Origin: Tepidimicrobium xylanilyticum
GTDB lineage: Bacteria > Bacillota > Clostridia > Tissierellales > Tepidimicrobiaceae
Assembly: GCF_900106765.1 (NCBI RefSeq)
Contig: NZ_FNNG01000010.1
Span: 1-64,000 of the forward strand
DNA: 64,000 nucleotides
Direction: 5' to 3'
Part shown: one piece after another, positions 1 through 64,000 of the stretch
Position numbering within the stretch: position 1 is the first letter of the stretch
Layout of the letters: each line of letters begins with the position of its first letter
The notes under the pieces: model-generated
Told to the model about the DNA's origin: nothing
Databases searched by the model: none
The model's input: only the letters and a program-made list of their open reading frames with translations
Made by a program: the position numbers and the translations under genes

Positions 1-790
1 TAGCTACATTACAGAACCTGTATTTAAAGCCATAGTACAAGGATATTTTAATTAAGTCTTCAGTGGCTTCTTTTTCATTTCTACATACAAATCTTTTTAC
101 TGCTTGTTTCATATTGTCATAAACTATTTCCCTATGAACACCCCCAATGTGATTAAAACACTTTACATGAATATCTAAGAAATTCTCCATCTTTTGATTA
201 TGGTAAAGCCTTGCATAATGGTATGAACCTTTTGCAGTTGTGAAAAGTCCCATGTTTAAGGTAGTATTTTTCCCATTAATGGTAAGCTTAACTTCACCCC
301 AATCAAATTCTAATACTTCTCCTAAAGTATATTCTTGCCTAACATATGCTTCTTTTTGTTCATAAGTTTCTTTTATGTAGTTGCAGACTGTTGTATATCC
401 AATATCATATCCCTTATCTATTAAGGCTTCATGTACGTCTATCTTTTTCATTAGTTGCTTAGCTCTTCCCAGCTCTTTATTTCTTTCATTTAGCAAGATA
501 AGCTTATCTATCTCTTCCATTACCTCATCTGTTAATTTTACTTTTTTCCTGTTACTAGTATCATATTTAGGTTTAGATGCCATTTCTTCAATTAAAAGAA
601 GTATTTCAGCTTTATTTCTTTCTTCGCCTTTTGCTAATTCTTGCAATCTTTCATTTTTAGATTGAAATTCCTTAATGTATTTTTGTACTGTGGTTCTTGA
701 AATACCAAGCTCTTTACTTATTGCCCTTTGTGACTTATTTTCTCTGAAATATTTTAGTAATATTTCTGCTTTCTGGTCCAGTGTTATCAC
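1..790 (-). CDS. istA: IS21-family transposase IstA, N-terminal part (cut by left window edge)
   Basis: The frame is open for 263 codons from a GTG start at 790 to the window edge, so the C-terminal part is missing. A Shine-Dalgarno GGGGGAG lies about 7 bases upstream. The protein begins with a helix-turn-helix (residues ~10-40, with SQRAISKELGISRTTVQKY), then a charged linker, then the start of a DDE integrase core: the first Asp is in LEFDWGEV and the second in VYDNMKQAVK. This order is typical of IstA, which cuts and joins IS21 ends together with the ATPase IstB; IstB is expected further left and cannot be seen. No frameshift or stop occurs in the visible part, so the copy may be intact. 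Family assignment is from motif order and the repeated terminal sequence next to it. Confidence 0.88.
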   Translation of the reverse strand, partial: MITLDQKAEILLKYFRENKSQRAISKELGISRTTVQKYIKEFQSKNERLQELAKGEERNKAEILLLIEEMASKPKYDTSNRKKVKLTDEVMEEIDKLILLNERNKELGRAKQLMKKIDVHEALIDKGYDIGYTTVCNYIKETYEQKEAYVRQEYTLGEVLEFDWGEVKLTINGKNTTLNMGLFTTAKGSYHYARLYHNQKMENFLDIHVKCFNHIGGVHREIVYDNMKQAVKRFVCRNEKEATEDLIKISLYYGFKYRFCNVA

Positions 791-838
791 CTTCCATCTC
801 CCCCTAAAAAACATTCATAGGGGTATTATATTTTAAAG

Positions 839-875
839 GTGGACCAGTTTTCAACTGAAATGGTGGACCACTTTT
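839..875. repeat. IS21-type terminal direct repeats (GTGGACCA-YTTTT, two copies)
   Basis: GTGGACCAGTTTT (839-851) and GTGGACCACTTTT (863-875) are direct repeats spaced 24 bases apart, just upstream of istA. IS21 elements carry multiple such copies at their ends as transposase binding sites. The outer copy probably lies at the element boundary, since acetyltransferase-like sequence starts about a dozen bases beyond. The exact end and target duplication cannot be fixed without the other end. Confidence 0.7.
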
Positions 876-887
876 AGATTAACATAA

Positions 888-1120
888 ACAAAAGATGAAT
901 ATCGTGGTAGAGGTTTAGGTAAAAAGTTATTATTTGAAGCGGAAAGAATAGGTATGGATAACGGGTGTACAAAAGCCTTCCTAACTACTATGAATTTCCA
1001 ATAAAAACCATTTATTTCAAATATGGGAATAGAGTGGTTTATGTTCAAAAGGAATACCCTATAATAAATGAGAAGTATTACATGGAAAAGACATTAAATT
1101 ACAGACAAAACATAAAGTAG
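888..1120 (+). pseudogene. C-terminal remnant of a GNAT N-acetyltransferase
   Basis: Translation from 894 gives DEYRGRGLGKKLLFEAERI, the acetyl-CoA binding motif A (R/Q-x-x-G-x-G/A) of GNAT acetyltransferases, followed by a TTMNFQ strand. The frame then hits a stop and continues one base out of phase as YGNRVVYVQKEYPIINEKYY to a TAG at 1118-1120. The N-terminal half is absent because the IS21 end abuts it. It therefore looks interrupted by the insertion and also carries a single-base frameshift. The substrate cannot be inferred. Confidence 0.75.
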
Positions 1121-1224
1121 AAAATCTGCACTCTTGCATTATAGAAAAATAATTCACATTATTGATATTATATGTATCAAAAGATTATAATCAAATCTAT
1201 TAACAAGTTTTGAGATTTGTGAAA

Positions 1225-1268
1225 AAGAAAGGACATATTTTGTATATAATATGTTCCTTTCTTTTGTT
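1225..1268 (+). terminator. Intrinsic terminator after the GNAT remnant
   Basis: A long stem pairs GAAAGGACATATT with AATATGTTCCTTTC (one bulged base) around a short AT loop, followed by CTTTTGTTTTT. Confidence 0.7.
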
Positions 1269-1282
1269 TTTCAATATTTTTT

Positions 1283-1320
1283 AAACTAGGTCATGATAAA
1301 GTTATCTCCTAGTTTTTTTC
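1283..1320 (+). terminator. Second intrinsic terminator
   Basis: AAACTAGG (1283-1290) pairs with CCTAGTTT (1308-1315), followed by a run of T. It lies in tandem behind the hairpin at 1225-1268 and insulates the reductase gene from upstream transcription. Confidence 0.75.
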
Positions 1321-1358
1321 ATCTATTATAGACAGCAAATCAAAGAACCCTGATAGAG

Positions 1359-1387
1359 TTGAAAACAACAAGTCTATCTGATAAAAT
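1359..1387 (+). promoter_or_regulatory. Predicted sigma-A promoter of the flavoreductase gene
   Basis: TTGAAA and TAAAAT are separated by 17 bases, about 70 bases upstream of the TTG start at 1457. Confidence 0.5.
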
Positions 1388-1456
1388 AATAACAAAGATT
1401 GGCATGGGGGAGAATTTTGTAAGGAATTTAAAATATTTATAAAGGGGTGATTAGCC

Positions 1457-3418
1457 TTGAAAAGAAATTTATTGTTTCCCCTGACATGTATAGCATTAAT
1501 AATAGCAATACTTATTCTTCAATTTCCCTTATTACCATCACTAGGAGTTAAAAGTGAAAAAAGGTATAGGCCTGGTACATATAAAGCAAAGGGTATTGGA
1601 AGAGATGGAGATGTGGTTGTAGAAGTTACTTTTACATCCGATAGGATTAAATCGGTTAAAGTAGTAGAACATCATGATTTGGCAGGGATCGGTGATTTGG
1701 CAGTAGAAGAGATTCCTAAGAGGATTGTATCAGAGCAGAGTATAGCGGTAGATGTCATAAGTGGTGCTACCTTTACAAGTACTGCTATTTTGAGAGCAGT
1801 TGAAGATTGTGTAAGACAGGCGGGTGGAAATTTAGATACTTTAATAAAGAGAAAAACTGATGATAAACCTCCCGAAGTTGAAGTGCTAGAATACGATATA
1901 GTAGTTGTTGGAGCAGGTGCAGCTGGAACTGCTGCTGCATTAGCTGCAAGCGAGAGGAATGATAGCGTATTATTACTAGAAAAAACAGCTAGACCAATGG
2001 GTGCTAGTGTATTTGCAGGAGGGTTGTTTGCTGCTGATAGCTCTTTGCAGAAAAAAGCAGGAAAAACGGTAGATAAGAAATGGCTTTTTGACCAGTATAT
2101 GAAGGCTTCATCTGGATATATGAATTCTATATTAGTCCGCACAATAATTGAAGAATCGGGTAAAACGGTAGATTGGTTGATTGAAAATGGATGTGAATTG
2201 AATTTAGTTGATGCAGGGACCGGAGGAAGTTATGCTCATGTAGGTATGCCAGCTACTCTTCATGGCTATAAAGAGGGAGGAAGAGTTGCAATTGAAAAAT
2301 TAATAGAATCCTTCAAAAAGAATGGTGGCCATGTGATGTTTTCAACTCCTGCTAAAGAGCTTATGAAAGATAGCGAAGGAAATATTAAAGGGATTGTAGC
2401 TGAGAAGGAAGACGGAACTATACTTGAGATATATGCTAAAGCTGTAATATTGGCTACTGGAGGATTTGGTGGAAATGAAGAGATGATGAAAAAATATTTT
2501 GGAGACAAATATACATTAGGTGAAATTACACAGAATGTTGGTGACGGCATTAGGATGGCTTGGGATGTTGGTGCAGATGAATATGGAACTTCCACTGCTC
2601 AGTATTTTTGGCAGAAATTTACACAAAGTGATGTAAAGGCATTAACCAATGTTCTAGGTTATGATTATATGTCCCTTACAGATTTTACATTTTATCCTCA
2701 TTTGAGAGTAAATACATTAGGTCAACGTTTTTCTGATGAAACAATGGCCAGCAACTTTGTAATTCACGGAGCACAAATTCATATGCAACCTAATCAGACG
2801 GAATTCATAATTTTAGATACCAGTGTATTAAAGCAAATTGCAGAAAAGGGATATGCTTCTGTAGAGGAGCATTATGGAATATGGAAGGACAATCGCCAGT
2901 TTTTTATGGAATTTAATATGCCAACGGACACAGATGAGTTGATCAAATGGGAAAATACTCCAATAGATTATACTCCCCTTCTTGATGCTGCAGTAGGGAC
3001 TGGTGTAGTATTTAAAGGGAATACATTAAAAGAATTAGCTAAAAATATGGGTGTAGATGCTAATAGGTTTATTGAAAGTGTCAATCAATATAACAAAGCT
3101 ATAGAAGAGGGTATAGATAATATGTTTTTTGCAGATACGGAACGTCTAATCCCTGTAGTAGAAGGACCATTCTATGCTGTTAAATATGTTGCACGCAATC
3201 TGGGTACCCTTGGTGGTGTGAGAATCAATGAAAAGATAGAAGCTATGGATAAAAACGGGAAGCCTATTCCTGGTCTATATGTTGCAGGAGCTGATGCAGG
3301 AGGAATGTATGGTAAATCATATGTGGATTTTGAAGGTGGAACCTTGGGTTTTGCATATACATCGGGCAGACTAGCAGGGATAAATTCAGCTGAATATGTT
3401 AAAAATTCAAAGCAATAG
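1457..3418 (+). CDS. Membrane-anchored FMN-binding/FAD-dependent reductase (fumarate/urocanate reductase family)
   Basis: The 653-residue protein starts at TTG, 6 bases after AAAGGGGTGA. Residues 1-26 form an uncleaved signal anchor, so the enzyme faces outward. Residues ~40-115 are an FMN-binding domain with the flavinylation motif D-V-I-S-G-A-T (residues 99-105), in which Thr105 would carry covalent FMN attached by an ApbE-type transferase; no apbE is in the window. From about residue 145 a flavoprotein domain begins with the dinucleotide motif VVGAGAAGTAAAL and ends with GGTLGFAYTSGRLAG, as in flavocytochrome c fumarate reductases. There is no haem CxxCH motif. Such enzymes reduce fumarate, urocanate or related enoates using electrons from membrane flavin carriers. 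The gene is monocistronic, so the acceptor cannot be named. Confidence 0.85.
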   Translation: MKRNLLFPLTCIALIIAILILQFPLLPSLGVKSEKRYRPGTYKAKGIGRDGDVVVEVTFTSDRIKSVKVVEHHDLAGIGDLAVEEIPKRIVSEQSIAVDVISGATFTSTAILRAVEDCVRQAGGNLDTLIKRKTDDKPPEVEVLEYDIVVVGAGAAGTAAALAASERNDSVLLLEKTARPMGASVFAGGLFAADSSLQKKAGKTVDKKWLFDQYMKASSGYMNSILVRTIIEESGKTVDWLIENGCELNLVDAGTGGSYAHVGMPATLHGYKEGGRVAIEKLIESFKKNGGHVMFSTPAKELMKDSEGNIKGIVAEKEDGTILEIYAKAVILATGGFGGNEEMMKKYFGDKYTLGEITQNVGDGIRMAWDVGADEYGTSTAQYFWQKFTQSDVKALTNVLGYDYMSLTDFTFYPHLRVNTLGQRFSDETMASNFVIHGAQIHMQPNQTEFIILDTSVLKQIAEKGYASVEEHYGIWKDNRQFFMEFNMPTDTDELIKWENTPIDYTPLLDAAVGTGVVFKGNTLKELAKNMGVDANRFIESVNQYNKAIEEGIDNMFFADTERLIPVVEGPFYAVKYVARNLGTLGGVRINEKIEAMDKNGKPIPGLYVAGADAGGMYGKSYVDFEGGTLGFAYTSGRLAGINSAEYVKNSKQ

Positions 3419-3441
3419 CTATAGATATTAATTGAATATTT

Positions 3442-3470
3442 GGGAGACTTAAGGTCTCCTTTATCTTTTG
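3442..3470 (+). terminator. Intrinsic terminator after the flavoreductase
   Basis: GGGAGAC pairs with GGTCTCC around TTAA, followed by TTTATCTTTT. Confidence 0.8.
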
Positions 3471-3575
3471 TAAAACATATTGCCAGGTTGATTGCTTGTA
3501 GTATTACCCTGCCTATAAAATATGTTAAACTAATATGGGAATAATACTTTTACCATACAATGGGGAGATGATATT

Positions 3576-4169
3576 TTGCTTAGTGAACGATTACTAAAGG
3601 ATATAGATTTTATTGTGGAACTGGATAAGATGAAATCTGTATTAAGGCAGACTAGTTTAATTGATAATTCCAAGAGAGAAAATGATGCAGAGCATTCCTG
3701 GCATATATCCGTAATGGCTTTAGTTTTGGCTGAATATGCTAATGAGAAAATAGACATTTGTAAGGTAATAAAGATGTTATTGGTACACGATTTAGTGGAA
3801 ATTTATGCTGGAGATACTTTCTGTTATGATAAACAAGCCAATATGAATAAAAGGGAAAGGGAGTTGAAGGCAGCGGATAAGATATTTGGAATGTTGGATG
3901 AAGATAAAGGATCAGAGTTAAGAAGGCTGTGGGAGGAATTTGAAGAGATGAAAACTAAAGAGGCAATATTTGCAGCTTCTATGGATAGACTTCAGCCCTT
4001 TTTTAATAACTATTATTCTGGTGGTGGGACTTGGAAAAAATTCAATATCCCAAAAGGTGAAGTTTACAAAAGAATAGCACCATTGAAAGAAGCCTCAGAT
4101 GAATTGTGGCAAATTGCTATTAACATGATAGAAGATGCCTGTAGAAAAGGATACATTACAGATAACTGA
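3576..4169 (+). CDS. HD-domain hydrolase (YfbR/5'-deoxynucleotidase-like)
   Basis: The 197-residue soluble protein starts at TTG with GGGGAG 9 bases upstream. The metal-binding HD pattern is complete: His40 in NDAEHSWH, His71-Asp72 in LLVHDLVEIYAGD and a later Asp in AASMDRLQPF. Length and motif spacing fit the YfbR-like HD_3 group, which removes phosphate from deoxynucleoside monophosphates. The family also contains enzymes of unknown substrate, so the nucleotide role is inferred from similarity alone. It stands alone between the terminator at 3442-3470 and the convergent metNIQ operon. Confidence 0.8.
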   Translation: MLSERLLKDIDFIVELDKMKSVLRQTSLIDNSKRENDAEHSWHISVMALVLAEYANEKIDICKVIKMLLVHDLVEIYAGDTFCYDKQANMNKRERELKAADKIFGMLDEDKGSELRRLWEEFEEMKTKEAIFAASMDRLQPFFNNYYSGGGTWKKFNIPKGEVYKRIAPLKEASDELWQIAINMIEDACRKGYITDN

Positions 4170-4233
4170 CAATGGATAATTTTTAATAAAGTATAATTTA
4201 TGATACGCAATGCACAATTAAAATTCAATTTAT

Positions 4234-4317
4234 ATATTTGGGAAGATAAGCCTTGACTTATGGAATATTCTTGATGCTTCCCGAATCTTGAATAGAGGGG
4301 GAGTTCTTCCCAAATAT
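4234..4317. repeat. 84-base imperfect palindromic element between convergent genes
   Basis: The ends are exact inverted repeats: ATATTTGGGAAGA at 4234-4246 and its complement at 4305-4317, about 58 bases apart, with further GGGAAG/CTTCCC-like blocks inside. It lies in non-coding DNA together with scattered CACAATT-type words, as in small non-autonomous repeats of clostridial genomes. There is no ORF. Function is unknown; it could be a MITE-like repeat or a structured RNA. Confidence 0.4.
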
Positions 4318-4365
4318 GCTATAGGTAAAGCAACATAAAGTTCACAATTCACAACTACAAAATTA

Positions 4366-4390
4366 AAAGAGTGGCTTGGCCACTCTTTTT
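4366..4390. terminator. Bidirectional intrinsic terminator of metNIQ
   Basis: AAAAGAGTGGC and GCCACTCTTTT form a near-perfect hairpin with A and T runs on either side, directly beyond the metQ stop. Confidence 0.85.
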
Positions 4391-4393
4391 GAA

Positions 4394-5194
4394 CTAGAAA
4401 GCTGGTATTACACCGCCATTATAGTTTTCTTCTATGAACTTTCTTACTTTGTCGCTTTGTAGAGCTTTCATCAGTTTAGCAAATTTTTCTTCATTTTCTT
4501 CCCCTGTCCTTACAGCTACTATATTGGCATAAGGGGAGTCTTTATCTTCTAATATTAATGCATCCTCAGTAGGTACTAAACTAGCTTCTAAAGCATAGTT
4601 TCCATTTATAACTGCAGCGTCTACCTCATTTAATACCCTGGGAAGATAGGCAGCTTCTAGTGGAGTGAATTTTAAATTTTTTGGATTCTCAATTATATCA
4701 TTTTCAGTAGCAAGAATTCCTGCATCAGGATCTAATTTAATCAATCCGTATTTTTCTAGGAGTAGTAGAGCCCTTCCTCCATTAGTTGGGTCGTTGGGGA
4801 TGGCAATTTCACTATTATCTTCAAGTTCTTCAATGCTTAAATATTTGACCGAATATAACCCCATTGGTTCTACGTGAACTCCGCCGATGGAAATGATGTC
4901 AATATTATTCTCTTCCTTAAAATTATTCATATAAGGTTTATGTTGGAAGAAATTAGCGTCCAATTCATTTTCAGCCAATGCTAAATTTGGCTTAACATAA
5001 TCATCAAACTCTATAATCTCAAGCTCAATTCCTTCTTCTTTCAAATCATCTACGATCAATTCAACTATTTCCCTATGAGGTTTTGGAGAAACTCCTATTT
5101 TAATAACATTATCTGCGCTTTTTTTACTATTACACCCTACTAAAGTTGTTAAAATCAATATAGAGGCTATTGCAATTAATACGAATTTTTTCAT
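4394..5194 (-). CDS. metQ: Methionine ABC transporter substrate-binding lipoprotein MetQ
   Basis: This 266-residue lipoprotein has a signal peptide ending in a lipobox (LVGC, Cys21) and a NlpA/MetQ fold. Recognisable blocks are VKIGVSPKPHREIVE-like strand one, FFQHKPYMNNF and IPNDPTNGGRALLLL, which are standard in D/L-methionine binding proteins. It captures methionine outside the membrane and delivers it to MetI. It is last in the metN-metI-metQ operon, 13 bases after metI, and ends at a strong terminator. Expression should follow the SAM riboswitch upstream of metN. Confidence 0.95.
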   Translation of the reverse strand: MKKFVLIAIASILILTTLVGCNSKKSADNVIKIGVSPKPHREIVELIVDDLKEEGIELEIIEFDDYVKPNLALAENELDANFFQHKPYMNNFKEENNIDIISIGGVHVEPMGLYSVKYLSIEELEDNSEIAIPNDPTNGGRALLLLEKYGLIKLDPDAGILATENDIIENPKNLKFTPLEAAYLPRVLNEVDAAVINGNYALEASLVPTEDALILEDKDSPYANIVAVRTGEENEEKFAKLMKALQSDKVRKFIEENYNGGVIPAF

Positions 5195-5207
5195 TTTAAA
5201 TTCCTCC

Positions 5208-5849
5208 TTACTTCTTATTTATAATTGTTGATAATCTATTTCCTATAAATTGTATACCTTGAACTAACAATATGATTACAAAGACTGATGCAATCATAAT
5301 CCCTGTTTCAAATCTATATAAGCCATATCTGATGGCTAAATTCCCTAATCCGCCGCCACCGATAGCGCCTGCCATAGCGGAATAGCCTATTAGGTTAATT
5401 ATTGTCAAAGTTATTCCCAGTATCAAGGAAGGTAAGGCTTCTGGAATGAGCACCTTGAATATTATTTCAGGTATGCTTGCTCCCATAGATAGGCTGAACT
5501 CAATTATTCCCTTGTCCACTTCCTTTAGAGAAGATTCCATTATCCTAGCTACAAATGGTGCAGCTGCTATGGAAAGAGGCACGATAGTTGCAGTAGTGCC
5601 AATACTTTGTCCCACAATTAACTTGGATATGGGAAATACAATAATCATTAAAATAATAAATGGGAAGGAACGCAATATATTAATTATCCCATTTAATATT
5701 TGGTTAAGTAAAGGTTTTTCCCATATATTGCCTTTCTCCGTGATAACCAATAGTACTCCTAATGGGAAACCTATTATTAAGGAAAAAAGCGTTGAGAAAA
5801 ACACCATATATAGAGTTTCAAATAGAGCAGGAATAATTAATTCAGCCAT
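5208..5849 (-). CDS. metI: Methionine ABC transporter permease MetI
   Basis: The 213-residue integral membrane protein has about five transmembrane helices and the cytoplasmic EAA loop (SLSMGASIPEIIFKVLIPEALPS in outline) that contacts the ATPase. Length is normal for MetI. Its ATG overlaps the stop of metN by one base (TAATG), which suggests translational coupling. Together with MetN and MetQ it forms the methionine importer. Confidence 0.95.
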   Translation of the reverse strand: MAELIIPALFETLYMVFFSTLFSLIIGFPLGVLLVITEKGNIWEKPLLNQILNGIINILRSFPFIILMIIVFPISKLIVGQSIGTTATIVPLSIAAAPFVARIMESSLKEVDKGIIEFSLSMGASIPEIIFKVLIPEALPSLILGITLTIINLIGYSAMAGAIGGGGLGNLAIRYGLYRFETGIMIASVFVIILLVQGIQFIGNRLSTIINKK

Positions 5850-6853
5850 TATATCACCTCCACGCCTACATCTTTACTTTTAAGAAATGCTATTGCATTA
5901 ACTATTTCTTCATCGCTTCCTGAAAGTTCTAGTATTAAATATCCAGCACTTGTGCTCATCAGTTGATTAATATTACCGGATAATATGTTTACATGGATAT
6001 TAAATTTTTTGACCATTTGTGAGACAATAGGCTTTTTTGCACTTTTCCCTAAATAGCTTAATCTGATGAGAGTGCCATCATAATTTTCTGGCTTTATCAA
6101 GCCGTTATCATCATTTGGATTCAAACTGGAGATGAAGGATTTAGCAGTCTTAGTTTTTGGATTTTTGAATAATTCTTCTACAGTATTCATTTCTATTATC
6201 CTACCATCTTCAATAATGGCTACTCGATCGCAAATATCTTTTATAACCTCCATCTGGTGAGTTATTAGTATAATGGTAACATTTAGCTCTTTCCTTATTC
6301 TGTTAAGCAATTCCAGTATGGACTTGGTGGTTTTAGGATCTAGTGCTGATGTTCCTTCATCGCTTAATAGTATTTTAGGATTATTGGCCAAAGCTCTTGC
6401 AATGGCGACTCTCTGCTTTTGCCCACCACTTAACTGAGAAGGATAAGCATCCCTTTTATCGGAAAGTCCTACATATTCAAGCAATGTATTTACTCTATCG
6501 TCAATCACCTTTTTTGGAAGCCTTTCAAGTTCTAAGGGGAATGCAACATTTTTATATACAGTTTTTTGGTTTAATAAATTAAAATGTTGGAATATCATCG
6601 CCATATCTTTTCTAGATTTTCTCAAAGCCTTCTTGTCAAGAGAGGTAATGTCTATTCCATCGATGTATATTTTGCCACTAGTGGGCTCTTCCAATCTATT
6701 GATGCATCGGATTAGAGTAGACTTTCCTGCACCACTTAAACCGATGATTCCGAATATTTCACCTTCATTTATTTGAAGGCTTATATCCCTTAAAGCCCAG
6801 ATTTTTTCACCTGAAGTTTCGAAACTTTTGGATAGCTTTTCTATTCGAATCAA
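5849..6853 (-). CDS. metN: Methionine ABC transporter ATP-binding protein MetN
   Basis: The 334-residue protein starts at TTG (6851-6853) behind AAGGGGG. It shows Walker A (GLSGAGKST), the signature LSGGQKQR, Walker B with the catalytic Glu (ILLSDEGTSALD) and the switch His (LITHQ). The D-E-A-T-S seen in most homologues is D-E-G-T-S here, a conservative change outside the catalytic pair. Residues ~260-334 form the NIL (ACT-like) domain, which binds methionine and inhibits transport when the cell is full. It is first in the operon, about 120 bases downstream of the SAM riboswitch. Confidence 0.95.
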   Translation of the reverse strand: MIRIEKLSKSFETSGEKIWALRDISLQINEGEIFGIIGLSGAGKSTLIRCINRLEEPTSGKIYIDGIDITSLDKKALRKSRKDMAMIFQHFNLLNQKTVYKNVAFPLELERLPKKVIDDRVNTLLEYVGLSDKRDAYPSQLSGGQKQRVAIARALANNPKILLSDEGTSALDPKTTKSILELLNRIRKELNVTIILITHQMEVIKDICDRVAIIEDGRIIEMNTVEELFKNPKTKTAKSFISSLNPNDDNGLIKPENYDGTLIRLSYLGKSAKKPIVSQMVKKFNIHVNILSGNINQLMSTSAGYLILELSGSDEEIVNAIAFLKSKDVGVEVI

Positions 6854-6904
6854 TGAGAGTCCCCCTTACATTATGTGATGTCATAAAGAATGTACATTCT
6901 ATTT

Positions 6905-6935
6905 AATAAAAAAACCTCTATGAAAGATAGAGGTT
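6905..6935 (-). terminator. Second (distal) terminator of the metN leader
   Basis: On the minus strand ACCTCTAT pairs with ATAGAGGT, followed by seven T. It lies between the riboswitch terminator and the metN start. Confidence 0.8.
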
Positions 6936-6937
6936 AA

Positions 6938-6967
6938 GTAAAAAACCTCTTTACAAGAAAGAGGTCT
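6938..6967 (-). terminator. First terminator, expression platform of the SAM riboswitch
   Basis: On the minus strand CCTCTTT pairs with AAAGAGG around CTTGT, followed by TTTTTT. It directly follows the aptamer; the 3' part of helix P1 (GATAAGAAAGAG) could pair with its strand to act as antiterminator. Confidence 0.85.
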
Positions 6968-6971
6968 AATA

Positions 6972-7078
6972 CTCTTTCTTATCTTTCGGTATAACACATA
7001 CCGCTGGATTTAGCACCTTGTGTACACAGGTTGCCGGGTTTCACTGGGCCAGATCCCTCCACCACTCTTGATAAGAGC
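6972..7078 (-). promoter_or_regulatory. SAM-I (S-box) riboswitch
   Basis: The minus strand carries the S-box core: CTCTTATC opening P1, AGAGTGGTGGAGGGA, then CTGGCCC, GTGAAACCCGGCAACC and the closing GATAAGA. High S-adenosylmethionine should favour the terminator and switch off metNIQ. Assignment rests on the conserved core sequence and on the methionine transport genes behind it. Confidence 0.95.
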
Positions 7079-7104
7079 ATGTTATTAACTTTTATTTAAA
7101 ACCA

Positions 7105-7133
7105 ATTCTAATACTTAATTCTATATTTGTCAA
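7105..7133 (-). promoter_or_regulatory. Sigma-A promoter of the metNIQ leader
   Basis: On the minus strand a consensus TTGACA is followed after 17 bases by TAGAAT, about 25 bases upstream of the riboswitch. Confidence 0.8.
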
Positions 7134-7195
7134 CATCTTTTTTTATAAAATTTAATTTAATTTAATATAAGGAATAATTAATGACAAATTATTCC

Positions 7196-7459
7196 TTATA
7201 CTAGCTTATCTTGTATAATTTGGTGGACTTCCTCAGGTGTTTTACCTCTAGCTTCAACAATTGGAACTGGGGGAATTTGACCAGTAGAATCGCTACTTGA
7301 TAAAACATCTATTCCAGACACAACTATTGCTTTATACTCATCAGAAGTAATGTGTTCTAAATTGGAATTCTTATAAAGGGTATAAACGTCATAGCCTAAA
7401 CTTTTTAAATGCTCAATAAAAGGTGTTAATGTATTTTCAACTACAATTTTATCTTTCAT
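7196..7459 (-). CDS. YkuS-family (UPF0180) small protein
   Basis: The 87-residue protein starts at ATG 7457-7459, preceded by ATGGAGGTGAAAAT; a longer in-frame start lacks a ribosome site. It begins IVVENTLTPFIEHLKSLGYDVYTL and has a central VVSGID block and a C-terminal GKTPEEVHQIIQDKL helix, the UPF0180/YkuS pattern. Homologues also start with K-I-A-V-E-N and carry a similar tail. The biochemical role of the family is unknown. It is divergent from the coat genes that start at 7596. Confidence 0.75.
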   Translation of the reverse strand: MKDKIVVENTLTPFIEHLKSLGYDVYTLYKNSNLEHITSDEYKAIVVSGIDVLSSSDSTGQIPPVPIVEARGKTPEEVHQIIQDKLV

Positions 7460-7595
7460 ATTTTCACCTCCATTTAAAATTATTATGTTCTTAAGTCTAC
7501 TATAATATTTATATTTTTTTTCCATGAATAAATAAAAAGCCCACAAGCCAGAATATTAAATGAAATTAAAATAATTTAAAGAAAGGAGTAACAAT

Positions 7596-7805
7596 ATGAC
7601 CCTTCAAAATCCTATTAATATGGGAAATATAAACCAATTAGAGTTGCAAAATTTAAGGGAAATTATAGGAGTTCATCAGAACATGGTTTCTAAATATGAT
7701 TTCTATTCCAACCAATGCCACGACCCTCAGCTTAAACAATTGTTTAAAAAATCTAGTCAAGATGCGCAGACTACCGTTACTAATTTCATAAATTCATTAA
7801 AATAG
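7596..7805 (+). CDS. Small CotF-like spore coat protein
   Basis: This 69-residue protein is largely helical and Gln/Asn-rich, with the block CHDPQLKQLFKKSSQDAQ that resembles the ferritin-like helix of Coat F domain proteins. GAAAGGAG precedes the ATG. It sits 11 bases before a second coat-like gene and just upstream of a germinant-receptor operon, which supports a sporulation role. It is a short member of the family, so the specific coat layer cannot be given. Confidence 0.7.
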   Translation: MTLQNPINMGNINQLELQNLREIIGVHQNMVSKYDFYSNQCHDPQLKQLFKKSSQDAQTTVTNFINSLK

Positions 7806-7816
7806 GAGGGAATGAA

Positions 7817-8074
7817 ATGCAAGAACGAGATATGGTCAATGATGCTATTACTACTACTAAAGCAAGCATAGAAATGTATAATAAAGCCATAACAGAATGT
7901 GCTAATCAGCAGTTAAGAAGCACATTACAACAGTTGAGGAATGAAGCTGAGCAACTACAATACCAGTTATTCCAGATAGCAGAACAAAAAGGTTATTATA
8001 AGCCTGCACCTCCGGCTAATTCAAATGATGTTCAGCAGGTAAAATCAGGTCTTACTGGTGGAGGAATGAAATAA
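7817..8074 (+). CDS. CotF-like spore coat protein
   Basis: The 85-residue protein follows 11 bases after its neighbour and has AGGAGG before ATG. It opens with ERDMVNDAITTTKASIEMYN, then a helical Gln-rich segment ending QIAEQKGYYKPAPPA, typical of Coat F domains, and a Gly-rich tail. The two genes together resemble the paired short coat F proteins of clostridia. A terminator follows directly. Confidence 0.78.
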   Translation: MQERDMVNDAITTTKASIEMYNKAITECANQQLRSTLQQLRNEAEQLQYQLFQIAEQKGYYKPAPPANSNDVQQVKSGLTGGGMK

Positions 8075-8077
8075 TTC

Positions 8078-8107
8078 CCAAATAGCCCTTTCGGGCTATT
8101 TCTATTT
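8078..8107 (+). terminator. Intrinsic terminator of the coat gene pair
   Basis: AAATAGCCC pairs with GGGCTATTT around TTTC, followed by CTATTT. Confidence 0.85.
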
Positions 8108-8110
8108 GTA

Positions 8111-8143
8111 CGAATAATAATCCAAAAAAATATGGTCATACTA
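8111..8143 (+). promoter_or_regulatory. Possible sigma-G-type promoter of the ger operon
   Basis: CATACTA at 8137-8143 matches the forespore sigma-G -10 element. The best -35-like sequence, CGAATA at 8111-8116, is 20 bases upstream, slightly too far. Forespore expression is expected for germinant receptors, which is the main support. Confidence 0.4.
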
Positions 8144-8172
8144 ATTAAGGGTATAATTGAAAGGTGATTTAG

Positions 8173-9615
8173 ATGATTTCAAAGAGTGTTAGCTTTAACA
8201 GAGAAGAGATAACGAAAATTTTCAATAACTCTTGCGATTTCGTTGCCTATGAGTTTGAGACCAGATCTAATATAAGAATATTAATATGCTTCATAGAGGG
8301 ATTTGTTAATGAGGATTTATTTGATAGGGATATACTTCGTCCTTTAATTTTACAACTTGATGATCCAAAGAATTTAAGAAAGGTAATTTTCACTCCTAAA
8401 ATTCAAATAGTCAATTCCATGGAAGAGGTAAAAAATGAAATAGTATACGGGAAGGTTGCTATATTTGTTGAAGGTAATGCTAATTGTTATGTAGTCGAAT
8501 TAACTAAATGGGATAAAAGAATGGTAGAAGAACCAAATTCAGAGGCAGTAGTCAGGGGGCCTAAGGAAGGATTTATAGAGGATATAGAAGTAAATAAGGT
8601 ATTATTAAGGAGAAAATTGAGAAACAATAACCTGGTCTTTGAAGATTATAAATATGGGAAACAAACCAATACAAAGGTAAGCATAGCTTACATTAAAGGT
8701 ATTGTTAATGAAGATGTGTTGAAGGAATTAAAAAGGAGATTAGAAAAGATTGACGTAGATTCAATATTAGAAAGTGGTTATATAGAAGAATTAATAGAGG
8801 ATGATCCATTTTCCTTAATGGGTACGGTTTCCAATGTGGAAAAGCCTGATATTGTGGCTGGAAAACTTCTAGAAGGAAGAGTTGCCATATTAGTTGATGG
8901 AACCCCTCATGTGTTGACTGTACCAAGAATACTTGTTGAAGGGATAATGGTTAGTGAAGATTATTATATAAGGCCTTTTTATGCTACTTTTTTAAGACTA
9001 CTAAGAGGCATTAGCATTTTTATATCAGTCTACTTACCAGGGACATTTGTAGCCTTACAATTATACCATCAGGAAATGATTCCGACAGTTCTTTTGATCA
9101 ATATGGCAGGTGCAAGAGAAGGGGTACCCTTACCTGTAATGTTAGAAGTATTGATTATGATTTTAGCTTTAGAGTTGATAAAGGAATCGGGATTGAGGTT
9201 GCCTAAGAGCGTTGGTACCACAGTGAGCATAGTTGGGGCATTGATATTAGGGCAGGCAGCAGTAGAAGCTGGAGTTGTTAATGCAATAACCTTAATAGTT
9301 GTGTCTACAGCAGCAATAGCTGAATTTGTTGTGCCTGGATTTATGGAAGGTATAGTAATATATCGATTATTCATATTATTTCTTGCAGGGCTTATGGGAC
9401 TTTATGGAATTGCCTGTGGTTTTGTTTTCATAAATATGCAGCTGGTATCCTTAGATTCCTTTGGAGTTCCATATACTTGGCCCATTGCACCTAGAGAATG
9501 GGATGGTTTTAAAAAAGATACTTTTGTCAGACTTCCTTTATGGAAGAGACTTTTTAGACCAAGAGCCATTGCAAAGAGGAATGTAAGAAGGCAAATTTCC
9601 CCGTGGAGGAAATAG
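8173..9615 (+). CDS. gerKA: Spore germinant receptor A subunit (GerA/GerKA family)
   Basis: The 480-residue protein has a soluble N-terminal region of about 270 residues followed by four to five transmembrane helices starting near FLRLLRGISIFISVYLPG. The signature REGVPLPVMLEVLIM in the membrane part is diagnostic of GerA proteins. It sits in the inner spore membrane and with the B and C subunits senses small germinants. It leads a tight gerA-gerC-gerB operon, 3 bases from the next gene. The ligand cannot be predicted from sequence. Confidence 0.93.
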   Translation: MISKSVSFNREEITKIFNNSCDFVAYEFETRSNIRILICFIEGFVNEDLFDRDILRPLILQLDDPKNLRKVIFTPKIQIVNSMEEVKNEIVYGKVAIFVEGNANCYVVELTKWDKRMVEEPNSEAVVRGPKEGFIEDIEVNKVLLRRKLRNNNLVFEDYKYGKQTNTKVSIAYIKGIVNEDVLKELKRRLEKIDVDSILESGYIEELIEDDPFSLMGTVSNVEKPDIVAGKLLEGRVAILVDGTPHVLTVPRILVEGIMVSEDYYIRPFYATFLRLLRGISIFISVYLPGTFVALQLYHQEMIPTVLLINMAGAREGVPLPVMLEVLIMILALELIKESGLRLPKSVGTTVSIVGALILGQAAVEAGVVNAITLIVVSTAAIAEFVVPGFMEGIVIYRLFILFLAGLMGLYGIACGFVFINMQLVSLDSFGVPYTWPIAPREWDGFKKDTFVRLPLWKRLFRPRAIAKRNVRRQISPWRK

Positions 9616-9618
9616 GAT

Positions 9619-10833
9619 ATGAGTAGAAAAATTGCCTGTGTTTTACTTCTTATCTTTATAATTTTATTAACGGGCTGTTGGAATGCCAGAGAACTAAATG
9701 AATTAGGAATTTCATTGGTAATGGGTTTGGATATTGAAGATAATAAGATATTAATTACTTTAGAAGTTGTGGATCCCTCTTATGCTCAAAAAAGTAGTGG
9801 AGGAAAAGAAGGTGGTCCTGTTAAATATGTACAAGGTGTAGGGAATACAATTTTTGAAGCCTTTAGGGATATAACTTTAAAATTTGATAGGAGAATTTTT
9901 ACATCCCATAATAAGGTCATTATATTTGGGGAAGAATTTGCTAGAAGGGGTTTGGTCAGCCATACGGATCAATTATTTAGGGATAGGGAACAGAGGGAAA
10001 CTGCCTACATGTTAATTGCCAAAGGAGCAAAAGCCTATGAGGTAATGGGGATTGACAGTGGTTTAGAAGAAATACCAGGTAGCTATATATTAAGACTGGT
10101 TCAAAATATAAGGGATAATCCTAAAACTGTAGATGTGAACATAATGGGATATCTTAGAGACCACTACCTAGGTGGACGTCATACAATGGCTGGAGTAGTG
10201 GAAAAGATAGAAAGGAAAGGCATAAATGGAGAGGTGAGTAACAGTGAAGATTCAAAATATGAATTGACTGTTATAGGTGCAGCTATCTTTAGAGATGATA
10301 TATTAGTTGGTTATTTAGATGGAAATGATACTAAATCCCTTAACTTTATTAGGAATAATGTTACCAGTGGATTGATAACATTTCCAACTCTTGGAGGAGT
10401 CACAAAGGAAAAGGGATCAGACCCACATCATAGGCATTTAACTTCTATTATATTAATAAAGGTAAAAGCAAAGAATGATGTTGAATTAAAAGATGGCAAT
10501 ATTGGATTAAAGACTAAAATTAAAATTAAGGGTTCTATAGGAGAAGTTGCAGGAGATATTAATGTATATAATGAAAAGGAATTGAAAATGCTAGAAGAGG
10601 CTTGTTCTAATACCACTAAGACCGCTATCAGCCAAACCGTCAGGAAGGTACAGCGGGAAATAGGATTAGACATATTTGGGTTTGGCCATGTGTTTCATAG
10701 AAAGTATCCTGAAGAATATAAAAAGATTAAGGACCACTGGGATGAAATATTTTCCCAGGCAGACTTTCAAATAGAAGTAGAAACTAATTTAGTAGGGACT
10801 GGGCTTATCAATACCCCTATATTTATAGATTAG
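9619..10833 (+). CDS. gerKC: Ger(x)C-family germination lipoprotein
   Basis: The 404-residue lipoprotein has a signal peptide with lipobox LLTGCWN (the conserved CW-N of GerC proteins) and blocks RELNELGISLVMGLDIE, FRDITLKFDRRIFTSHNKVIIFG-like and the C-terminal IFGFGHVFHRKYP. It is the lipid-anchored C subunit of the receptor on the outer face of the inner spore membrane. Length is normal. It lies between the A and B subunits, an order seen in many clostridia. Confidence 0.93.
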   Translation: MSRKIACVLLLIFIILLTGCWNARELNELGISLVMGLDIEDNKILITLEVVDPSYAQKSSGGKEGGPVKYVQGVGNTIFEAFRDITLKFDRRIFTSHNKVIIFGEEFARRGLVSHTDQLFRDREQRETAYMLIAKGAKAYEVMGIDSGLEEIPGSYILRLVQNIRDNPKTVDVNIMGYLRDHYLGGRHTMAGVVEKIERKGINGEVSNSEDSKYELTVIGAAIFRDDILVGYLDGNDTKSLNFIRNNVTSGLITFPTLGGVTKEKGSDPHHRHLTSIILIKVKAKNDVELKDGNIGLKTKIKIKGSIGEVAGDINVYNEKELKMLEEACSNTTKTAISQTVRKVQREIGLDIFGFGHVFHRKYPEEYKKIKDHWDEIFSQADFQIEVETNLVGTGLINTPIFID

Positions 10834-10845
10834 GAGTAGTATGCT

Positions 10846-11949
10846 ATGTATGATATGAGGGAAAGGAATAAAATATACTATAATCAAGCTCTATTACTAT
10901 TGATAAATTTTAGAATTATTATGGGCTTAAACAATTTACCCATATTAAGAGTTCCTCCCAGCAACCAAGATGCGTGGATTGTGTTGCTTTTATCTATTCC
11001 CTATGTAATAATTTTATCTTTTCCTTTATTATTTTTAAGCAATAAGTTTAGTGATTTGAGCTTAATTGAAATAATAGAAAAATTAATGGGTAAAATATTT
11101 GGGAAAATACTTGGGGCCTTTTATATTTTGGTATTTTTATATTATCTCACCATGTTTTCAAGTAATTTTGTAGAAATATTAGATTATTCATTGTTTAGGG
11201 AGACACCAACCTGGGCAACCGCTTCTTTATTATTAATAACTTGTGTTTATATAGGCTATAAGGGGCTTAGGAATTTAGCTAGATTTGGGGAGTTTGTAAT
11301 ACCAATAATGATTATAACTATGTTTATATTTGTTATATTAGGTCTTCGCAATTATCAATTCGATTATCTATTTCCAATTTTAAGCGATTCGACCATCAGT
11401 CAAATCAACAAAGGTGCTATAATAATAGGTTTAAGGTTTGTAGATATTCTTATAGCTACTATGTTAACCCCTTATTTGGCAAATAAGAAGGAGTTGAACA
11501 AGATCTACATTAGGTCAACTCTATTTTCTTTACTAATTATCTTAATCATAGTAATTACTATTCAATGCACATTGGGAACGGAATTTGCTAAAAGAATTAA
11601 TTTTCCATTTTTGACCTATACAAGACTAATTAACTTTGAGCAGACAATACAGGGTTTTGAATCAATATATATAGTATCTTGGATAATAGGGAACATAATT
11701 AGAACTTCAGGATATCTGTTCATTACTTCAGTATCATTAGAGCAGTTTACGGGAATTAGAAATGATAGATTTATAATTCCAATTGCTATTCTAATATTTA
11801 TTGCTGTACAATTAATAAAGGATAGAAGGCCTGTATTAGGTGTGAATGAGCCCTTTAGTCAAATTACACTGATTATATCGGTTATTTCTATAATACTTAT
11901 TCCTATAGTGTTGTTAATAGCTTATTTTTTTAGGAAAAATAAATTATAA
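10846..11949 (+). CDS. gerKB: Spore germination permease-like protein (GerB/GerKB family)
   Basis: The 367-residue protein has about ten transmembrane helices of the amino-acid/polyamine permease fold. It starts at the ATG at 10846 with TAGGAG 9 bases before. Blocks such as ETPTWATASLLL and the loop GLRNLARFGEF fit the GerB subunit, which binds the germinant within the membrane. It closes the receptor operon. No U-rich terminator is obvious; a hairpin at 12048-12071 lies beyond. Confidence 0.92.
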   Translation: MYDMRERNKIYYNQALLLLINFRIIMGLNNLPILRVPPSNQDAWIVLLLSIPYVIILSFPLLFLSNKFSDLSLIEIIEKLMGKIFGKILGAFYILVFLYYLTMFSSNFVEILDYSLFRETPTWATASLLLITCVYIGYKGLRNLARFGEFVIPIMIITMFIFVILGLRNYQFDYLFPILSDSTISQINKGAIIIGLRFVDILIATMLTPYLANKKELNKIYIRSTLFSLLIILIIVITIQCTLGTEFAKRINFPFLTYTRLINFEQTIQGFESIYIVSWIIGNIIRTSGYLFITSVSLEQFTGIRNDRFIIPIAILIFIAVQLIKDRRPVLGVNEPFSQITLIISVISIILIPIVLLIAYFFRKNKL

Positions 11950-12047
11950 GGGCATTATTGATTATAGACTGGTATCAATCAGGTCAACAATTATACATTC
12001 ATCTAACACCGTTTTTTTATTATTTATTTGTAAAGCTATTGGTTTAA

Positions 12048-12071
12048 ATTGCTTGAACAATATCAAGCAAT
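12048..12071. other. Perfect 9-bp hairpin upstream of the MATE gene
   Basis: ATTGCTTGA and TCAAGCAAT flank a 6-base loop. No T-run follows, so it is not a standard terminator; it may be an operator or an mRNA structure. Confidence 0.35.
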
Positions 12072-12129
12072 ATTGTAGAATATACTAGGTTAGTGATAGG
12101 AAATAATTTGTTGGATATGGAGGCTTAGA

Positions 12130-13515
12130 ATGGACAAGAGTGTAAAATTAACAGAAGGCAATATTTCTAAAGCTTTGATAAAACTTGCTTTGCCTATTAT
12201 GGCTACATCCTTTGTACAAGTAGCATATAATATGACAGATATGATATGGCTTGGAAGAGTTGGAACTAAAGCGGTAGCTGCATCGGGAACAGCAGGATTC
12301 TTTACATGGTTTGCATCGGCTTTATTTATGATACCCAAAATTGGTGCAGAAGTAGGTGTAGCTCAATCCTTTGGAAGAGAAGATATGGATTCTGCCAGAA
12401 AATTTGCATCAAATACTTTGAAATTAAGTGTTCTTATTGCATTAATATACTCATTAATACTTATAATATTTAGACATCAGATTATAGGTTTTTTTAAACT
12501 AGGAGATGCTGAAGTTATAACTATGGCCATTGATTATCTACTGATTATATCTTATGGACTTGTTTTTTACTTTGTTAATCCAGTTTTTTCAGGAATTTTT
12601 AATGGGGCTGGTGATAGTACCACACCTTTTAAGATAAACTCCATTGGGCTAATAACTAATATGATTCTTGACCCCTTAATGATAATGGGGATAGGTCCTT
12701 TCCCTGAAATGGGAGTTAAAGGGGCTGCTTGGGCTACGGTAATTGCACAAACAATTGTAACTGTAATCTTTGTATTATTTAGTAACAAAAAGAATCAACT
12801 ATTTAAGGATTTAAATATAGTAAAAATACCTTTTGATAAAGACTGTGTAAAGACCATATTTAAACTTGGGCTACCATCATCAGTCCAACAAGGTATTTTT
12901 GCAGGTATCGGCATGATACTGGCTAGAATAATTGCCCAATGGGGGCCTACGCCAGTTGCTGTCCAGAAGGTTGGAAATCAGATTGAGTCCATATCCTGGA
13001 TGACAGCTTCAGGATTTTCTACCGCCATATCTGCTTTTATAGGACAAAACTATGGAGCAGATAAGTGGGACAGAATTAGAAAAGGTTATAAAAAAGGGCT
13101 GCAAATAGTGGGGACTATAGGACTCTTTTCCACCATAGTGCTCATTTTTGGAGCAAATCCACTGTTTAGATTTTTCATCCCTGATGACTTAGAAGCCTTA
13201 AGAATTGGGGTTAGGTATTTAAGGATATTAGGAGTATCCGAAATACTAATGACCTTTGAAATTGCAAGCAGGGGAGCTTTTAATGGTATTGGAAAAACCA
13301 TTCCACCTTCTATTGTGGGAGTAGTCTTTAATGCCTTGCGCATACCAATGGCATTAGTGTTTTCTTCTACATTCCTCGGATTAGATGGAATATGGTGGAG
13401 CATAAGTATAAGTAGTGCCTTAAAGGGTTTAGTGTTGACCATTTGGTATATTGTAGTTCTCAAAAAAGTTCCATATATGGAAGCACGATTTGATGCTTCT
13501 ATTGAGTCTGAATGA
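12130..13515 (+). CDS. MATE-family multidrug/Na+ antiporter
   Basis: The 461-residue protein has twelve predicted transmembrane helices in two halves. It opens with LIKLALPIMATSFVQVAYNMTDMIWLGR and has the matching second-half start TIFKLGLPSSVQQGIFAGIGM, the internal symmetry of MATE exporters (NorM/DinF group). TATGGAGG precedes the ATG. It would export cationic compounds in exchange for Na+ or H+. The substrate is unknown. The neighbours do not define a pathway. Confidence 0.9.
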   Translation: MDKSVKLTEGNISKALIKLALPIMATSFVQVAYNMTDMIWLGRVGTKAVAASGTAGFFTWFASALFMIPKIGAEVGVAQSFGREDMDSARKFASNTLKLSVLIALIYSLILIIFRHQIIGFFKLGDAEVITMAIDYLLIISYGLVFYFVNPVFSGIFNGAGDSTTPFKINSIGLITNMILDPLMIMGIGPFPEMGVKGAAWATVIAQTIVTVIFVLFSNKKNQLFKDLNIVKIPFDKDCVKTIFKLGLPSSVQQGIFAGIGMILARIIAQWGPTPVAVQKVGNQIESISWMTASGFSTAISAFIGQNYGADKWDRIRKGYKKGLQIVGTIGLFSTIVLIFGANPLFRFFIPDDLEALRIGVRYLRILGVSEILMTFEIASRGAFNGIGKTIPPSIVGVVFNALRIPMALVFSSTFLGLDGIWWSISISSALKGLVLTIWYIVVLKKVPYMEARFDASIESE

Positions 13516-13542
13516 TGATTTTTAATAGAGGAACAAAGGAGT

Positions 13543-13905
13543 ATGATTTATTTGATGGAATATAGGAATGGAAATCTATTGATAAAAAGCGATTATGAAA
13601 TTAAGCCCTTTATGGAAGAAGAGGCAGATATAGATTTGTTCATTCCATTGGGAAATAGAACTTTAAACCTATATTTGGAAGGCATGCCTCAATATATGGA
13701 TAATAGAATCCAGCTATTAGATATCAGAAGCGTGTTGATAAGATTTACTACGGAGGAGAACAACAATCTTTGCACAATTCATTTCTTAAGAAACATAGAT
13801 TTAAGATCTACAGTAATGAACCTAGTATTCAACTATGAAAATCATTATATAAACATCAAAGAGGAAGATTATGGCGTTCAATTTTCAATAGGTAAGAAGT
13901 CATAA
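13543..13905 (+). CDS. Conserved-type hypothetical protein, 120 residues
   Basis: I do not recognise this soluble, acidic protein of mixed strand/helix character. It has no cysteines apart from one, no signal peptide and no membrane segment. The start is uncertain: the first ATG (13543) sits only 1-2 bases after AAAGGAG, whereas the in-frame TTG at 13552 or ATG at 13555 has better spacing. It is 27 bases behind the MATE gene and could be cotranscribed with it. It ends at a strong bidirectional terminator. Confidence 0.6.
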   Translation: MIYLMEYRNGNLLIKSDYEIKPFMEEEADIDLFIPLGNRTLNLYLEGMPQYMDNRIQLLDIRSVLIRFTTEENNNLCTIHFLRNIDLRSTVMNLVFNYENHYINIKEEDYGVQFSIGKKS

Positions 13906-13930
13906 GGGCAGATCTAAACCTCTGCCCTTA
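13903..13930. terminator. Bidirectional terminator between convergent genes
   Basis: TAAGGGCAGA (13903-13912) and TCTGCCCTTA (13921-13930) form a 10-bp stem around an 8-base loop; the left arm overlaps the stop codon of the upstream gene. Confidence 0.75.
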
Positions 13931-13933
13931 TGC

Positions 13934-15241
13934 TTATTTAGCTAGATATTCATCATTAACTCTGTCCTGTAAATAGACATTAGTATACTTATTTGGAGCA
14001 TGTTTGTATAAGCTATATCCTTCATCTACGCAGTTAGAACAAGCATTTCTTGGGATGGTTATGCCTAATATATGATAACCCCTATCGCTTCTAGAGTCGA
14101 TGGTGCTAACCCCAGAACATCTATTACATACCTTAAAGTTCTGTACCTGGTATTCCATTATTCCATCCGTATCATAGTAGACTTGTTTTTGTCTATGGAC
14201 ATACTCTTTACCATTTATATTCTTTAGGCGTAAATCCTCTTTCATTTTCCATCTTTTATAAACCACATTGCTTATTTGCTTAATGTATTCAGTAATCTGT
14301 TTAGGTTGTTTTAATTTTTCTCTATCATAATCGGGTTCTTTGACCATGGAGTAATCGATACCTGCCATAGCTAGTATAATTCCAAGATTTACATAGGGGA
14401 GGGCTCCTTCGATAGAATAGCCTCCTTCTAAAACTGCAATATCTGGATTAAGCCTGTCACTTAACTTTGCATAACCTTGGGCAGTAAAATTCATGTTGGT
14501 AATTGGGTCAGTATAGTGGTTGTCTTGACCTGCTGAGTTTATAATTATATCCGGTTTATACTCATCTAGAATGGGCATTACCACATTATCTAAAACATAT
14601 AAAAAGCCTTCTTCTCCTGTACCAGGAGGTAAAGGGATATTTATATTATAACCATAGGCATTAGGTCCCCCAACCTCTTCTATAAATCCAGTGCCGGGGT
14701 ATAAGGTTCTTCCATCCTGATGGAAGGATATGAACAGAGTGTCCTTATCATTCCAATAGATATCTTGGGTGCCATCTCCATGGTGACAATCGGTATCTAC
14801 TATTGCTACCCTTAAATCACCATATTCTTGCCTAATCCTTTCTAAAGCTACTGCCTCAATATTGACTATGCAAAAACCTCTATCTCCATAAACTACTTTT
14901 TGGGCATGGTGTCCTGGAGGACGAACTAAGGCAAAGGATTTATTTACTTCTTTTTCCATTAAAACTTGAAAGGCCTTATAAGCACCACCAGCGGATATAA
15001 GATGGGATTTTGTAACCCTAGACCTGACATTGGGTATGGCGAAATGTACCCTTTCAATATCCTTTTCATCAGCTACAATGGGATTATATAGTTTTATTCC
15101 TTCTATATCCTCAATTCCTTCCTCAAATATTTGGTCTTGAGTATATAAAAGTCTTTCCTCTCTTTCAGGGTGAGTATTGCTAATAGCCCAATCAAAAGCG
15201 GGGAAGAAAACAAGTCCTAATCTATTTTTAGCCTTAATCAT
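13934..15241 (-). CDS. Histone-deacetylase-family amidohydrolase with C-terminal Cys motifs
   Basis: The protein starts at ATG 15239-15241, preceded by GAGGAGTGATATTA, and overlaps the end of the HyuA-like gene by 8 bases. The arginase/deacetylase core is complete: RPPGHHA (charge-relay His pair), DTDCHHGDGTQ (Zn ligands), INSAGQDNHY and LEGGY. These enzymes remove acetyl groups from lysine, polyamines or acetoin-pathway proteins. A C-terminal tail of ~130 residues carries two Cys pairs, CNRC and CSNC, about 30 residues apart, looking like a small zinc ribbon that is not part of the usual fold. The coupling to HyuA suggests a shared pathway, not yet defined. Confidence 0.85.
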   Translation of the reverse strand: MIKAKNRLGLVFFPAFDWAISNTHPEREERLLYTQDQIFEEGIEDIEGIKLYNPIVADEKDIERVHFAIPNVRSRVTKSHLISAGGAYKAFQVLMEKEVNKSFALVRPPGHHAQKVVYGDRGFCIVNIEAVALERIRQEYGDLRVAIVDTDCHHGDGTQDIYWNDKDTLFISFHQDGRTLYPGTGFIEEVGGPNAYGYNINIPLPPGTGEEGFLYVLDNVVMPILDEYKPDIIINSAGQDNHYTDPITNMNFTAQGYAKLSDRLNPDIAVLEGGYSIEGALPYVNLGIILAMAGIDYSMVKEPDYDREKLKQPKQITEYIKQISNVVYKRWKMKEDLRLKNINGKEYVHRQKQVYYDTDGIMEYQVQNFKVCNRCSGVSTIDSRSDRGYHILGITIPRNACSNCVDEGYSLYKHAPNKYTNVYLQDRVNDEYLAK

Positions 15242-16907
15242 TAATATCACTCCTCAATTCAAAGATAAGCCCTGGTTTAACTTGTGCTTTAATTCGAATA
15301 TTTTTTCCAGTAGTATAAAATCCCCTTACCATATTGAAACTACTTTCTTCGACGATTTCTGCTTCTATCTCTTCGTTTATAGCTCCTAAAGATAGAGCCG
15401 ATTCTCTTATTAGTTCCATAGCTTTTCTTCTAGCTTTATCTATGGTAAATGTTCTATCTATTTTTTCAAATAGTTCTAATTCAGGAACGGAAAGTATTCC
15501 TTTAGAAGTATTTACCAACATGTTTATCTCTGTAGTAGGCTTTGCTAAGGCAGCTCCTACAGCATTAGCTACATGATAATCCTTGGGGAAGCAGCAGGGC
15601 AAATTGAATTTTCTTTCTAGTATTGGAGCCAATATTTTTGCAGGCCCTCCTATTACATTTACAACTTTTGGCTCAATTTTCTTTCCGTATAATAATTCTT
15701 TAATGGTATAAACGGGATGGCTATTAATATCTGCTAAGAGTTCTTCTACCTTATCTTTTGTAATATCCCCCATGGTATCGAGGATCAATTGGGCAACTTC
15801 TTCTGGAGATATGTTTAATTCCCTCCCTAATGAAACCATAGAATCATAGGCTTTTTTCCTATTACCTGTATTCATCAATCCTAAGGTTATCATAGCATCA
15901 GTAGGAGTAGGCTTTGGACCTCCAAAAGCATAGGGCTTTCCTTCCCTTAATGGACCTATTTTTATTTGCCCATTTTCAATATTAATGCTGCTGTCTCCGC
16001 CTAAACCAATAGAAACGCTATAAATAGCCCTTACAAGGGTTTTATATCTATCTATCTTAATTCCTAAAGGTTCGAATAAGGGAACTCCATCAACAAGAAA
16101 GAATATGTCTGTAGTAGTTCCGCCTATATCTAGTAGAATTGCATCTTCATTGGTGGGAACCATTGCATTCATTCCCATAAAGCTGGCAGCAGGACCGGAT
16201 AATATGGTTTCTACTGGTCTTTCTTCTGCAGTAGAAATATTCATAGTTCCACCATCTGCTTTTAATATGAATATTGGAGCATCGATTCCTTCCTGATATA
16301 GGGATTCTTTTATGCTTCTAGAAAATTCATTGAAAGTATTGTGCACTGCTGAATTCAAATAAGTGGTATATACTCTTCGAGGAAAATTTAATTTACCAGA
16401 AACAGTATGTCCCATACTAATGGGGAAAAAGTCCTTTTCTAAAATTTCTTTGATATCTTTTTCAAACTTTGGATTTCTTGTAGAAAATTTAGTTACTACT
16501 CCGCAGGATTTTATGTTTTTTTCCCTAAATAGTTTAATTGCTTTTTCAATTTCCTCTTGTTTAAAATGTTCAATTATTTCACCCCTATGGTCTATATATC
16601 CGGAAATAAAGATATTTTCATCACCACAGGCTAAAAAATCACAAGGTATTCCAGGACCTGGTTGTATAATCATTCCTACAGGATCCGTTTTATTTTCCAC
16701 AATGGCATTAGTGGAAATGGTAGTACTTAGATTTATTCTATCTATTTTAGACCTGTCAATTCCAATTAATAGTTCTTTTAAAGCAGCCCAAATGGAGTCA
16801 AATAGATCATTCCTGTTAGTTGTTTTTTTAACCCTATTTATTATTCTTCCGTTCTCTATAATAACTCCGTCAACGTTGGTTCCACCCATATCAAGGCCGA
16901 TAATCAA
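15234..16907 (-). CDS. Hydantoinase/oxoprolinase-family protein (HyuA-like), stand-alone
   Basis: The 557-residue protein starts at TTG with AGGAGG 7 bases upstream. It is an actin-like ATPase-fold enzyme: the phosphate loop GLDMGGTNVDGV opens the protein, a second loop LLDIGGTTTDIFF lies near residue 265, and VIGGPAKILAP near residue 410. HyuA/oxoprolinase enzymes use ATP to open cyclic amides such as hydantoin or 5-oxoproline, usually with a HyuB partner. No HyuB is present here. The gene is first in a two-gene operon with the deacetylase-like protein. The substrate is open. Confidence 0.82.
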   Translation of the reverse strand: MIIGLDMGGTNVDGVIIENGRIINRVKKTTNRNDLFDSIWAALKELLIGIDRSKIDRINLSTTISTNAIVENKTDPVGMIIQPGPGIPCDFLACGDENIFISGYIDHRGEIIEHFKQEEIEKAIKLFREKNIKSCGVVTKFSTRNPKFEKDIKEILEKDFFPISMGHTVSGKLNFPRRVYTTYLNSAVHNTFNEFSRSIKESLYQEGIDAPIFILKADGGTMNISTAEERPVETILSGPAASFMGMNAMVPTNEDAILLDIGGTTTDIFFLVDGVPLFEPLGIKIDRYKTLVRAIYSVSIGLGGDSSINIENGQIKIGPLREGKPYAFGGPKPTPTDAMITLGLMNTGNRKKAYDSMVSLGRELNISPEEVAQLILDTMGDITKDKVEELLADINSHPVYTIKELLYGKKIEPKVVNVIGGPAKILAPILERKFNLPCCFPKDYHVANAVGAALAKPTTEINMLVNTSKGILSVPELELFEKIDRTFTIDKARRKAMELIRESALSLGAINEEIEAEIVEESSFNMVRGFYTTGKNIRIKAQVKPGLIFELRSDIND

Positions 16908-17098
16908 TTTTAATCCTCCTTATTTACATAATTTTTTATCTATTAATATTATATCCCTGCTAACAGTTAGCTATCAAGTTTTTACCATATTCTTAAAGAA
17001 TAGATTCTATATTAAAAAAATAATATAAAAAAGATTAAATTGTTTATTTATTGTCAATTATGGGTATATTACTTTTCAGAGAAAAAGGAGGGGTTTTT

Positions 17099-18190
17099 AT
17101 GACAAAAACAGCAATTTTCCCTGGAAGATATGTTCAGGGGAGTGGAGAACTAAAAAGAATTAAAAATCATGTAGAGCATTTAGGAAGTTCATTTTTTATC
17201 CTCATTAGCAAATCAGGGTATAAAAGGTTTGGGGATTCAATAAAAGAAAGCTTTGGAGGTTCTGTAAAAATAGACTTCGTCGAATTTAATGGCGAATGTT
17301 CAAAAAATGAAATAAATAGATTGCGTGATGAGTTTAAAGCAAAGGGATCCGATGTAATTATAGGAGTAGGAGGAGGTAAAATTCTAGATACTGCAAAGGC
17401 GGTTGCGTATTATGAAAAGGTGCCTGTAGTTATTGTGCCAACTATAGCAAGTACCGATGCACCTTGTAGTGCTTTGTCTGTTATTTATACTGATGATGGA
17501 ATTTTCGATGAATATTTATTCTTACCTAAAAATCCAGATATGGTATTAATTGACCTTGATGCAATTGCTAATGCTCCTTCACGATTGTTGGTAGCAGGGA
17601 TGGGAGATGCGTTGGCCACAAAATTTGAAGCTAGAGCTGCAGCAAAAGCTGGGGCTAAGAATATGGCTGGGGCATATCCTACAGATGCTGCAATGGCATT
17701 AGCTAATCTTTGCTACGAAACATTAATAAACGAAGGGTTAAAAGCTAAATTAGCTGTAGATAAGAAAGTAGTGACTAAATCAGTTGAAAAAGTAGTTGAA
17801 GCAAATACTCTATTAAGTGGTATTGGATTTGAAAGTGGTGGCCTTGCAGCTGCTCATGCTATTCATAACGGTTTAACAGCCATTGAAGAAACTCATGAAT
17901 TATATCATGGCGAAAAGGTTGCATTTGGTGTTTTAGTACAATTGGTATTGGAAAATGCGCCTATAGACGAAATAGAAGAAGTGCTATATTTCTGCAATGA
18001 AGTAGGATTGCCAACTACATTAAAAGAATTAAATATTAAAGAAGTATCGAAAGAAAAATTAATGGATGTTGCAAAATTAAGCTGCGCGGAAGGAGAGACC
18101 ATTTTCAATATGCCTTTTGAAGTCACACCGGAAGATGTTTATGCAGCTATATTGGCAGCTGATGCTTTGGGCGAAAATTTTAAGCTATAG
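17099..18190 (+). CDS. gldA: Glycerol dehydrogenase, NAD+- and Zn-dependent
   Basis: The start chosen is ATG 17099, 7 bases after AAGGAGGGG, giving 363 residues; E. coli GldA is similar in size. The protein opens with TAIFPGRYVQGSGELKRI, and contains the NAD loop GVGGGKILDTAKA and PTIASTDAPCSALSVIY. The Zn ligands are visible in MGDALATKFEAR, AAHAIHNGLT and HELYHGEKVAFG. It oxidises glycerol to dihydroxyacetone in the cytosol, which the DhaKLM system encoded at 61533-63597 could phosphorylate. It stands alone with its own terminator. Confidence 0.95.
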   Translation: MTKTAIFPGRYVQGSGELKRIKNHVEHLGSSFFILISKSGYKRFGDSIKESFGGSVKIDFVEFNGECSKNEINRLRDEFKAKGSDVIIGVGGGKILDTAKAVAYYEKVPVVIVPTIASTDAPCSALSVIYTDDGIFDEYLFLPKNPDMVLIDLDAIANAPSRLLVAGMGDALATKFEARAAAKAGAKNMAGAYPTDAAMALANLCYETLINEGLKAKLAVDKKVVTKSVEKVVEANTLLSGIGFESGGLAAAHAIHNGLTAIEETHELYHGEKVAFGVLVQLVLENAPIDEIEEVLYFCNEVGLPTTLKELNIKEVSKEKLMDVAKLSCAEGETIFNMPFEVTPEDVYAAILAADALGENFKL

Positions 18191-18197
18191 CAAAAAT

Positions 18198-18234
18198 GGG
18201 TCAGTTTCCTATTTAACTGACCCTTATTATTTTA
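18198..18234 (+). terminator. Intrinsic terminator of gldA
   Basis: GGGTCAGTT pairs with AACTGACCC around an 8-base loop, followed by TTATTATTTT. Confidence 0.9.
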
Positions 18235-18405
18235 TAAAAATTTTATTTGAAATATTTGGACTATTAAACTATTGTGTTTGTGTGAAATTCCTATAGAATT
18301 ATGTTTTTAAGAAAAATATACGATATTATCGTTTAGTTATGAAGTTGCAAATAGTTTGCATAAGCTATAATAAAACTATGATAAAAAAGGAAAGGAGATA
18401 ATATT

Positions 18406-18918
18406 ATGGAAATCAAAAAGATTAATTTTGAAAAATATTCATTACAAACATTAGAACAGTTAAAGAAAGGAGCCTTTCTAACTGTGAAAAATGGAAATGA
18501 AGTAAATACAATGACAATAGGTTGGGGCAGCATAGGTTATATTTGGAACAAACCAATATTCATGGTTGCAGTTAGATATTCAAGATATACTTATAAGTTA
18601 ATAGAAAATGCAAAAGAGTTTACAGTTAGTATCCCTTTGGAAAAAGATTTAAAAAATGAATTAGTCTATTGTGGAACTAAATCCGGAAGAGATATGAATA
18701 AATTTGAACAATGCAATTTAACTATTATAAAAGGTCAAAAGATATCTACACCAATAATCGGAGAATGTGAATTACATTATGAATGTAGAGTTATTTATCA
18801 GCAAGCCATGGAACCGTCAGCGTTAGATAGAGAGATAAAGAACAGCATTTATCCAAATAACGATTATCATGTATTATATTTTGGAGAAATATTAGATACT
18901 TATTTGCTTAAGGGGTAA
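18406..18918 (+). CDS. Flavin reductase-like (FMN-binding split barrel) protein
   Basis: The 170-residue protein has the split-barrel pattern of flavoredoxin-type proteins: GAFLTVKNGNEVNTMTIGWG near residue 25, then PIFMVAVRYSRYTYKLIENAKEFTVSIP, the FMN-binding and dimer segment. GAAAGGAG precedes the ATG. These bind FMN and pass electrons to or from NAD(P)H or ferredoxin. It is a single gene, upstream of a decayed region. Its redox partner is unknown. Confidence 0.85.
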   Translation: MEIKKINFEKYSLQTLEQLKKGAFLTVKNGNEVNTMTIGWGSIGYIWNKPIFMVAVRYSRYTYKLIENAKEFTVSIPLEKDLKNELVYCGTKSGRDMNKFEQCNLTIIKGQKISTPIIGECELHYECRVIYQQAMEPSALDREIKNSIYPNNDYHVLYFGEILDTYLLKG

Positions 18919-19054
18919 AAAATACTTAAGATTAGAAGGCATTATTATGATTAATTTTCTTATGTTAGGAAGTCTTTTACTGGGTTAATACTATCCGGTG
19001 TGGATATAGTTAAGTATAAAATTAACCATAATAAGAACTGGAGTATTTATTCTA

Positions 19055-19249
19055 TTGTTAGTTATTACTGCATGTGCAATTGCTATAGGTTTTCAAGTAA
19101 ATTATAGCAATTGTATTGTTCAGGTAGGAGATTGGTTTGCACTTATGGATACAAGCGGCACGAGCACTTTACTTTCTATAATTTTGTTAATAAGCACTTT
19201 TGTGCTAAATGGGGTTTCTTTAGGTATGTATTATATTAAAAATAAATAA
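19055..19249 (+). CDS. Small two-helix membrane peptide or membrane-protein remnant
   Basis: The reading frame from TTG 19055 encodes 64 residues with two hydrophobic segments (LVITACAIAIGF and TLLSIILLISTFVLNGVSLG). There is no clear ribosome site, and the frame is open ~45 bases further upstream without a start. It may be the tail of a decayed membrane-protein gene; a short start-like ORF MINFLMLGSLLLG with a stop lies at ~18947. I do not recognise it. Confidence 0.3.
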   Translation: MLVITACAIAIGFQVNYSNCIVQVGDWFALMDTSGTSTLLSIILLISTFVLNGVSLGMYYIKNK

Positions 19250-19277
19250 TTAAGGCATATCTTTTACATTATATGTA

Positions 19278-19577
19278 TCATATGTGTAATAAATTTTTTG
19301 GACTAAAGTTATAAAAGTGGTAAGGGCAAATATTACCATTTGGATTTGCATAATAAAATGGCCTCAAAATACCACCTAAGAGCAAAACCTCCAAAATACC
19401 TATAATGTGAATTATGTAAGCAAATGAAAAATCCTGCAAAAATAAAATAAGATGGTTTGAGCCTAATACCTAACAGAGAATAGTCGATTGAAAGGTTAGT
19501 ATCTTCATATACTCGATGTTTTTTGCAAGTGTTAAAATGATTGAAACGATAATGCCAATGTTCCATAAAGCTATTTC
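19278..19577 (-). pseudogene. Decayed hydrophobic membrane-protein fragment
   Basis: On the minus strand the frame from 19577 to a TGA at 19278-19280 reads as an integral membrane protein (ALWNIGIIVSIILTLAKNI, then IIHIIGILEVLLLGGILRP) with one internal TAG and no start or ribosome site. A competing frame over the same bases is less hydrophobic and rich in His/Tyr, and looks like a shadow. No family is recognised. Confidence 0.35.
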
Positions 19578-19814
19578 GCGTCGCTAACCTATGCTATTTC
19601 CTCAACTTGTGAACTGTCCACCTAAACTTTATTACCCCTCCTACATATAGTATAAATTTCACATGTAGAGCATAAACCACTTAATTTAGATTATCAATAG
19701 AATATGAAGTTTATTTCATGTATTTTAATTTTACAATATCTTTGTGATATACTAATGGTGATACCTACCCCTATAAAATAAGAACAAATTGCCAGACATA
19801 ATAGGACAATTTAT

Positions 19815-19991
19815 ATGGCATTACATACTGTAAACGTTGATGTTAATAATGAGTTTTTGGCTTTATCCCTGCTTAAAAAAGTAAGAATCAGCTATGGTTT
19901 AGTGGAACGTGTATGCCAGTAGTATATTCTTGGAAAACTGCCATATAAAGAACTGGATATCGCTAAGTCAATTGCTTTCATACAACAGTGA
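19815..19991 (+). pseudogene. Decayed ORF of unknown family
   Basis: From an ATG the translation reads NVDVNNEFLALSLLKKVRIS and LVERVCQ, is stopped by TAG at 19920-19922, and continues in frame with GKLPYKELDIAKSIAFIQQ to TGA at 19989-19991. Amino-acid use is protein-like. Further broken Lys-rich stretches follow up to about 20130. It is probably the relic of one gene that I cannot identify. Confidence 0.35.
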
Positions 19992-20259
19992 CTTTGTTGG
20001 AGGAGTTTATTTTATAACGAAAAATAGAAGAAAAGATATTATCATAATACCATAAAGAAAAGTCTAAAATTATTAGCATACATGGGATTAAGTGCTATTG
20101 CTTTAGAAGAAAATTATGCTGATGAGTAAAAAATTTGGAGTAACAGATTTATAGTTCTAATCAGCTCTACTTCTACTAGGCACTTCTTCAATAAGTTATA
20201 ACTAAAATAAAAGGATTTAAAGGAATAGTCAGTATTATTAGATAAAAATAGGAGTGATT

Positions 20260-20304
20260 GTGTAATCGTGATAGTATCAGTGATTGACATTATCACAATT
20301 ACAC
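20260..20304 (-). terminator. Hairpin terminator after the ApgM-like gene
   Basis: GTGTAATCGTGATA (20260-20273) pairs with TATCACAATTACAC (20291-20304) with one mismatch. On the minus strand it starts 4 bases past the stop and is followed by a CCTATTTTTATC stretch. Confidence 0.55.
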
Positions 20305-20307
20305 ATC

Positions 20308-21570
20308 TTAAGGACAGAATTTATTTATTTTTTTTGGTATGTGGTTTAGCTGTTTAGACCCTTGCCTGTAATTATAAAACTGAGCCCGATCCGTATAATT
20401 TAATAACATTTGCATTAAATCAGAACCATACATTCGAATACTTCCTCTAGTACAGCTTCTTTCTCCAAATGTGTCCACATAATCTACCCTTGTGTTTTTG
20501 CCAATGAACATAATTGGCACCGGTTCTCCAGAATGGATCATAGGTCCAAAACTAGGGGTAGTATGGTCACCTGTTACAACTAAAAAAATATCTTCATTTA
20601 AAGCACTTTCAACTAATGGACCAATTTGGCTGTCAATTTCCTCTAATACTTTCACCTTGTTTCTGGGATCTTTAGTATGAGCTGCCTCGTCTGTTTCCTT
20701 AGTGTGAAGGTGGATAAAATCGTAGTCACTTTTTAATGCTAGATTAACCCCTTCGCTAAAACTATTATATTTAATGAAATCCATACCTAAAAGTTTGGCA
20801 ATGCCATACATTAATATTCCAGAGCTAACTATACATGCCTTTAGTCCATGTTTTTCTTCGAAGTTAAGTAAATCAGGTTTTCTACCTGCCCATTTAGTTA
20901 AGAGAAAATTAGCAGGTTGCTTACCATTCTGCTTTCTTTTTTGATTGATTTCTGAAGCGTTCAGGGCCCTATAAACTTTTTTCAAAAAAATGTTAAGAGC
21001 TTCTGCAGTTTCAATAGCAGATGAACTATTACTTTCAAATGGCTCAACAGTCATTACGTAGCTATTATCGTAAAAGGGGTCGCTATCGGAAATATCACTG
21101 CTTATATTTTCTCCTTTTATCTCGAGAACTCCATGGATGCCGATGGATTGTTGCCACTTGAATGAATAATTATTAACCGATTTAGGCAGCAATTTCATTA
21201 ATTCTAAAATTTCTTCTGTAGACAGGTCTTCAGTAAATCTCTCTTCAATGAAAAGACCATCTTTTTCTTCAACCCAGGCCCAGGAGGTGCAAAGGTAAAC
21301 CGCTTTCTCTTCTATTTCTACATCTCTAGATAATGCATTGATAATACCTCTACCAGGAAATTCCTTCATATCATAACCAAATAGGATGAAATGAGCCACT
21401 TCAGTACCTAATGGGAGCCCTTGTTTCCAAGGAATCATTATACCAGTTTCAGCATTTTTACATAGTCTATCTAAATTAGGGGTATTAGCATATTCTAATG
21501 GGGTTTTTCCTTTTAAAATACTATGAGGTCTGTCACCTAAACCATCTAATAGTAAAAGTACTATTTTCAA
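20308..21570 (-). CDS. ApgM-like alkaline-phosphatase-superfamily enzyme with Thr nucleophile position
   Basis: The 420-residue protein resembles the archaeal-type cofactor-independent phosphoglycerate mutases. Metal-site motifs are present: LLLLDGLGD at the start, H-T-K-E-T-D-E-A-A-H near residue 300, VTGDHTTPS and MIHSGEPVP. At the nucleophile position the archaeal G-S-D is replaced by G-T-E (Thr56 in PLGTEVAHFILFGYD), as in superfamily members that use Thr. This makes simple mutase activity doubtful; a phosphatase, phosphonate hydrolase or other phosphotransferase is possible. The start overlaps the preceding PP-loop-like gene by 4 bases, so the two are surely cotranscribed. Confidence 0.72.
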   Translation of the reverse strand: MKIVLLLLDGLGDRPHSILKGKTPLEYANTPNLDRLCKNAETGIMIPWKQGLPLGTEVAHFILFGYDMKEFPGRGIINALSRDVEIEEKAVYLCTSWAWVEEKDGLFIEERFTEDLSTEEILELMKLLPKSVNNYSFKWQQSIGIHGVLEIKGENISSDISDSDPFYDNSYVMTVEPFESNSSSAIETAEALNIFLKKVYRALNASEINQKRKQNGKQPANFLLTKWAGRKPDLLNFEEKHGLKACIVSSGILMYGIAKLLGMDFIKYNSFSEGVNLALKSDYDFIHLHTKETDEAAHTKDPRNKVKVLEEIDSQIGPLVESALNEDIFLVVTGDHTTPSFGPMIHSGEPVPIMFIGKNTRVDYVDTFGERSCTRGSIRMYGSDLMQMLLNYTDRAQFYNYRQGSKQLNHIPKKINKFCP

Positions 21571-22364
21571 AATATACCACTCCTATTCATTAAGGCTTGT
21601 ATCATTCTTTCCTTGGTAGGTTCTCCTTCACCGATTAATAATTCTCCTAGAGCAACACATACAGGATACAGGTACTTGTCAATATATTCTTTCATCTTAT
21701 CTTTATTATAAGTAACATTACCTTTTGGATTAACATAATTCTTGTTGAAAGCGCATCTTTGATGGTCTTTTCCTTCCTTCCACTCCCAGCCCAATATTTT
21801 TTCTACATTATTTCCATCTTCTACGTATCTAAGTGGCATTATTAGCTCTACATTTAAAGCTTTTGCCATTTTTTCATAGGCATCAAGTGATTCAGCAGTT
21901 TGATTGATTTTAATCCTTCCGTCGTGGCTTTCTCTTTCGCCAGCTATTATTTTTTTGCTAAGTCTAAGGGCGATGGGAATTCGAAGCAGATGAAAATATG
22001 CATGACAGCCTACACAGGGGGTATAGAAATTAAATCCTTCAATAATGGAGTCAACAAATCTGCCATTTATGACACTCCATAAATCAAAATTGCTATAATA
22101 AACAAGCGGATATATGGTTTTATTACTGCCATAAAGTTCTTTTGCTCTTTTGATCATTTTTTCATAATTAAATTTAAGTATTTCAAAGTTACCATATTCT
22201 GTAGGGGCAAAGGAAGCTATAGGTAATATGTTACTGATTGAGCTATCCTCCATAGCTTTTAAAATAGCAGCAACACTATCTCTTCCAGCAAATTCACCTA
22301 TAACCGTATCTTTGGGCAAATCTTTAGTTAAATCATATATTTCGAACAATTTTTTTTCTTCCAT
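21567..22364 (-). CDS. PP-loop-like protein of unknown function
   Basis: I do not know the family of this 265-residue soluble protein. Near the start, IGEFAGRDSVAA (residues 22-33) resembles the PP-loop S-G-G-x-D-S of ATP pyrophosphatases, with Ala-Gly-Arg in place of the usual Ser-Gly-Gly. Other striking blocks are PCVGCHAYFHLLR with a CxxC (Cys117, Cys120) and AGERESHDGRIKINQT (141-156), reminiscent of ATP-dependent thiolases or QueC-like enzymes that activate a substrate as adenylate. Ribosome site AAAGGAGA precedes the ATG. Its stop overlaps the start of the ApgM-like gene (ATGA), implying a joint pathway. Confidence 0.55.
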   Translation of the reverse strand: MEEKKLFEIYDLTKDLPKDTVIGEFAGRDSVAAILKAMEDSSISNILPIASFAPTEYGNFEILKFNYEKMIKRAKELYGSNKTIYPLVYYSNFDLWSVINGRFVDSIIEGFNFYTPCVGCHAYFHLLRIPIALRLSKKIIAGERESHDGRIKINQTAESLDAYEKMAKALNVELIMPLRYVEDGNNVEKILGWEWKEGKDHQRCAFNKNYVNPKGNVTYNKDKMKEYIDKYLYPVCVALGELLIGEGEPTKERMIQALMNRSGIF

Positions 22365-22603
22365 AATTCATTTCTCCTTTGAAGTAATTTGCTAATATTA
22401 TACATAATATATCATATATTTACCCAATTACAGAGAAAATTGCTGATAAAGGGAGAAAAATTATTTAATTCAATAACATATATAAAAATAATCTATAGAA
22501 TTAGAATTGATATAAAAAAAATATATAATAAGTAATTATTATAAATTATATGGTAATATATAGAAGGGCTAGAGGACAAATATAAACATAGAGGTAGATT
22601 TGG

Positions 22604-24253
22604 ATGTGTAAAAGCAAAATTGTAGCATATAAAATTATAGACTATTTCATATTTACCCTTTTACTAATACTCCTATTTATATTCATATTGAGACCAATAT
22701 ACTCCATTATTAGGACAAGCTTTATACTTGATGGTCAATTTACCTTAGATGTATACAGAAATTTGTTTAGCAATAATATTAGGTTGATAAAAAATAGCCT
22801 GTTTGTTGCCACTTTAACCACCATAATATCAGTAGTAATCTCCGTCAATGTAGCAATCTATGCAAGCCTTTCAAAAGGGAAAGTTAGAAAAATATTAATA
22901 TTGCTCCTGATGTTAACCATGATATCGCCCCCATTTCTTTCATCTTTAGCTTATATAAAGCTATTTGGGAGAAGGGGATTTATTACACATGAATTATTAG
23001 GTCTTGCTCTCAACACTTATGGTTGGCAGGGCATTGTTTCAATGCAGTCATTAAGCACTTCATCTATGAATGCTTTCATATTGATAGGCATCATTAATAG
23101 AATAGATAAAGATATAATAAAGAGTTCTCTGGATTTAGGTGCAAGCACTTCTTATACAATAAGAAGTATTATCCTCCCTATGATGAAACCTGGCATATTA
23201 AATGTTGCACTTCTTACTTTTGTTAGGTCTTTATCTGATTTTGGGACTCCCATGACCATTGGGGGAGCATTTAATGTTCTAGCAACACAAGCCTATTTAA
23301 ATGTTATAGCTTATTCAAAGATGGAATTAGCTGCAGCAATTTGTGTTTTGATACTAATTCCTGCTGTAATTGCTTTTACCCAGTATAGAATTTTTACACG
23401 AAAAAACATCTTATATGTGCAAAATACAGTGACAAATGATATGTTTAATAAAGATGCAGATGAAAGCATAGAGGTAAGTGGATTCTTATGGAAATTCATT
23501 CAAATTTTTACAAGTTTGTATTTGTTTACAATGATAATACAATACCTGACAATTTTTTTAACTGCAATTACAAAATATAGCCATGGGGAGATGTATTTTA
23601 CTTTAGAGCATTTTATACATCTAAGAAAGTATTTAAGCGATAGCTTCATACGAAGTATTGCATATGGATTTATCACAGGAATAGGCGGAGGTGTTTTAAG
23701 TTTCTTTATCTCCTATTATGTTGAGATAAGGAAATTTAGGGCATCCAGACTGATAGATTTTGTAGTTACGTTGCCAAGTATAGTACCAGGTGTCTTTATG
23801 GGGATAGCTTATATACTTGCTTTCAACAATAAACCCTTAGAGCTTACGGGCACATCTGCAATTGTTATATTAAATATTATGTTTAGACAGTTGCCATCTA
23901 ATACTAGGATCTATAATGCTAATTTATCACAACTAGGACCAGAGTTAGCTGATGCAGGAAAGGATTTGGGTGCACCTAGTATTTATATAGTTAAAGATAT
24001 TATATTTCCAATGAGTAAGACTGCATTTATGACTAATTTTGTTAATAATTTCAAAAATACTATGACGACGGTGGGAGCCATTATATTTTTAATATATCCT
24101 GGAAAGAAATTAGCTATACTAGAAATGTTTTCTGCAATTAGAGAAGGTAAATATGGGGTTGGAGCAGCTGCTTCTGTTATGATAATCTTTATAACACTGA
24201 CCATAAATTTATTGATGTCTAGATTGATAATGAGGTGGAAAAATGTTTGTTAA
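22604..24253 (+). CDS. ABC importer permease with two fused membrane domains (FbpB/PhnU-V type)
   Basis: The 549-residue protein holds two copies of the binding-protein-dependent permease domain. Each has an EAA loop: SSLDLGASTSYTIRSIILP in the first half and AGKDLGAPSIYIVKDIIFP in the second. About twelve transmembrane helices are expected, as in ferric iron, 2-aminoethylphosphonate or sugar-phosphate importers. It is the first gene of a permease-ATPase-binding protein operon and overlaps the ATPase gene by 11 bases. The transported compound cannot be decided from this subunit. Confidence 0.9.
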   Translation: MCKSKIVAYKIIDYFIFTLLLILLFIFILRPIYSIIRTSFILDGQFTLDVYRNLFSNNIRLIKNSLFVATLTTIISVVISVNVAIYASLSKGKVRKILILLLMLTMISPPFLSSLAYIKLFGRRGFITHELLGLALNTYGWQGIVSMQSLSTSSMNAFILIGIINRIDKDIIKSSLDLGASTSYTIRSIILPMMKPGILNVALLTFVRSLSDFGTPMTIGGAFNVLATQAYLNVIAYSKMELAAAICVLILIPAVIAFTQYRIFTRKNILYVQNTVTNDMFNKDADESIEVSGFLWKFIQIFTSLYLFTMIIQYLTIFLTAITKYSHGEMYFTLEHFIHLRKYLSDSFIRSIAYGFITGIGGGVLSFFISYYVEIRKFRASRLIDFVVTLPSIVPGVFMGIAYILAFNNKPLELTGTSAIVILNIMFRQLPSNTRIYNANLSQLGPELADAGKDLGAPSIYIVKDIIFPMSKTAFMTNFVNNFKNTMTTVGAIIFLIYPGKKLAILEMFSAIREGKYGVGAAASVMIIFITLTINLLMSRLIMRWKNVC

Positions 24254-25214
24254 ATTAGAAAATGTTACAAAGACATTCAATGAAGTAATTGCTGTAGACC
24301 GATTAAGTTTCAAAGTAGAAAAAGGGCAGATAATGTGTTTATTAGGACCTAGTGGATGTGGTAAAACAACTACTTTAAAATCTATCGGTGGATTTTTAAA
24401 GATAAATAGTGGAAGGATAATCATTGATGGTCAGGATATTACCAATTTGCCTCCAGAAATAAGACCAACTTCTACAGTTTTTCAATCCTATGCTCTATTT
24501 CCCCATATGACAGTACTTCAAAATGTAATCTATGGATTAAAATTTAAGGGTTATTCTAGGAAAGAAGCGATAAAGAAAGGGGAGGAGTACTTAGAAATAG
24601 TTGGATTACTGCCTTATAGAAATAGAAATGTTCAACAGTTAAGTGGTGGACAGCAACAAAGAGTTGCTTTAGCTAGGGCTCTTGTTGTAACTCCTAAGGT
24701 TCTTTTATTAGATGAACCTCTTTCTAATTTAGATGCAAAGCTTAGAGTAAAGATGAGGGAAGAGATAAAGGACATACAGTCGCAACTAGGGATAACTATG
24801 ATATTCGTTACCCATGATCAGGAAGAAGCATTGTATATTGCTGATATTATAGCAGTTATGAATGAAGGCAAGTTGGAACAAATTGGGACCCCGCAAGAAG
24901 TTTATTGTAACCCAAAAAGTAAATTTGTTCTAGATTTTATTGGGAATTCTAATGTAATAGAAGAAAGTTCGGGATCAATTAGCTTTGTAAGACCTGAAGA
25001 AATAATTATGGATAGGCATCAAGGGAATACTTATGGGAAAGTTGTTAAAAGAAAATTTATTGGCTCCTATATATCCTATGTAGTTCAGACAGAAAAGAAT
25101 AAACTAAATGTCCAAGCTCAAAATGTTGGTAATGAGGGATTTGAATTAGGTGAATATGTATATCTTACTTATAAAGAAAGATATATAAGTTTAGAGAAGC
25201 ATAGCAATATTTAA
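24243..25214 (+). CDS. ABC importer ATP-binding protein (FbpC/PotA type)
   Basis: The 323-residue protein has Walker A (GPSGCGKTTT), the signature LSGGQQQR, Walker B with Glu (VLLLDEPLSNLD) and the switch His in FVTHDQEE. After residue ~240 a short TOBE-like regulatory domain follows, with RPEEIIM. This architecture is shared by importers of Fe3+, polyamines, phosphonates and sugars. It overlaps the permease gene, so the two are translated together. Confidence 0.92.
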   Translation: MFVKLENVTKTFNEVIAVDRLSFKVEKGQIMCLLGPSGCGKTTTLKSIGGFLKINSGRIIIDGQDITNLPPEIRPTSTVFQSYALFPHMTVLQNVIYGLKFKGYSRKEAIKKGEEYLEIVGLLPYRNRNVQQLSGGQQQRVALARALVVTPKVLLLDEPLSNLDAKLRVKMREEIKDIQSQLGITMIFVTHDQEEALYIADIIAVMNEGKLEQIGTPQEVYCNPKSKFVLDFIGNSNVIEESSGSISFVRPEEIIMDRHQGNTYGKVVKRKFIGSYISYVVQTEKNKLNVQAQNVGNEGFELGEYVYLTYKERYISLEKHSNI

Positions 25215-25257
25215 GTTCACAATTAATTATATATTAAATATCAGAGGGGGAATAAGA

Positions 25258-26349
25258 ATGAAAAGGTTAAAATTCATGATGATTCTGATACTAATATTGG
25301 TATTATCACTTGCTTTAGCAGCATGTGGCAATTCAGAATCAAAAGAGGCTTCTGGGAAGAGTGAAGTTCAGGACATTGTAGATGAAGTTGAGGATGTTGA
25401 TGAAAAAACTGACTTAAGGAGTACCACGCTAAACATAGTTACCACATCGGGTGAGATGTATTCGCCGCTATTTGAAAAATTTGAAAAAGATACCGGAATA
25501 AAAGTTGAATTTTTGGAAATGTCATCTGGTGAGGTTTTAGCTAGGACAAGGGCTGAAGGGGGAAAGCCAATGGCAGACCTCTGGTTTAGTGGTGGAATAG
25601 ATGCATTTATGATGGCAAAGAACGAAGGTCTCTTGGAACAATATTTTCCTGAAGGATATGAAGAAATCTATCCTCAATATAGGGACGAAGATGGCTATTG
25701 GTATGGTAAGGGCTTAAATATTATAGCTTTTATTGTTAACAATGATATTTTAGAGGAGAAAAATCTACCCGTTCCCAAAACGTGGTCAGATTTGATTAAT
25801 CCAGCATATGAGGGAGAGATAATGGCTGCAAATCCTGCTATTTCAGGAAATGCTTTTGCTTTTGTTGCAGGAGTATTAGAAACAATGGGAGAAGAAGGTG
25901 GTTGGGAATATTTTAAAGAACTAGATAGGAATATTCCTTATTATGGCAAGAGGGGGAGAGATCCTTATACAAAGGTAGTTGAAGGGGAAGTAGCAATTGG
26001 TATAACATACATTAATAAATCGATATTGGAGTTAGAAGAGCAATACAATGTATCTATAATTTATCCTGAAGATTTTATACCATGGATTGCAGAAGGTATG
26101 GCTATATTTAAGAATGCTAAAAATCAGGAAGGGGCAAAAGCTTTTCTTGATTGGATGCTAAAGAATGAAAATATGCAAATGTTGGCTGAAATAGATATGA
26201 AGGATACCAATATGATGATTAAACCAGGTATAACTGCTTATGACTTAAGGGTACCGATGGATAGATTCGTAGAACAAGATTTAAGCGTATTTGGAGAAAG
26301 AAGGGAAGGAATTATTGAAAGATGGGTTGAATTAGTAGGAGACAAATAG
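25258..26349 (+). CDS. Extracellular substrate-binding lipoprotein (FbpA/AfuA/PhnS family)
   Basis: The 363-residue lipoprotein has a signal peptide and lipobox ALAACGN, a Glu/Asp-rich linker, then a type II periplasmic-binding fold (TLNIVTTSGEMYSPLFEKFE, then MADLWFSGGIDAF). The ARTRAEGGKPMADLWF segment is typical of the branch that includes 2-aminoethylphosphonate and sugar-phosphate binders as well as ferric iron proteins. Conserved paired Tyr ligands of true ferric binders are not evident, so an organic phosphate or phosphonate is at least as likely. GAGGGGGAA precedes the ATG, and a terminator follows. Confidence 0.85.
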   Translation: MKRLKFMMILILILVLSLALAACGNSESKEASGKSEVQDIVDEVEDVDEKTDLRSTTLNIVTTSGEMYSPLFEKFEKDTGIKVEFLEMSSGEVLARTRAEGGKPMADLWFSGGIDAFMMAKNEGLLEQYFPEGYEEIYPQYRDEDGYWYGKGLNIIAFIVNNDILEEKNLPVPKTWSDLINPAYEGEIMAANPAISGNAFAFVAGVLETMGEEGGWEYFKELDRNIPYYGKRGRDPYTKVVEGEVAIGITYINKSILELEEQYNVSIIYPEDFIPWIAEGMAIFKNAKNQEGAKAFLDWMLKNENMQMLAEIDMKDTNMMIKPGITAYDLRVPMDRFVEQDLSVFGERREGIIERWVELVGDK

Positions 26350-26356
26350 CATAAAA

Positions 26357-26390
26357 AAACAGGCATATAAGAATGAATATGCCTGTTTAT
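26357..26390 (+). terminator. Intrinsic terminator of the ABC operon
   Basis: AAACAGGCATAT pairs with ATATGCCTGTTT around an 8-base loop. Confidence 0.85.
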
Positions 26391-26513
26391 ATGTTGAAGT
26401 ACTATTAGCAAAATTTATAGCAAATTACTTAATATGAAATAAATCTATACATGAGCTAATTTAATACATAATGTGGTACTATAATACTAGTGTGCAAAAA
26501 GGGGGAGGGCAAA

Positions 26514-27176
26514 ATGATAATTGATTGCCATGTACATGATAACAAGTATTCTGACGATAGTAAGTTGGATTTCTATGAAGCAATTGAAGAAGCTAAGCGC
26601 ATAGGATTAGATGGTATTTGTGTTACAAACCATGATAACAATCTTCTAAGAAACGAAATAGGAGATTCTGCTTATATAGATGGGATTCTAGTCATAGTAG
26701 GTGCTGAGGTATTAACCTTTGAAGGTGATATTTTGACCTTCGGACTAAAGGGCATACCTAAGGAAATGGTTAGTTCAGAGGAATTATTAGATTTGGTGAA
26801 AAAGAATAATGGAATTGCTATTGCTGCCCATCCCTTTAGGAATAACAATAGGGGAATAGGAAACAACATGATTAGATTAGCCCCTCTATTGTCTGGAGTA
26901 GAAGCTTTCAATGGAAGCACTTATTATGATTATAATATGAAAGCTTATAAACTGGCTAATAGATTGAACCTTCCTATATTAGGAGCAAGCGATGCCCACA
27001 AGTTAGAAAAATTAGGAACCTATGCTACTTATTTTGAAGGGAGAATTAGGGACCATATAGATTTTATTGAAGCAATAAAATGCTCAAACTGTTATCCCGT
27101 GATGAAAAAAGATACTGAATTCGTTTTAGCATGCCCTGAAATAGAAGAGAGTTTTAATTTGATTGAGATAAGCTAA
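26514..27176 (+). CDS. PHP-domain metal-dependent hydrolase
   Basis: The start chosen is ATG 26514, 4 bases after GGGGGAGGGC; the protein has 220 residues. PHP motifs appear in order: DCHVHDNKYSDDS, VTNHDNN, GAEVLTFEGD, AAHPFR and GASDAHKLEKLG. These His/Asp residues bind a trinuclear metal centre. Small stand-alone PHP proteins act as phosphoesterases on nucleotides or histidinol phosphate; which one is not evident. The gene is monocistronic, its terminator overlapping the stop codon. Confidence 0.88.
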   Translation: MIIDCHVHDNKYSDDSKLDFYEAIEEAKRIGLDGICVTNHDNNLLRNEIGDSAYIDGILVIVGAEVLTFEGDILTFGLKGIPKEMVSSEELLDLVKKNNGIAIAAHPFRNNNRGIGNNMIRLAPLLSGVEAFNGSTYYDYNMKAYKLANRLNLPILGASDAHKLEKLGTYATYFEGRIRDHIDFIEAIKCSNCYPVMKKDTEFVLACPEIEESFNLIEIS

Positions 27177-27212
27177 GATATAGAATCATTCGATTATCTT
27201 AGCTTTACTTTC
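27171..27212 (+). terminator. Terminator overlapping the PHP gene stop
   Basis: AGCTAAGATA (27171-27180, spanning the stop) pairs perfectly with TATCTTAGCT (27195-27204), followed by TTACTTTCC. Confidence 0.75.
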
Positions 27213-27471
27213 CTATAAAAGAATTACCTTTAATTCTCAGATAAAGTTTATGAGATTATCTTCAGATTATTAAGTTAATATGACCTGAATAGAATTTAAT
27301 TATATTAATTCTTACTAAAATAGTAGGAATTAATACTAATATTAATATTAATATTGATATTGGGTATATTTGTGGTATAATTATTTTTGTTATGCTTCAG
27401 AGAAGGTTTATATTCTATTATTTTTGACATAAGAAAGATTAATTAGGACATAAATTTGATGAGGTGAGGTA

Positions 27472-28017
27472 ATGAGAAAAGAAAATTTCTTTTTTTATTA
27501 TATATTGATTAGCTTAAGTATACTTTATATTGCTTTTAAAAATAATGATTCAATTATAAATAGAATTTTGATATTAGGGATAATAGTGTTTTTTGGAATG
27601 GCTATATGGGATCATTTCTATGAAATAAAAGAGTTAATCCAAGTGAAAAGCAAAATAAGGAAGGTAAATTTTGAAAACATATTACTAATATTAGGAACTA
27701 CATTTGCTGCATCTATAACCTGGCATATAAACCATACATTAGGATATGGGCATATAATAGCCAATGGAATAGTTGGTATATTTGTTGGATTATTGTTTTC
27801 GAAACAAAAGGCAGGAGCTTTTTATATAGCTTCTTTTGTAGGCATGTCAGGAGAAAAAATAGTTTCTTCTATGTTTATGGCAGGCCTTATTGGTTTGTTT
27901 GCAGGTTTTGTAATAATCTTTTCTAAAGAGGTATATGATGGCATTGGAGGGAAGGGTGGTACAATTGCAGCTCTATCCACTCAGATAGTTAGACTATTAA
28001 TGGGTTTATTCATATGA
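27472..28017 (+). CDS. Integral membrane protein of unknown function (twin protein 1)
   Basis: The 181-residue protein has about six hydrophobic segments and starts at ATG behind GAGGTGAGG. I do not recognise the family. Its C-terminal half (GIVGIFVGLLF through EVYDGIGGKGGTIAALSTQ) shares the motif G-I/V-G-G-K/R-G/L-G-T/S-I-A-A with the protein encoded immediately downstream. The two are 17 bases apart and probably form one membrane complex. Glycine-rich re-entrant-looking loops suggest a channel or transporter, but this is inference only. Confidence 0.7.
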   Translation: MRKENFFFYYILISLSILYIAFKNNDSIINRILILGIIVFFGMAIWDHFYEIKELIQVKSKIRKVNFENILLILGTTFAASITWHINHTLGYGHIIANGIVGIFVGLLFSKQKAGAFYIASFVGMSGEKIVSSMFMAGLIGLFAGFVIIFSKEVYDGIGGKGGTIAALSTQIVRLLMGLFI

Positions 28018-28034
28018 AAGTGGGATGATTAATT

Positions 28035-28409
28035 GTGGCAATAAAGATAATAGCTGTAGCAGTGCTTGCAACCAGTTTGACCTATTTTATCATATTCAAA
28101 TTAAATAAAGGGCCTGTACTTGCTTCAGCAATAGTAACATTAGCATCGGGAATTATTTTACCTCATTTTTTTCCTGAGGAGGGGGTATTACTTGCTACCG
28201 TTGCAACTACAGGGTCCTATGCAGCTATGGTTTCTAGGGAAAGGTTTCCTAAATTAACAGATATGATATTTGTTGGAATTATATCTGGCATAGTATTTAT
28301 TTTAGCTGAAGAAGCATTTGTAGGAGTAGGAGGAAGATTAGGTTCCATAGCGGCCATTTCATGTTTTACATGGTTGGGGATTAAGAAAGCAAAAGAGAGG
28401 ATTTTATAA
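28035..28409 (+). CDS. Integral membrane protein of unknown function (twin protein 2)
   Basis: The 124-residue protein starts at GTG with GTGGGATGA upstream and has about four hydrophobic segments. Its tail, EEAFVGVGGRLGSIAAISCF, mirrors EVYDGIGGKGGTIAALSTQ of the preceding protein, so it looks like a shorter paralogue lacking the N-terminal helices. Blocks LPHFFPEEGVLLATVATTGSY and MVSRERFPKLTD may be the soluble or pore loops. A heteromeric transporter is plausible; no function is known to me. Confidence 0.7.
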   Translation: MAIKIIAVAVLATSLTYFIIFKLNKGPVLASAIVTLASGIILPHFFPEEGVLLATVATTGSYAAMVSRERFPKLTDMIFVGIISGIVFILAEEAFVGVGGRLGSIAAISCFTWLGIKKAKERIL

Positions 28410-28412
28410 AAA

Positions 28413-28446
28413 GGAAAAGCCAAAAATAAAAGGCTTTTTCTTTTTG
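28413..28446 (+). terminator. Intrinsic terminator of the twin membrane genes
   Basis: GGAAAAGCC pairs with GGCTTTTTC around an A-rich loop, followed by a T-rich run. Confidence 0.8.
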
Positions 28447-28694
28447 GTAGTTTTTTTTCGATATTTTATTGTAATCTTGAAACTGAAAATTAGATAAAGA
28501 ATAATATTTTTTTGAATTAATCATACTTTACTAGATAGGGGACTCAATTTATTATCAAAATGGAGTTTAACCATAAATATATGTCAATATTTTAACGTAA
28601 TAAATATGGTTATTATGTCATTATTAGTCAAAATATTAACCTGAATATGAATTATAAAAATTTTTTATAAAAACCCTGAGAATAAAAGTTACTA

Positions 28695-28722
28695 TTGACT
28701 AAAAATTACATTTTGATAAGAT
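28695..28722 (+). promoter_or_regulatory. Predicted promoter of the hydrogenase operon
   Basis: TTGACT and TAAGAT are separated by 16 bases, about 110 bases upstream of hydC. The 28447-28694 stretch before it is AT-rich non-coding DNA with no ORF; it holds two imperfect copies of TCAAWATWTTAAC near 28582 and 28630. Confidence 0.5.
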
Positions 28723-28789
28723 TGAATTGTGGTTTTTTAGGTAATAAAAATATGTGTTAATTAGGCTAACAATGTTTTTGCAAAGTTTA

Positions 28790-28807
28790 AAGTTAAAAAT
28801 TTAACAT
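28790..28807 (+). promoter_or_regulatory. Rex-like operator candidate
   Basis: The core GTTAA-AAAT-TTAAC matches the inner part of the redox repressor Rex consensus (TTGTTAA-N4-TTAACAA), with the outer bases degenerate. It lies between the predicted promoter and hydC, where it could block transcription when NADH is low. A weaker copy with 5-base spacing is at 28754-28772. Confidence 0.35.
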
Positions 28808-28833
28808 CATTATAAGTGGTTAGGAGGTTTTAT

Positions 28834-29310
28834 ATGCTTAATCAAGAAATGAAAGATATAATCGATGATATTGTGCTGAAGCATGGTAACAAACAATCCT
28901 CAATTATTTCAATTCTTCAAGATATTCAGGAGCGATTTAATTACTTACCCGAGGATGTGCTAGAGTACATAGCAAATAAGATGGATATTAGTCCTGCTAA
29001 AATCTACGGCGTTGCTACATTTTATGAGAACTTTTCTTTAAAGCCTAAAGGTAAGTATGTAATTAAAATTTGCGATGGAACAGCTTGCCATGTTAAAAAA
29101 TCTATCCCCATACTTAATGCGTTACAAAAAGAGCTAGGGCTTGATAATGAGAAAAACACTACAGAAGATCTATTGTTTACAGTAGAAACTGTGTCTTGTC
29201 TTGGAGCATGTGGATTGGCACCAGTTTTAAATATCAATGATAGGGTTTATGGGAAGATGACTCCCGAAAATGCAGTTGAACTTATAAATAAGTTAAGGGA
29301 GGAAGCATAG
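28834..29310 (+). CDS. hydC: Electron-bifurcating hydrogenase gamma subunit (NuoE-like, HydC)
   Basis: The 158-residue subunit starts at ATG 28834 behind TTAGGAGG. It is a thioredoxin-fold [2Fe-2S] protein with the ligands C-x4-C in CDGTACHVKKS and C-x3-C in CLGACGLAP, as in NuoE. In trimeric [FeFe] hydrogenases it joins HydB and HydA in the cytosol and takes part in electron flow between NAD(H), ferredoxin and protons. The next gene starts immediately after its stop (TAGATG). Confidence 0.93.
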   Translation: MLNQEMKDIIDDIVLKHGNKQSSIISILQDIQERFNYLPEDVLEYIANKMDISPAKIYGVATFYENFSLKPKGKYVIKICDGTACHVKKSIPILNALQKELGLDNEKNTTEDLLFTVETVSCLGACGLAPVLNINDRVYGKMTPENAVELINKLREEA

Positions 29311-31182
29311 ATGAGAATTAATAGCGTTGATGAACTTAGGGAAATATCTGAAAAATTTAAGAGTAATTTAGATAAACAGCGTAAGCAAGTATTAGTTTGC
29401 GGAGGAACTGGTTGTGTAGCAGGAGGTTCTTTAGAGGTATATGCTGAGATAAAGAGATTAATAGAAGAAAAGGGTTTATTGGCTAAGGTGGATTTATATG
29501 AAGAGGATAATGGAATAGGAATCAAAAAATCTGGTTGTCATGGATTCTGTGAAGCAGGTCCGTTGGTCCGGATTGAGCCAGATAAATTTCTATATTTAAA
29601 GGTTAAAGTTGAAGATTGTGAAGAGATTGTGAACAAGACTTTAATAGAAGGAAAACCTGTTGAGAGACTTATGTACAGATTAGAAGACAAGGTTTATCAT
29701 GAGCAAGAAGAAATACCTTTTTATAAATCTCAAACTAGAGTTGTATTAGAACATTGTGGCCACATAGACGCAGAATCAATTCAAGAATATATTGCATATG
29801 GTGGTTATCAAGCATTAGCTAAAACGATAGAAGAAATGACACCAGAAGAAGTATGTAAAGAGATTACAGAAGCTAATCTTAGAGGGAGAGGCGGAGGAGG
29901 ATATCCTACTGGTAGGAAATGGTCTCAAGTCCTTTCTTATTCAAGTGATACAAAATATATAATATGTAATGGCGATGAAGGGGATCCAGGTGCATTTATG
30001 GACAGGTCCATTATGGAAGGAGACCCTCATAATATAATTGAGGGAATGACCATAGCAGCTTATGCTACAGGAGCTTGTGAAGGATATATTTATGTGAGGG
30101 CTGAATATCCGCTAGCAGTTGCAAGGTTGAGTAAAGCTATTGAACAAGCTAGGGAATATGGTTTATTAGGAAAAAACATCTTAGGGTCCAATTTAAACTT
30201 TGATATACACATTAATCAAGGAGCAGGAGCTTTTGTATGCGGTGAAGGAAGTGCTTTAATTGCTTCAATTGAAGGCGAAAGAGGAATGCCTAGGGTAAAG
30301 GCAAAGAGAACCGTTGAGGAAGGGCTTTGGAAGAAACCTACAGTTTTGAATAACGTTGAGACTTTTGCCAATGTTAGACATATAATTATGAATGGTGCAG
30401 ACTGGTATAAATCCTATGGTACTAATGGGAGTCCAGGCACAAAAGCCTTTGCTTTAACAGGAAATGTAAATAATACTGGACTAATTGAAGTTCCAATGGG
30501 AACAACCCTTAGAGAAATAATTTTTGATATAGGGGGAGGAATAAAGGGTAACAAGAAGTTCAAAGCTGTTCAAATAGGTGGACCATCTGGCGGATGTCTT
30601 ACCGAAGAACATTTAGATTTACCATTGGATTTCGATTCATTAAAAGATGTGGGTGCGATGATAGGCTCCGGAGGTATGGTAGTAATGGATGAAGATACCT
30701 GTATGGTTGAAGTTGCCAGATTCTTTATGAATTTCACCCAAAATGAATCTTGTGGTAAATGTGTGCCTTGTAGAGAGGGTACAAAGCTGATGCTTGATAT
30801 ATTAGAAAAAATTGTTAATGGCAAAGGAAAAGTTGAAGATTTAGACCTATTAGAGGAATTGTCAAATACAATAACTGAAACAGCTCTTTGTGGTTTAGGA
30901 AAGACTGCTTCAAATCCTGTAGTCAGCTCTTTAAAGTATTTTAGAGACGAGTATTTGAGCCATGTAGTCGATAAAAAATGTCCTACAAAGACTTGTCAAG
31001 GGTTAAAGGTAATAAAGATAATGCCTGAACTTTGCAAGGGTTGTAGCAAATGTAGCAGAATATGTCCTGTGGGTGCTATTAGTGGAAAGATAAAAGAACC
31101 ATTTTTAATAGACCAAAGCAAATGTATAAAATGTGGTGCATGTATAGAATCCTGTGCATTTAAAGCTATAAAGGAGGCTTAG
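29311..31182 (+). CDS. hydB: Electron-bifurcating hydrogenase beta subunit (NuoF-like, HydB)
   Basis: The 623-residue flavoprotein has, in order, an N-terminal thioredoxin-like [2Fe-2S] domain (VCGGTGCVAGGS, SGCHGFCEAGP), the NADH/FMN core (LRGRGGGGYPTGRKW and GDEGDPGAFMDRS), an SLBB domain, the N3-type [4Fe-4S] site (ESCGKCVPCREG), and two C-terminal ferredoxin clusters (CKGCSKCSRICP and CIKCGACIESCA). This full set is the hallmark of bifurcating HydB rather than Complex I NuoF. It is the FMN site where electrons from NADH are handled. Three bases separate it from hydA. Confidence 0.95.
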   Translation: MRINSVDELREISEKFKSNLDKQRKQVLVCGGTGCVAGGSLEVYAEIKRLIEEKGLLAKVDLYEEDNGIGIKKSGCHGFCEAGPLVRIEPDKFLYLKVKVEDCEEIVNKTLIEGKPVERLMYRLEDKVYHEQEEIPFYKSQTRVVLEHCGHIDAESIQEYIAYGGYQALAKTIEEMTPEEVCKEITEANLRGRGGGGYPTGRKWSQVLSYSSDTKYIICNGDEGDPGAFMDRSIMEGDPHNIIEGMTIAAYATGACEGYIYVRAEYPLAVARLSKAIEQAREYGLLGKNILGSNLNFDIHINQGAGAFVCGEGSALIASIEGERGMPRVKAKRTVEEGLWKKPTVLNNVETFANVRHIIMNGADWYKSYGTNGSPGTKAFALTGNVNNTGLIEVPMGTTLREIIFDIGGGIKGNKKFKAVQIGGPSGGCLTEEHLDLPLDFDSLKDVGAMIGSGGMVVMDEDTCMVEVARFFMNFTQNESCGKCVPCREGTKLMLDILEKIVNGKGKVEDLDLLEELSNTITETALCGLGKTASNPVVSSLKYFRDEYLSHVVDKKCPTKTCQGLKVIKIMPELCKGCSKCSRICPVGAISGKIKEPFLIDQSKCIKCGACIESCAFKAIKEA

Positions 31183-31185
31183 GGT

Positions 31186-32889
31186 ATGAAGGGTACAATG
31201 ATAGTAGATGGTAGACAGGTGGAGTTTGATAAAGAAAAGAATGTATTAGAAGTAGTTAGAAAAGCTGGTATTGATTTACCTACATTTTGCTATCATTCGG
31301 AGTTAAGTATATATGGTGCTTGCAGAATGTGTATAGTAGAAGATAAATGGGGAAATATATTTGCATCCTGTTCTCAATTGCCAAGGGATGGCATGGAGGT
31401 ATTTACTAACACTAAAAAGGTTCAAAAATATAGAAAATTAATTTTAGAGATGATTTTAGCAAATCATGATAGAGATTGTACTACCTGTACTAGAACAGGA
31501 AAATGTCAGCTACAAGAATTAGCTATTAGATTTGGAATAAAAGATATTAGGTTTGATCCTATCAGAAAAAGGCTTCCAATTGATAAGTCTAGTTTAAGTA
31601 TTATAAGAAATCCTAATAAATGTATACTATGTGGAGACTGTGTTCGGGTATGCGAAGAAGTACAGGGGGTTGGAGCTTTAAGCTTTGTAAATAGAGGGTC
31701 GGATATAACAGTAGCTCCTGCTTTTAATAGAGATATTGCAGAAGTAAACTGTGTAAACTGTGGTCAATGTAGAGCAGTATGCCCTACAGCAGCCATTATT
31801 ATAAAAAATGATAATGGCAAGGTGTGGGAAGTAGTTCATGATAAATCAAAGAGGGTAATAGCACAGATTGCCCCAGCAGTAAGGGTAGCGCTAGGGGAGG
31901 AATTTGGCCTTGAACCTGGTCAAGTGACTATCGGAAAAATAGTAGCAGCCCTGAAGAAAATCGGTGTCGATGAAGTTTATGATACTGCTTTTTCTGCAGA
32001 TATGACTGTTATAGAAGAAAGTAAGGAATTTTTAGAAAGATTCGAGACAGGAGAAAAATTACCCTTATTTACATCTTGCTGTCCAGGTTGGGTAAAATTT
32101 GCAGAAAACAAATATCCAGATATGGTAGATAATATATCTACATGCAAATCTCCGCAACAAATGTTTGGAGCTGTTATTAAAGAGTACTATAAAGAAAAAG
32201 ATAAGGATGAAAATAAGGGAACCATATTGATTTCAGTAATGCCTTGTACTGCTAAGAAAGCAGAAGCAGCTAGGGAAGAGTTTGAGCATAATGGAGTTAG
32301 GGATGTAGACATAGTAATTACAACTCAAGAACTGGCACTTCTAATCAAGGAGGCTGGAATTAATTTCGAACAATTAGAAGAGGAATCTTTTGATATGCCT
32401 TTTGGATTAGCAAGTGGTTCCGGTATAATATTTGGAGCTACTGGTGGAGTAGCGGAGGCAGTAGTTACTAGGCTATTGAAAAATAAGCCTGACCATAATA
32501 CTAAAGATTTATTATTTAGCAATGTTAGAGGAATGGACAACATAAAGGAAGCAAGTTTTAATTTAGATGGTAAGGAAATTAAAATTGCAGTTGTCCATGG
32601 TTTAAATAATGCTGATGAACTGATAAAGCAAATTAAATCTGGGAAAAGATATTATGATTTCATAGAAGTAATGGCATGTCCAGGCGGATGTATAGCAGGA
32701 GGAGGCCAACCAATACCTATGAATTTAGAAACTAGAAAGGGAAGGGCGAAGGGTCTATATAGGCTCGATAGGATATCACATATTAAAAGTTCAGATACAA
32801 ATCCTTTAGTAATGTCATTATTTGAAGGTATATTAAAGGACAATCATGAATTATTGCATGTCCATAAAAAAATGGAAGTAGAATCCTAG
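31186..32889 (+). CDS. hydA: [FeFe] hydrogenase catalytic subunit (HydA)
   Basis: The 567-residue enzyme has an N-terminal plant-type [2Fe-2S] domain (CYHSELSIYGACRMCIVE), a His-Cys [4Fe-4S] site (HDRDCTTCTRTGKCQLQ), two ferredoxin clusters (CILCGDCVRVC and CVNCGQCRAVCP) and the H-cluster domain. All three active-site signatures are intact: TSCCPGW, MPCTAKKAE and MACPGGCIAGGGQP. The first Cys of the TSCCPGW pair is the proton-relay residue. It lacks extra C-terminal domains. With HydB and HydC it can oxidise NADH and reduced ferredoxin together to make H2. Confidence 0.97.
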   Translation: MKGTMIVDGRQVEFDKEKNVLEVVRKAGIDLPTFCYHSELSIYGACRMCIVEDKWGNIFASCSQLPRDGMEVFTNTKKVQKYRKLILEMILANHDRDCTTCTRTGKCQLQELAIRFGIKDIRFDPIRKRLPIDKSSLSIIRNPNKCILCGDCVRVCEEVQGVGALSFVNRGSDITVAPAFNRDIAEVNCVNCGQCRAVCPTAAIIIKNDNGKVWEVVHDKSKRVIAQIAPAVRVALGEEFGLEPGQVTIGKIVAALKKIGVDEVYDTAFSADMTVIEESKEFLERFETGEKLPLFTSCCPGWVKFAENKYPDMVDNISTCKSPQQMFGAVIKEYYKEKDKDENKGTILISVMPCTAKKAEAAREEFEHNGVRDVDIVITTQELALLIKEAGINFEQLEEESFDMPFGLASGSGIIFGATGGVAEAVVTRLLKNKPDHNTKDLLFSNVRGMDNIKEASFNLDGKEIKIAVVHGLNNADELIKQIKSGKRYYDFIEVMACPGGCIAGGGQPIPMNLETRKGRAKGLYRLDRISHIKSSDTNPLVMSLFEGILKDNHELLHVHKKMEVES

Positions 32890-32911
32890 TTGCTATGAAA
32901 AATACGATTGC

Positions 32912-32943
32912 ATGGCAGTATGGGTTTTTACCCATATTGCCAT
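32912..32943 (+). other. Strong hairpin between hydA and hydE
   Basis: ATGGCAGTATGGGT and ACCCATATTGCCAT form a 14-bp stem with one G-T pair. No T-run follows, so full termination is unlikely; it may attenuate transcription or protect the hydCBA 3' end from nucleases. Confidence 0.6.
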
Positions 32944-32976
32944 ATAATTATAAATAACGTAAGAAGAGGATAAAGG

Positions 32977-34032
32977 ATGATAATAGATTTGATAGACAAA
33001 CTATATAAAACTAATTACTTGGAACATGATGAGTTGGTATATTTGATATATAACATGGATGAATATGGTAAAGAGTACCTTTTCGAGAAAGCTAATAAGA
33101 TTAGAATGAAAACCTATGGAAGCAAAGTTTATATGAGAGGCCTAATAGAATTTACTAACTATTGCAAAAAGGGTTGTAAATATTGTGGAATAAATGTAGC
33201 AAATAAAAATATTGAAAGGTATAGATTGAATATAGAAGAAATACTCCAATGCTGTGAAATTGGATATGATTTAGGTTACAGGACCTTTGTATTACAAGGT
33301 GGAGAAGATGATTATTATACAGATGAAATGATGATTGAAATCATCAAAACTATAAAGGATAAATATCTCGATGTGGCCATAACCCTTTCCATAGGTGAAA
33401 AGTCTTATGAATCTTATGAGAAATATTTTAAGGCTGGTGCAGATAGGTATCTTTTGCGACATGAAACAGCTGATGTTAAATTGTTTAAAAAAATACACAC
33501 TAATTCATACTATAAAAATAGAATGAAATGTTTGTGGAATTTAAAGAAGATAGGATACCAGGTAGGAGCAGGATTCATGGTAGGGATACCAAGTCAAACC
33601 AAAGAGGATCTAGCTAAAGACATTTTATTTTTAAAGGAGTTAGAACCAGAAATGGTAGGTATTGGGCCATTTATCCCCCATAAGGATACCATCTATAAAG
33701 ATGAACAAGCGGGAACCCTTGAGGATACTATTACTATGATTGCATTGACCAGATTGTTTTTACCCTATTCTTTGTTGCCAGCAACTACAGCCTTAGGAAC
33801 TATAGACCCATTAGGCAGAGAAAAGGGGTTAAAGGCTGGAGCTAATGTAGTTATGCCAAACTTATCCCCCACTAGTGTGAGGGAGAAATACAGCTTATAT
33901 GATGGAAAGATTTGTACAGGAGATGAAGCTGCAGAATGTAGAAATTGTATAGAAAAGAGAATAGTATCAGCAGGTTTTTCAGTAGATATGTCTCGAGGAG
34001 ATCATATAAATTGGAGGAAAAGATATGATTAA
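32977..34032 (+). CDS. hydE: [FeFe] hydrogenase maturase HydE (radical SAM)
   Basis: The 351-residue protein has the radical-SAM cluster motif C-x3-C-x2-C (NYCKKGCKYCGI) near residue 62 and a second C-terminal Cys set C-x7-C-x2-C (CTGDEAAECRNC) that binds an optional cluster. HydE acts on the HydG-made iron-cysteine synthon to build the H-cluster subsite. GAGGATAAAGG precedes the ATG. Its end overlaps hydG by 8 bases. Confidence 0.95.
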   Translation: MIIDLIDKLYKTNYLEHDELVYLIYNMDEYGKEYLFEKANKIRMKTYGSKVYMRGLIEFTNYCKKGCKYCGINVANKNIERYRLNIEEILQCCEIGYDLGYRTFVLQGGEDDYYTDEMMIEIIKTIKDKYLDVAITLSIGEKSYESYEKYFKAGADRYLLRHETADVKLFKKIHTNSYYKNRMKCLWNLKKIGYQVGAGFMVGIPSQTKEDLAKDILFLKELEPEMVGIGPFIPHKDTIYKDEQAGTLEDTITMIALTRLFLPYSLLPATTALGTIDPLGREKGLKAGANVVMPNLSPTSVREKYSLYDGKICTGDEAAECRNCIEKRIVSAGFSVDMSRGDHINWRKRYD

Positions 34033-35395
34033 TCACGAATATATATATAGTCTATTAGAGGAAGGGAAGAAGGCAACTAAAAAGGATATAAGAGAGGTAT
34101 TAAATAAATCTAAAGAAACTAAGCTGTCTCATAGGGATATGGCTATTTTACTTCAGGCAGAAGATAAAGAGGATTTAAGAGAAATATTTAAAATAGCCGG
34201 CGAGATAAAAAAGAAAATATATGGTAATAGAATAGTGATATTTGCACCGCTTTATATGAGTGATTATTGTGTAAATAATTGTGTGTACTGTGGCTATAGG
34301 AGGAAAAATAATTTTAAAAGAAGAAAACTTACACGGGAAGAAATACAAGAGGAAGTAAAACTGCTAGAAAAAATGGGACATAAGAGATTGGCTTTAGAAG
34401 CTGGAGAAGATCCTGTTAATTGTGATATAGATTATATTGTAGATGCCATAAAAGCTGTATATGATACTTATGTTGATAAAGGGGAAATAAGAAGGGTTAA
34501 TGTAAATATTGCTGCAACTACAGTAGAGAATTATAAAAAATTAAAAGAAGCGAAAATTGGGACCTATATATTATTCCAAGAAACCTATCATAAAGCTACT
34601 TATGAAAAGATGCATTTAAGTGGACCAAAGGCAAATTATGAATATCATCTAACCGCTTTTGATAGGGCAATGGAAGCTGGCATAGATGATGTAGGTGCAG
34701 GAGTACTATTTGGACTATATGACTACAAGTTCGAGGTACTTGCTTTAATGCTTCACAATGAATATCTGGAGAGTAAATATGGAGTGGGTTTTCATACTAT
34801 TTCTATACCAAGGCTTAAACAAGCTGAAGGTGTAGATTTGAATTCTTTTCCACATATAGTTACTGATGAAGAATTTAAAAAGATAGTTGCAATAATAAGG
34901 TTGGCTGTTCCTTTTACAGGAATTATCTTATCTACTAGGGAAAGCCCCGAAATGAGAAAAGAGGTAATAAAATACGGAGTTTCTCAAATAAGTGCTGGTT
35001 CCTGTACTGGAGTAGGAGGTTATAAGGCAAGTGAAAAGGGAGAGAGTAAAATCCAATTTAAGGTATCGGATAATAGGAAAGCATTTGATGTAATAAAGGA
35101 ATTAATTGAGGAAGGTCATATTCCATCTTATTGTACAGCATGCTATAGAAAGGGCAGAACTGGTGACAGGTTTATGAAATTGGCGAAATCAGGGGAGATT
35201 CAAAATGTATGTACCCCCAATGCGATTATGACCCTGTTGGAGTATGCACTAGATTATGGAGATGAAGAATTTCAAGCTATAGTAGATGATGTGATTGAGA
35301 GAGAAATATTGAAGATAGAAAGAGAAGATATTAGAAATGTTGTGGTAGATAAAATAAGTAGAATTAGAAAAGGACAAAGAGATTTGTATTTGTAA
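34025..35395 (+). CDS. hydG: [FeFe] hydrogenase maturase HydG (tyrosine lyase)
   Basis: The 456-residue radical-SAM enzyme has the N-terminal C-x3-C-x2-C (YCVNNCVYCGYRR) and the C-terminal cluster motif C-x2-C-x22-C starting at CTACYRKGRTGDR, which holds the dangler-iron [4Fe-4S] cluster. It cleaves tyrosine to give the CO and CN- ligands of the H-cluster. It overlaps hydE by 8 bases and is followed 15 bases later by hydF. Confidence 0.97.
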   Translation: MINHEYIYSLLEEGKKATKKDIREVLNKSKETKLSHRDMAILLQAEDKEDLREIFKIAGEIKKKIYGNRIVIFAPLYMSDYCVNNCVYCGYRRKNNFKRRKLTREEIQEEVKLLEKMGHKRLALEAGEDPVNCDIDYIVDAIKAVYDTYVDKGEIRRVNVNIAATTVENYKKLKEAKIGTYILFQETYHKATYEKMHLSGPKANYEYHLTAFDRAMEAGIDDVGAGVLFGLYDYKFEVLALMLHNEYLESKYGVGFHTISIPRLKQAEGVDLNSFPHIVTDEEFKKIVAIIRLAVPFTGIILSTRESPEMRKEVIKYGVSQISAGSCTGVGGYKASEKGESKIQFKVSDNRKAFDVIKELIEEGHIPSYCTACYRKGRTGDRFMKLAKSGEIQNVCTPNAIMTLLEYALDYGDEEFQAIVDDVIEREILKIEREDIRNVVVDKISRIRKGQRDLYL

Positions 35396-35410
35396 AGTTG
35401 GGTGAGAAAT

Positions 35411-36601
35411 GTGAAGAGTACTCCAAAAGGCAATAGAATACACATAGGTTTATATGGAAAGAGAAATGTTGGAAAGTCATCTATAATGAATGCTATAATA
35501 GGGCAGGAAATATCATTGGTGTCGGATATTAAAGGGACTACAACTGATCCAGTGTTAAAAGCAATGGAGCTGATTCCCATTGGCCCTGTAGTCTTTATAG
35601 ATACAGGTGGCATAGATGATGAAGGAGAACTGGGCAAATTAAGAGTAGAAAAGACTATAAAAACACTAGGGAAAGTGGACCTAGCTTTATATGTAATGGA
35701 AGTAGATAATGTAGATGATGAATTCTATGAGGAAATAGTTGACGAATTTAATAAGAGAAATATTCCACATATAACGGTTATGAATAAAATTGACAAGGTA
35801 TCCGATGGAGTATTAAAAAAGATAAAAGAAAGGTGGAATAATGCCGTTTTCATTTCAACAAAAGATAGCATTACCATATCTAATCTTAAGGATGAGATAA
35901 TAAAAAAATTGGGTATGGTTAAAGAAGAAACTTTAATTGGAGATATTATTCCCTATGGGGGCAAAGTAATAATGGTAATTCCAATAGATGAAGAGGCACC
36001 AAAGGGTAGATTAATTCTCCCTCAGGTTCAATTAATAAGAGATTGTCTAGACCATGGAATTAAATCCTATGTGGTAAGAGACAAGGAACTTAAATCTGCT
36101 TTAGATGATTTAAAAGATGCAGACCTTGTGATAACGGATTCGCAGGCTTTTAAAGAAGTTGATAAGATAGTTCCTAGGAACATAAAGCTTACTAGTTTTT
36201 CAATTATTATGGCTAGGCAAAAAGGGGACTTAAACTTTTTTTTAGATGGAATTAAAGCTATTGAAAAATTGAAAGAAATGAGAACTCCTAAAATTCTTAT
36301 TATGGAAAGTTGTTCCCATAACACTTCCCATGAAGATATTGGGAAGGTCAAGATTCCAAAAATGTTGACCCAATATTTAGATAAGGAAATTATATTCCAA
36401 TTTAGAATGGGAGAGGATTTTCCTGTAGATCTTGAAAGCTATGACTTAGTAGTACATTGTGGTTCATGTATGTTGAATAAAAGGACTATGGAAAATAGAA
36501 TTAAAGCCTGCAGGGAAGAAGGGGTTCCTATTACAAATTATGGTATATTATTAGCGTATTTGACAGGCATACTGGATAGAGCAGTTGAGGTTTTCATATA
36601 G
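35411..36601 (+). CDS. hydF: [FeFe] hydrogenase maturation GTPase HydF
   Basis: The GTG at 35411 is preferred (GGGTGAG 5 bases upstream; product begins MKSTPKGNRIHIG as in other HydF); an in-frame GTG lies at 35402. GTPase motifs are GKRNVGKSS, the switch GTTTDP, DTGGIDDEG and MNKID. The C-terminal domain has the [4Fe-4S] ligands C-S-H near residue 300 and HCGSC near residue 355. HydF is the scaffold that carries the 2Fe subcluster to apo-HydA. All three maturases lie beside their target hydrogenase. Confidence 0.95.
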   Translation: MKSTPKGNRIHIGLYGKRNVGKSSIMNAIIGQEISLVSDIKGTTTDPVLKAMELIPIGPVVFIDTGGIDDEGELGKLRVEKTIKTLGKVDLALYVMEVDNVDDEFYEEIVDEFNKRNIPHITVMNKIDKVSDGVLKKIKERWNNAVFISTKDSITISNLKDEIIKKLGMVKEETLIGDIIPYGGKVIMVIPIDEEAPKGRLILPQVQLIRDCLDHGIKSYVVRDKELKSALDDLKDADLVITDSQAFKEVDKIVPRNIKLTSFSIIMARQKGDLNFFLDGIKAIEKLKEMRTPKILIMESCSHNTSHEDIGKVKIPKMLTQYLDKEIIFQFRMGEDFPVDLESYDLVVHCGSCMLNKRTMENRIKACREEGVPITNYGILLAYLTGILDRAVEVFI

Positions 36602-36639
36602 ATATGATTTATGATAAATTAGCTTTAGTAAATGTAAAA

Positions 36640-36676
36640 GGGGATATATTATATTTTGTATAATGTATCCTTTTTT
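36640..36676 (+). terminator. Intrinsic terminator of the hyd operon
   Basis: GGATATATTATA pairs with TATAATGTATCC (one G-T pair), followed by TTTTTTATT. Confidence 0.85.
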
Positions 36677-36873
36677 ATTATATATAAGGATTGGAAATAA
36701 GAGAAATTTATGATAATTGATTTAAGTCAATTTGTTTTTAATAAAGTCATGTTAGAATGTTTATAGGAAGAAAGTTAATTAATGGATAAATTGATCAATG
36801 GATTATCCGTAAGTTATCGTATATGTAGGATATTAAAGTATACAAAACAATATGACAGATTAAAGGAGGAAAT

Positions 36874-38727
36874 ATGCAAAGATATATCTTAAGTAAAAAA
36901 AACACAATCACATTAATTAGTGGTATTCTAATTGCAGTTGCGTTTACCAGCAAATGGACAGTAGAGAATATGGACATTTTTACTTGGTCATTAATAATTG
37001 CTTCCTTACTTGGTGCTGCGCCTATAGTTATTCAAGCTTATCAGGCCTTAAAGGTAAAAGTAATTAGTATTGATGTTTTAGTAACCATAGCAGTTTTTGG
37101 TGCATTTTTAATTCACAACTATGAAGAATCCGCAATTGTAACTTTTCTATTCCTATTTGGTGCTTATTTAGAGCAACGTACCTTAAATCAAACTCGTTCA
37201 GCTATTAAGGAGTTAATAGAAATGGCACCAGAGAGTGCATTAAAACTAATGGAGAATGGTGAGTATGAAGAAGTAGAAGTAGACGAGGTAGAAGTAGGGG
37301 ACATTCTACTTGTAAAAACGGGTGCAAAGGTTCCTGTTGATGGTACGGTAATATCTGGTGAAGGTTACATTAACGAAGCCAGCATTACAGGGGAATCGGT
37401 TCCAGTGAAGAAAATTAAAGATTCAAAAGTTTATGCAGGTACCATATTAGATAACGGAACCCTTCAAATTGTTGCTGATCGGGTAGGAGAAGATACAACA
37501 TTTGGCAAGATTATTGAGCTAGTGGAAGAAGCTCAGGATTCAAAATCCGAAGCAGAACGATTCATAGACCGATTTGCCAAATATTATACACCAGCTGTTC
37601 TAGTTATTGGCCTTTTGGTGTGGTTAATCTCAAAGGATATTGAGTTGTCAATTACCATTCTAGTTCTTGGATGTCCAGGAGCTTTAGTAATAGGTGTACC
37701 TGTATCCAATGTGGCTGGCATAGGAAATGGTGCTAGAAATGGTGTGCTATTAAAGGGGAGCGAAGTAATAAATGATTTTAGTAAATTGGATTCAATTGTA
37801 TTCGATAAAACAGGCACATTAACTTTAGGGAATCCAACAGTTGCAGAGACAGAGTATTATGGGGATAATATTGAAGAGGTACTTAGTTATCTTGCCAGCG
37901 TTGAAAGGGAATCGGACCATCCATTAGCTAAAGCGGTTTTGGAAGAAATTGGAGAAACAACCTTTTTTTCTGTTGAAAATACAGAGGTTATTAAAGGCGG
38001 AGGAATAATAGCAAATGTTAATGGTCACAAGATAGCAGTAGGCAATGTACACTTGATGGAAAGGGAAAATATTGAACTAAATGAAAAGGTTAGGAGCGAT
38101 ATAGCTCGTTTCGAAGGAAAAGGGAATTCTTTAGTCCTAACTGCTGTTGATGGAGAATTAAAGATTTTAATGGGAGTTCGGGACCAAATTCGTCAAGGCG
38201 TCAAAAAAGACTTACAAAGGTTACGGAGATTAGGAGTAAAGAACTTGATTATGCTATCAGGCGATAATCAAGGAACGGTTGATATAGTTAGCAGAGAATT
38301 AGGGCTAACCGAGGCATACGGGAACATGCTACCAGAAGATAAATCCGAATATATTAAGAGGTTAAAAGGAAAAGGACAAATTGTTGCATTTGTTGGGGAT
38401 GGAGTTAACGACAGCCCTTCATTAGCTTTAGCGGATATAGGCATAGCTATGGGTAGCGGTACAGATGTAGCCATTGAAACCTCTGATGTAGTATTGATAA
38501 ATTCAGATTTCAGTCGATTGCCCCATGCTTTAGGCTTAGTAAAGGCTACGGCGAGGAATATGAAACAGAATATATTTATAGCAGTGAGTGTTGTATTTAT
38601 ATTATTAGCAGGAGTATTATTTAGTGAATGGGTAAATATGTCAATCGGTATGCTAGTACATGAAGCAAGCATCTTAGCAGTTATCCTTAATGGTATGAGA
38701 TTATTAAGTTATAAGTTAAAATATTAA
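36874..38727 (+). CDS. P1B-type metal-transporting ATPase with CPG transmembrane site
   Basis: The 617-residue pump has no N-terminal metal-binding domain and starts with two hydrophobic helices. Standard motifs follow: TGES (actuator), DKTGTLT (phosphorylation), SDHPLA (nucleotide domain) and GDGVND. The membrane metal site is C-P-G (LGCPGALVIGVPVS) rather than the common CPC, and the last helices carry HEASILAVILNGMRL, close to the Zn/Cd-type HEGG/HEAS motif. AAAGGAGG precedes the ATG. A Zn2+/Cd2+ or other divalent/Cu role is possible. A free HMA protein encoded next door could supply the missing domain. Confidence 0.88.
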   Translation: MQRYILSKKNTITLISGILIAVAFTSKWTVENMDIFTWSLIIASLLGAAPIVIQAYQALKVKVISIDVLVTIAVFGAFLIHNYEESAIVTFLFLFGAYLEQRTLNQTRSAIKELIEMAPESALKLMENGEYEEVEVDEVEVGDILLVKTGAKVPVDGTVISGEGYINEASITGESVPVKKIKDSKVYAGTILDNGTLQIVADRVGEDTTFGKIIELVEEAQDSKSEAERFIDRFAKYYTPAVLVIGLLVWLISKDIELSITILVLGCPGALVIGVPVSNVAGIGNGARNGVLLKGSEVINDFSKLDSIVFDKTGTLTLGNPTVAETEYYGDNIEEVLSYLASVERESDHPLAKAVLEEIGETTFFSVENTEVIKGGGIIANVNGHKIAVGNVHLMERENIELNEKVRSDIARFEGKGNSLVLTAVDGELKILMGVRDQIRQGVKKDLQRLRRLGVKNLIMLSGDNQGTVDIVSRELGLTEAYGNMLPEDKSEYIKRLKGKGQIVAFVGDGVNDSPSLALADIGIAMGSGTDVAIETSDVVLINSDFSRLPHALGLVKATARNMKQNIFIAVSVVFILLAGVLFSEWVNMSIGMLVHEASILAVILNGMRLLSYKLKY

Positions 38728-38813
38728 TGAAATTTAAATAAACTAAAGCATATTTAGAAAAATTGGGGTAGAATTAAATACGATAATAAAGTATTTATGA
38801 AAGGAGAATTTAT

Positions 38814-39041
38814 ATGAAAACAGCAACAATCCAATTGGAAACTTTAACATGTCCATCATGTATGCAAAAAATTGAAGGTGCATTAAAGAATTTAGATGGA
38901 GTTGATAAAGAAACATTAAAGGTATTATTTAATTCTAGCAAAGTAAAGGTAAATTTTGATGAAGAGAAGGTTTCAATAGAAGATATAGAGTTGGCTATTA
39001 ATAGGGTAGGTTTTGATGTATTGAAATCTAAAGTAAAATAA
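38814..39041 (+). CDS. Free heavy-metal-associated (HMA) domain protein
   Basis: The 75-residue protein is one ferredoxin-like HMA domain with the metal motif TCPSCMQK (C-x2-C) at residues ~13-20 and the typical end INRVGFDV. It resembles CopZ/ZntA N-terminal domains. The motif C-P-S-C differs from the G-M-T-C-x-x-C of copper chaperones. It is 87 bases behind the ATPase, whose own N-terminal metal domain is absent, so it probably hands metal to it or acts as a sensor. Confidence 0.85.
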   Translation: MKTATIQLETLTCPSCMQKIEGALKNLDGVDKETLKVLFNSSKVKVNFDEEKVSIEDIELAINRVGFDVLKSKVK

Positions 39042-39049
39042 ATATGATT

Positions 39050-39098
39050 CCCCTAGAATCGAAAGATTAAAGAGTTTCTGGTTCTAGGGGTTTTGCTA
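39050..39098 (+). terminator. Intrinsic terminator of the metal ATPase/HMA genes
   Basis: CCCCTAGAA pairs with TTCTAGGGG across a 23-base loop, followed by TTTTGC. Confidence 0.75.
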
Positions 39099-39306
39099 TG
39101 AAAAATATTGATTATTGGGGAGAAAAAAGAGGTATTCTTTATAAAAAAGAAGGATTTTTCTAATTGAAATAGAATAATTAATTTGTTGCTATAATTTTCA
39201 AAAATAATTTTTTCTTTATAAATTCGATTTATACACAATAAATTCAAAACACATAAAAGTTTCTGCAGTACTATTAATGGAATAACATTGGAAAGGAGAA
39301 ATGGAT

Positions 39307-39849
39307 ATGAAACTTTTCTTTATATCAGATATTCATGGATCAGCCTATTATTTGGCCAAAGCAATAGAAAGATTCCAAGAAGAAAAAGCAGATTATATCA
39401 TTATATTAGGCGACCATTTGTATCATGGTGCCAGAAATCCATTACCTGCTGAATATAACCCCAAAAAGGTAATAGAAATTCTTAATAGCTTTGCAGATAG
39501 AATAATTGCAGTTAGAGGAAATTGTGATTGTGAAGTAGATGAAATGTTACTGAACTTTCCCATAATGGCTACTTATTCTACAATACTATATGATAATAGG
39601 CGATTATTTTTGACACATGGGCATATATATAATGAGAAGAATGTGCCTAAGCTCAAAGATGGAGATGTATTCATATTTGGTCATACTCATATACCACAAT
39701 TAGAAAAGAAGGAAAACTTATATATAATTAATCCAGGCAGCATTACATTGCCAAAGGATAATAATCCTCATACATATGGAATATTGGAAAATAGTATATT
39801 TAGAGTTAAGGATTTGGAAGGGAATATCTATAAAGAGATTAATTTTTAA
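39307..39849 (+). CDS. YfcE-like metallophosphodiesterase
   Basis: The ATG at 39307 is 8 bases after GGAG and gives a 180-residue product beginning MKLFFISDIHGSAYY; an ATG 6 bases earlier is too close to the ribosome site. Calcineurin-like phosphoesterase motifs are complete: SDIHGS, LGDHLYHG, VRGNCDCE, THGHIYN and FGHTHIPQ. These bind two metals. YfcE enzymes hydrolyse phosphodiesters in vitro, with an unclear natural substrate. It is transcribed ahead of tldD, 63 bases away. Confidence 0.9.
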   Translation: MKLFFISDIHGSAYYLAKAIERFQEEKADYIIILGDHLYHGARNPLPAEYNPKKVIEILNSFADRIIAVRGNCDCEVDEMLLNFPIMATYSTILYDNRRLFLTHGHIYNEKNVPKLKDGDVFIFGHTHIPQLEKKENLYIINPGSITLPKDNNPHTYGILENSIFRVKDLEGNIYKEINF

Positions 39850-39912
39850 GATCTATATTTTAAATTAATAATATAGGATAGTTAATATAAATTTTATAAA
39901 GGGGGTAATTTT

Positions 39913-41304
39913 TTGCTTAGTAAAAAGGTTATAGAAAATGTACTTCTTGCAGCTCTTTCCACTGGCGCAGATTTTGCAGAAATATTTGTAGAGGATAGAT
40001 TTAGTACAAATATCGATATGGTTGGAGGATATGTAGAAAATAGCATTTCTGGCAGGGATTTTGGTATAGGAGTTAGGATATTCCATGGATTAAATAGTGT
40101 TTATGCTTATACTAACAATTCAGAGGAAGATAATCTGATAAAGGTAGCAAAAGAAGCAGCCTTGGCAATAAAATCTAGTAAAAAGGACCTCGTATTAAAT
40201 TTAATGAAATCTAAAGTGGATAATAGACATATAGTAAAAATAATGCCTAATAAGGCTGAAAAGGCAAGGAAAGTAGAGTTGCTTAAAAGGGGTTATGAAA
40301 GTGCAAAGTCCTATGATACCCTTATAAGCCAAGTTACATCTAACTATTTTGATGAAGTACAGCATGTATTAATAGCCAATACAGACGGATTGATGGTTGA
40401 AGACAGGCGAATAAGGACTAGATTTAAAATCCAGTCGGTGGCTTCAAAGGATGGAGAGACCCAGATTGGGTATTATGGGCCTGGAGCATCTATGGGATTT
40501 GAATTTTTCGATGTTATTGATGTAGAAGAAGTAGGTAAAGAAGCCTCTAGGATTGCCAAGACCATGATACTGGCTGATTATTGTCCAAGTGGAGTTATGC
40601 CAGTAGTCATTCATAATGAGTTTGGGGGAGTATTATTCCATGAAGCATGTGGTCATGGATTAGAAGCAACCTTTGTATCTAAGGGTACTTCTGTATTTGC
40701 TGGTAAATTAGGTGAGCAAGTAGCATCCCCTTTAGTCACCGCCATAGATGATGGCACTTTGCCTAATGAATGGGGTTCTCTAAATGTAGATGATGAAGGA
40801 ACTCCAACCCAAAGGAATGTGCTTATAGAAAATGGGATTTTAAAATCCTATCTAATTGATAAATTGAATGGGAAACGAATGGGTATGGAATCGACTGGTT
40901 CTGGAAGAAGGCAGTCCTATAAGTTCCCTCCTACTTCAAGGATGAATAATACATTTATTGCCAACGGAAATTCAACCTTTGAAGAAATTATCTCCAATAC
41001 TGAAAGAGGATTATTTGCTAAAAAGTTAGGGGGAGGTAGTGTAAATCCAGCTACTGGAGAATTTAATTTTGCAGTAATGGAAGGGTACTTAATAGAAAAT
41101 GGGGAAATTACTAAACCAGTAAGAGGTGCAACTCTGATAGGAACTGGAATTAAAGTATTAGAGAATATAGACATGGTTGGCAATAACCAAACCTTTGGTC
41201 AAGGCGTATGTGGATCCTTAAGCGGTATGGTACCTACCAATGTGGGGCAACCCACTATTAGGATAAAAGCACTAACCGTTGGTGGAAGGAAGGGGGATGA
41301 ATAG
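39913..41304 (+). CDS. tldD: Metalloprotease subunit TldD
   Basis: The 463-residue protein starts at TTG behind AAAGGGGGTAA. The catalytic HExxxH zinc motif is intact in FHEACGHGLEATF. With TldE it forms a heterodimeric protease that trims short, unstructured or modified peptides and, in known cases, matures peptide antibiotics or degrades antitoxins. No peptide precursor was seen nearby. The 3' end overlaps the start of tldE. Confidence 0.94.
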   Translation: MLSKKVIENVLLAALSTGADFAEIFVEDRFSTNIDMVGGYVENSISGRDFGIGVRIFHGLNSVYAYTNNSEEDNLIKVAKEAALAIKSSKKDLVLNLMKSKVDNRHIVKIMPNKAEKARKVELLKRGYESAKSYDTLISQVTSNYFDEVQHVLIANTDGLMVEDRRIRTRFKIQSVASKDGETQIGYYGPGASMGFEFFDVIDVEEVGKEASRIAKTMILADYCPSGVMPVVIHNEFGGVLFHEACGHGLEATFVSKGTSVFAGKLGEQVASPLVTAIDDGTLPNEWGSLNVDDEGTPTQRNVLIENGILKSYLIDKLNGKRMGMESTGSGRRQSYKFPPTSRMNNTFIANGNSTFEEIISNTERGLFAKKLGGGSVNPATGEFNFAVMEGYLIENGEITKPVRGATLIGTGIKVLENIDMVGNNQTFGQGVCGSLSGMVPTNVGQPTIRIKALTVGGRKGDE

Positions 41305-42646
41305 GATGAAATATAAAGGATTAGTGGATAAAATATTCGAAAAGGGAAAGAGCAAATTTGAGGATATGGAAGTCTATATAGAAAATAACAAGGAAATTGA
41401 AATAGCAGTGTTTAAGGGAGAAATAGATAGGTATAATATCTCTGAAACAGAAGGGCTATCTTTCAGAGGAATTAACAATGGCAAACTAGGCTATTCCTAT
41501 ACTGAGAAGGTGGATGAATCTTCTATTGACATGCTAATTGAAGAAGCTTATGAAAATGGGAAATATATTGATGCACAAGATAGGGAAATAATTTTTGAAG
41601 GCTCAGATAAATACAAAGACTTAGATGGTTTCAATCTTAGTCTTAAAGAAACACCTTTAGAGGATAAAATAGAATTTATTAAAGCTTTAGAAAAGGAAGC
41701 CTTTGAGTTGGATTCTAGAATTGTAGCTGTAAGCTATTGTATATATAAGGAAATGGAAAGCAGCAAGTACTTATATAATACTAAGGGTTTAAATTTAAGC
41801 AATAATGTGAATTTAGCCGTTGCTTATATTATGGTTGTTGCAAAAGAAGGAGAGGAAACAAAAACTGGACTTAGCTATAGAATAGCTAAGGATTTTTCAT
41901 GTCTTGACTATAAAGGAATGGCGCAAGAAGCTGTTGAAGAAGCCTTATCCTATCTTGGGGCTAAATCAATAAAATCTAATGAGTATTCGGCTGTATTGAA
42001 AAATACAGTTTTTGCAGATATATTGTCAGCATTTAAATCTATATTCTTTGCTGACTATGTTCAAAAAGGGCTGTCCTTACTTAAGGATAAGGTAGGAAAA
42101 CAAGTAGCTGTTAGCAATTTTACATTAGTAGATGACCCTTTTAATGAAGATGGCTTGGTTATAAATACATTTGACGATGAGGGTACTGCAACTAAATTTA
42201 ATAAGATAATCGAAAATGGCATATTAAGAACTTATTTGTATAATTGGAGATCTGCTTTAAAGGATGGAGTTGAATCTACCGGAAATGGGTATAGGACATC
42301 CTATAAATCTCCTATATCCACTTCAACTTCTAATCTATATGTGGGGAAAGGAGACAAATCTTTAGAGGAAATATTAAAAACCATGGATAGAGGACTACTG
42401 ATTACTGATGTGCAAGGATTACATTCTGGATTGGATCCGGTATCTGGAGATTATTCCCTTTCAGCTCTTGGTTACGAAATAGAAAATGGAAGAATAAAAA
42501 GACCAGTAAACCAAATAACTATTGCAGGAAATATATTTGAGACGTTAATGGATATTGAAGAAATAGGAAATGACCTTAGATTTTCCATGGATGGAGTAGG
42601 TTCCCCTAGCATAAAAGTTAAAAAGTTAGCAGTAGCTGGCGAATAA
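41297..42646 (+). CDS. tldE: Metalloprotease subunit TldE (PmbA)
   Basis: The start is set at ATG 41297 in a GGAAGGAAGGGGG context; ATG 41306 is an equally reasonable alternative. The ~449-residue protein is homologous to TldD but lacks the HExxxH motif, as expected for TldE, the partner that shapes the peptide channel. Features such as NTFDDEGTATKFNKIIENGIL and the C-terminal SPSIKVKKLAVAGE are shared by the family. It overlaps tldD by a few bases and ends before a large palindromic terminator. Confidence 0.92.
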   Translation: MNRMKYKGLVDKIFEKGKSKFEDMEVYIENNKEIEIAVFKGEIDRYNISETEGLSFRGINNGKLGYSYTEKVDESSIDMLIEEAYENGKYIDAQDREIIFEGSDKYKDLDGFNLSLKETPLEDKIEFIKALEKEAFELDSRIVAVSYCIYKEMESSKYLYNTKGLNLSNNVNLAVAYIMVVAKEGEETKTGLSYRIAKDFSCLDYKGMAQEAVEEALSYLGAKSIKSNEYSAVLKNTVFADILSAFKSIFFADYVQKGLSLLKDKVGKQVAVSNFTLVDDPFNEDGLVINTFDDEGTATKFNKIIENGILRTYLYNWRSALKDGVESTGNGYRTSYKSPISTSTSNLYVGKGDKSLEEILKTMDRGLLITDVQGLHSGLDPVSGDYSLSALGYEIENGRIKRPVNQITIAGNIFETLMDIEEIGNDLRFSMDGVGSPSIKVKKLAVAGE

Positions 42647-42657
42647 TGATAAATAAT

Positions 42658-42703
42658 CAGAATAAAAGAGTAGAAGGTTATAACCTTCTACTCTTTTATT
42701 CTG
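42658..42703. terminator. 46-base perfect palindrome, bidirectional terminator
   Basis: Two perfect 22-base arms flank an AT centre between convergent genes; the right arm contains the stop codon of the CNNM gene. T-rich tails occur on both strands. Confidence 0.9.
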
Positions 42704-44045
42704 ACCCATTGTTATCTTTATTTTCTTCTTTTGGTTCTACATAAACAACTGCTCTTTCCATTCGATGGTCTTTAATGGAAATTACTTTTATATGGAGATT
42801 TGCAACATCCAATTCTGGAGTACTTCCATCGACTGGTATAGTTCCTAGTAACCCAAATACGAATCCACCAAAAGTATCATATTCTTCAATATCAGGCAGT
42901 GCTACTTCCAACTGTTCAGCTACTAATTCCACTGGTGTATTTCCTTGGATTTTCCAAGTTCTTGAATCTATGCGTTCAATTAATGGTGGTTCTACTGGAA
43001 TCGTATCATCATCATCGAGATTTCCTACTAACTGTTCCAGCAGGTCATTTATGGTTATAATACCGGTCATTCCCCCATAATCGTCTAAAACTACAGCAAA
43101 GTGATTTCTACTCTTCTTCATATTATGGAATAATATATCTGTTCGGACTGTTTCAGGTACAAAGTAAGGAGGACGTACTGCTTTTTCTAAAACTACCTTT
43201 CTCGATTTATCTTCTAATCTGAAATAATCCTTGGTATTTAACACTCCAATTATATTGTCAGTACTTTCATGACATACAGGATAATAGGTATGTCTACTTT
43301 GATGAATAGTCTTTTCCCAATCTTCCTCGCTTTCCTCAAGCCATAGTAGGCTCACTTCTGTTCTATGTGTCATTACGTCTTGAGCATACTTATTATCGAA
43401 TTCAAAAATATTATTAATCATCTCATGTTCATTTGGATTTATATATCCCTTTATTCTTCCTTGGTCTACCATCATACGTATATCTTCCTCGGTTACAATT
43501 TCCTCATCAGCAGATGGATCTATTCCAATGAGCCTTAGGACGCCATTGGTGGATTTAGTAAGTATATATACAAGTGGGCTAGTAATTTTAGCTACAAATA
43601 ATACAAGGCCTGAGATCATTAGTGAAACCTTTTCAGGATTCTTCATTGCAATCCTCTTAGGAACTAACTCTCCAAAGACTAAAGTAAAATAAGACAATAT
43701 CACAGTAATAATCACAACAGATATGGTATTTAATGTGTTAACATTAATATTTAATTCTAATTTTATAACCAAATCTACTAAACGACCTGCAAAATTATCA
43801 GCAGCAAAGGCACTAGCAAGAAATCCAGCAAAAGTGATAGCTACTTGTATTGTTGATAGAAACCGAGAAGGCTCTTCCATTAGATGTAATATTCTGCTAG
43901 CACGTTTATTACCTTCCTTTTTCATTGCTTCCAATCTATTTTCATTCGATGATAAAACTGCAATTTCTGCACATGCAAAAATTGCATTAGTAAATATTAA
44001 GATTATTTGAAGTATAAGCTGCTTCCATAACGTACCTTCTGACAA
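42696..44045 (-). CDS. CNNM/CorC-family (HlyC-type) membrane transporter with CBS pair
   Basis: The 449-residue protein has a DUF21 membrane domain (residues ~1-190; AEIAVLSSNENRLEAMKKEGNKRA is the family signature in outline), two CBS domains (~220-350) with a nucleotide-binding pattern, and a C-terminal CorC_HlyC domain. Proteins of this class, such as MpfA, export Mg2+ and respond to ATP-Mg through the CBS pair. The gene follows a long leader that contains an intrinsic terminator, so its expression is probably controlled by attenuation. Confidence 0.88.
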   Translation of the reverse strand: MSEGTLWKQLILQIILIFTNAIFACAEIAVLSSNENRLEAMKKEGNKRASRILHLMEEPSRFLSTIQVAITFAGFLASAFAADNFAGRLVDLVIKLELNINVNTLNTISVVIITVILSYFTLVFGELVPKRIAMKNPEKVSLMISGLVLFVAKITSPLVYILTKSTNGVLRLIGIDPSADEEIVTEEDIRMMVDQGRIKGYINPNEHEMINNIFEFDNKYAQDVMTHRTEVSLLWLEESEEDWEKTIHQSRHTYYPVCHESTDNIIGVLNTKDYFRLEDKSRKVVLEKAVRPPYFVPETVRTDILFHNMKKSRNHFAVVLDDYGGMTGIITINDLLEQLVGNLDDDDTIPVEPPLIERIDSRTWKIQGNTPVELVAEQLEVALPDIEEYDTFGGFVFGLLGTIPVDGSTPELDVANLHIKVISIKDHRMERAVVYVEPKEENKDNNGSE

Positions 44046-44076
44046 TTAAACGACCTCCTAAAGTAATAGTAAAAGT

Positions 44077-44138
44077 CAAAAAAGACACCTAGACAATGGC
44101 AGTAATGGAAAAACCAACTACCATTGTTAAGTGTCTTG
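44077..44138 (-). terminator. Leader terminator upstream of the CNNM gene
   Basis: On the minus strand AAGACAC and GTGTCTT, plus CAATGG and CCATTG inside, build a long stem ending in TTTTTT, only ~33 bases before the coding start. The preceding transcribed leader (44139-44240) is ~100 bases with no ORF, which suggests an attenuator or riboswitch. I could not match it to an M-box or manganese riboswitch. Confidence 0.7.
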
Positions 44139-44254
44139 GTTTTACAAAATTAGAATTATAGTTTTGAGATATTCCCTTTGTAAATTAATAAAAGTATTCT
44201 GACTCGGATATGGTGAATCGTCCACTTTATAGAACACTCCTTTTCTTATTATGA

Positions 44255-44283
44255 ATGATAACATAAATTATCAACTTAGTCAA
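44255..44283 (-). promoter_or_regulatory. Promoter of the CNNM leader
   Basis: On the minus strand TTGACT and TATCAT are 17 bases apart; an overlapping second pair (TTGATA, TAATAA, also 17 bases) lies 9 bases further downstream. Confidence 0.6.
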
Positions 44284-44430
44284 TATGCCCTATTTATTGA
44301 TTTTGATAAAGCTATGTATATAATTATGGGCATGATAAATACGATAAAAATAAGAAATTTGCTTTATAAATAACAGTTAATGGGTATATTATTTGGGTAA
44401 AAAATAAAACTGAAAAGGGGGAGAATTATT

Positions 44431-44850
44431 ATGATGTGGAAGGAAAGGTATAGAATAGGTGTAGATGTAATAGACAACCAGCACAAGGAGCTTTTCGACA
44501 GATTATCTCGTTTTATTCAAACTGTACAAAAAGATACTATCTGGGAAGATAAAATGGATGATGTAAAGGAAACATTAGATTTTATGAAAGAATATGTTAT
44601 TTACCATTTCAACGATGAAGAAAGATATCAAGAGGAAATAAATTATCCAGAATTGGAAGAACACAGGGAAGCACATGATAAATTTAGAGAAGGAATAAAT
44701 GAATATGTTAGGATTTTTGAACAAGGGCAATTTAATGAGGAAAAGATAAAAGAGTTTGCTGCAAAATTAATGACATGGCTGATTATGCATGTGGGAAAGA
44801 TGGACCAAAGAATCGGAGAATATGTTAGATCAAAGGGGGGCAATGCATAA
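44431..44850 (+). CDS. Bacteriohemerythrin
   Basis: The 139-residue four-helix protein has all diiron ligands of hemerythrins: His18 in DNQHKELF, His59, Glu63 in HFNDEERY, His78 and His82 in LEEHREAH, His120 and Asp125 in MHVGKMD. It binds O2 and probably senses or scavenges it in this anaerobe. GAAAAGGGGGAG precedes the ATG. It is joined by TAATG to the following cheX gene, pointing to oxygen-linked signalling. A predicted promoter TTGATT-N16-TATAAT is at 44297-44324. Confidence 0.93.
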   Translation: MMWKERYRIGVDVIDNQHKELFDRLSRFIQTVQKDTIWEDKMDDVKETLDFMKEYVIYHFNDEERYQEEINYPELEEHREAHDKFREGINEYVRIFEQGQFNEEKIKEFAAKLMTWLIMHVGKMDQRIGEYVRSKGGNA

Positions 44851-45323
44851 TGAAAGCAGAATATGTGAACTCATTTTATATAGCAACTAAAGATGTATTT
44901 CATTTAATGCTTGATCTAGATGTTGAAAGAGGTGATTTAGAAGTTGTAGAGGGTTTAGTTAGTAGCAAAAATGCCAATGTAGTTCTAGGCGTTACAGGGG
45001 ATTTAAAAGGTTCTGTTCTTTTTAGTTTTACTAGGGATATGATATTGGAGATGGTTCGAATAATGTCAGGTTTAGAGATGAAGACGATAGATAATTTTGT
45101 TTCATCTGCCTTGGGTGAAGTTGCAAATATAATAGGAGGGAATGCTCTAACTAATTTAACTAGTTATAATTATGTTTGTGACCTTGCGCCTCCGCAGGTT
45201 ATTATAGGGGAATATAAATCTCTATCAATGGCTAATAAAAAAGCTTTGCTTGTTCCAATTAAGACGGATATAGGAGAATTTGATATCAATATTTTTATTA
45301 CAGATGATAAGAAGAAATTATAA
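44850..45323 (+). CDS. CheX-like CheY-P phosphatase
   Basis: The 157-residue protein starts at the ATG that overlaps the hemerythrin stop. It has the CheX/CheC fold with the catalytic E-x2-N motif in SALGEVANIIGGNAL near residue 90. CheX dephosphorylates the chemotaxis response regulator CheY. No other chemotaxis or flagellar genes are in the window, so the target could be any response regulator. The fixed pairing with hemerythrin suggests the two are cotranslated. Confidence 0.9.
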   Translation: MKAEYVNSFYIATKDVFHLMLDLDVERGDLEVVEGLVSSKNANVVLGVTGDLKGSVLFSFTRDMILEMVRIMSGLEMKTIDNFVSSALGEVANIIGGNALTNLTSYNYVCDLAPPQVIIGEYKSLSMANKKALLVPIKTDIGEFDINIFITDDKKKL

Positions 45324-45465
45324 ACAACTACGCTTATTAACGATATGTAATTCAATAATACTTATCAAATACTTATCGAGAGCTATATATTAATTATCCA
45401 TAGCTATTCCTATTGTTTAACGTCTAGTTTTATTATGAATTATGTTGTAGAATGCTAAGGGAGGT

Positions 45466-45665
45466 ATGAACATTATTGATGTAGAACTCTAAAGATTTAT
45501 ATTGAAAAACTAGATAGATTAGATGATAATGAGTTCATTGGATGATAGGTAAAGGGATCCAGAAGTGAGGAAATAAAACTATGTGAGGGATACAAAAAAT
45601 TAGATTTAGGGCAACAGCAAAATAAAAAATTTAAAGGTGTTGTGACACGACAGCTACTGAATTAG
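45466..45665 (+). pseudogene. Decayed short gene of unknown family
   Basis: An ATG at 45466 follows GGGAGG and gives MNIIDVEL then a stop. In a shifted frame from 45486 the translation reads LKIYIEKLDRLDDNEFIG, meets TGA-TAG, and continues RSEEIKLCEGYKKLDLGQQQ to TAG at 45663-45665. Composition is protein-like. It looks like a gene lost by one frameshift and stops. I cannot name the family. Confidence 0.4.
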
Positions 45666-45712
45666 AGAGACATAGTAGATTAAAATCAATGGATAGTTAT
45701 AGAATGCATTTG

Positions 45713-45740
45713 AAGAACTCAAATTTGAGTTCTTTTTATT
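45713..45740 (+). terminator. Intrinsic terminator
   Basis: AAGAACTCAAA pairs with TTTGAGTTCTT, followed by TTTATTTATTT. It follows the decayed ORF. Confidence 0.85.
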
Positions 45741-46112
45741 TATTTATCGAATAACAAGTTGTGAAATATAGGTGCTTTTCATCTTGTTTGTTTTAGGATA
45801 TTTAGGTTTTATCTATAGAATAGGATATAATAGGCCTTTTTTAGAGTTTAAGATTTATAGAAGGATAAACTTTTAATAGCCATAAAGAAATGCTAAAATT
45901 TTTAAGGAATAATAGAAGAAATTGAAAGGTAGAAAATGATATATAATATTTAAGCAGAGTAAACTAAAAATAATAGATATAGTTTGGAATGATTAAAATA
46001 TGAATTAACATGAAGCCTCTTTTTGAGAGTCAGCAAAGAATCTTAAGCATCTAAGCTAATCCTGAATAATTGTGATCTATAAATTTTCGATTGGAAGAGG
46101 GAGAGGAGAATT
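45741..46112 (+). other. AT-rich non-coding stretch before gatC
   Basis: No ORF, tRNA or repeat could be supported here. It must hold the promoter of gatCAB, but no T-box specifier or terminator was recognised. Confidence 0.5.
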
Positions 46113-46397
46113 ATGATAACAAAAAAACAAGTAGATCATATTGCTGATTTATGCAAATTAAAGCTTTCTGAAGAAGAAAAGGAAAGAATAATTTATGAGT
46201 TTGCTTTAATTTTACAAAGCTTAGAGGAATTCAACAAAGTAGATCTAGAAAATGTAGAACCTACATTTGGGGTAAATAAAAATACTCAAAGGTTTAGAGA
46301 AGATATTGTAGAACCAACTTTAAGCAGGCAGGAAGTACTAGCAAACACAGTAGAAAAGCAATGTGGATATTTTAAACTGCTAAATATCGTTGAATAA
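46113..46397 (+). CDS. gatC: Asp-tRNA(Asn)/Glu-tRNA(Gln) amidotransferase subunit C
   Basis: The 94-residue protein has the GatC pattern: VDHIADLCKLKLSEEEKERI at the start, a central DLENVEPTFGV and an acidic helix with FREDIVEPTLSRQEVLANT. GatC wraps and stabilises GatA. GGGAGAGGAG precedes the ATG. It begins the gatC-gatA-gatB operon used to make Gln-tRNA(Gln) and perhaps Asn-tRNA(Asn) by transamidation. Confidence 0.96.
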   Translation: MITKKQVDHIADLCKLKLSEEEKERIIYEFALILQSLEEFNKVDLENVEPTFGVNKNTQRFREDIVEPTLSRQEVLANTVEKQCGYFKLLNIVE

Positions 46398-46410
46398 AAG
46401 GGGTGAAACT

Positions 46411-47862
46411 ATGGAAATTGTAAAATTATCTGCAGTAGAAATTAGGGAAAAAATATTGAAAAAAGAGCTATCTGCTGTAGAAGTAGTAAAGGCTTACCTC
46501 AATAGGATAGAAGAAATTGATAAGGATATAAATGCTTTTATTTCTGTATATAATGGGGAAGCATTAAAAGCTGCAGAAAGAGTAGATGAAAAGGTAAAAA
46601 ATGGTGAAGAATTAGGAACATTAGCAGGGATTCCAATAGCTATAAAAGATAATATTGTAATGAAAGGTGTTAGAACTACCTGTGGTTCTAAAATGTTAGA
46701 AAATTTCATCTCCCCATATGATGCAACAGTAGTAGAGAGAATAAGAAATCAAAATGGAATAATTATAGGGAAAACTAATATGGATGAATTCGCCATGGGG
46801 TCAACTAATGAAACTTCATTTTTTGGTCCAACCAAAAATCCTATAAATACAAAACTAGTACCTGGAGGTTCATCAGGGGGATCAGCATCAGCAGTGAAAG
46901 CTAATGAAGTTGCTTTATCCTTAGGTACAGATACTGGAGGTTCTATTAGGCAACCTGCAGCTTATTGCGATGTTGTAGGTATTAAACCTTCCTATGGCTT
47001 AGTATCTAGGTATGGTGTTATCCCCTTAGCAAATACTTTAGATGCAGTAGGAGTTTTTGGAAGATATGTCGCTGATGCAGCTCTTATGCTTGCATCCATT
47101 GCAGGATATGATAAGAAGGATTCTACTTCTTATGAAAATCCCGTCGATTTAACATTTGAAAGGAATTTAGAGCCTTCAGAATATGTTAAGGGAATGCGAA
47201 TTGGGATTCCAAAGGAAATTTATATTGATGAATTAGATGAAAGTTTAATAGGAAAGATGGGTAAAGTAATAGGGGTATTTGAGTCCCTGGGAGCTGATGT
47301 GGAAGAAATATCATTACCTCATTTTAAATATGGATTATCTACTTATCATGTCATATGTAGAGCAGAAACAAGCTCTAATATGGCCAGATTCGATGGTATA
47401 AGATATGGACATAGGGCAAAAGAGTATAAGAGCGTAGATGAATTATATAAAAATTCAAGAACTAAAGCCTTTGGTAAAGAGGTCAAAAGAAGGATACTAA
47501 TGGGAACTTATTATTTGAGTATTGGCCATGGAAGGGATTATTATGAAAAAGCATTAAAGATGAGAACATTAATTATCGATGACTTCAATGAAGTTTTCAA
47601 AGACTATGATGTAATATTAACACCTACATCTCCTATATTACCCTTTAAAATAGGAAAGTTAAAGGATGAGTTTACAGTTAAAGATTTTACAAGCATCTTT
47701 GCAGTACCGGTAAATCTAGCGGGATTATGTGCCATGAGTATTCCCTGTGGATATGTAGATGGACTTCCAGCAGGACTTCAAATAATCGGAGATAGATATA
47801 AGGAAATGAACATTATAAAAGCTGGTCTTGCACTTGAAGGAGGGATAAAAAATGGCATATAA
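46411..47862 (+). CDS. gatA: Amidotransferase subunit A (amidase)
   Basis: The start is ATG 46411 behind AAAGGGGTGAAACT, giving 483 residues. The amidase signature is intact: the catalytic Lys in PIAIKDNIV, the cis-Ser loop GGSSGGSASAV and the nucleophile Ser in TDTGGSIRQPAA. GatA releases ammonia from glutamine and passes it to GatB. It overlaps gatB by 11 bases. Confidence 0.97.
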   Translation: MEIVKLSAVEIREKILKKELSAVEVVKAYLNRIEEIDKDINAFISVYNGEALKAAERVDEKVKNGEELGTLAGIPIAIKDNIVMKGVRTTCGSKMLENFISPYDATVVERIRNQNGIIIGKTNMDEFAMGSTNETSFFGPTKNPINTKLVPGGSSGGSASAVKANEVALSLGTDTGGSIRQPAAYCDVVGIKPSYGLVSRYGVIPLANTLDAVGVFGRYVADAALMLASIAGYDKKDSTSYENPVDLTFERNLEPSEYVKGMRIGIPKEIYIDELDESLIGKMGKVIGVFESLGADVEEISLPHFKYGLSTYHVICRAETSSNMARFDGIRYGHRAKEYKSVDELYKNSRTKAFGKEVKRRILMGTYYLSIGHGRDYYEKALKMRTLIIDDFNEVFKDYDVILTPTSPILPFKIGKLKDEFTVKDFTSIFAVPVNLAGLCAMSIPCGYVDGLPAGLQIIGDRYKEMNIIKAGLALEGGIKNGI

Positions 47863-49282
47863 AACTGTGATAGGTCTTGAAATCCATGTTGAGTTAGCTA
47901 CCAAAACTAAAATGTTTTGTGGTTGCCCCAATACCTTTGGTAGAGAAGCTAATACTAATTGTTGTCCTGTTTGTTTAGGTTTACCAGGAGCTTTGCCTGT
48001 AGTTAATACAAGAGCGGTGGAATATGCTATTAAAGCAGGAATTGCCTTTAATTGCAAAATTAATACAAAAACTAGAATGGATAGAAAAAACTATTTCTAT
48101 GCGGATTTAGTTAAGGGATACCAAATTTCTCAAAATGAGATACCTTTATGTGAAGAAGGATATGTTGAGATAGAATTAGAGTGTGGCGCAAAACAAATAG
48201 GGCTTCAAAGAATTCAAATGGAAGAAGATACTGGAAAACTTATTCATACAACAGATGGGGATACTTTAATAGACTTTAATAGATGTGGAGTACCATTAAT
48301 TGAAATTGTAACTAAACCAGAAATGAATACTCCAGAAGAAGCTAGGTTATTTTTGGAGAAACTAAGATCCACGCTAAAATATATTGAAGTATCAGACTGT
48401 AAAATGGAAGAAGGTTCCCTTAGATGTGATGTAAATATAAATGTTGTAGATACTAAAACGGGAGCAAAGACAAATATTACAGAGATAAAGAACTTAAACT
48501 CATTCAAAGCAGCAGTAAAAGCAATTGAGTACGAAAAAATGAGACATATTCAACTTCTAAAGGAAGGTAAAAATACAGTAAGAGAAACCAGAAGGTGGGA
48601 TGAAGTTAATAATGAAACTATAACCATGAGAGTAAAATATGAAGCAGAGGATTATAGGTTTGCTGTAGATGGAGACTTGATGCCAATAGAAATATCTCAA
48701 GAATGGATTGAGGAAATAAAAAATAAGGTTCCCGAACTACCTCATGATAAAAAAGAAAGATTTGTGAGAGAATATAGTCTATCAGAATATGATGCTGGTG
48801 TATTAACAGCCTCAAAGGAATTAGCTTCATTCTATGAAGAAACAATTAAATATATAGATGATGTAAAACTAGTCACCAATTGGATTATGGGAAATGTTCT
48901 ACGAAGATTAAAGGATGAAGATATAGAAATACAAGATACTAAATTAACTCCTAAAGCCTTGGCACAACTGATATCTTTAATTAATTCTGGAAAAATAAAT
49001 AATAATACTGGAAAGAAAGTCTTGAGAGAAGTATTTGAAACAGGCAAATATCCTGAAGAAATTGTTAAAGAAAAAGGCTTAACTCAAATTAGGGATGAGT
49101 TTCAAATTTTAGAAATAGTCGAAAATGTATTAGACGAAAATAAGCAATCCATTATAGATTATAGAAATGGCAAAGATAGAGCCTTAAGCTTTTTAATAGG
49201 TCAAGTAATGAAGGTTTCAAAAGGAAAGGCTAATCCTCAATTAGTAAGCAAAATGATATTAGATTTGATAGATAAAAAATAA
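47852..49282 (+). CDS. gatB: Amidotransferase subunit B
   Basis: The 476-residue protein begins KTVIGLEIHVELATKTKMFCGC, the GatB signature, and has Zn-type cysteines (C-G-C and CCPVC) in the first 50 residues. The C-terminal YqeY-like tail ends GQVMKVSKGKANPQLVSKMI. GatB phosphorylates the misacylated tRNA-bound glutamate or aspartate and amidates it with ammonia from GatA. GAAGGAGGGATAAAA precedes the ATG. Confidence 0.97.
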   Translation: MAYKTVIGLEIHVELATKTKMFCGCPNTFGREANTNCCPVCLGLPGALPVVNTRAVEYAIKAGIAFNCKINTKTRMDRKNYFYADLVKGYQISQNEIPLCEEGYVEIELECGAKQIGLQRIQMEEDTGKLIHTTDGDTLIDFNRCGVPLIEIVTKPEMNTPEEARLFLEKLRSTLKYIEVSDCKMEEGSLRCDVNINVVDTKTGAKTNITEIKNLNSFKAAVKAIEYEKMRHIQLLKEGKNTVRETRRWDEVNNETITMRVKYEAEDYRFAVDGDLMPIEISQEWIEEIKNKVPELPHDKKERFVREYSLSEYDAGVLTASKELASFYEETIKYIDDVKLVTNWIMGNVLRRLKDEDIEIQDTKLTPKALAQLISLINSGKINNNTGKKVLREVFETGKYPEEIVKEKGLTQIRDEFQILEIVENVLDENKQSIIDYRNGKDRALSFLIGQVMKVSKGKANPQLVSKMILDLIDKK

Positions 49283-49325
49283 TAGGTTCCTTAAAGGACA
49301 TATTATATTTAAGATGGGTTAGCGT

Positions 49326-49365
49326 GACAAAACAAAGAAAGGTTATTGGCATATAGCCAATAGCC
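49326..49365 (-). terminator. Terminator for the SDR gene (minus strand)
   Basis: GGTTATTGGC and GCCAATAGCC form a 10-bp stem with one wobble; on the minus strand CTTTCTTTGTTTTG follows. Confidence 0.6.
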
Positions 49366-49424
49366 ATATTCTTACCATAGCCATACTAATGTTAGGTTTG
49401 AAAAACAATGATATTTAAGTTTTC

Positions 49425-50164
49425 TTAAATATCTATTCCTCCGTCTACTCTTAATAACTGTCCTGTAACAAATGTAGAATCATCGCTAGCTAGGAATAAA
49501 GCTGCTGTGGCGATTTCTTGTGATGTTCCTACTCTCTTAAGTGGTGAGCCTTCAATTAGATGAGAAACTGCGTTTTCACCTCCTACGCTTTCTAACATGG
49601 CTGTCATTATTGCTCCTGGCAATATAGCATTAACTCTAATTTCAGGTCCAAGTTCCCAGGCCATGGATTTTGACAATCCTGCAAGTGCATGTTTTGATGA
49701 AACGTAGGATGCTGTTCCATGATGTGCATGGGCTCCAGCTACAGAACTTATATTTATTATAACGCCTTTTCCTTTTTTCTTCATTATTGGAGCAACTAAC
49801 TGTGTTAAATACAGGGGTGCAGTTACATTTACTCTAAAGATATTTTCCCATTCTTCTATGGATAAATCTATAAGAGGTGTTATGCTTAGCATTCCTGCAT
49901 TATTTACCAATACATCTACTGTATCGTATTCTTCTATAGTACGATTGAATATTCTCTTTACATCGTTTAAATCTAGCATATTAGCAATTACATAAATGGC
50001 TTCATGTCCTTCTCCTTTATCTCTTCTACTAATTCTTTTACCCTTTCTTCATTTCTGCCTGTAACGATTACCTTTGCGCCTTCTCTCGCAAACAACTCAG
50101 CAGTAGCTCTCCCCATACCAGAGATAGAACCGGTAACAATAGCTACCTTTCCCTTTAATTTCAT
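49425..50164 (-). pseudogene. Short-chain dehydrogenase/reductase, frameshifted
   Basis: The full gene starts at ATG 50162-50164 behind AAGGAGGGACAAT. It opens [22 protein letters not shown] with the cofactor-binding T-G-x3-G-x-G motif, but a one-base loss near 50015 sends the frame to a stop. The correct frame resumes as [15 protein letters not shown] and keeps the remaining SDR motifs: LVNNAG, the catalytic Ser in INISSVAG, YVSSK (Tyr-x3-Lys) and PGAIMTAM. Without repair the protein lacks its Rossmann start, so it is probably inactive, unless the frameshift is an assembly error. The substrate is unknown. Confidence 0.85.
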
Positions 50165-50870
50165 TATTGTCCCTCCTTATATTTCTAATTTATGTCGATT
50201 TCTTCACGTTAATTATATAACAAACAACATTTAATACTATTGATAAATTTGATTAAACGATTAATTAATAAACATCAAAATTAACAGAAAAGCTATAATA
50301 TCTTTCTGGAACTTTATACCAATTCTTGAAAACACTTAAGGATTATACGATAAATATGATCAAATTTATTGTGCACAGTATTAAAAGCTTTATTCCTTAA
50401 TTATTAAATCTTGAAAGATGACCAACATATTTTTTAGTTGTACTTATCAAGGAAATAGGTTTTATTTTTTGTTATAATGGCATTTTTGGTTGTATGATTA
50501 AACTTTTCTAATATATAATATATTTAATGATAAAGAATTTAAAATGGTTTCTATTGATATTCTGAATGGGGAATTGAAGTTTTTTATGATAATGGTACTT
50601 TGACTTATTTAATATTTGTGTTGAAATCTGTACGTTTAAGTTCTTTTTAATTTTTTTGATGGATTGTTTATTTAGGCTTAATGGGCAATATAGTAAAATT
50701 TAATTTTTAAAATTACTGAAAATTAACAATTATATGCAAAGCCAATTAGTCGGATATTTTTAGTGGCTTTGCTCCTAAAGATTTCTATGTCCCTTAATTG
50801 ATTTGAGGTTATGGAGTGAAACTTTTTTGATGAAGCAATAAAATACTTGCATGAAAAGGAGGAGGTATTA
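50165..50870 (+). other. AT-rich intergenic region with leader hairpin
   Basis: No ORF is supported over ~700 bases. The only clear structure is GCAAAGCCA (50736-50744) pairing with TGGCTTTGC (50764-50772) around a 19-base loop, about 100 bases upstream of the DUF1538 gene; it may be part of its 5' leader. It has no strong T-run. Confidence 0.5.
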
Positions 50871-52361
50871 TTGAATTTATTATTAAACAAGTTTAAAGAA
50901 GTAGCTATTGCAGTTGTACCAATAAGTATATTAGTAATTATATTAAGCCTTACTGTAGTCCCCATAGAACTAGATATGTTTATAAGATTTTTAATTGGTG
51001 CTACAACAGTTATATTAGGCTTAGGAATTTTTTTGTTTGGTGCAGAAATTGGGATTACACCTATTGGGAACTTGATGGGAGAAAATTTAGCAAGAAGCAA
51101 CAGGGTGTTAATTGTAGGGATATTAGGCTTTTTATTAGGTTTTATGATTACTATAGCAGAGCCAGATTTGCAAATACTAGCTTACCAAGTGAGAGATGCA
51201 TCTGGCGGAATTCTTTCTGCTTATTCAATATTAATAGTCGTATCTGTTGGAGTAGGTATTATGGTGGCCGTAGGTTTATTAAGAATTATATTTGAAGTAC
51301 CACTTAATAAAACCTACACAATGGCGTATTTTATTATTTTTATTCTAGGGGTAATGGTTTCTGAGGAATTTTTGGCGATTTCAGTAGACGCTTCGGGAGC
51401 TACTACTGGTGCTATGACAACACCTTTTATACTAGCTCTCGGTTTAGGAGTTTCTCAGTTAAAAGGTGGTAAAACCGAAGAGGAAGATAGCTTTGGATTA
51501 GTTGGAATGGCTTCAACTGGACCTATACTTGCAATTATGTTGATGAGCGTAATATCAGGTTTAACCGATATACAAGGACAAGCTGAGGCGTTTGTGCCCC
51601 ATGCTGGCATTTTATATCCCTATATAGAAGCATTTTCAGAACTAGCTAAGGAATCCATTAAGACGTTGTTACCCATTACTGTGATATTTTTAATTTTTAA
51701 TGCCAACAAATTTAAATTAAATAGAGCTAGCAGAAATAGAATATTAAAAGGACTCTTATATACTTATATTGGATTAGTTTTGTTTTTAGTAGGGGTCAAT
51801 GCAGGATTCATGGAAGTAGGAAGGGTTATGGGGTATGGTATTGCGAGTTTAGGCAAACCATGGTTACTCCCTTGCATAGGATTTTTATTGGGGCTTGTAG
51901 TTGTATTAGCTGAGCCAGCAGTTCATGTATTAACAGAACAGGTGGAAGATGTTACAGGGGGTTATATCAAGAAAAAGGCTATATTAGCTACATTGTCTTT
52001 AGGAATTGGATTTGCTGTTTCTATGTCTATGATGAGGATAATGTTTCCAGGATTAAAATTATGGCATTTTTTGCTCCCGGGTTTTGCTATTGCTATTATA
52101 ATTAGTTATATTGTTCCTCCTATTTTTGTTGGGATAGCTTTTGATTCAGGTGGAGTTGCATCTGGCCCTATGACGGCTACTTTTGTGTTAGCCTTTGCCC
52201 AGGGAGCTGCCGATGCTATTCCAACGGCCAATGTGTTGATAGATGGATTTGGAGTTATTGCTATGGTGGCTATGACTCCATTAGTAGCAATACAGATGTT
52301 AGGCTTCCTATTTAAAATTAAAGCCAAGAAAAGAGGTGTTGAAATTGATGACAGCTATTGA
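50871..52361 (+). CDS. DUF1538 membrane protein
   Basis: The start is the TTG at 50871, just after AGGAGGAGG, giving 496 residues. The protein has two homologous halves with many transmembrane segments. Each repeat contains GF(L/I)LGxxxxxAEP (FLLGFMITIAEPDLQILAYQV and FLLGLVVVLAEPAVHVLTEQV) and a G-A/P-M-T-x-x-F loop (GAMTTPFILALGLG and GPMTATFVLAFAQG). This repeat is typical of DUF1538, for which transport is likely but no substrate is established. It overlaps the PII-type gene by 14 bases, which implies PII-like control of transport. Confidence 0.82.
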   Translation: MNLLLNKFKEVAIAVVPISILVIILSLTVVPIELDMFIRFLIGATTVILGLGIFLFGAEIGITPIGNLMGENLARSNRVLIVGILGFLLGFMITIAEPDLQILAYQVRDASGGILSAYSILIVVSVGVGIMVAVGLLRIIFEVPLNKTYTMAYFIIFILGVMVSEEFLAISVDASGATTGAMTTPFILALGLGVSQLKGGKTEEEDSFGLVGMASTGPILAIMLMSVISGLTDIQGQAEAFVPHAGILYPYIEAFSELAKESIKTLLPITVIFLIFNANKFKLNRASRNRILKGLLYTYIGLVLFLVGVNAGFMEVGRVMGYGIASLGKPWLLPCIGFLLGLVVVLAEPAVHVLTEQVEDVTGGYIKKKAILATLSLGIGFAVSMSMMRIMFPGLKLWHFLLPGFAIAIIISYIVPPIFVGIAFDSGGVASGPMTATFVLAFAQGAADAIPTANVLIDGFGVIAMVAMTPLVAIQMLGFLFKIKAKKRGVEIDDSY

Positions 52362-53019
52362 TATGAGGTTTTGTTTATATTGTGTTATTGCAGATTTTGG
52401 TAAGGGAACAAAAATCTTAAGAAAATCAAAGGAATTAGGTACAAGTGGAGGTACATTTGTTTTAGGAAGAGGTACTGTTAACAGCAGTTTGCTTAAATTT
52501 CTTGGTTTGGATGAGACAAGAAAAGAGATTTTGATGATGATTATAGAGGAAGAATTGGAAGAAATATTCCACAAGGAATTAACAAAAGAATTCTCTTTTG
52601 ACAAGCCTCACCATGGAATAGCTTTTTCTATTCCATTGAAGAGAGTATTAGGGTTTAAGGGGTTAAAATTTAAGTCGAATCATGAAGAGAAAGGTGGTAA
52701 TACTATGGGAATTGAAGCTATTGTGACAATTGTAGATAGAGGATTATCGGAAGATGTTATAGAAGCGGCAAGAAGTGCTGGTGCAACGGGAGGAACTGTA
52801 TTACATGGAAGAGGATCTGGAATACATGAGAAGGAAAAGTTATTCAATATGGAAATAGAACCAGAAAAGGATATAGTATTAATATTATCGGAGGCAGAAA
52901 ACACCGAGCCCATAATAAATTCAATTAATGACAAATTAAATATTGAAAAACCTGGAGCAGGTATTTTATTTGTAGTAGATGTAAACAGGGCTATTGGATT
53001 ATTTGTAAAAAACAAATGA
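52348..53019 (+). CDS. Double PII-domain protein
   Basis: The start is placed at ATG 52348 behind AAGAGGTG. The 223-residue protein consists of two PII-like ferredoxin folds joined by a short Gly/Asn linker near residue 110. Each has a nucleotide-loop motif, SGGTFVLGRG in the first and TGGTVLHGRG in the second. PII proteins bind ATP/ADP and 2-oxoglutarate and control transporters. Here it is translationally coupled to the DUF1538 membrane protein, the likely partner. A fused double PII is unusual compared with the usual single-domain trimer. Confidence 0.82.
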   Translation: MTAIDMRFCLYCVIADFGKGTKILRKSKELGTSGGTFVLGRGTVNSSLLKFLGLDETRKEILMMIIEEELEEIFHKELTKEFSFDKPHHGIAFSIPLKRVLGFKGLKFKSNHEEKGGNTMGIEAIVTIVDRGLSEDVIEAARSAGATGGTVLHGRGSGIHEKEKLFNMEIEPEKDIVLILSEAENTEPIINSINDKLNIEKPGAGILFVVDVNRAIGLFVKNK

Positions 53020-53020
53020 T

Positions 53021-53049
53021 GAAAATCCTTTATAGGGTTTTCTTTTTTT
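53021..53049 (+). terminator. Intrinsic terminator after the double-PII gene
   Basis: GAAAATCC pairs with GGGTTTTC (one G-T pair), followed by a run of T. Confidence 0.8.
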
Positions 53050-53124
53050 ATCGAATTTTTATTTTCCCTTAAAAGATTGCAGTAATTATTCAAATTTTAT
53101 ATACTTAACTAGAGGTGACGTAAT

Positions 53125-54423
53125 TTGAAATTTAATGGAAGGATTTTTTTTGTATCCCTATTGGTTGGATTAGCATCCCAAGTTAGCATAGGATTGATGA
53201 TTAACGATTTTAGAGTTTCAGCAGGTATTATTGCATTAGTCATTTTGCTTCTTTATTATGAAAACTTGAAGCCAGTTCAAACAGGCCTTTTATCTGGTTT
53301 CATGGTTTATATATTTAGATTGTTTTTATATTTATTAACCAATGGAAATATTAAAGATGTGATCGTTTCTTATCAATTGGAAATACTGTTTTATTTATTT
53401 TATTCCTTCATCTACGCCTTATTAATAGATAAAGTAGATAAAAATAATATAAATTCTGTTTTTATGGTTTTAATCATTAGCGATTTTAGTGCAAATCTGG
53501 TAGAAATGTTTACTAGAACTAGATTCTTAATAACATATTACCAATGGCAAATTATTCCTACTTTATTAATAATAGCCTTGGCTCGTTCGGGAATTATTTG
53601 GGCTGCATTAAATATGTTTAAATATTACAGAATGTTTCTCATTAAAGAGGAACATGAAGAAAGGTATAAAAGGTTATTATGGTTAACATCTGAATTAAAA
53701 ACTGAAGTGTATTGGATAGAAAAGAATATGGATAATATAGAAAGGGTTATGTCTGAGTCATATAAATTGTTTGAGAAAATCAAATTAAACGTAGAAAAGG
53801 AAAGTTGGGCTTCAATGGCTCTTTCAATTGCTAGAGATATACATGAAATAAAGAAAGAAAATTTGTTAGTTGTTCGAGGGATTAAACAGATTACGGAGAA
53901 TCAATTTGACGATAAAGGTATGAACTTTAAGGATATAATAAACATATTGTCTGAGACCATGAAAAGGGAAATAAATAGGATTAAGAAAAATGTTGAACTT
54001 GTATTCCACTTACAAGATGATTTTTATACTTTAAAGCATTATTATATTATGTCCATATTACGCAATCTAATTATGAATAGTATTGATGCAATGCCTGATT
54101 TGAAAGAAGGAGCTAAAATCGAAGTAATTCATAGAATGGAAAAGGATCAGCATGTATTAATTGTTGCTGATAATGGAAGTGGAATAGAAGAGGAAAATTT
54201 AAAGCATATTTTTTCGCCTGGATTTTCCACGAAAATCGATTACAGTACAGGTGAGATCAATAGAGGTTTAGGGTTGAGCGTTGTTAAATATATAGTTGAA
54301 GAACTGTTAAAAGGGAGTATAGAAGTAAGTTCTGTAAAAGGGAAGGGAACCAATTTTATTATGTATATTCCTAGGGAGTCGCTGGAGGTAGATTTAGATG
54401 AAAATATTCATAGTAGAAGATGA
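53125..54423 (+). CDS. glnK: Sensor histidine kinase, GlnK-like
   Basis: The 432-residue protein starts at TTG after GAGGTGACG. It has about six transmembrane helices in the first 170 residues, then a coiled kinase linker. The phospho-accepting His is in ARDIHEIKKEN (residue ~240), the N-box in ILRNLIMNSIDAMP, and the ATP-lid motifs are VADNGSGIEEENL and GLGLSVVKYIVEE. The layout resembles B. subtilis GlnK, which senses glutamine. It overlaps the regulator gene by 26 bases, and a Na+/amino-acid symporter lies beyond, as in the glnKL-glnT locus. Confidence 0.85.
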   Translation: MKFNGRIFFVSLLVGLASQVSIGLMINDFRVSAGIIALVILLLYYENLKPVQTGLLSGFMVYIFRLFLYLLTNGNIKDVIVSYQLEILFYLFYSFIYALLIDKVDKNNINSVFMVLIISDFSANLVEMFTRTRFLITYYQWQIIPTLLIIALARSGIIWAALNMFKYYRMFLIKEEHEERYKRLLWLTSELKTEVYWIEKNMDNIERVMSESYKLFEKIKLNVEKESWASMALSIARDIHEIKKENLLVVRGIKQITENQFDDKGMNFKDIINILSETMKREINRIKKNVELVFHLQDDFYTLKHYYIMSILRNLIMNSIDAMPDLKEGAKIEVIHRMEKDQHVLIVADNGSGIEEENLKHIFSPGFSTKIDYSTGEINRGLGLSVVKYIVEELLKGSIEVSSVKGKGTNFIMYIPRESLEVDLDENIHSRR

Positions 54424-55234
54424 CAGCAACGTTGTAAAGATATTGGAAAAGATAATCATTGACAGGAACTTGGGAGATGTTGTAGGGAAAGCATACGATG
54501 GAATATCTGCTTTAGAGGATATACTGAAACTTAAACCTGATATTGTATTGGTAGATCTGCTTATGCCAGGAAAGGATGGCATTACATTGATAAAGGAAGC
54601 AAAGAGTTTTTATAGCGATGTTCAGTATATTATGATTTCCCAAGTATCTTCAAAGGACATGATTGCTAAAGCATATGAAAGTGGAATAGAATATTATATT
54701 TCAAAGCCTATAAATGCTATTGAAGTTGAGACGGTAATTAGGAAGGTCATAGAAAAGCTCCAAATGAATAAGAAATTGGATTTGATCCAAAATCTATTTG
54801 TATCCGATTCTAATGTTTCAAATGAGAATTATGATAGTAGTATTAAGGCAATAGAAAGGGTTATGGAAAGGATTGGGATTATTGGGGAGGCAGGAAGCCG
54901 AGATATTATCACATTAGCAAAATATTTAATTGATACAGACCAAAATATGTCAGATTTAACGATAAAGGAACTTTGCAATAAGTTTACTAATAATCCAAAA
55001 ACTATGGAACAGAGGATAAGAAGAACTGCAACTGTTGGACTGATAAATCTGGCAAATTTAGGAATAGAAGATTATATGAATGAGATTTTTACGGAGTATT
55101 CTAATGGATTATATAGCTTTGAACAAATTAAGACGGAAATGGATTATATTAGGGGTAAAAGTAATAAGAGGGGTAAAGTAAATATAAAGAAATTCATAGA
55201 TGGAATGGTTTATTATGGCAAGAGGGAATCATAA
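54398..55234 (+). CDS. glnL: Response regulator, GlnL/YcbB-like
   Basis: The 278-residue regulator has a receiver domain (DDSN, phospho-Asp in VLVDLLMPGKDG, Lys in YYISKPINA) and a C-terminal YcbB-type domain (RIRRTATVGLINLANLGIED), which is characteristic of GlnL. GGAGGTAGATTTAG precedes the ATG. It probably activates the symporter gene 127 bases further down, past a terminator. Confidence 0.88.
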   Translation: MKIFIVEDDSNVVKILEKIIIDRNLGDVVGKAYDGISALEDILKLKPDIVLVDLLMPGKDGITLIKEAKSFYSDVQYIMISQVSSKDMIAKAYESGIEYYISKPINAIEVETVIRKVIEKLQMNKKLDLIQNLFVSDSNVSNENYDSSIKAIERVMERIGIIGEAGSRDIITLAKYLIDTDQNMSDLTIKELCNKFTNNPKTMEQRIRRTATVGLINLANLGIEDYMNEIFTEYSNGLYSFEQIKTEMDYIRGKSNKRGKVNIKKFIDGMVYYGKRES

Positions 55235-55238
55235 AGGA

Positions 55239-55270
55239 CAGATGGGAGTAGAATCCCATCTATTTTTTTG
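55239..55270 (+). terminator. Intrinsic terminator after glnL
   Basis: AGATGGGA pairs with TCCCATCT, followed by ATTTTTTTG. Confidence 0.9.
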
Positions 55271-55360
55271 ACTAAATTTTTATCTCTAGTGAAACTTTTT
55301 GTAACTATTTGAAGATAGTCTATTATAATTAGTCACAACAATAATATTGGAGGTTATATT

Positions 55361-56830
55361 ATGGATTTTGTCAAAGAAATAGTTGGTTTTGTAAATACTA
55401 TTTTATGGGATTATATTTTAATATTTGGGCTAATTGGCATAGGGGTTTATATGACAATTAAACTTAGATTTCCACAGTTTACAAGAGTTTTTCCTGCCTT
55501 GAAGAAGATGATCTTAGATGTTGTTAAGAAAGAGCCAGTTGAAGAGGGAAAAATGACTCCTTTTCAAGCTTTATCCACTGCTGTTGCAGCGCAAGTTGGT
55601 ACAGGCAATATAGTAGGGGTAGCAACGGCAATAGCTGCAGGTGGTCCTGGAGCAGCATTTTGGATGCTAGTTTCTGCTTTTTTTGGAATGACCACCATAT
55701 TTAGTGAATCCGTATTAGCACAAAAATATAGAGAATTAAAGAATGGAGAACTAGTTGGTGGACCAGCATACTATATAAGAAATGGAATAAAATCAAAGAA
55801 ATTAGCCATGTTTTTTGCAATAACTTGTATATTAGCATTAGGTATAGTTGGTATAATGGTGCAGTCCAATTCAATTGCAGTTTCAGTTAGCAATGCCTTT
55901 GGGGTGCCAAATTTTCTTATTTCTATTGGGCTTGCTATAATTGTAGCTCTCATACTTGTAGGAGGTATGGGAAGGATTGCTGCTTTTGCAGAGAAAATTG
56001 TACCTTTCATGGCTGGTTTCTATATTGTTGGAAGTTTGTTGGTAGTTCTTATTAATATAGGCAATTTTCTTCCTGCTATAAAAAGTATATTCCTTGGAGC
56101 TTTTAAGCCATCAGCAATAGGTGGTGGAGTACTTGGAATTACTATACAGCAAACTATTAGATTTGGGTTGGCTAGAGGATTGTTTACAAATGAAGCAGGC
56201 ATGGGTTCAACTCCTCATTCACACGCAGTTGCAGATGTAGGGCATCCAGCAGAACAAGGATTTACTGCTATGATAGGTGTATTTATATCAACTTTCCTAA
56301 TTTGTTTGTCTACGGTTATGGTAAACCTTACTTCAGGCGCATATAATCCAAATATCTCTGCAGCAGAAATGTCTCAAAGCGCAACAATCATGACCCAATC
56401 AGGTTTTGTAATTGGATTTGGTACATTTGGTGGAATATTTTTATCCATATGTTTAACGTTTTTCTCGTTAACTACAATAGTAGGATGGTATTTTTTTGCT
56501 GAATCCAACGTCAAGTATGTTTTTAATTCACATCCGATAACAATAGCTGGGTTTAAGGCCTTAGTAGTGGTTGCACTAATATTAGGTACCATGATTGATG
56601 CAGGATTTGCATGGGAATTAGCTGATATGTTTATGGGCATAATGGCACTACCCAATATTATAGCATTGTTCTTATTATCTAAAGAAGTAGTTACAATGCT
56701 AAACGATTATGATACATGCGTTAAGAAAGGGAGGATTTATTGGGATTATCAGTATCAAAACATTGCCTCAGAAACAGCTAATAGAGGTCGCAAGTTAGGG
56801 AGAGAATTGGGTACTACAACAATAAAATAA
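55361..56830 (+). CDS. Na+/alanine (glutamine) symporter, AGCS family
   Basis: The 489-residue transporter has about eleven transmembrane helices. AGCS family motifs are present: the substrate/Na+ segment TAVAAQVGTGNIVGVATAIAAGG-like loop near residue 75 and the G-x-x-x-T-N-E-A-G-M-G block (LFTNEAGMGSTPHSHA). AlsT and GlnT of Bacillus belong here and take up alanine or glutamine with Na+. Linkage to GlnK/GlnL favours glutamine. A long terminator follows. Confidence 0.92.
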   Translation: MDFVKEIVGFVNTILWDYILIFGLIGIGVYMTIKLRFPQFTRVFPALKKMILDVVKKEPVEEGKMTPFQALSTAVAAQVGTGNIVGVATAIAAGGPGAAFWMLVSAFFGMTTIFSESVLAQKYRELKNGELVGGPAYYIRNGIKSKKLAMFFAITCILALGIVGIMVQSNSIAVSVSNAFGVPNFLISIGLAIIVALILVGGMGRIAAFAEKIVPFMAGFYIVGSLLVVLINIGNFLPAIKSIFLGAFKPSAIGGGVLGITIQQTIRFGLARGLFTNEAGMGSTPHSHAVADVGHPAEQGFTAMIGVFISTFLICLSTVMVNLTSGAYNPNISAAEMSQSATIMTQSGFVIGFGTFGGIFLSICLTFFSLTTIVGWYFFAESNVKYVFNSHPITIAGFKALVVVALILGTMIDAGFAWELADMFMGIMALPNIIALFLLSKEVVTMLNDYDTCVKKGRIYWDYQYQNIASETANRGRKLGRELGTTTIK

Positions 56831-56853
56831 TAGAGAATTTTATAGCTAAGCAT

Positions 56854-56908
56854 ATCCGATATAACCGAAATATATTATAAAGATATGGGGTTGTATCGGA
56901 TTTTTTTA
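56854..56908 (+). terminator. Intrinsic terminator of the symporter gene
   Basis: ATCCGATATAACC pairs with GGTTGTATCGGAT (one wobble), followed by TTTTTTTATT. Confidence 0.85.
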
Positions 56909-57031
56909 TTTATATATTAGTAAATGAAAAGTTTAGAAATGATTTTAGCATTGGTTTTTAAAAAGAGGTAAGCAGGGGATGATACTATTAGTAATCCGGT
57001 GATGTATTTGCCCATGAAGTGAGGTTTTATT

Positions 57032-57876
57032 ATGGGATGTGATTACAAACTTTATGAGCCAGCTTGGTGTCTAGGGTGCGGTAATCTTATGATAAGGACA
57101 GCCTTAAAACAAGCTTTAGAGGAACTGAAAATCCAACCTTATCAGGTGGTTATTGTATCAGGAATAGGTCAAGCAGCTAAAATGCTCCATTATATTAGAG
57201 CAAATGGATTTAATGGATTGCATGGTAGAGCCATACCTCCTACAATAGGAATTAAGCTAGTTAACAGGGATTTAAAGGTTATTGTAGAGTCTGGAGATGG
57301 AGATACATACGGACAAGGTGGAAATCATTTTATTCACACTATTAGGAGAAACATAGACATAGCCATTTTGTTCATAATTAATCAGATTTATGGATTAACT
57401 AAAGGTCAGGCTTCTCCTACGACTGCTATGGGGCAAAAAAACATTACAATTTGATGGGGTAAAGCTTTAGCCTATATAACCTTTAGCTTTGGCTTTAACT
57501 ATGGGGTAGGTTTTGTTACGAGAGGTTTTTCGGGAGATATATCTCATTTATAAGTCTAATTAAGGAAGCCATAAAATATACAGGATATACATTAGTAAAT
57601 ATATTACAACCCTGCGCAGTGTGGAATAGGGTAGATACCTTTGCATGGTATAAGAAAAGGATATATTATCTAGATGAGGATTACGACTATACCAATAAAG
57701 ATAAAGCATATAAAAAGGCATTGGAATTTGGCGATAGAATCCCTTTAGGAATATCATATAAAGCAGAAAAGAAAACTTATGAAGATAGATTTCAATTTAT
57801 AAAGGATGGTCCACCTCTTGTTGATAGAGAATTAGATCCAATGGATGCAGAAAAATTGATGGAGGAATTTATATAA
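57032..57876 (+). pseudogene. 2-oxoacid:ferredoxin oxidoreductase beta subunit, decayed
   Basis: The first 140 codons are intact: CLGCGN and the thiamine-diphosphate site [12 protein letters not shown] of the KorB/PorB family are clear. After GQK the frame is lost; the real reading resumes as TLQFDGVKL with stops, then VGFVTRGFSGDISHL, then SLIKEAIKYTGYTLVNILQPC, and from 57619 FAWYKKRIYYLDEDYD to the end in KLMEEFI. At least three frameshifts and several stops separate the pieces. No alpha subunit is nearby. It is a recent ruin of a keto-acid oxidoreductase subunit. Confidence 0.9.
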
Positions 57877-57910
57877 AAGGTATGGAGTCAAATAGGCTCC
57901 ATACCTTTTA
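57874..57910. terminator. Bidirectional terminator between korB remnant and glp operon
   Basis: AAAAGGTATGGAG and CTCCATACCTTTT form a perfect stem around an 8-base loop; it overlaps the ends of both reading frames. Confidence 0.85.
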
Positions 57911-58273
57911 GCCAACAGATTTAGTTGCAATTAAATTGGCATTGGTATTCAATATGTTTGTTAAAATTAAATCTCCTACTTCAACGGGCAATTCTACCTC
58001 TAAGCCCCTTATCACATCCATTACTTGGAAGATCTTATCCTTTGGAATGCCTTTGTCGGTTCTTACTGATAACATATTATTAGATATTCCTCTTATTCTT
58101 ACAGTAGATGTAAGAACTCTGGTAGGATTAGTCATTTCTTCAATTGCGTATTTCAACCCTCTATTACATTTATTGCCATTAACTTTATATCCATCTTTAG
58201 ATGTAGAATCCTTTTCAATGATTAAATTGCATCCAATAGGACATACTATGCATATCTTTTCTATTTTGTCCAT
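57908..58273 (-). CDS. DUF1667 protein (glpABC-type operon, third gene)
   Basis: The start is ATG 58271-58273 after GGGAGGGATTAAA; an ATG overlapping the upstream stop (58289-58291) is in frame but lacks a ribosome site. The ~121-residue protein has C-x2-C-x3-C and a fourth Cys (CIVCPIGC near residue 8 and NKCNRG near residue 36), which could hold a [4Fe-4S] cluster or zinc. DUF1667 proteins accompany GlpA/GlpB-like flavoproteins in anaerobic Firmicutes and are thought to be an electron-transfer subunit. It is the last gene of the operon. Confidence 0.85.
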   Translation of the reverse strand: MDKIEKICIVCPIGCNLIIEKDSTSKDGYKVNGNKCNRGLKYAIEEMTNPTRVLTSTVRIRGISNNMLSVRTDKGIPKDKIFQVMDVIRGLEVELPVEVGDLILTNILNTNANLIATKSVG

Positions 58274-58287
58274 TTTAATCCCTCCCG

Positions 58288-59547
58288 TCATTTAAGATAA
58301 ATCGTAATTTCTTTTTGGGCTATCCCAGCTAGTGAGTTTTTTTCTAGAAAGATGGATTCCATTTGTGATGGAAATACTTGATTTTTCTTTATTCTTTTTA
58401 TTACTTTTCCATTAGATTCTATTAAAATCTCAATGCCTCTATAAATATTGTTTACCCTATAGAATAGTTTCAAATTCTCGTTTAAGTTATCAGTATTTAT
58501 ATATTGGGGAATGACATATCTAATACCATTACCTGTACGTAATCTTACTCTATTTGTTTCAATGACTTTCCTTTTATTAATCCTTTCAATATATTCAAAG
58601 GCTTTTTCACCAGCTTTATAGGCTTCCATGGTTACATTATCTACTAAGTCATGGACATGGAGCACATTACCACAGGCAAATATTCCTTCAACACTGGTTT
58701 CTAAAGAATCATTTACTATGGGTCCAGAAGTAAGGGGATCAATTTTGATGCCTGCACTTTTGGACAATTCATTTTCAGGAATAAGTCCTACTGAAAGGAT
58801 TAAGGTATCGCATTCAATATATTTTTCTGTTCCTTTTATTATATTCCTATTTTTATCAACCTTTGCTAAAACTACTCCTTCTAATCTATTCTTGCCTTTA
58901 ATCTCTATTACAGTATGTTCTAACAGTAAGGGAATGTTAAAGTCTTCTAAACACTGGACGATATTTCTATTTAACCCATTAGGATAAGGCATTATTTCAG
59001 CTACAGCTTCTACTTTCGTACCTTCTAGGGTTAATCTTCTTGCCATAATCAGTCCAATGTCACCAGAACCTAAAATTACAGCTTTTTTACCTACCATATA
59101 TCCTTCCATGTTAATAAACCTTTGGGCAGTTCCAGCGGTAAATATTCCGCTAGGTCTAGAACCGGGAATATTAATTGCTCCTCTGGGTCTTTCTCTACAT
59201 CCCATGGCTAGGATTATTGCTTTTGCTTGAATCTTAAAAAATCCATCTTTCGAATTGATTACAGATAATTCTTTATTATTGTTTATATCTAATACGAATG
59301 TATTTAACTTATAATCTATGTTAAGCTCTTTGATTTCGTCTATAAAAATCTTTGCATATTCGGGACCAGTTAGCTCTTTTTTGAAAAGATGCAGTCCAAA
59401 GCCATTATGGATACATTGATTTAAAATCCCTCCCAATTCTCTATCCCTTTCTATAATCAATATATCTTTTATACCTTTTTTCCTTGCGCTAATTGCAGCG
59501 GCTAAACCAGCAGGCCCCCCTCCAATAATTACTAAATCATAATTCAA
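58288..59547 (-). CDS. FAD/NAD-dependent oxidoreductase, G3P dehydrogenase partner subunit
   Basis: The preferred start is TTG 59545-59547, 5 bases after GGAGGTGA; an upstream ATG is unlikely. The ~419-residue flavoprotein opens YDLVIIGGGPAGLAAAISA and has a second dinucleotide motif AVILGSGDIGLIMARR plus the FAD-closing FACGNVLHVHDLVDN. It is a pyridine-nucleotide-disulfide-type enzyme without the redox Cys pair. Between a GlpA-like protein and DUF1667 it is the expected second subunit for anaerobic glycerol-3-phosphate oxidation. Confidence 0.88.
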   Translation of the reverse strand: MNYDLVIIGGGPAGLAAAISARKKGIKDILIIERDRELGGILNQCIHNGFGLHLFKKELTGPEYAKIFIDEIKELNIDYKLNTFVLDINNNKELSVINSKDGFFKIQAKAIILAMGCRERPRGAINIPGSRPSGIFTAGTAQRFINMEGYMVGKKAVILGSGDIGLIMARRLTLEGTKVEAVAEIMPYPNGLNRNIVQCLEDFNIPLLLEHTVIEIKGKNRLEGVVLAKVDKNRNIIKGTEKYIECDTLILSVGLIPENELSKSAGIKIDPLTSGPIVNDSLETSVEGIFACGNVLHVHDLVDNVTMEAYKAGEKAFEYIERINKRKVIETNRVRLRTGNGIRYVIPQYINTDNLNENLKLFYRVNNIYRGIEILIESNGKVIKRIKKNQVFPSQMESIFLEKNSLAGIAQKEITIYLK

Positions 59548-59567
59548 ATTTGTCACCTCCATCATGA

Positions 59568-60998
59568 TTATTTGGTCTTACCAGTTAATATATAAGAACC
59601 TAGACCATCCTTTAGAGTTTTTTCTATTTCCTCATTCATTTCCCTTGCTAATATCTCCATTACACGAGGCAAACAAAAACCTCCTTGACATCTACCGGAA
59701 CCAGGTCTTGCTCTTCTTTTAATTCCATCAACAGTTCTTGCACCGGCCTTCCTATGGATAGCATCTAATATTTCTCCTTCCGTTACTGTTTCACAACGGC
59801 AAATTATATTACCATATTTAGGATTTTCTTTTATCAATCGATCCTTTTCTTCATCAGAAAGTTCTGCAAATCTAATCACTTTTTTTCTATAAGGGTTGAA
59901 ATTTTTACTCTCATTCAATCCACCATAAATATTACCAACTAGATTTACGACATATTCAGCTATGGCAGGGGAAGCAGATAATCCTGGCGATTTAATGCCT
60001 GCGACATTTATAAATCCTGGGGAATCTTCCACTTCTTCAATTATGAAATCTCCTGTATCTGGTTCAGCCCTAACTCCTGCAAAAGTTGTAATAACTTGTT
60101 CAAACGGGATATTAGGTACGGATCTTGTAGCTACTTCTTTTATATATTTTAATCTGAGAGTTTCTGTTCTCGTATCTTCCCTTTCTTCTATTATTTCACT
60201 ATCAGGACCTACTATTAAATTTCCATGAACTGTTGGAGTTACTACTACTCCTTTTCCTTTTTCAGTTGGGCATTGGAATATTACTTTATTAACTAGATTT
60301 CCTGCCATTTTATCTAATAGGTAGTACTGTCCCTTCTTAGGAATAATATTTAATTTTTTGTCGGATACCATATTGTTTAACTTATCAGCATATATTCCAG
60401 CGCAGTTAACTATAATTTTAGTTATTATGTTTCCTAGATTGGTAACGATTTTATAGCCGTTATTTGATTTAGTAATATCTTGTACTTCTGTATTTAATTT
60501 AAGCTCAACACCATTTTCCATTGCATTTTCTGCTAGTGCAATTGCCAATTCCCAAGGTCCAATAATGCCAGCGGTTCTGGCATATAAAGCACCCTTAACA
60601 TCATCGGATATATTTGGTTCTATTTTCTTAGCTTGTTTTCCATCTAAAATTTCCATCTGAGGTATTTTGGATTTTAATCCATTTTCAAATAATTTTTCTA
60701 TAGTTATTAAGTCTTCTTGATTAAAGGCAAGGACTAAGGACCCAATCCGTTTGAAGGGCACATCCAACTCTTTACAAATCTTATCAAACATAGGATTACC
60801 TCGCACATTGAAATACCCCATTTTACTATTATAAGGAGCATCGAATCCAGCGTGTATTATGGCAGTATTTGCTTTAGTAGTCCCGTTAGAGATATCGTTT
60901 TCTTTATCTATGAGTAATATTTTTAATTCATATCTGGACAATTCTCTAGCAATGAAAGTTCCAGTTATTCCAGCGCCAACTATGACTACATCATACAT
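59568..60998 (-). CDS. glpA: Glycerol-3-phosphate dehydrogenase (GlpA-like)
   Basis: The start is ATG 60996-60998 after AAAGGAGG, giving 476 residues. The FAD motif is DVVIVGAGITGTFIARE; the central DAO domain ends GFINVAGIKSPGLSASPAIAEYV. The C-terminal ~90 residues are a Fer2_BFD [2Fe-2S] domain with C-R-C and C-x4-C (CRCETV, GRCQGGFC). This fits the GlpA subunit that oxidises G3P to DHAP. It is first in a three-gene operon whose leader carries a GlpP-type antitermination site. Confidence 0.92.
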   Translation of the reverse strand: MYDVVIVGAGITGTFIARELSRYELKILLIDKENDISNGTTKANTAIIHAGFDAPYNSKMGYFNVRGNPMFDKICKELDVPFKRIGSLVLAFNQEDLITIEKLFENGLKSKIPQMEILDGKQAKKIEPNISDDVKGALYARTAGIIGPWELAIALAENAMENGVELKLNTEVQDITKSNNGYKIVTNLGNIITKIIVNCAGIYADKLNNMVSDKKLNIIPKKGQYYLLDKMAGNLVNKVIFQCPTEKGKGVVVTPTVHGNLIVGPDSEIIEEREDTRTETLRLKYIKEVATRSVPNIPFEQVITTFAGVRAEPDTGDFIIEEVEDSPGFINVAGIKSPGLSASPAIAEYVVNLVGNIYGGLNESKNFNPYRKKVIRFAELSDEEKDRLIKENPKYGNIICRCETVTEGEILDAIHRKAGARTVDGIKRRARPGSGRCQGGFCLPRVMEILAREMNEEIEKTLKDGLGSYILTGKTK

Positions 60999-61023
60999 AA
61001 CAAGACCTCCTTTAAAAGAAATA

Positions 61024-61064
61024 TAAAAAAACCACACCTTACCCTTTTCGGGCAAAAGTGTGGT
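61024..61064 (-). terminator. Leader terminator of the glpA operon
   Basis: On the minus strand ACCACACTTTTGCCC pairs with the downstream GGGTAAGGTGTGGT, followed by a run of T, 26 bases before the glpA start. Its 5' arm overlaps the leader motif at 61059-61079, so anti-termination is the likely control. Confidence 0.85.
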
Positions 61065-61079
61065 TCTCGATTCTCAACC
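61059..61079 (-). promoter_or_regulatory. Putative GlpP antiterminator site, glpA leader
   Basis: The minus strand reads GGTTGAGAA, TC, GAGAACCACA. It matches the motif in the dhaK leader (61367-61388) and overlaps the terminator 5' arm. Confidence 0.65.
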
Positions 61080-61103
61080 ATGGTATTTAATTTTCTTACT
61101 ATT

Positions 61104-61132
61104 ATTATATAATTATGTTGAAAGAAAGTAAA
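61104..61132 (-). promoter_or_regulatory. Predicted promoter of the glpA operon
   Basis: On the minus strand TTTACT and TATAAT are 17 bases apart, about 25 bases before the leader motif. Confidence 0.55.
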
Positions 61133-61301
61133 GTAGAAAAATAAAAATTTAAAATATTCATAATACTAGCAAGTTTATCATATACTGTACCAAATGTTGA
61201 TACATTATTATATTTACAAAAAAGATACCCAAGAAAATCGTAGTATTTTTTAAAAGTATTTGAATGTTTTTAGAGCTTAATCATAAATTTCCAAAATATT
61301 C

Positions 61302-61330
61302 TTGACATAAAACTTGATTTATGGTATTAT
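61302..61330 (+). promoter_or_regulatory. Strong sigma-A promoter of the dhaK operon
   Basis: A consensus TTGACA is followed after exactly 17 bases by TATTAT, 37 bases before the leader motif. Confidence 0.8.
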
Positions 61331-61366
61331 TCGTAATAAATATAAGAATTTTGCAAATTTATATTC

Positions 61367-61388
61367 GGTGGAGAAGAAGAGAGCCGCA
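61367..61388 (+). promoter_or_regulatory. Putative GlpP antiterminator site, dhaK leader
   Basis: GGTGGAGAA, GAA, GAGAGCCGCA. The same pattern stands in the glpA leader, and again it overlaps the 5' arm of an intrinsic terminator. Confidence 0.65.
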
Positions 61389-61436
61389 ATTTATTTAACC
61401 TACTTTATTATAAGGTTAAATAGTTGTGGCTTTTTA
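61382..61436 (+). terminator. Leader terminator of the dhaK operon
   Basis: AGCCGCAATTTATTTAACC pairs with GGTTAAATAGTTGTGGCT (a few wobbles) around an AT loop, followed by TTTT. It lies ~95 bases upstream of dhaK. Confidence 0.85.
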
Positions 61437-61532
61437 TGCTTATATGCACAAGTTACTTTCCTTACCATATGTTTAAAATAGGGTACATAAATTGTCATTT
61501 TAAATAAAAAGTATTATAATAGGGGTGATTTT

Positions 61533-62528
61533 TTGAAAAAGATAATCAATGGCAGTGATAAGGTAGTAGAGGAAATGCTTCAGGGGATGGTAAAAGCTCA
61601 TCCAGAATTTATAAAAAGGGTAGAGAATAGCAATGTTCTAATCAGAAAGGATTCACCAGTAAAGGGAAAAGTTGCTCTAATAAGTGGAGGCGGAAGTGGG
61701 CACGAACCTTCCCATGGAGGTTTTGTAGGCCTAGGTATGTTAGATGGAGCTGTGGCAGGTGAGGTGTTTACATCTCCAACACCTGAAGAGGTTTATAAGG
61801 GAATTAAAGCTGTAAATGGAGGAAAGGGTGTACTGTTAATTATTAAAAATTATACCGGAGATGTGATGAACTTTGAAATGGCAGCAGAAATGGCTGAAAT
61901 GGAAGGAATTAAAGTAGAAAAAGTAGTAGTAAATGACGATGTAGCTATGGAGGATTCAACTTATACTGTAGGCAGAAGGGGAATAGCAGGAACAGTCTTA
62001 GTTCATAAAATAACAGGAGCAGCAGCAGAAAGGGGATTGGATTTATTAGAGGTTAAAAGGGTGGCAGAAAAGGCAATAGAAAATACTCGTTCTATGGGAA
62101 TGTCTTTAACACCATGTGTAGTTCCTGCAGCAGGGAAACCCAGCTTCGAGATAGGAGAAGACGAAATGGAAATAGGACTAGGCATTCACGGAGAGCCGGG
62201 AACTCATAAGGAAAAGATAAAAACAGCAAATAAAATAACAACCATATTATTAGATAAGATAATAAAGGATATGAAACTAAAAAATAAAGAAGTTGCTGTA
62301 TTGGTCAATGGATTAGGAGGAACACCACTAATGGAACTATATATAGTTAATAGGGAAGTTCATAGGATCTTGGAAGATCAGGGAATAAAGGTATATAAGA
62401 CAATAGTAGGCAATTATATGACATCTTTAGAGATGGCTGGGATATCGATTTCATTACTAGAATTAGATGAAGAACTAAAGGGATTTTTAGATGATAGAGC
62501 CTATACACCTGCATTTCGACAAATATAG
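61533..62528 (+). CDS. dhaK: Dihydroxyacetone kinase subunit DhaK (PEP-dependent type)
   Basis: The 331-residue protein starts at TTG after AGGGGTGA. It has the DHA-binding motifs SGGGSGHEPSHGGFVG and the covalent-hemiaminal His in GIHGEPG. DhaK binds dihydroxyacetone, which is phosphorylated by ADP-loaded DhaL fed by DhaM. The order dhaK-dhaL-dhaM is standard. Its leader terminator and the glpP gene downstream link it to glycerol control. Confidence 0.96.
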   Translation: MKKIINGSDKVVEEMLQGMVKAHPEFIKRVENSNVLIRKDSPVKGKVALISGGGSGHEPSHGGFVGLGMLDGAVAGEVFTSPTPEEVYKGIKAVNGGKGVLLIIKNYTGDVMNFEMAAEMAEMEGIKVEKVVVNDDVAMEDSTYTVGRRGIAGTVLVHKITGAAAERGLDLLEVKRVAEKAIENTRSMGMSLTPCVVPAAGKPSFEIGEDEMEIGLGIHGEPGTHKEKIKTANKITTILLDKIIKDMKLKNKEVAVLVNGLGGTPLMELYIVNREVHRILEDQGIKVYKTIVGNYMTSLEMAGISISLLELDEELKGFLDDRAYTPAFRQI

Positions 62529-62549
62529 CATACCAATGGAGGGGATAAA

Positions 62550-63182
62550 ATGGGCGACACTTCATTATTATTAGAAATAGTAAAGAATATGTCAAAAAAT
62601 ATAATAGAAAGTAAAGAACTATTAACTGAACTGGATAGGGTTATAGGAGATTCAGACCATGGAATAAATATGGCTAAGGGTTTCAGTGCAATCAATGACA
62701 AACTAGAGGAAATGGAAGGGAAAGATTGGGGCTGTATTCTAAAGACCGTAGCCATGACTCTGATATCTACAGTAGGAGGTGCTTCTGGGCCTCTATATGG
62801 TACAGGTTTTTTAAGGGCTGCTACAGTAGTGGAAGGAAAAAAGGAAATAGATAAGGATGATGTCGTAAATATGTTTGATGAAGCAATTAAAGGTATAAAG
62901 ATGAGAGGAAAATCCAACAGAGGGGATAAAACCATGTTAGACGCACTAATCCCTGCTTATGAAGCCCTTAAGTTAGCTTACGAAGAAGGACAAAATAGCC
63001 TTAAAGCATTTAAAAGAGCCGAAGAATCAGCATTGGAAGGCGTTGAATATACTAAAACCATTATAGCTAAGAAGGGGAGGGCCAGTTATCTTGGTGAAAG
63101 GAGCCTGGGACACCAAGATCCCGGGGCTACTTCAAGCTACATTATTATCAAATCTATAACTGAGATATTAGAGAAAAATTAG
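62550..63182 (+). CDS. dhaL: Dihydroxyacetone kinase subunit DhaL
   Basis: The 210-residue protein has the ADP/Mg site DRVIGDSDHGINMAKG, then GGASGPLYGTGF, KTMLDAL and the end SLGHQDPGATS, all standard for DhaL. It keeps a bound ADP that is rephosphorylated by DhaM and passes phosphate to DHA on DhaK. GGAGGGGATAAA precedes the ATG. Confidence 0.96.
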   Translation: MGDTSLLLEIVKNMSKNIIESKELLTELDRVIGDSDHGINMAKGFSAINDKLEEMEGKDWGCILKTVAMTLISTVGGASGPLYGTGFLRAATVVEGKKEIDKDDVVNMFDEAIKGIKMRGKSNRGDKTMLDALIPAYEALKLAYEEGQNSLKAFKRAEESALEGVEYTKTIIAKKGRASYLGERSLGHQDPGATSSYIIIKSITEILEKN

Positions 63183-63192
63183 GAGGGGAATC

Positions 63193-63597
63193 GTGATTGG
63201 ATTAGTAGTTGTATCACATAGCAGGAAAATTGCAGAAGGGGTAGTGGAACTTATATATGAAATGGTAGATAAAGATTTCAAAATAATACCTGCGGGGGGC
63301 ACCAGTGACGGCAGGATTGGAACTGATCCCATAATGATTAAGGAAGCTATAGAAAAAGCTTATGATGGGGATGGAATAGGGATAATTGTAGATATAGGAA
63401 GTTCTCTAATGAACGCTGAATTAGCTATAGAATTGCTAGAAGAGGAAATAAGAAAGAAAGTAATAATTTTAGATACCCCTATTGTAGAAGGTAGCATATC
63501 TGTAGCAGTACAAGCATATATATCTAATAATATGGAGGAAGTTTTAAAAGCTGCAGAAGAAGCACGAACAACTAAAAAGTTGCAGGAGCAATTTTAA
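63193..63597 (+). CDS. dhaM: PTS-type phosphotransfer subunit DhaM (EIIA domain only)
   Basis: The 134-residue protein starts at GTG after AGGAGGGGAATC. It is an EIIA-mannose-type domain with the phospho-His in VVSHSRKIAEGV and the motif GGTSDGRIGTDP. It accepts phosphate from HPr and rephosphorylates DhaL-ADP. It lacks the HPr/EI extensions found in E. coli DhaM, which is usual for Firmicutes. Confidence 0.95.
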   Translation: MIGLVVVSHSRKIAEGVVELIYEMVDKDFKIIPAGGTSDGRIGTDPIMIKEAIEKAYDGDGIGIIVDIGSSLMNAELAIELLEEEIRKKVIILDTPIVEGSISVAVQAYISNNMEEVLKAAEEARTTKKLQEQF

Positions 63598-63622
63598 CTC
63601 ATAGTTTAGAGGGGGAAAAGTA

Positions 63623-64000
63623 ATGGGAAATTTTTTTAACGCTATAAGCCAAAACCCGATTATTGCAGCAATTAATGATTTGGATAAATTAGATAAGGTT
63701 ATTCAATCGCCTTGTAAAGCTGTGTTTTTACTAACGGGAAATATATTGGATTTAAGTTTTATTGTTTCTAAGTTAAAGGAAAATGCTAAGCTAGTATATG
63801 TTCATGTAGATTTGATAGATGGGCTTTCAAAAGACGAGGTGGCAATAAAATTCCTCAATACTCATGTTAAACTAGATGGAATAATAACTACTAAGGCTAA
63901 TTTGGTGAAAGTTGCTAAGGAGTTAAAGCTATTTGTTATTCAAAGATTATTCATATTAGATTCTTTAGCCTTAGATTCTGGTATTAACGCTGTAAAAACT
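63623..64000 (+). CDS. glpP: Glycerol operon antiterminator GlpP, N-terminal part (cut by right edge)
   Basis: The ATG at 63623 follows TTTAGAGGGGG, and 126 codons are open to the window edge. The protein begins NFFNAISQNPIIAAIND, then FLLTGNILDLSFIVSKLK, VYVHVDLIDGLSKDE and GIITTKANLVKVAKELKLFVIQRLFILDS, the TIM-barrel-like pattern of GlpP. In Bacillus, GlpP bound to glycerol-3-phosphate prevents termination in glp leaders. It is in the dhaKLM operon, so it would also control its own supply. Confidence 0.93.
   Translation, partial: MGNFFNAISQNPIIAAINDLDKLDKVIQSPCKAVFLLTGNILDLSFIVSKLKENAKLVYVHVDLIDGLSKDEVAIKFLNTHVKLDGIITTKANLVKVAKELKLFVIQRLFILDSLALDSGINAVKT

Follow-up and report, generated by a model that had tools for sequence, protein, structure and literature searches.

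The two divergent glycerol operons of the window, i.e. the whole 64,000-nt stretch of DNA that was analysed (positions 1–64000 of contig C10 of a 3.0-Mb genome, which gene content and relatives place in the class Clostridia), are each preceded by a leader for which two folds are predicted, a short hairpin and an intrinsic terminator. A GlpP/G3P-dependent switch between these folds very probably governs both leaders, with GlpP as the putative binder, G3P as the putative signal and readthrough as the expected outcome. The regulation is of a known kind, namely GlpP antitermination, in a variant in which glpP and dhaKLM lie inside the controlled operon. The newer aspect is a covarying RNA family and its probable reach to E. 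coli.

The two gene sets diverge from the region 60998–61533, the glpO set leftwards and the dhaK set rightwards, and comprise the following genes:

57908–58291, minus strand: DUF1667 protein, third gene of the glpO operon (domain search).
58288–59565, minus strand: pyridine nucleotide-disulphide oxidoreductase, glpB-like partner (label from position and fold).
59568–60998, minus strand: glpO/glpA-like FAD oxidoreductase with a BFD [2Fe-2S] domain (domain search; nearest NCBIfam below cut-off).
61533–62528, plus strand: dhaK (TIGR02363, 504.5 bits, above cut-off).
62550–63182, plus strand: dhaL (TIGR02365, above cut-off).
63193–63597, plus strand: dhaM, EIIA-Man-like phosphoryl donor (TIGR02364, above cut-off).
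63623–64000 in the window, ending at contig position 64186, plus strand: glpP (PF04309, E 1.4e-66, full length).
Contig 64274–65002, past the window edge: glpF, directly after glpP.
Contig 65030–66529, past the window edge: glpK, directly after glpF.

The start of glpO was set at the ATG that follows AGGAGG, the longest frame beginning at 61055. An initial annotation, made from the sequence of the window, had named this gene glpA; the product is indeed a GlpO/GlpA-type FAD enzyme and its nearest NCBIfam is the type 2 G3P oxidase, but it falls below the cut-off of that family. The same annotation had placed glpP at 63623 at the end of dhaKLM. The position is right, but the operon does not end there, as glpF and glpK come next. 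Including the contig beyond the window, the rightward order is dhaK-dhaL-dhaM-glpP-glpF-glpK, with intergenic gaps of 10 to 87 nt. Thus, dhaKLM is part of a glp operon in which GlpP is encoded as well, the dhaK leader doubles as the leader of glpF-glpK, and a full-length PF04309 protein is encoded alongside the genes that it would regulate.

A shared leader motif, GGT[GT]GAGAA-N2/3-GAGA[AG]CC[AG]CA, had been reported before both operons and was found in exactly two copies in the 64 kb (61367–61388, plus strand; 61079–61059, minus strand). Folding and scanning bore out that both copies overlap the 5′ arm of an intrinsic terminator. The letters of the motif stand, but its linear reading is better replaced by a covarying hairpin of the form arm-GAGA-N-GAGA-arm. 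The elements of the two leaders are:

61024–61068, minus strand: glpO-leader intrinsic terminator with T-run, the 5′ arm of which contains the hairpin 3′ arm (about −23 to −25 kcal/mol).
61061–61080, minus strand: predicted glpO antiterminator hairpin, TGGTT[GAGAATCGAG]AACCA (from sequence; −3.0 kcal/mol).
61104–61132, minus strand: promoter-like site TTTACT-17-TATAAT of the glpO operon (consensus only).
61302–61330, plus strand: promoter-like site TTGACA-17-TATTAT of the dhaK operon (consensus only).
61366–61386, plus strand: predicted dhaK antiterminator hairpin, CGGT[GGAGAAGAAGAGA]GCCG (−2.3 kcal/mol).
61379–61435, plus strand: dhaK-leader intrinsic terminator with T-run (−24.5 kcal/mol).
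61492–61520: promoter-like site TTGTCA-17-TATAAT after the dhaK terminator (consensus only).

In each leader, a terminator accordingly lies between the promoter, as placed by consensus only, and the first gene. The dhaK hairpin comprises four pairs only, one of them G-U, and a shifted register (GTGG/CCGC) is also possible. The dhaK terminator hairpin has an 11-nt loop and is visible by folding; a simple terminator scanner found only the glpO terminator. A composite scan for a hairpin with an overlapping terminator yielded just these two elements in the window. When the whole genome was searched with covariance model R1, the training of which included both leaders, these were recovered at E 2.5e-6 and 8.4e-5, and there was no further match at E ≤ 0.1 in the rest of the genome. 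A riboswitch was rejected: apart from the small loop, no conserved aptamer was seen, and no Rfam family reached its gathering score on the window leaders or on the leaders of seven other loci. Rfam scanning also revealed a SAM riboswitch elsewhere in the window (6976–7077, minus strand, 93 bits) and a weak full-length match of the dhaK leader (61357–61451) to SpF43, a Streptococcus sRNA (21.9 of 70 bits, E 0.017–0.068). SpF43 may itself be a leader of the GlpP-hairpin type.

Hairpin and terminator cannot coexist, because the hairpin 3′ arm belongs to the terminator 5′ arm, and the unaided terminator is predicted to win since the hairpin contributes no more than −2.3 to −3.0 kcal/mol. Folded stepwise, the glpO leader showed its hairpin in the optimal structure from 38 to 62 nt and lost it as the terminator was completed. 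The dhaK leader was less clean, with the shifted register at 52 nt, other weak folds and then the terminator. According to the proposed switch, leader RNA left to itself would fold into the long terminator and transcription would stop before the genes. During glycerol use, G3P would accumulate, and G3P-bound GlpP would bind and stabilise the hairpin with the two GAGA boxes in its loop. The stabilised hairpin would withhold its 3′ arm from the terminator, and RNA polymerase would continue past both leaders, entering the glpO operon leftwards and dhaK-dhaL-dhaM-glpP-glpF-glpK rightwards. Because glpP lies within the read-through operon, GlpP would raise its own synthesis in a positive feedback, and the PEP-dependent DHA kinase would be co-induced with glycerol uptake and phosphorylation.

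The alternative that survives best is that GlpP recognises the purine-rich GAGA boxes in single-stranded form, both ahead of and inside the terminator 5′ arm, the short hairpin being incidental. It draws on the GAGA boxes being the most conserved letters of the element and on the weakness of the dhaK hairpin (−2.3 kcal/mol), which has two possible registers. We consider it unlikely in view of the arms themselves: the 5′ arm is not part of the terminator and nothing else would make it match the 3′ arm, yet relatives pair them in many different stems of up to 8 bp. The sample consisted of 80 stretches around glpP from family and class genomes plus the first eight named records. For an unselected pairing test, terminators upstream of glp genes with GAG..GAG at the 5′ arm were taken, pairing not being required, which gave 39 rows. 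The mean arm score was 6.72 vs 3.78 after permutation (sd 0.38, maximum 5.18, 10,000 permutations). At least 3 bp were formed in 36 of the 39 leaders and at least 4 bp in 30, and permuting the 3′ flanks among rows left at least 4 bp in 14.3 rows on average, with a maximum of 23 (10,000 permutations).

In a curated set of 42 rows, pairing is seen in 39, through 31 different stems. This set derives from 46 listed leaders, 45 of which passed the selection script (the glpO leader of L078 failed) and 42 of which entered alignment A1, from which the near-duplicates L107, L125 and L140 were omitted. Five rows with GAG..GAG by a terminator had been removed by eye before curation (L113 DUF1667, L114 GlpP, L116 GlpP, L131 GlpO and L136 GlpK); they were kept in the unselected test, where four are among the weak rows. 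The stems include GGT/ACC, GGC/GCC, GTG/CAC, TGCA/TGCA, GTGCTT/AAGCAC and, as the longest with 8 bp, TTTGATAC/GTATCAAA. Two models were built by register because the variable loop flanks prevented one MAFFT alignment from holding all stems. Alignment A5 had 88% of its cells paired and a covariation of 0.987 (shuffled, 0.291; best slid version, 0.213), and alignment A2, which represents the window's own type, had 78.7% paired and a covariation of 0.387 (shuffled, 0.179; best slid version, 0.250). The rows of A2 and A5 were chosen by register and thus selected for pairing, which makes the unselected test the cleaner one. The glpO leaders of L105, L108 and L110 have GGC..GCC-like arms and a GGAGA box, with the first GAG missing, and were left uncounted.

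The hairpin can be tied to GlpP through Bacillus. According to one report, B. subtilis GlpP with G3P activates glp genes from three promoters by disrupting 5′ UTR terminators (PMC9604022), and another describes glpP in a yhxA-glpP transcript (PMC3997798). Seventeen named Bacilli loci were retrieved with a B. subtilis-like GlpP query. The composite scanner, which had been written after the clostridial, Cytobacillus, E. coli and Streptomyces leaders and predates the fetching of these loci, found a match before glpF or glpD in 16 of the 17, so the same element is present in Bacillus glp leaders; L213 had none, and five extra matches look like chance. In all eight Bacillus loci close to B. subtilis, the glpD leader carries GGTC[CTGAGAYGAGGAGA]GACC over a terminator of −34 to −38 kcal/mol; these loci, which do not include B. 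subtilis, encode a GlpP 90–94% identical to the query. For B. spizizenii, the scanner missed the glpF leader, in which TGTG[ATGGAGAACTCGGAGAC]CACA is seen by eye. Since the same hairpin occurs in Bacillus glp leaders and the GlpP proteins are homologous, the element is linked to GlpP by homology of both partners.

Likeness to GlpP antitermination at B. subtilis glpD, glpFK and glpT(Q) thus extends to the PF04309 regulator, the leader terminator, the glycerol/G3P genes and, as seen in the eight close Bacillus glpD leaders, the arm-GAGA-GAGA-arm hairpin over the terminator. Unlike in B. subtilis, an operon under presumed GlpP control here includes glpP itself as well as dhaKLM, and the two leaders share one divergent intergenic region. 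RAT antiterminators of the BglG/LicT-SacY type are short hairpins that compete with a terminator and prevail only with the help of a protein. The leaders described here may work by analogy, with a short terminator-excluding hairpin dependent on a protein, but the protein belongs to PF04309, Pfam finds no BglG-type domain in this GlpP, and the window leaders match no Rfam family, known antiterminators and riboswitches included, at gathering score. In the accessible parts of the literature found, the GlpP target is named only as a binding site or terminator and not as a hairpin (PMC3750489, PMC9604022, PMC3997798, PMC6225680, PMC2965389); the Bacillus hairpin may already be drawn in Holmberg and Rutberg 1991/1992, in Glatz 1996/1998 or in figure S1 of PMC9604022.

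Across genomes, the element accompanies glpP. PF04309 was found above cut-off in 19 of 20 family genomes (17 with full-length proteins, two with short partial ones only) and in 66 of 196 sampled class genomes. Two covariance models were used, R1 from the window's register and R2 from another, both trained on glpP-locus leaders; searches over more than 40 genomes were run under stricter filters. At E ≤ 1e-3, R1 gave 14 matches in 10 genomes of the class sample and R2 gave 21 in 20, i.e. 30 genomes combined. Strong matches were present in 29 of the 66 glpP-positive vs one of the 130 glpP-negative genomes and, without the 15 training genomes, in 15/51 vs 1/130 (Fisher 1.3e-8, phylogeny not corrected for). 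The sole glpP-negative exception (G134, 84% complete) has a hairpin and an overlapping terminator before a transporter-like gene. Neither model matched strongly in the remaining 37 glpP-positive genomes, and among 59 class-sample GlpP loci the element lies before a glp gene in 30, with none within the fetched stretch in 29. Counting was limited to E ≤ 1e-3 because most R1 matches scoring in the range of about 23 to 26 bits are due to chance (20 loci, L173–L192); one of them, L177, looks real. The threshold also drops convincing sites between 1e-3 and 0.01 (L194 and L195 of G059). Eleven of the 20 weak loci share the recurring sequence GGTGGAGATGAGGAGA-TCGAACTCC, which by its letters resembles a tRNA- or tmRNA-type 3′ end read in the complement.

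The composite scan of 98 loci (1.45 Mb), which were picked around glpP or R1 matches, gave 65 matches, compared with 10 when the sequence was reversed and 6.8 for each Markov shuffle pass. In 50 cases the match stands before a glp gene or before dhaK (33 glpO, 6 glpF, 4 glpP, 4 glpK, 2 dhaK, 1 glpD), and the other 15 include the E. coli and Streptomyces sites, together with some that are likely chance. With these counts and the 29/66 vs 1/130 split, the check proposed in the initial annotation, that the motif should co-occur with terminators in glpP-bearing relatives, was passed. A loose DNA pattern allowing three mismatches was useless genome-wide (139 + 185 matches vs 139 + 208 in a backward control). 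Composite matches were also seen before non-glp genes (L147 3053, L196 7194, L126 5488, L143 9380), identified by eye as those for a HAD-type phosphatase, an extracellular solute-binding protein, a BCCT-like transporter and an unknown membrane protein. These four are possible further regulon members.

The window's genome encodes two full PF04309 proteins, the operon GlpP and an orphan at 312294 of contig C2 (L013 9223–9822), and proteins of the orphan type are conserved across the family. The binder might thus be this second GlpP, or some other RNA-binding protein, instead of the operon GlpP, which we regard as improbable given how the element is distributed. Of 89 GlpP proteins in a tree, 18 fall in the orphan clade (support 98/91), namely the second GlpP of the window's genome and 17 others from its order, including one that belongs to the next family, and the leader element was not found in the loci of any of the 18. 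In the 20 family genomes, R1 gave nine matches at E ≤ 1e-3, in exactly the five genomes with operon-type GlpP, and the 12 genomes with no full-length GlpP other than the orphan type had no strong R1 match. The element therefore tracks operon-type GlpP and not the mere presence of PF04309. The remaining alternative, that the terminators are constitutive or ordinary gene-end ones, with promoters after them driving expression and the motif acting as a DNA element, has in its favour the promoter-like site at 61492–61520 between terminator and dhaK, which could give unregulated dhaK expression, but it is very improbable, as the flanking genes diverge, so that neither terminator can end an upstream gene, the arms covary at the RNA level, and promoter-like sites in the region are no commoner than chance (8 vs 7.0 expected).

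The GlpP/G3P-dependent switch remains the preferred reading, and its extension to DHA kinase, which had been claimed together with GlpP control of its own operon, holds in part: circuit and parts are there by layout, but DHA kinase is not a general target. In both searched genomes of the window's genus (L012, L076), dhaKLM lies between the leader and glpP, and in another genus of the family (L077, L078) the same leader stands directly before glpP-glpF-glpK. To judge from these gene orders, dhaKLM was most likely inserted into a pre-existing glpPFK operon. A class survey found a dhaK match in 34 genomes, and in the 30 dhaK loci fetched the leader element was upstream of one only, the window's own, an arrangement that the sister species has too; a general link between GlpP and DHA kinase was rejected on this count. 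Other layouts bring the genes together. Two genomes from the taxonomic order of the window's genome, G083 and G183, have glpP-dhaL-dhaM-dhaK-glpF-glpK in a single run; the composite scan finds no element in G083 (L159), and a looser scan shows AAAGAC[ATGAGATGAGAGA]GTCTTT before its glpP. In Tuberibacillus calidus, dhaKLM is just upstream of glpP and the hairpin is found after glpP, before glpF. Taken together, these layouts and the single case among 30 loci suggest that GlpP control of DHA kinase is local, if perhaps repeated. The window also contains a glycerol dehydrogenase gene, gldA (17099–18184; NF006941, 551 bits), the product of which is the likely source of DHA for DhaKLM; gldA was rejected as a further target, as the composite scan of the window found no leader element there.

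In the eight first named records, GAG..GAG by a terminator was searched for without stem demand. This gave 10 matches, six of them with a hairpin: the glpF/glpD leaders of Cytobacillus and the E. coli record account for two each, Paenibacillus and Streptomyces for one each. The E. coli pair (L119 14117–14323) occupies divergent leaders over terminators, with AGTTACC[AGAGATAATGAGAAA]GGTAACT (7 bp) and ATTACT[AGAGACCTGAGAAA]AGTAAT (6 bp). The region is annotated ygcW / yqcE in five listed records and is at least 80% covered in 4997 of 5426 E. coli genomes, the hairpin itself having been read in one strain. The E. coli PF04309 protein is presumably YgcP (gene ygcP). As in the window, two divergent leaders with GlpP-type hairpins overlie terminators; unlike in the window, they precede genes for an SDR oxidoreductase and an MFS transporter, and the PF04309 gene is about 6 kb away. 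In Streptomyces clavuligerus (L122 8738–8770), AGTTACT[AGAGACCAGAGAAC]AGTAACT, with 7 bp, separates the PF04309 gene from one for an SDR protein. In the tree of 89, the PF04309 proteins of E. coli and Streptomyces group with two class members (support 99/97). A literature search for ygcP/ygcW/yqcE or a YgcP antiterminator found no paper on such a role.

On balance, we favour the view that all these leaders belong to a single RNA family not described so far. Its members would be antiterminator hairpins, each with two loop GAGA boxes, that PF04309 proteins (GlpP, YgcP) read in Clostridia and Bacilli as well as in E. coli and Streptomyces, and the stem of which drifts freely while pairing and complementarity to the terminator are kept. 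If so, E. coli YgcP would bind RNA and act as antiterminator for the divergent ygcW and yqcE transcripts, and a little-studied protein would gain a testable function. With the covarying hairpin, footprinting, mutant studies and genome annotation have a defined target, which also helps to assign operons to the GlpP regulon in anaerobes. PEP-dependent DHA kinase is usually tied to the glycerol-dehydrogenase route; in this genus, it would be coupled to G3P, the signal from the glycerol-kinase route, and GlpP would act back on its own synthesis.
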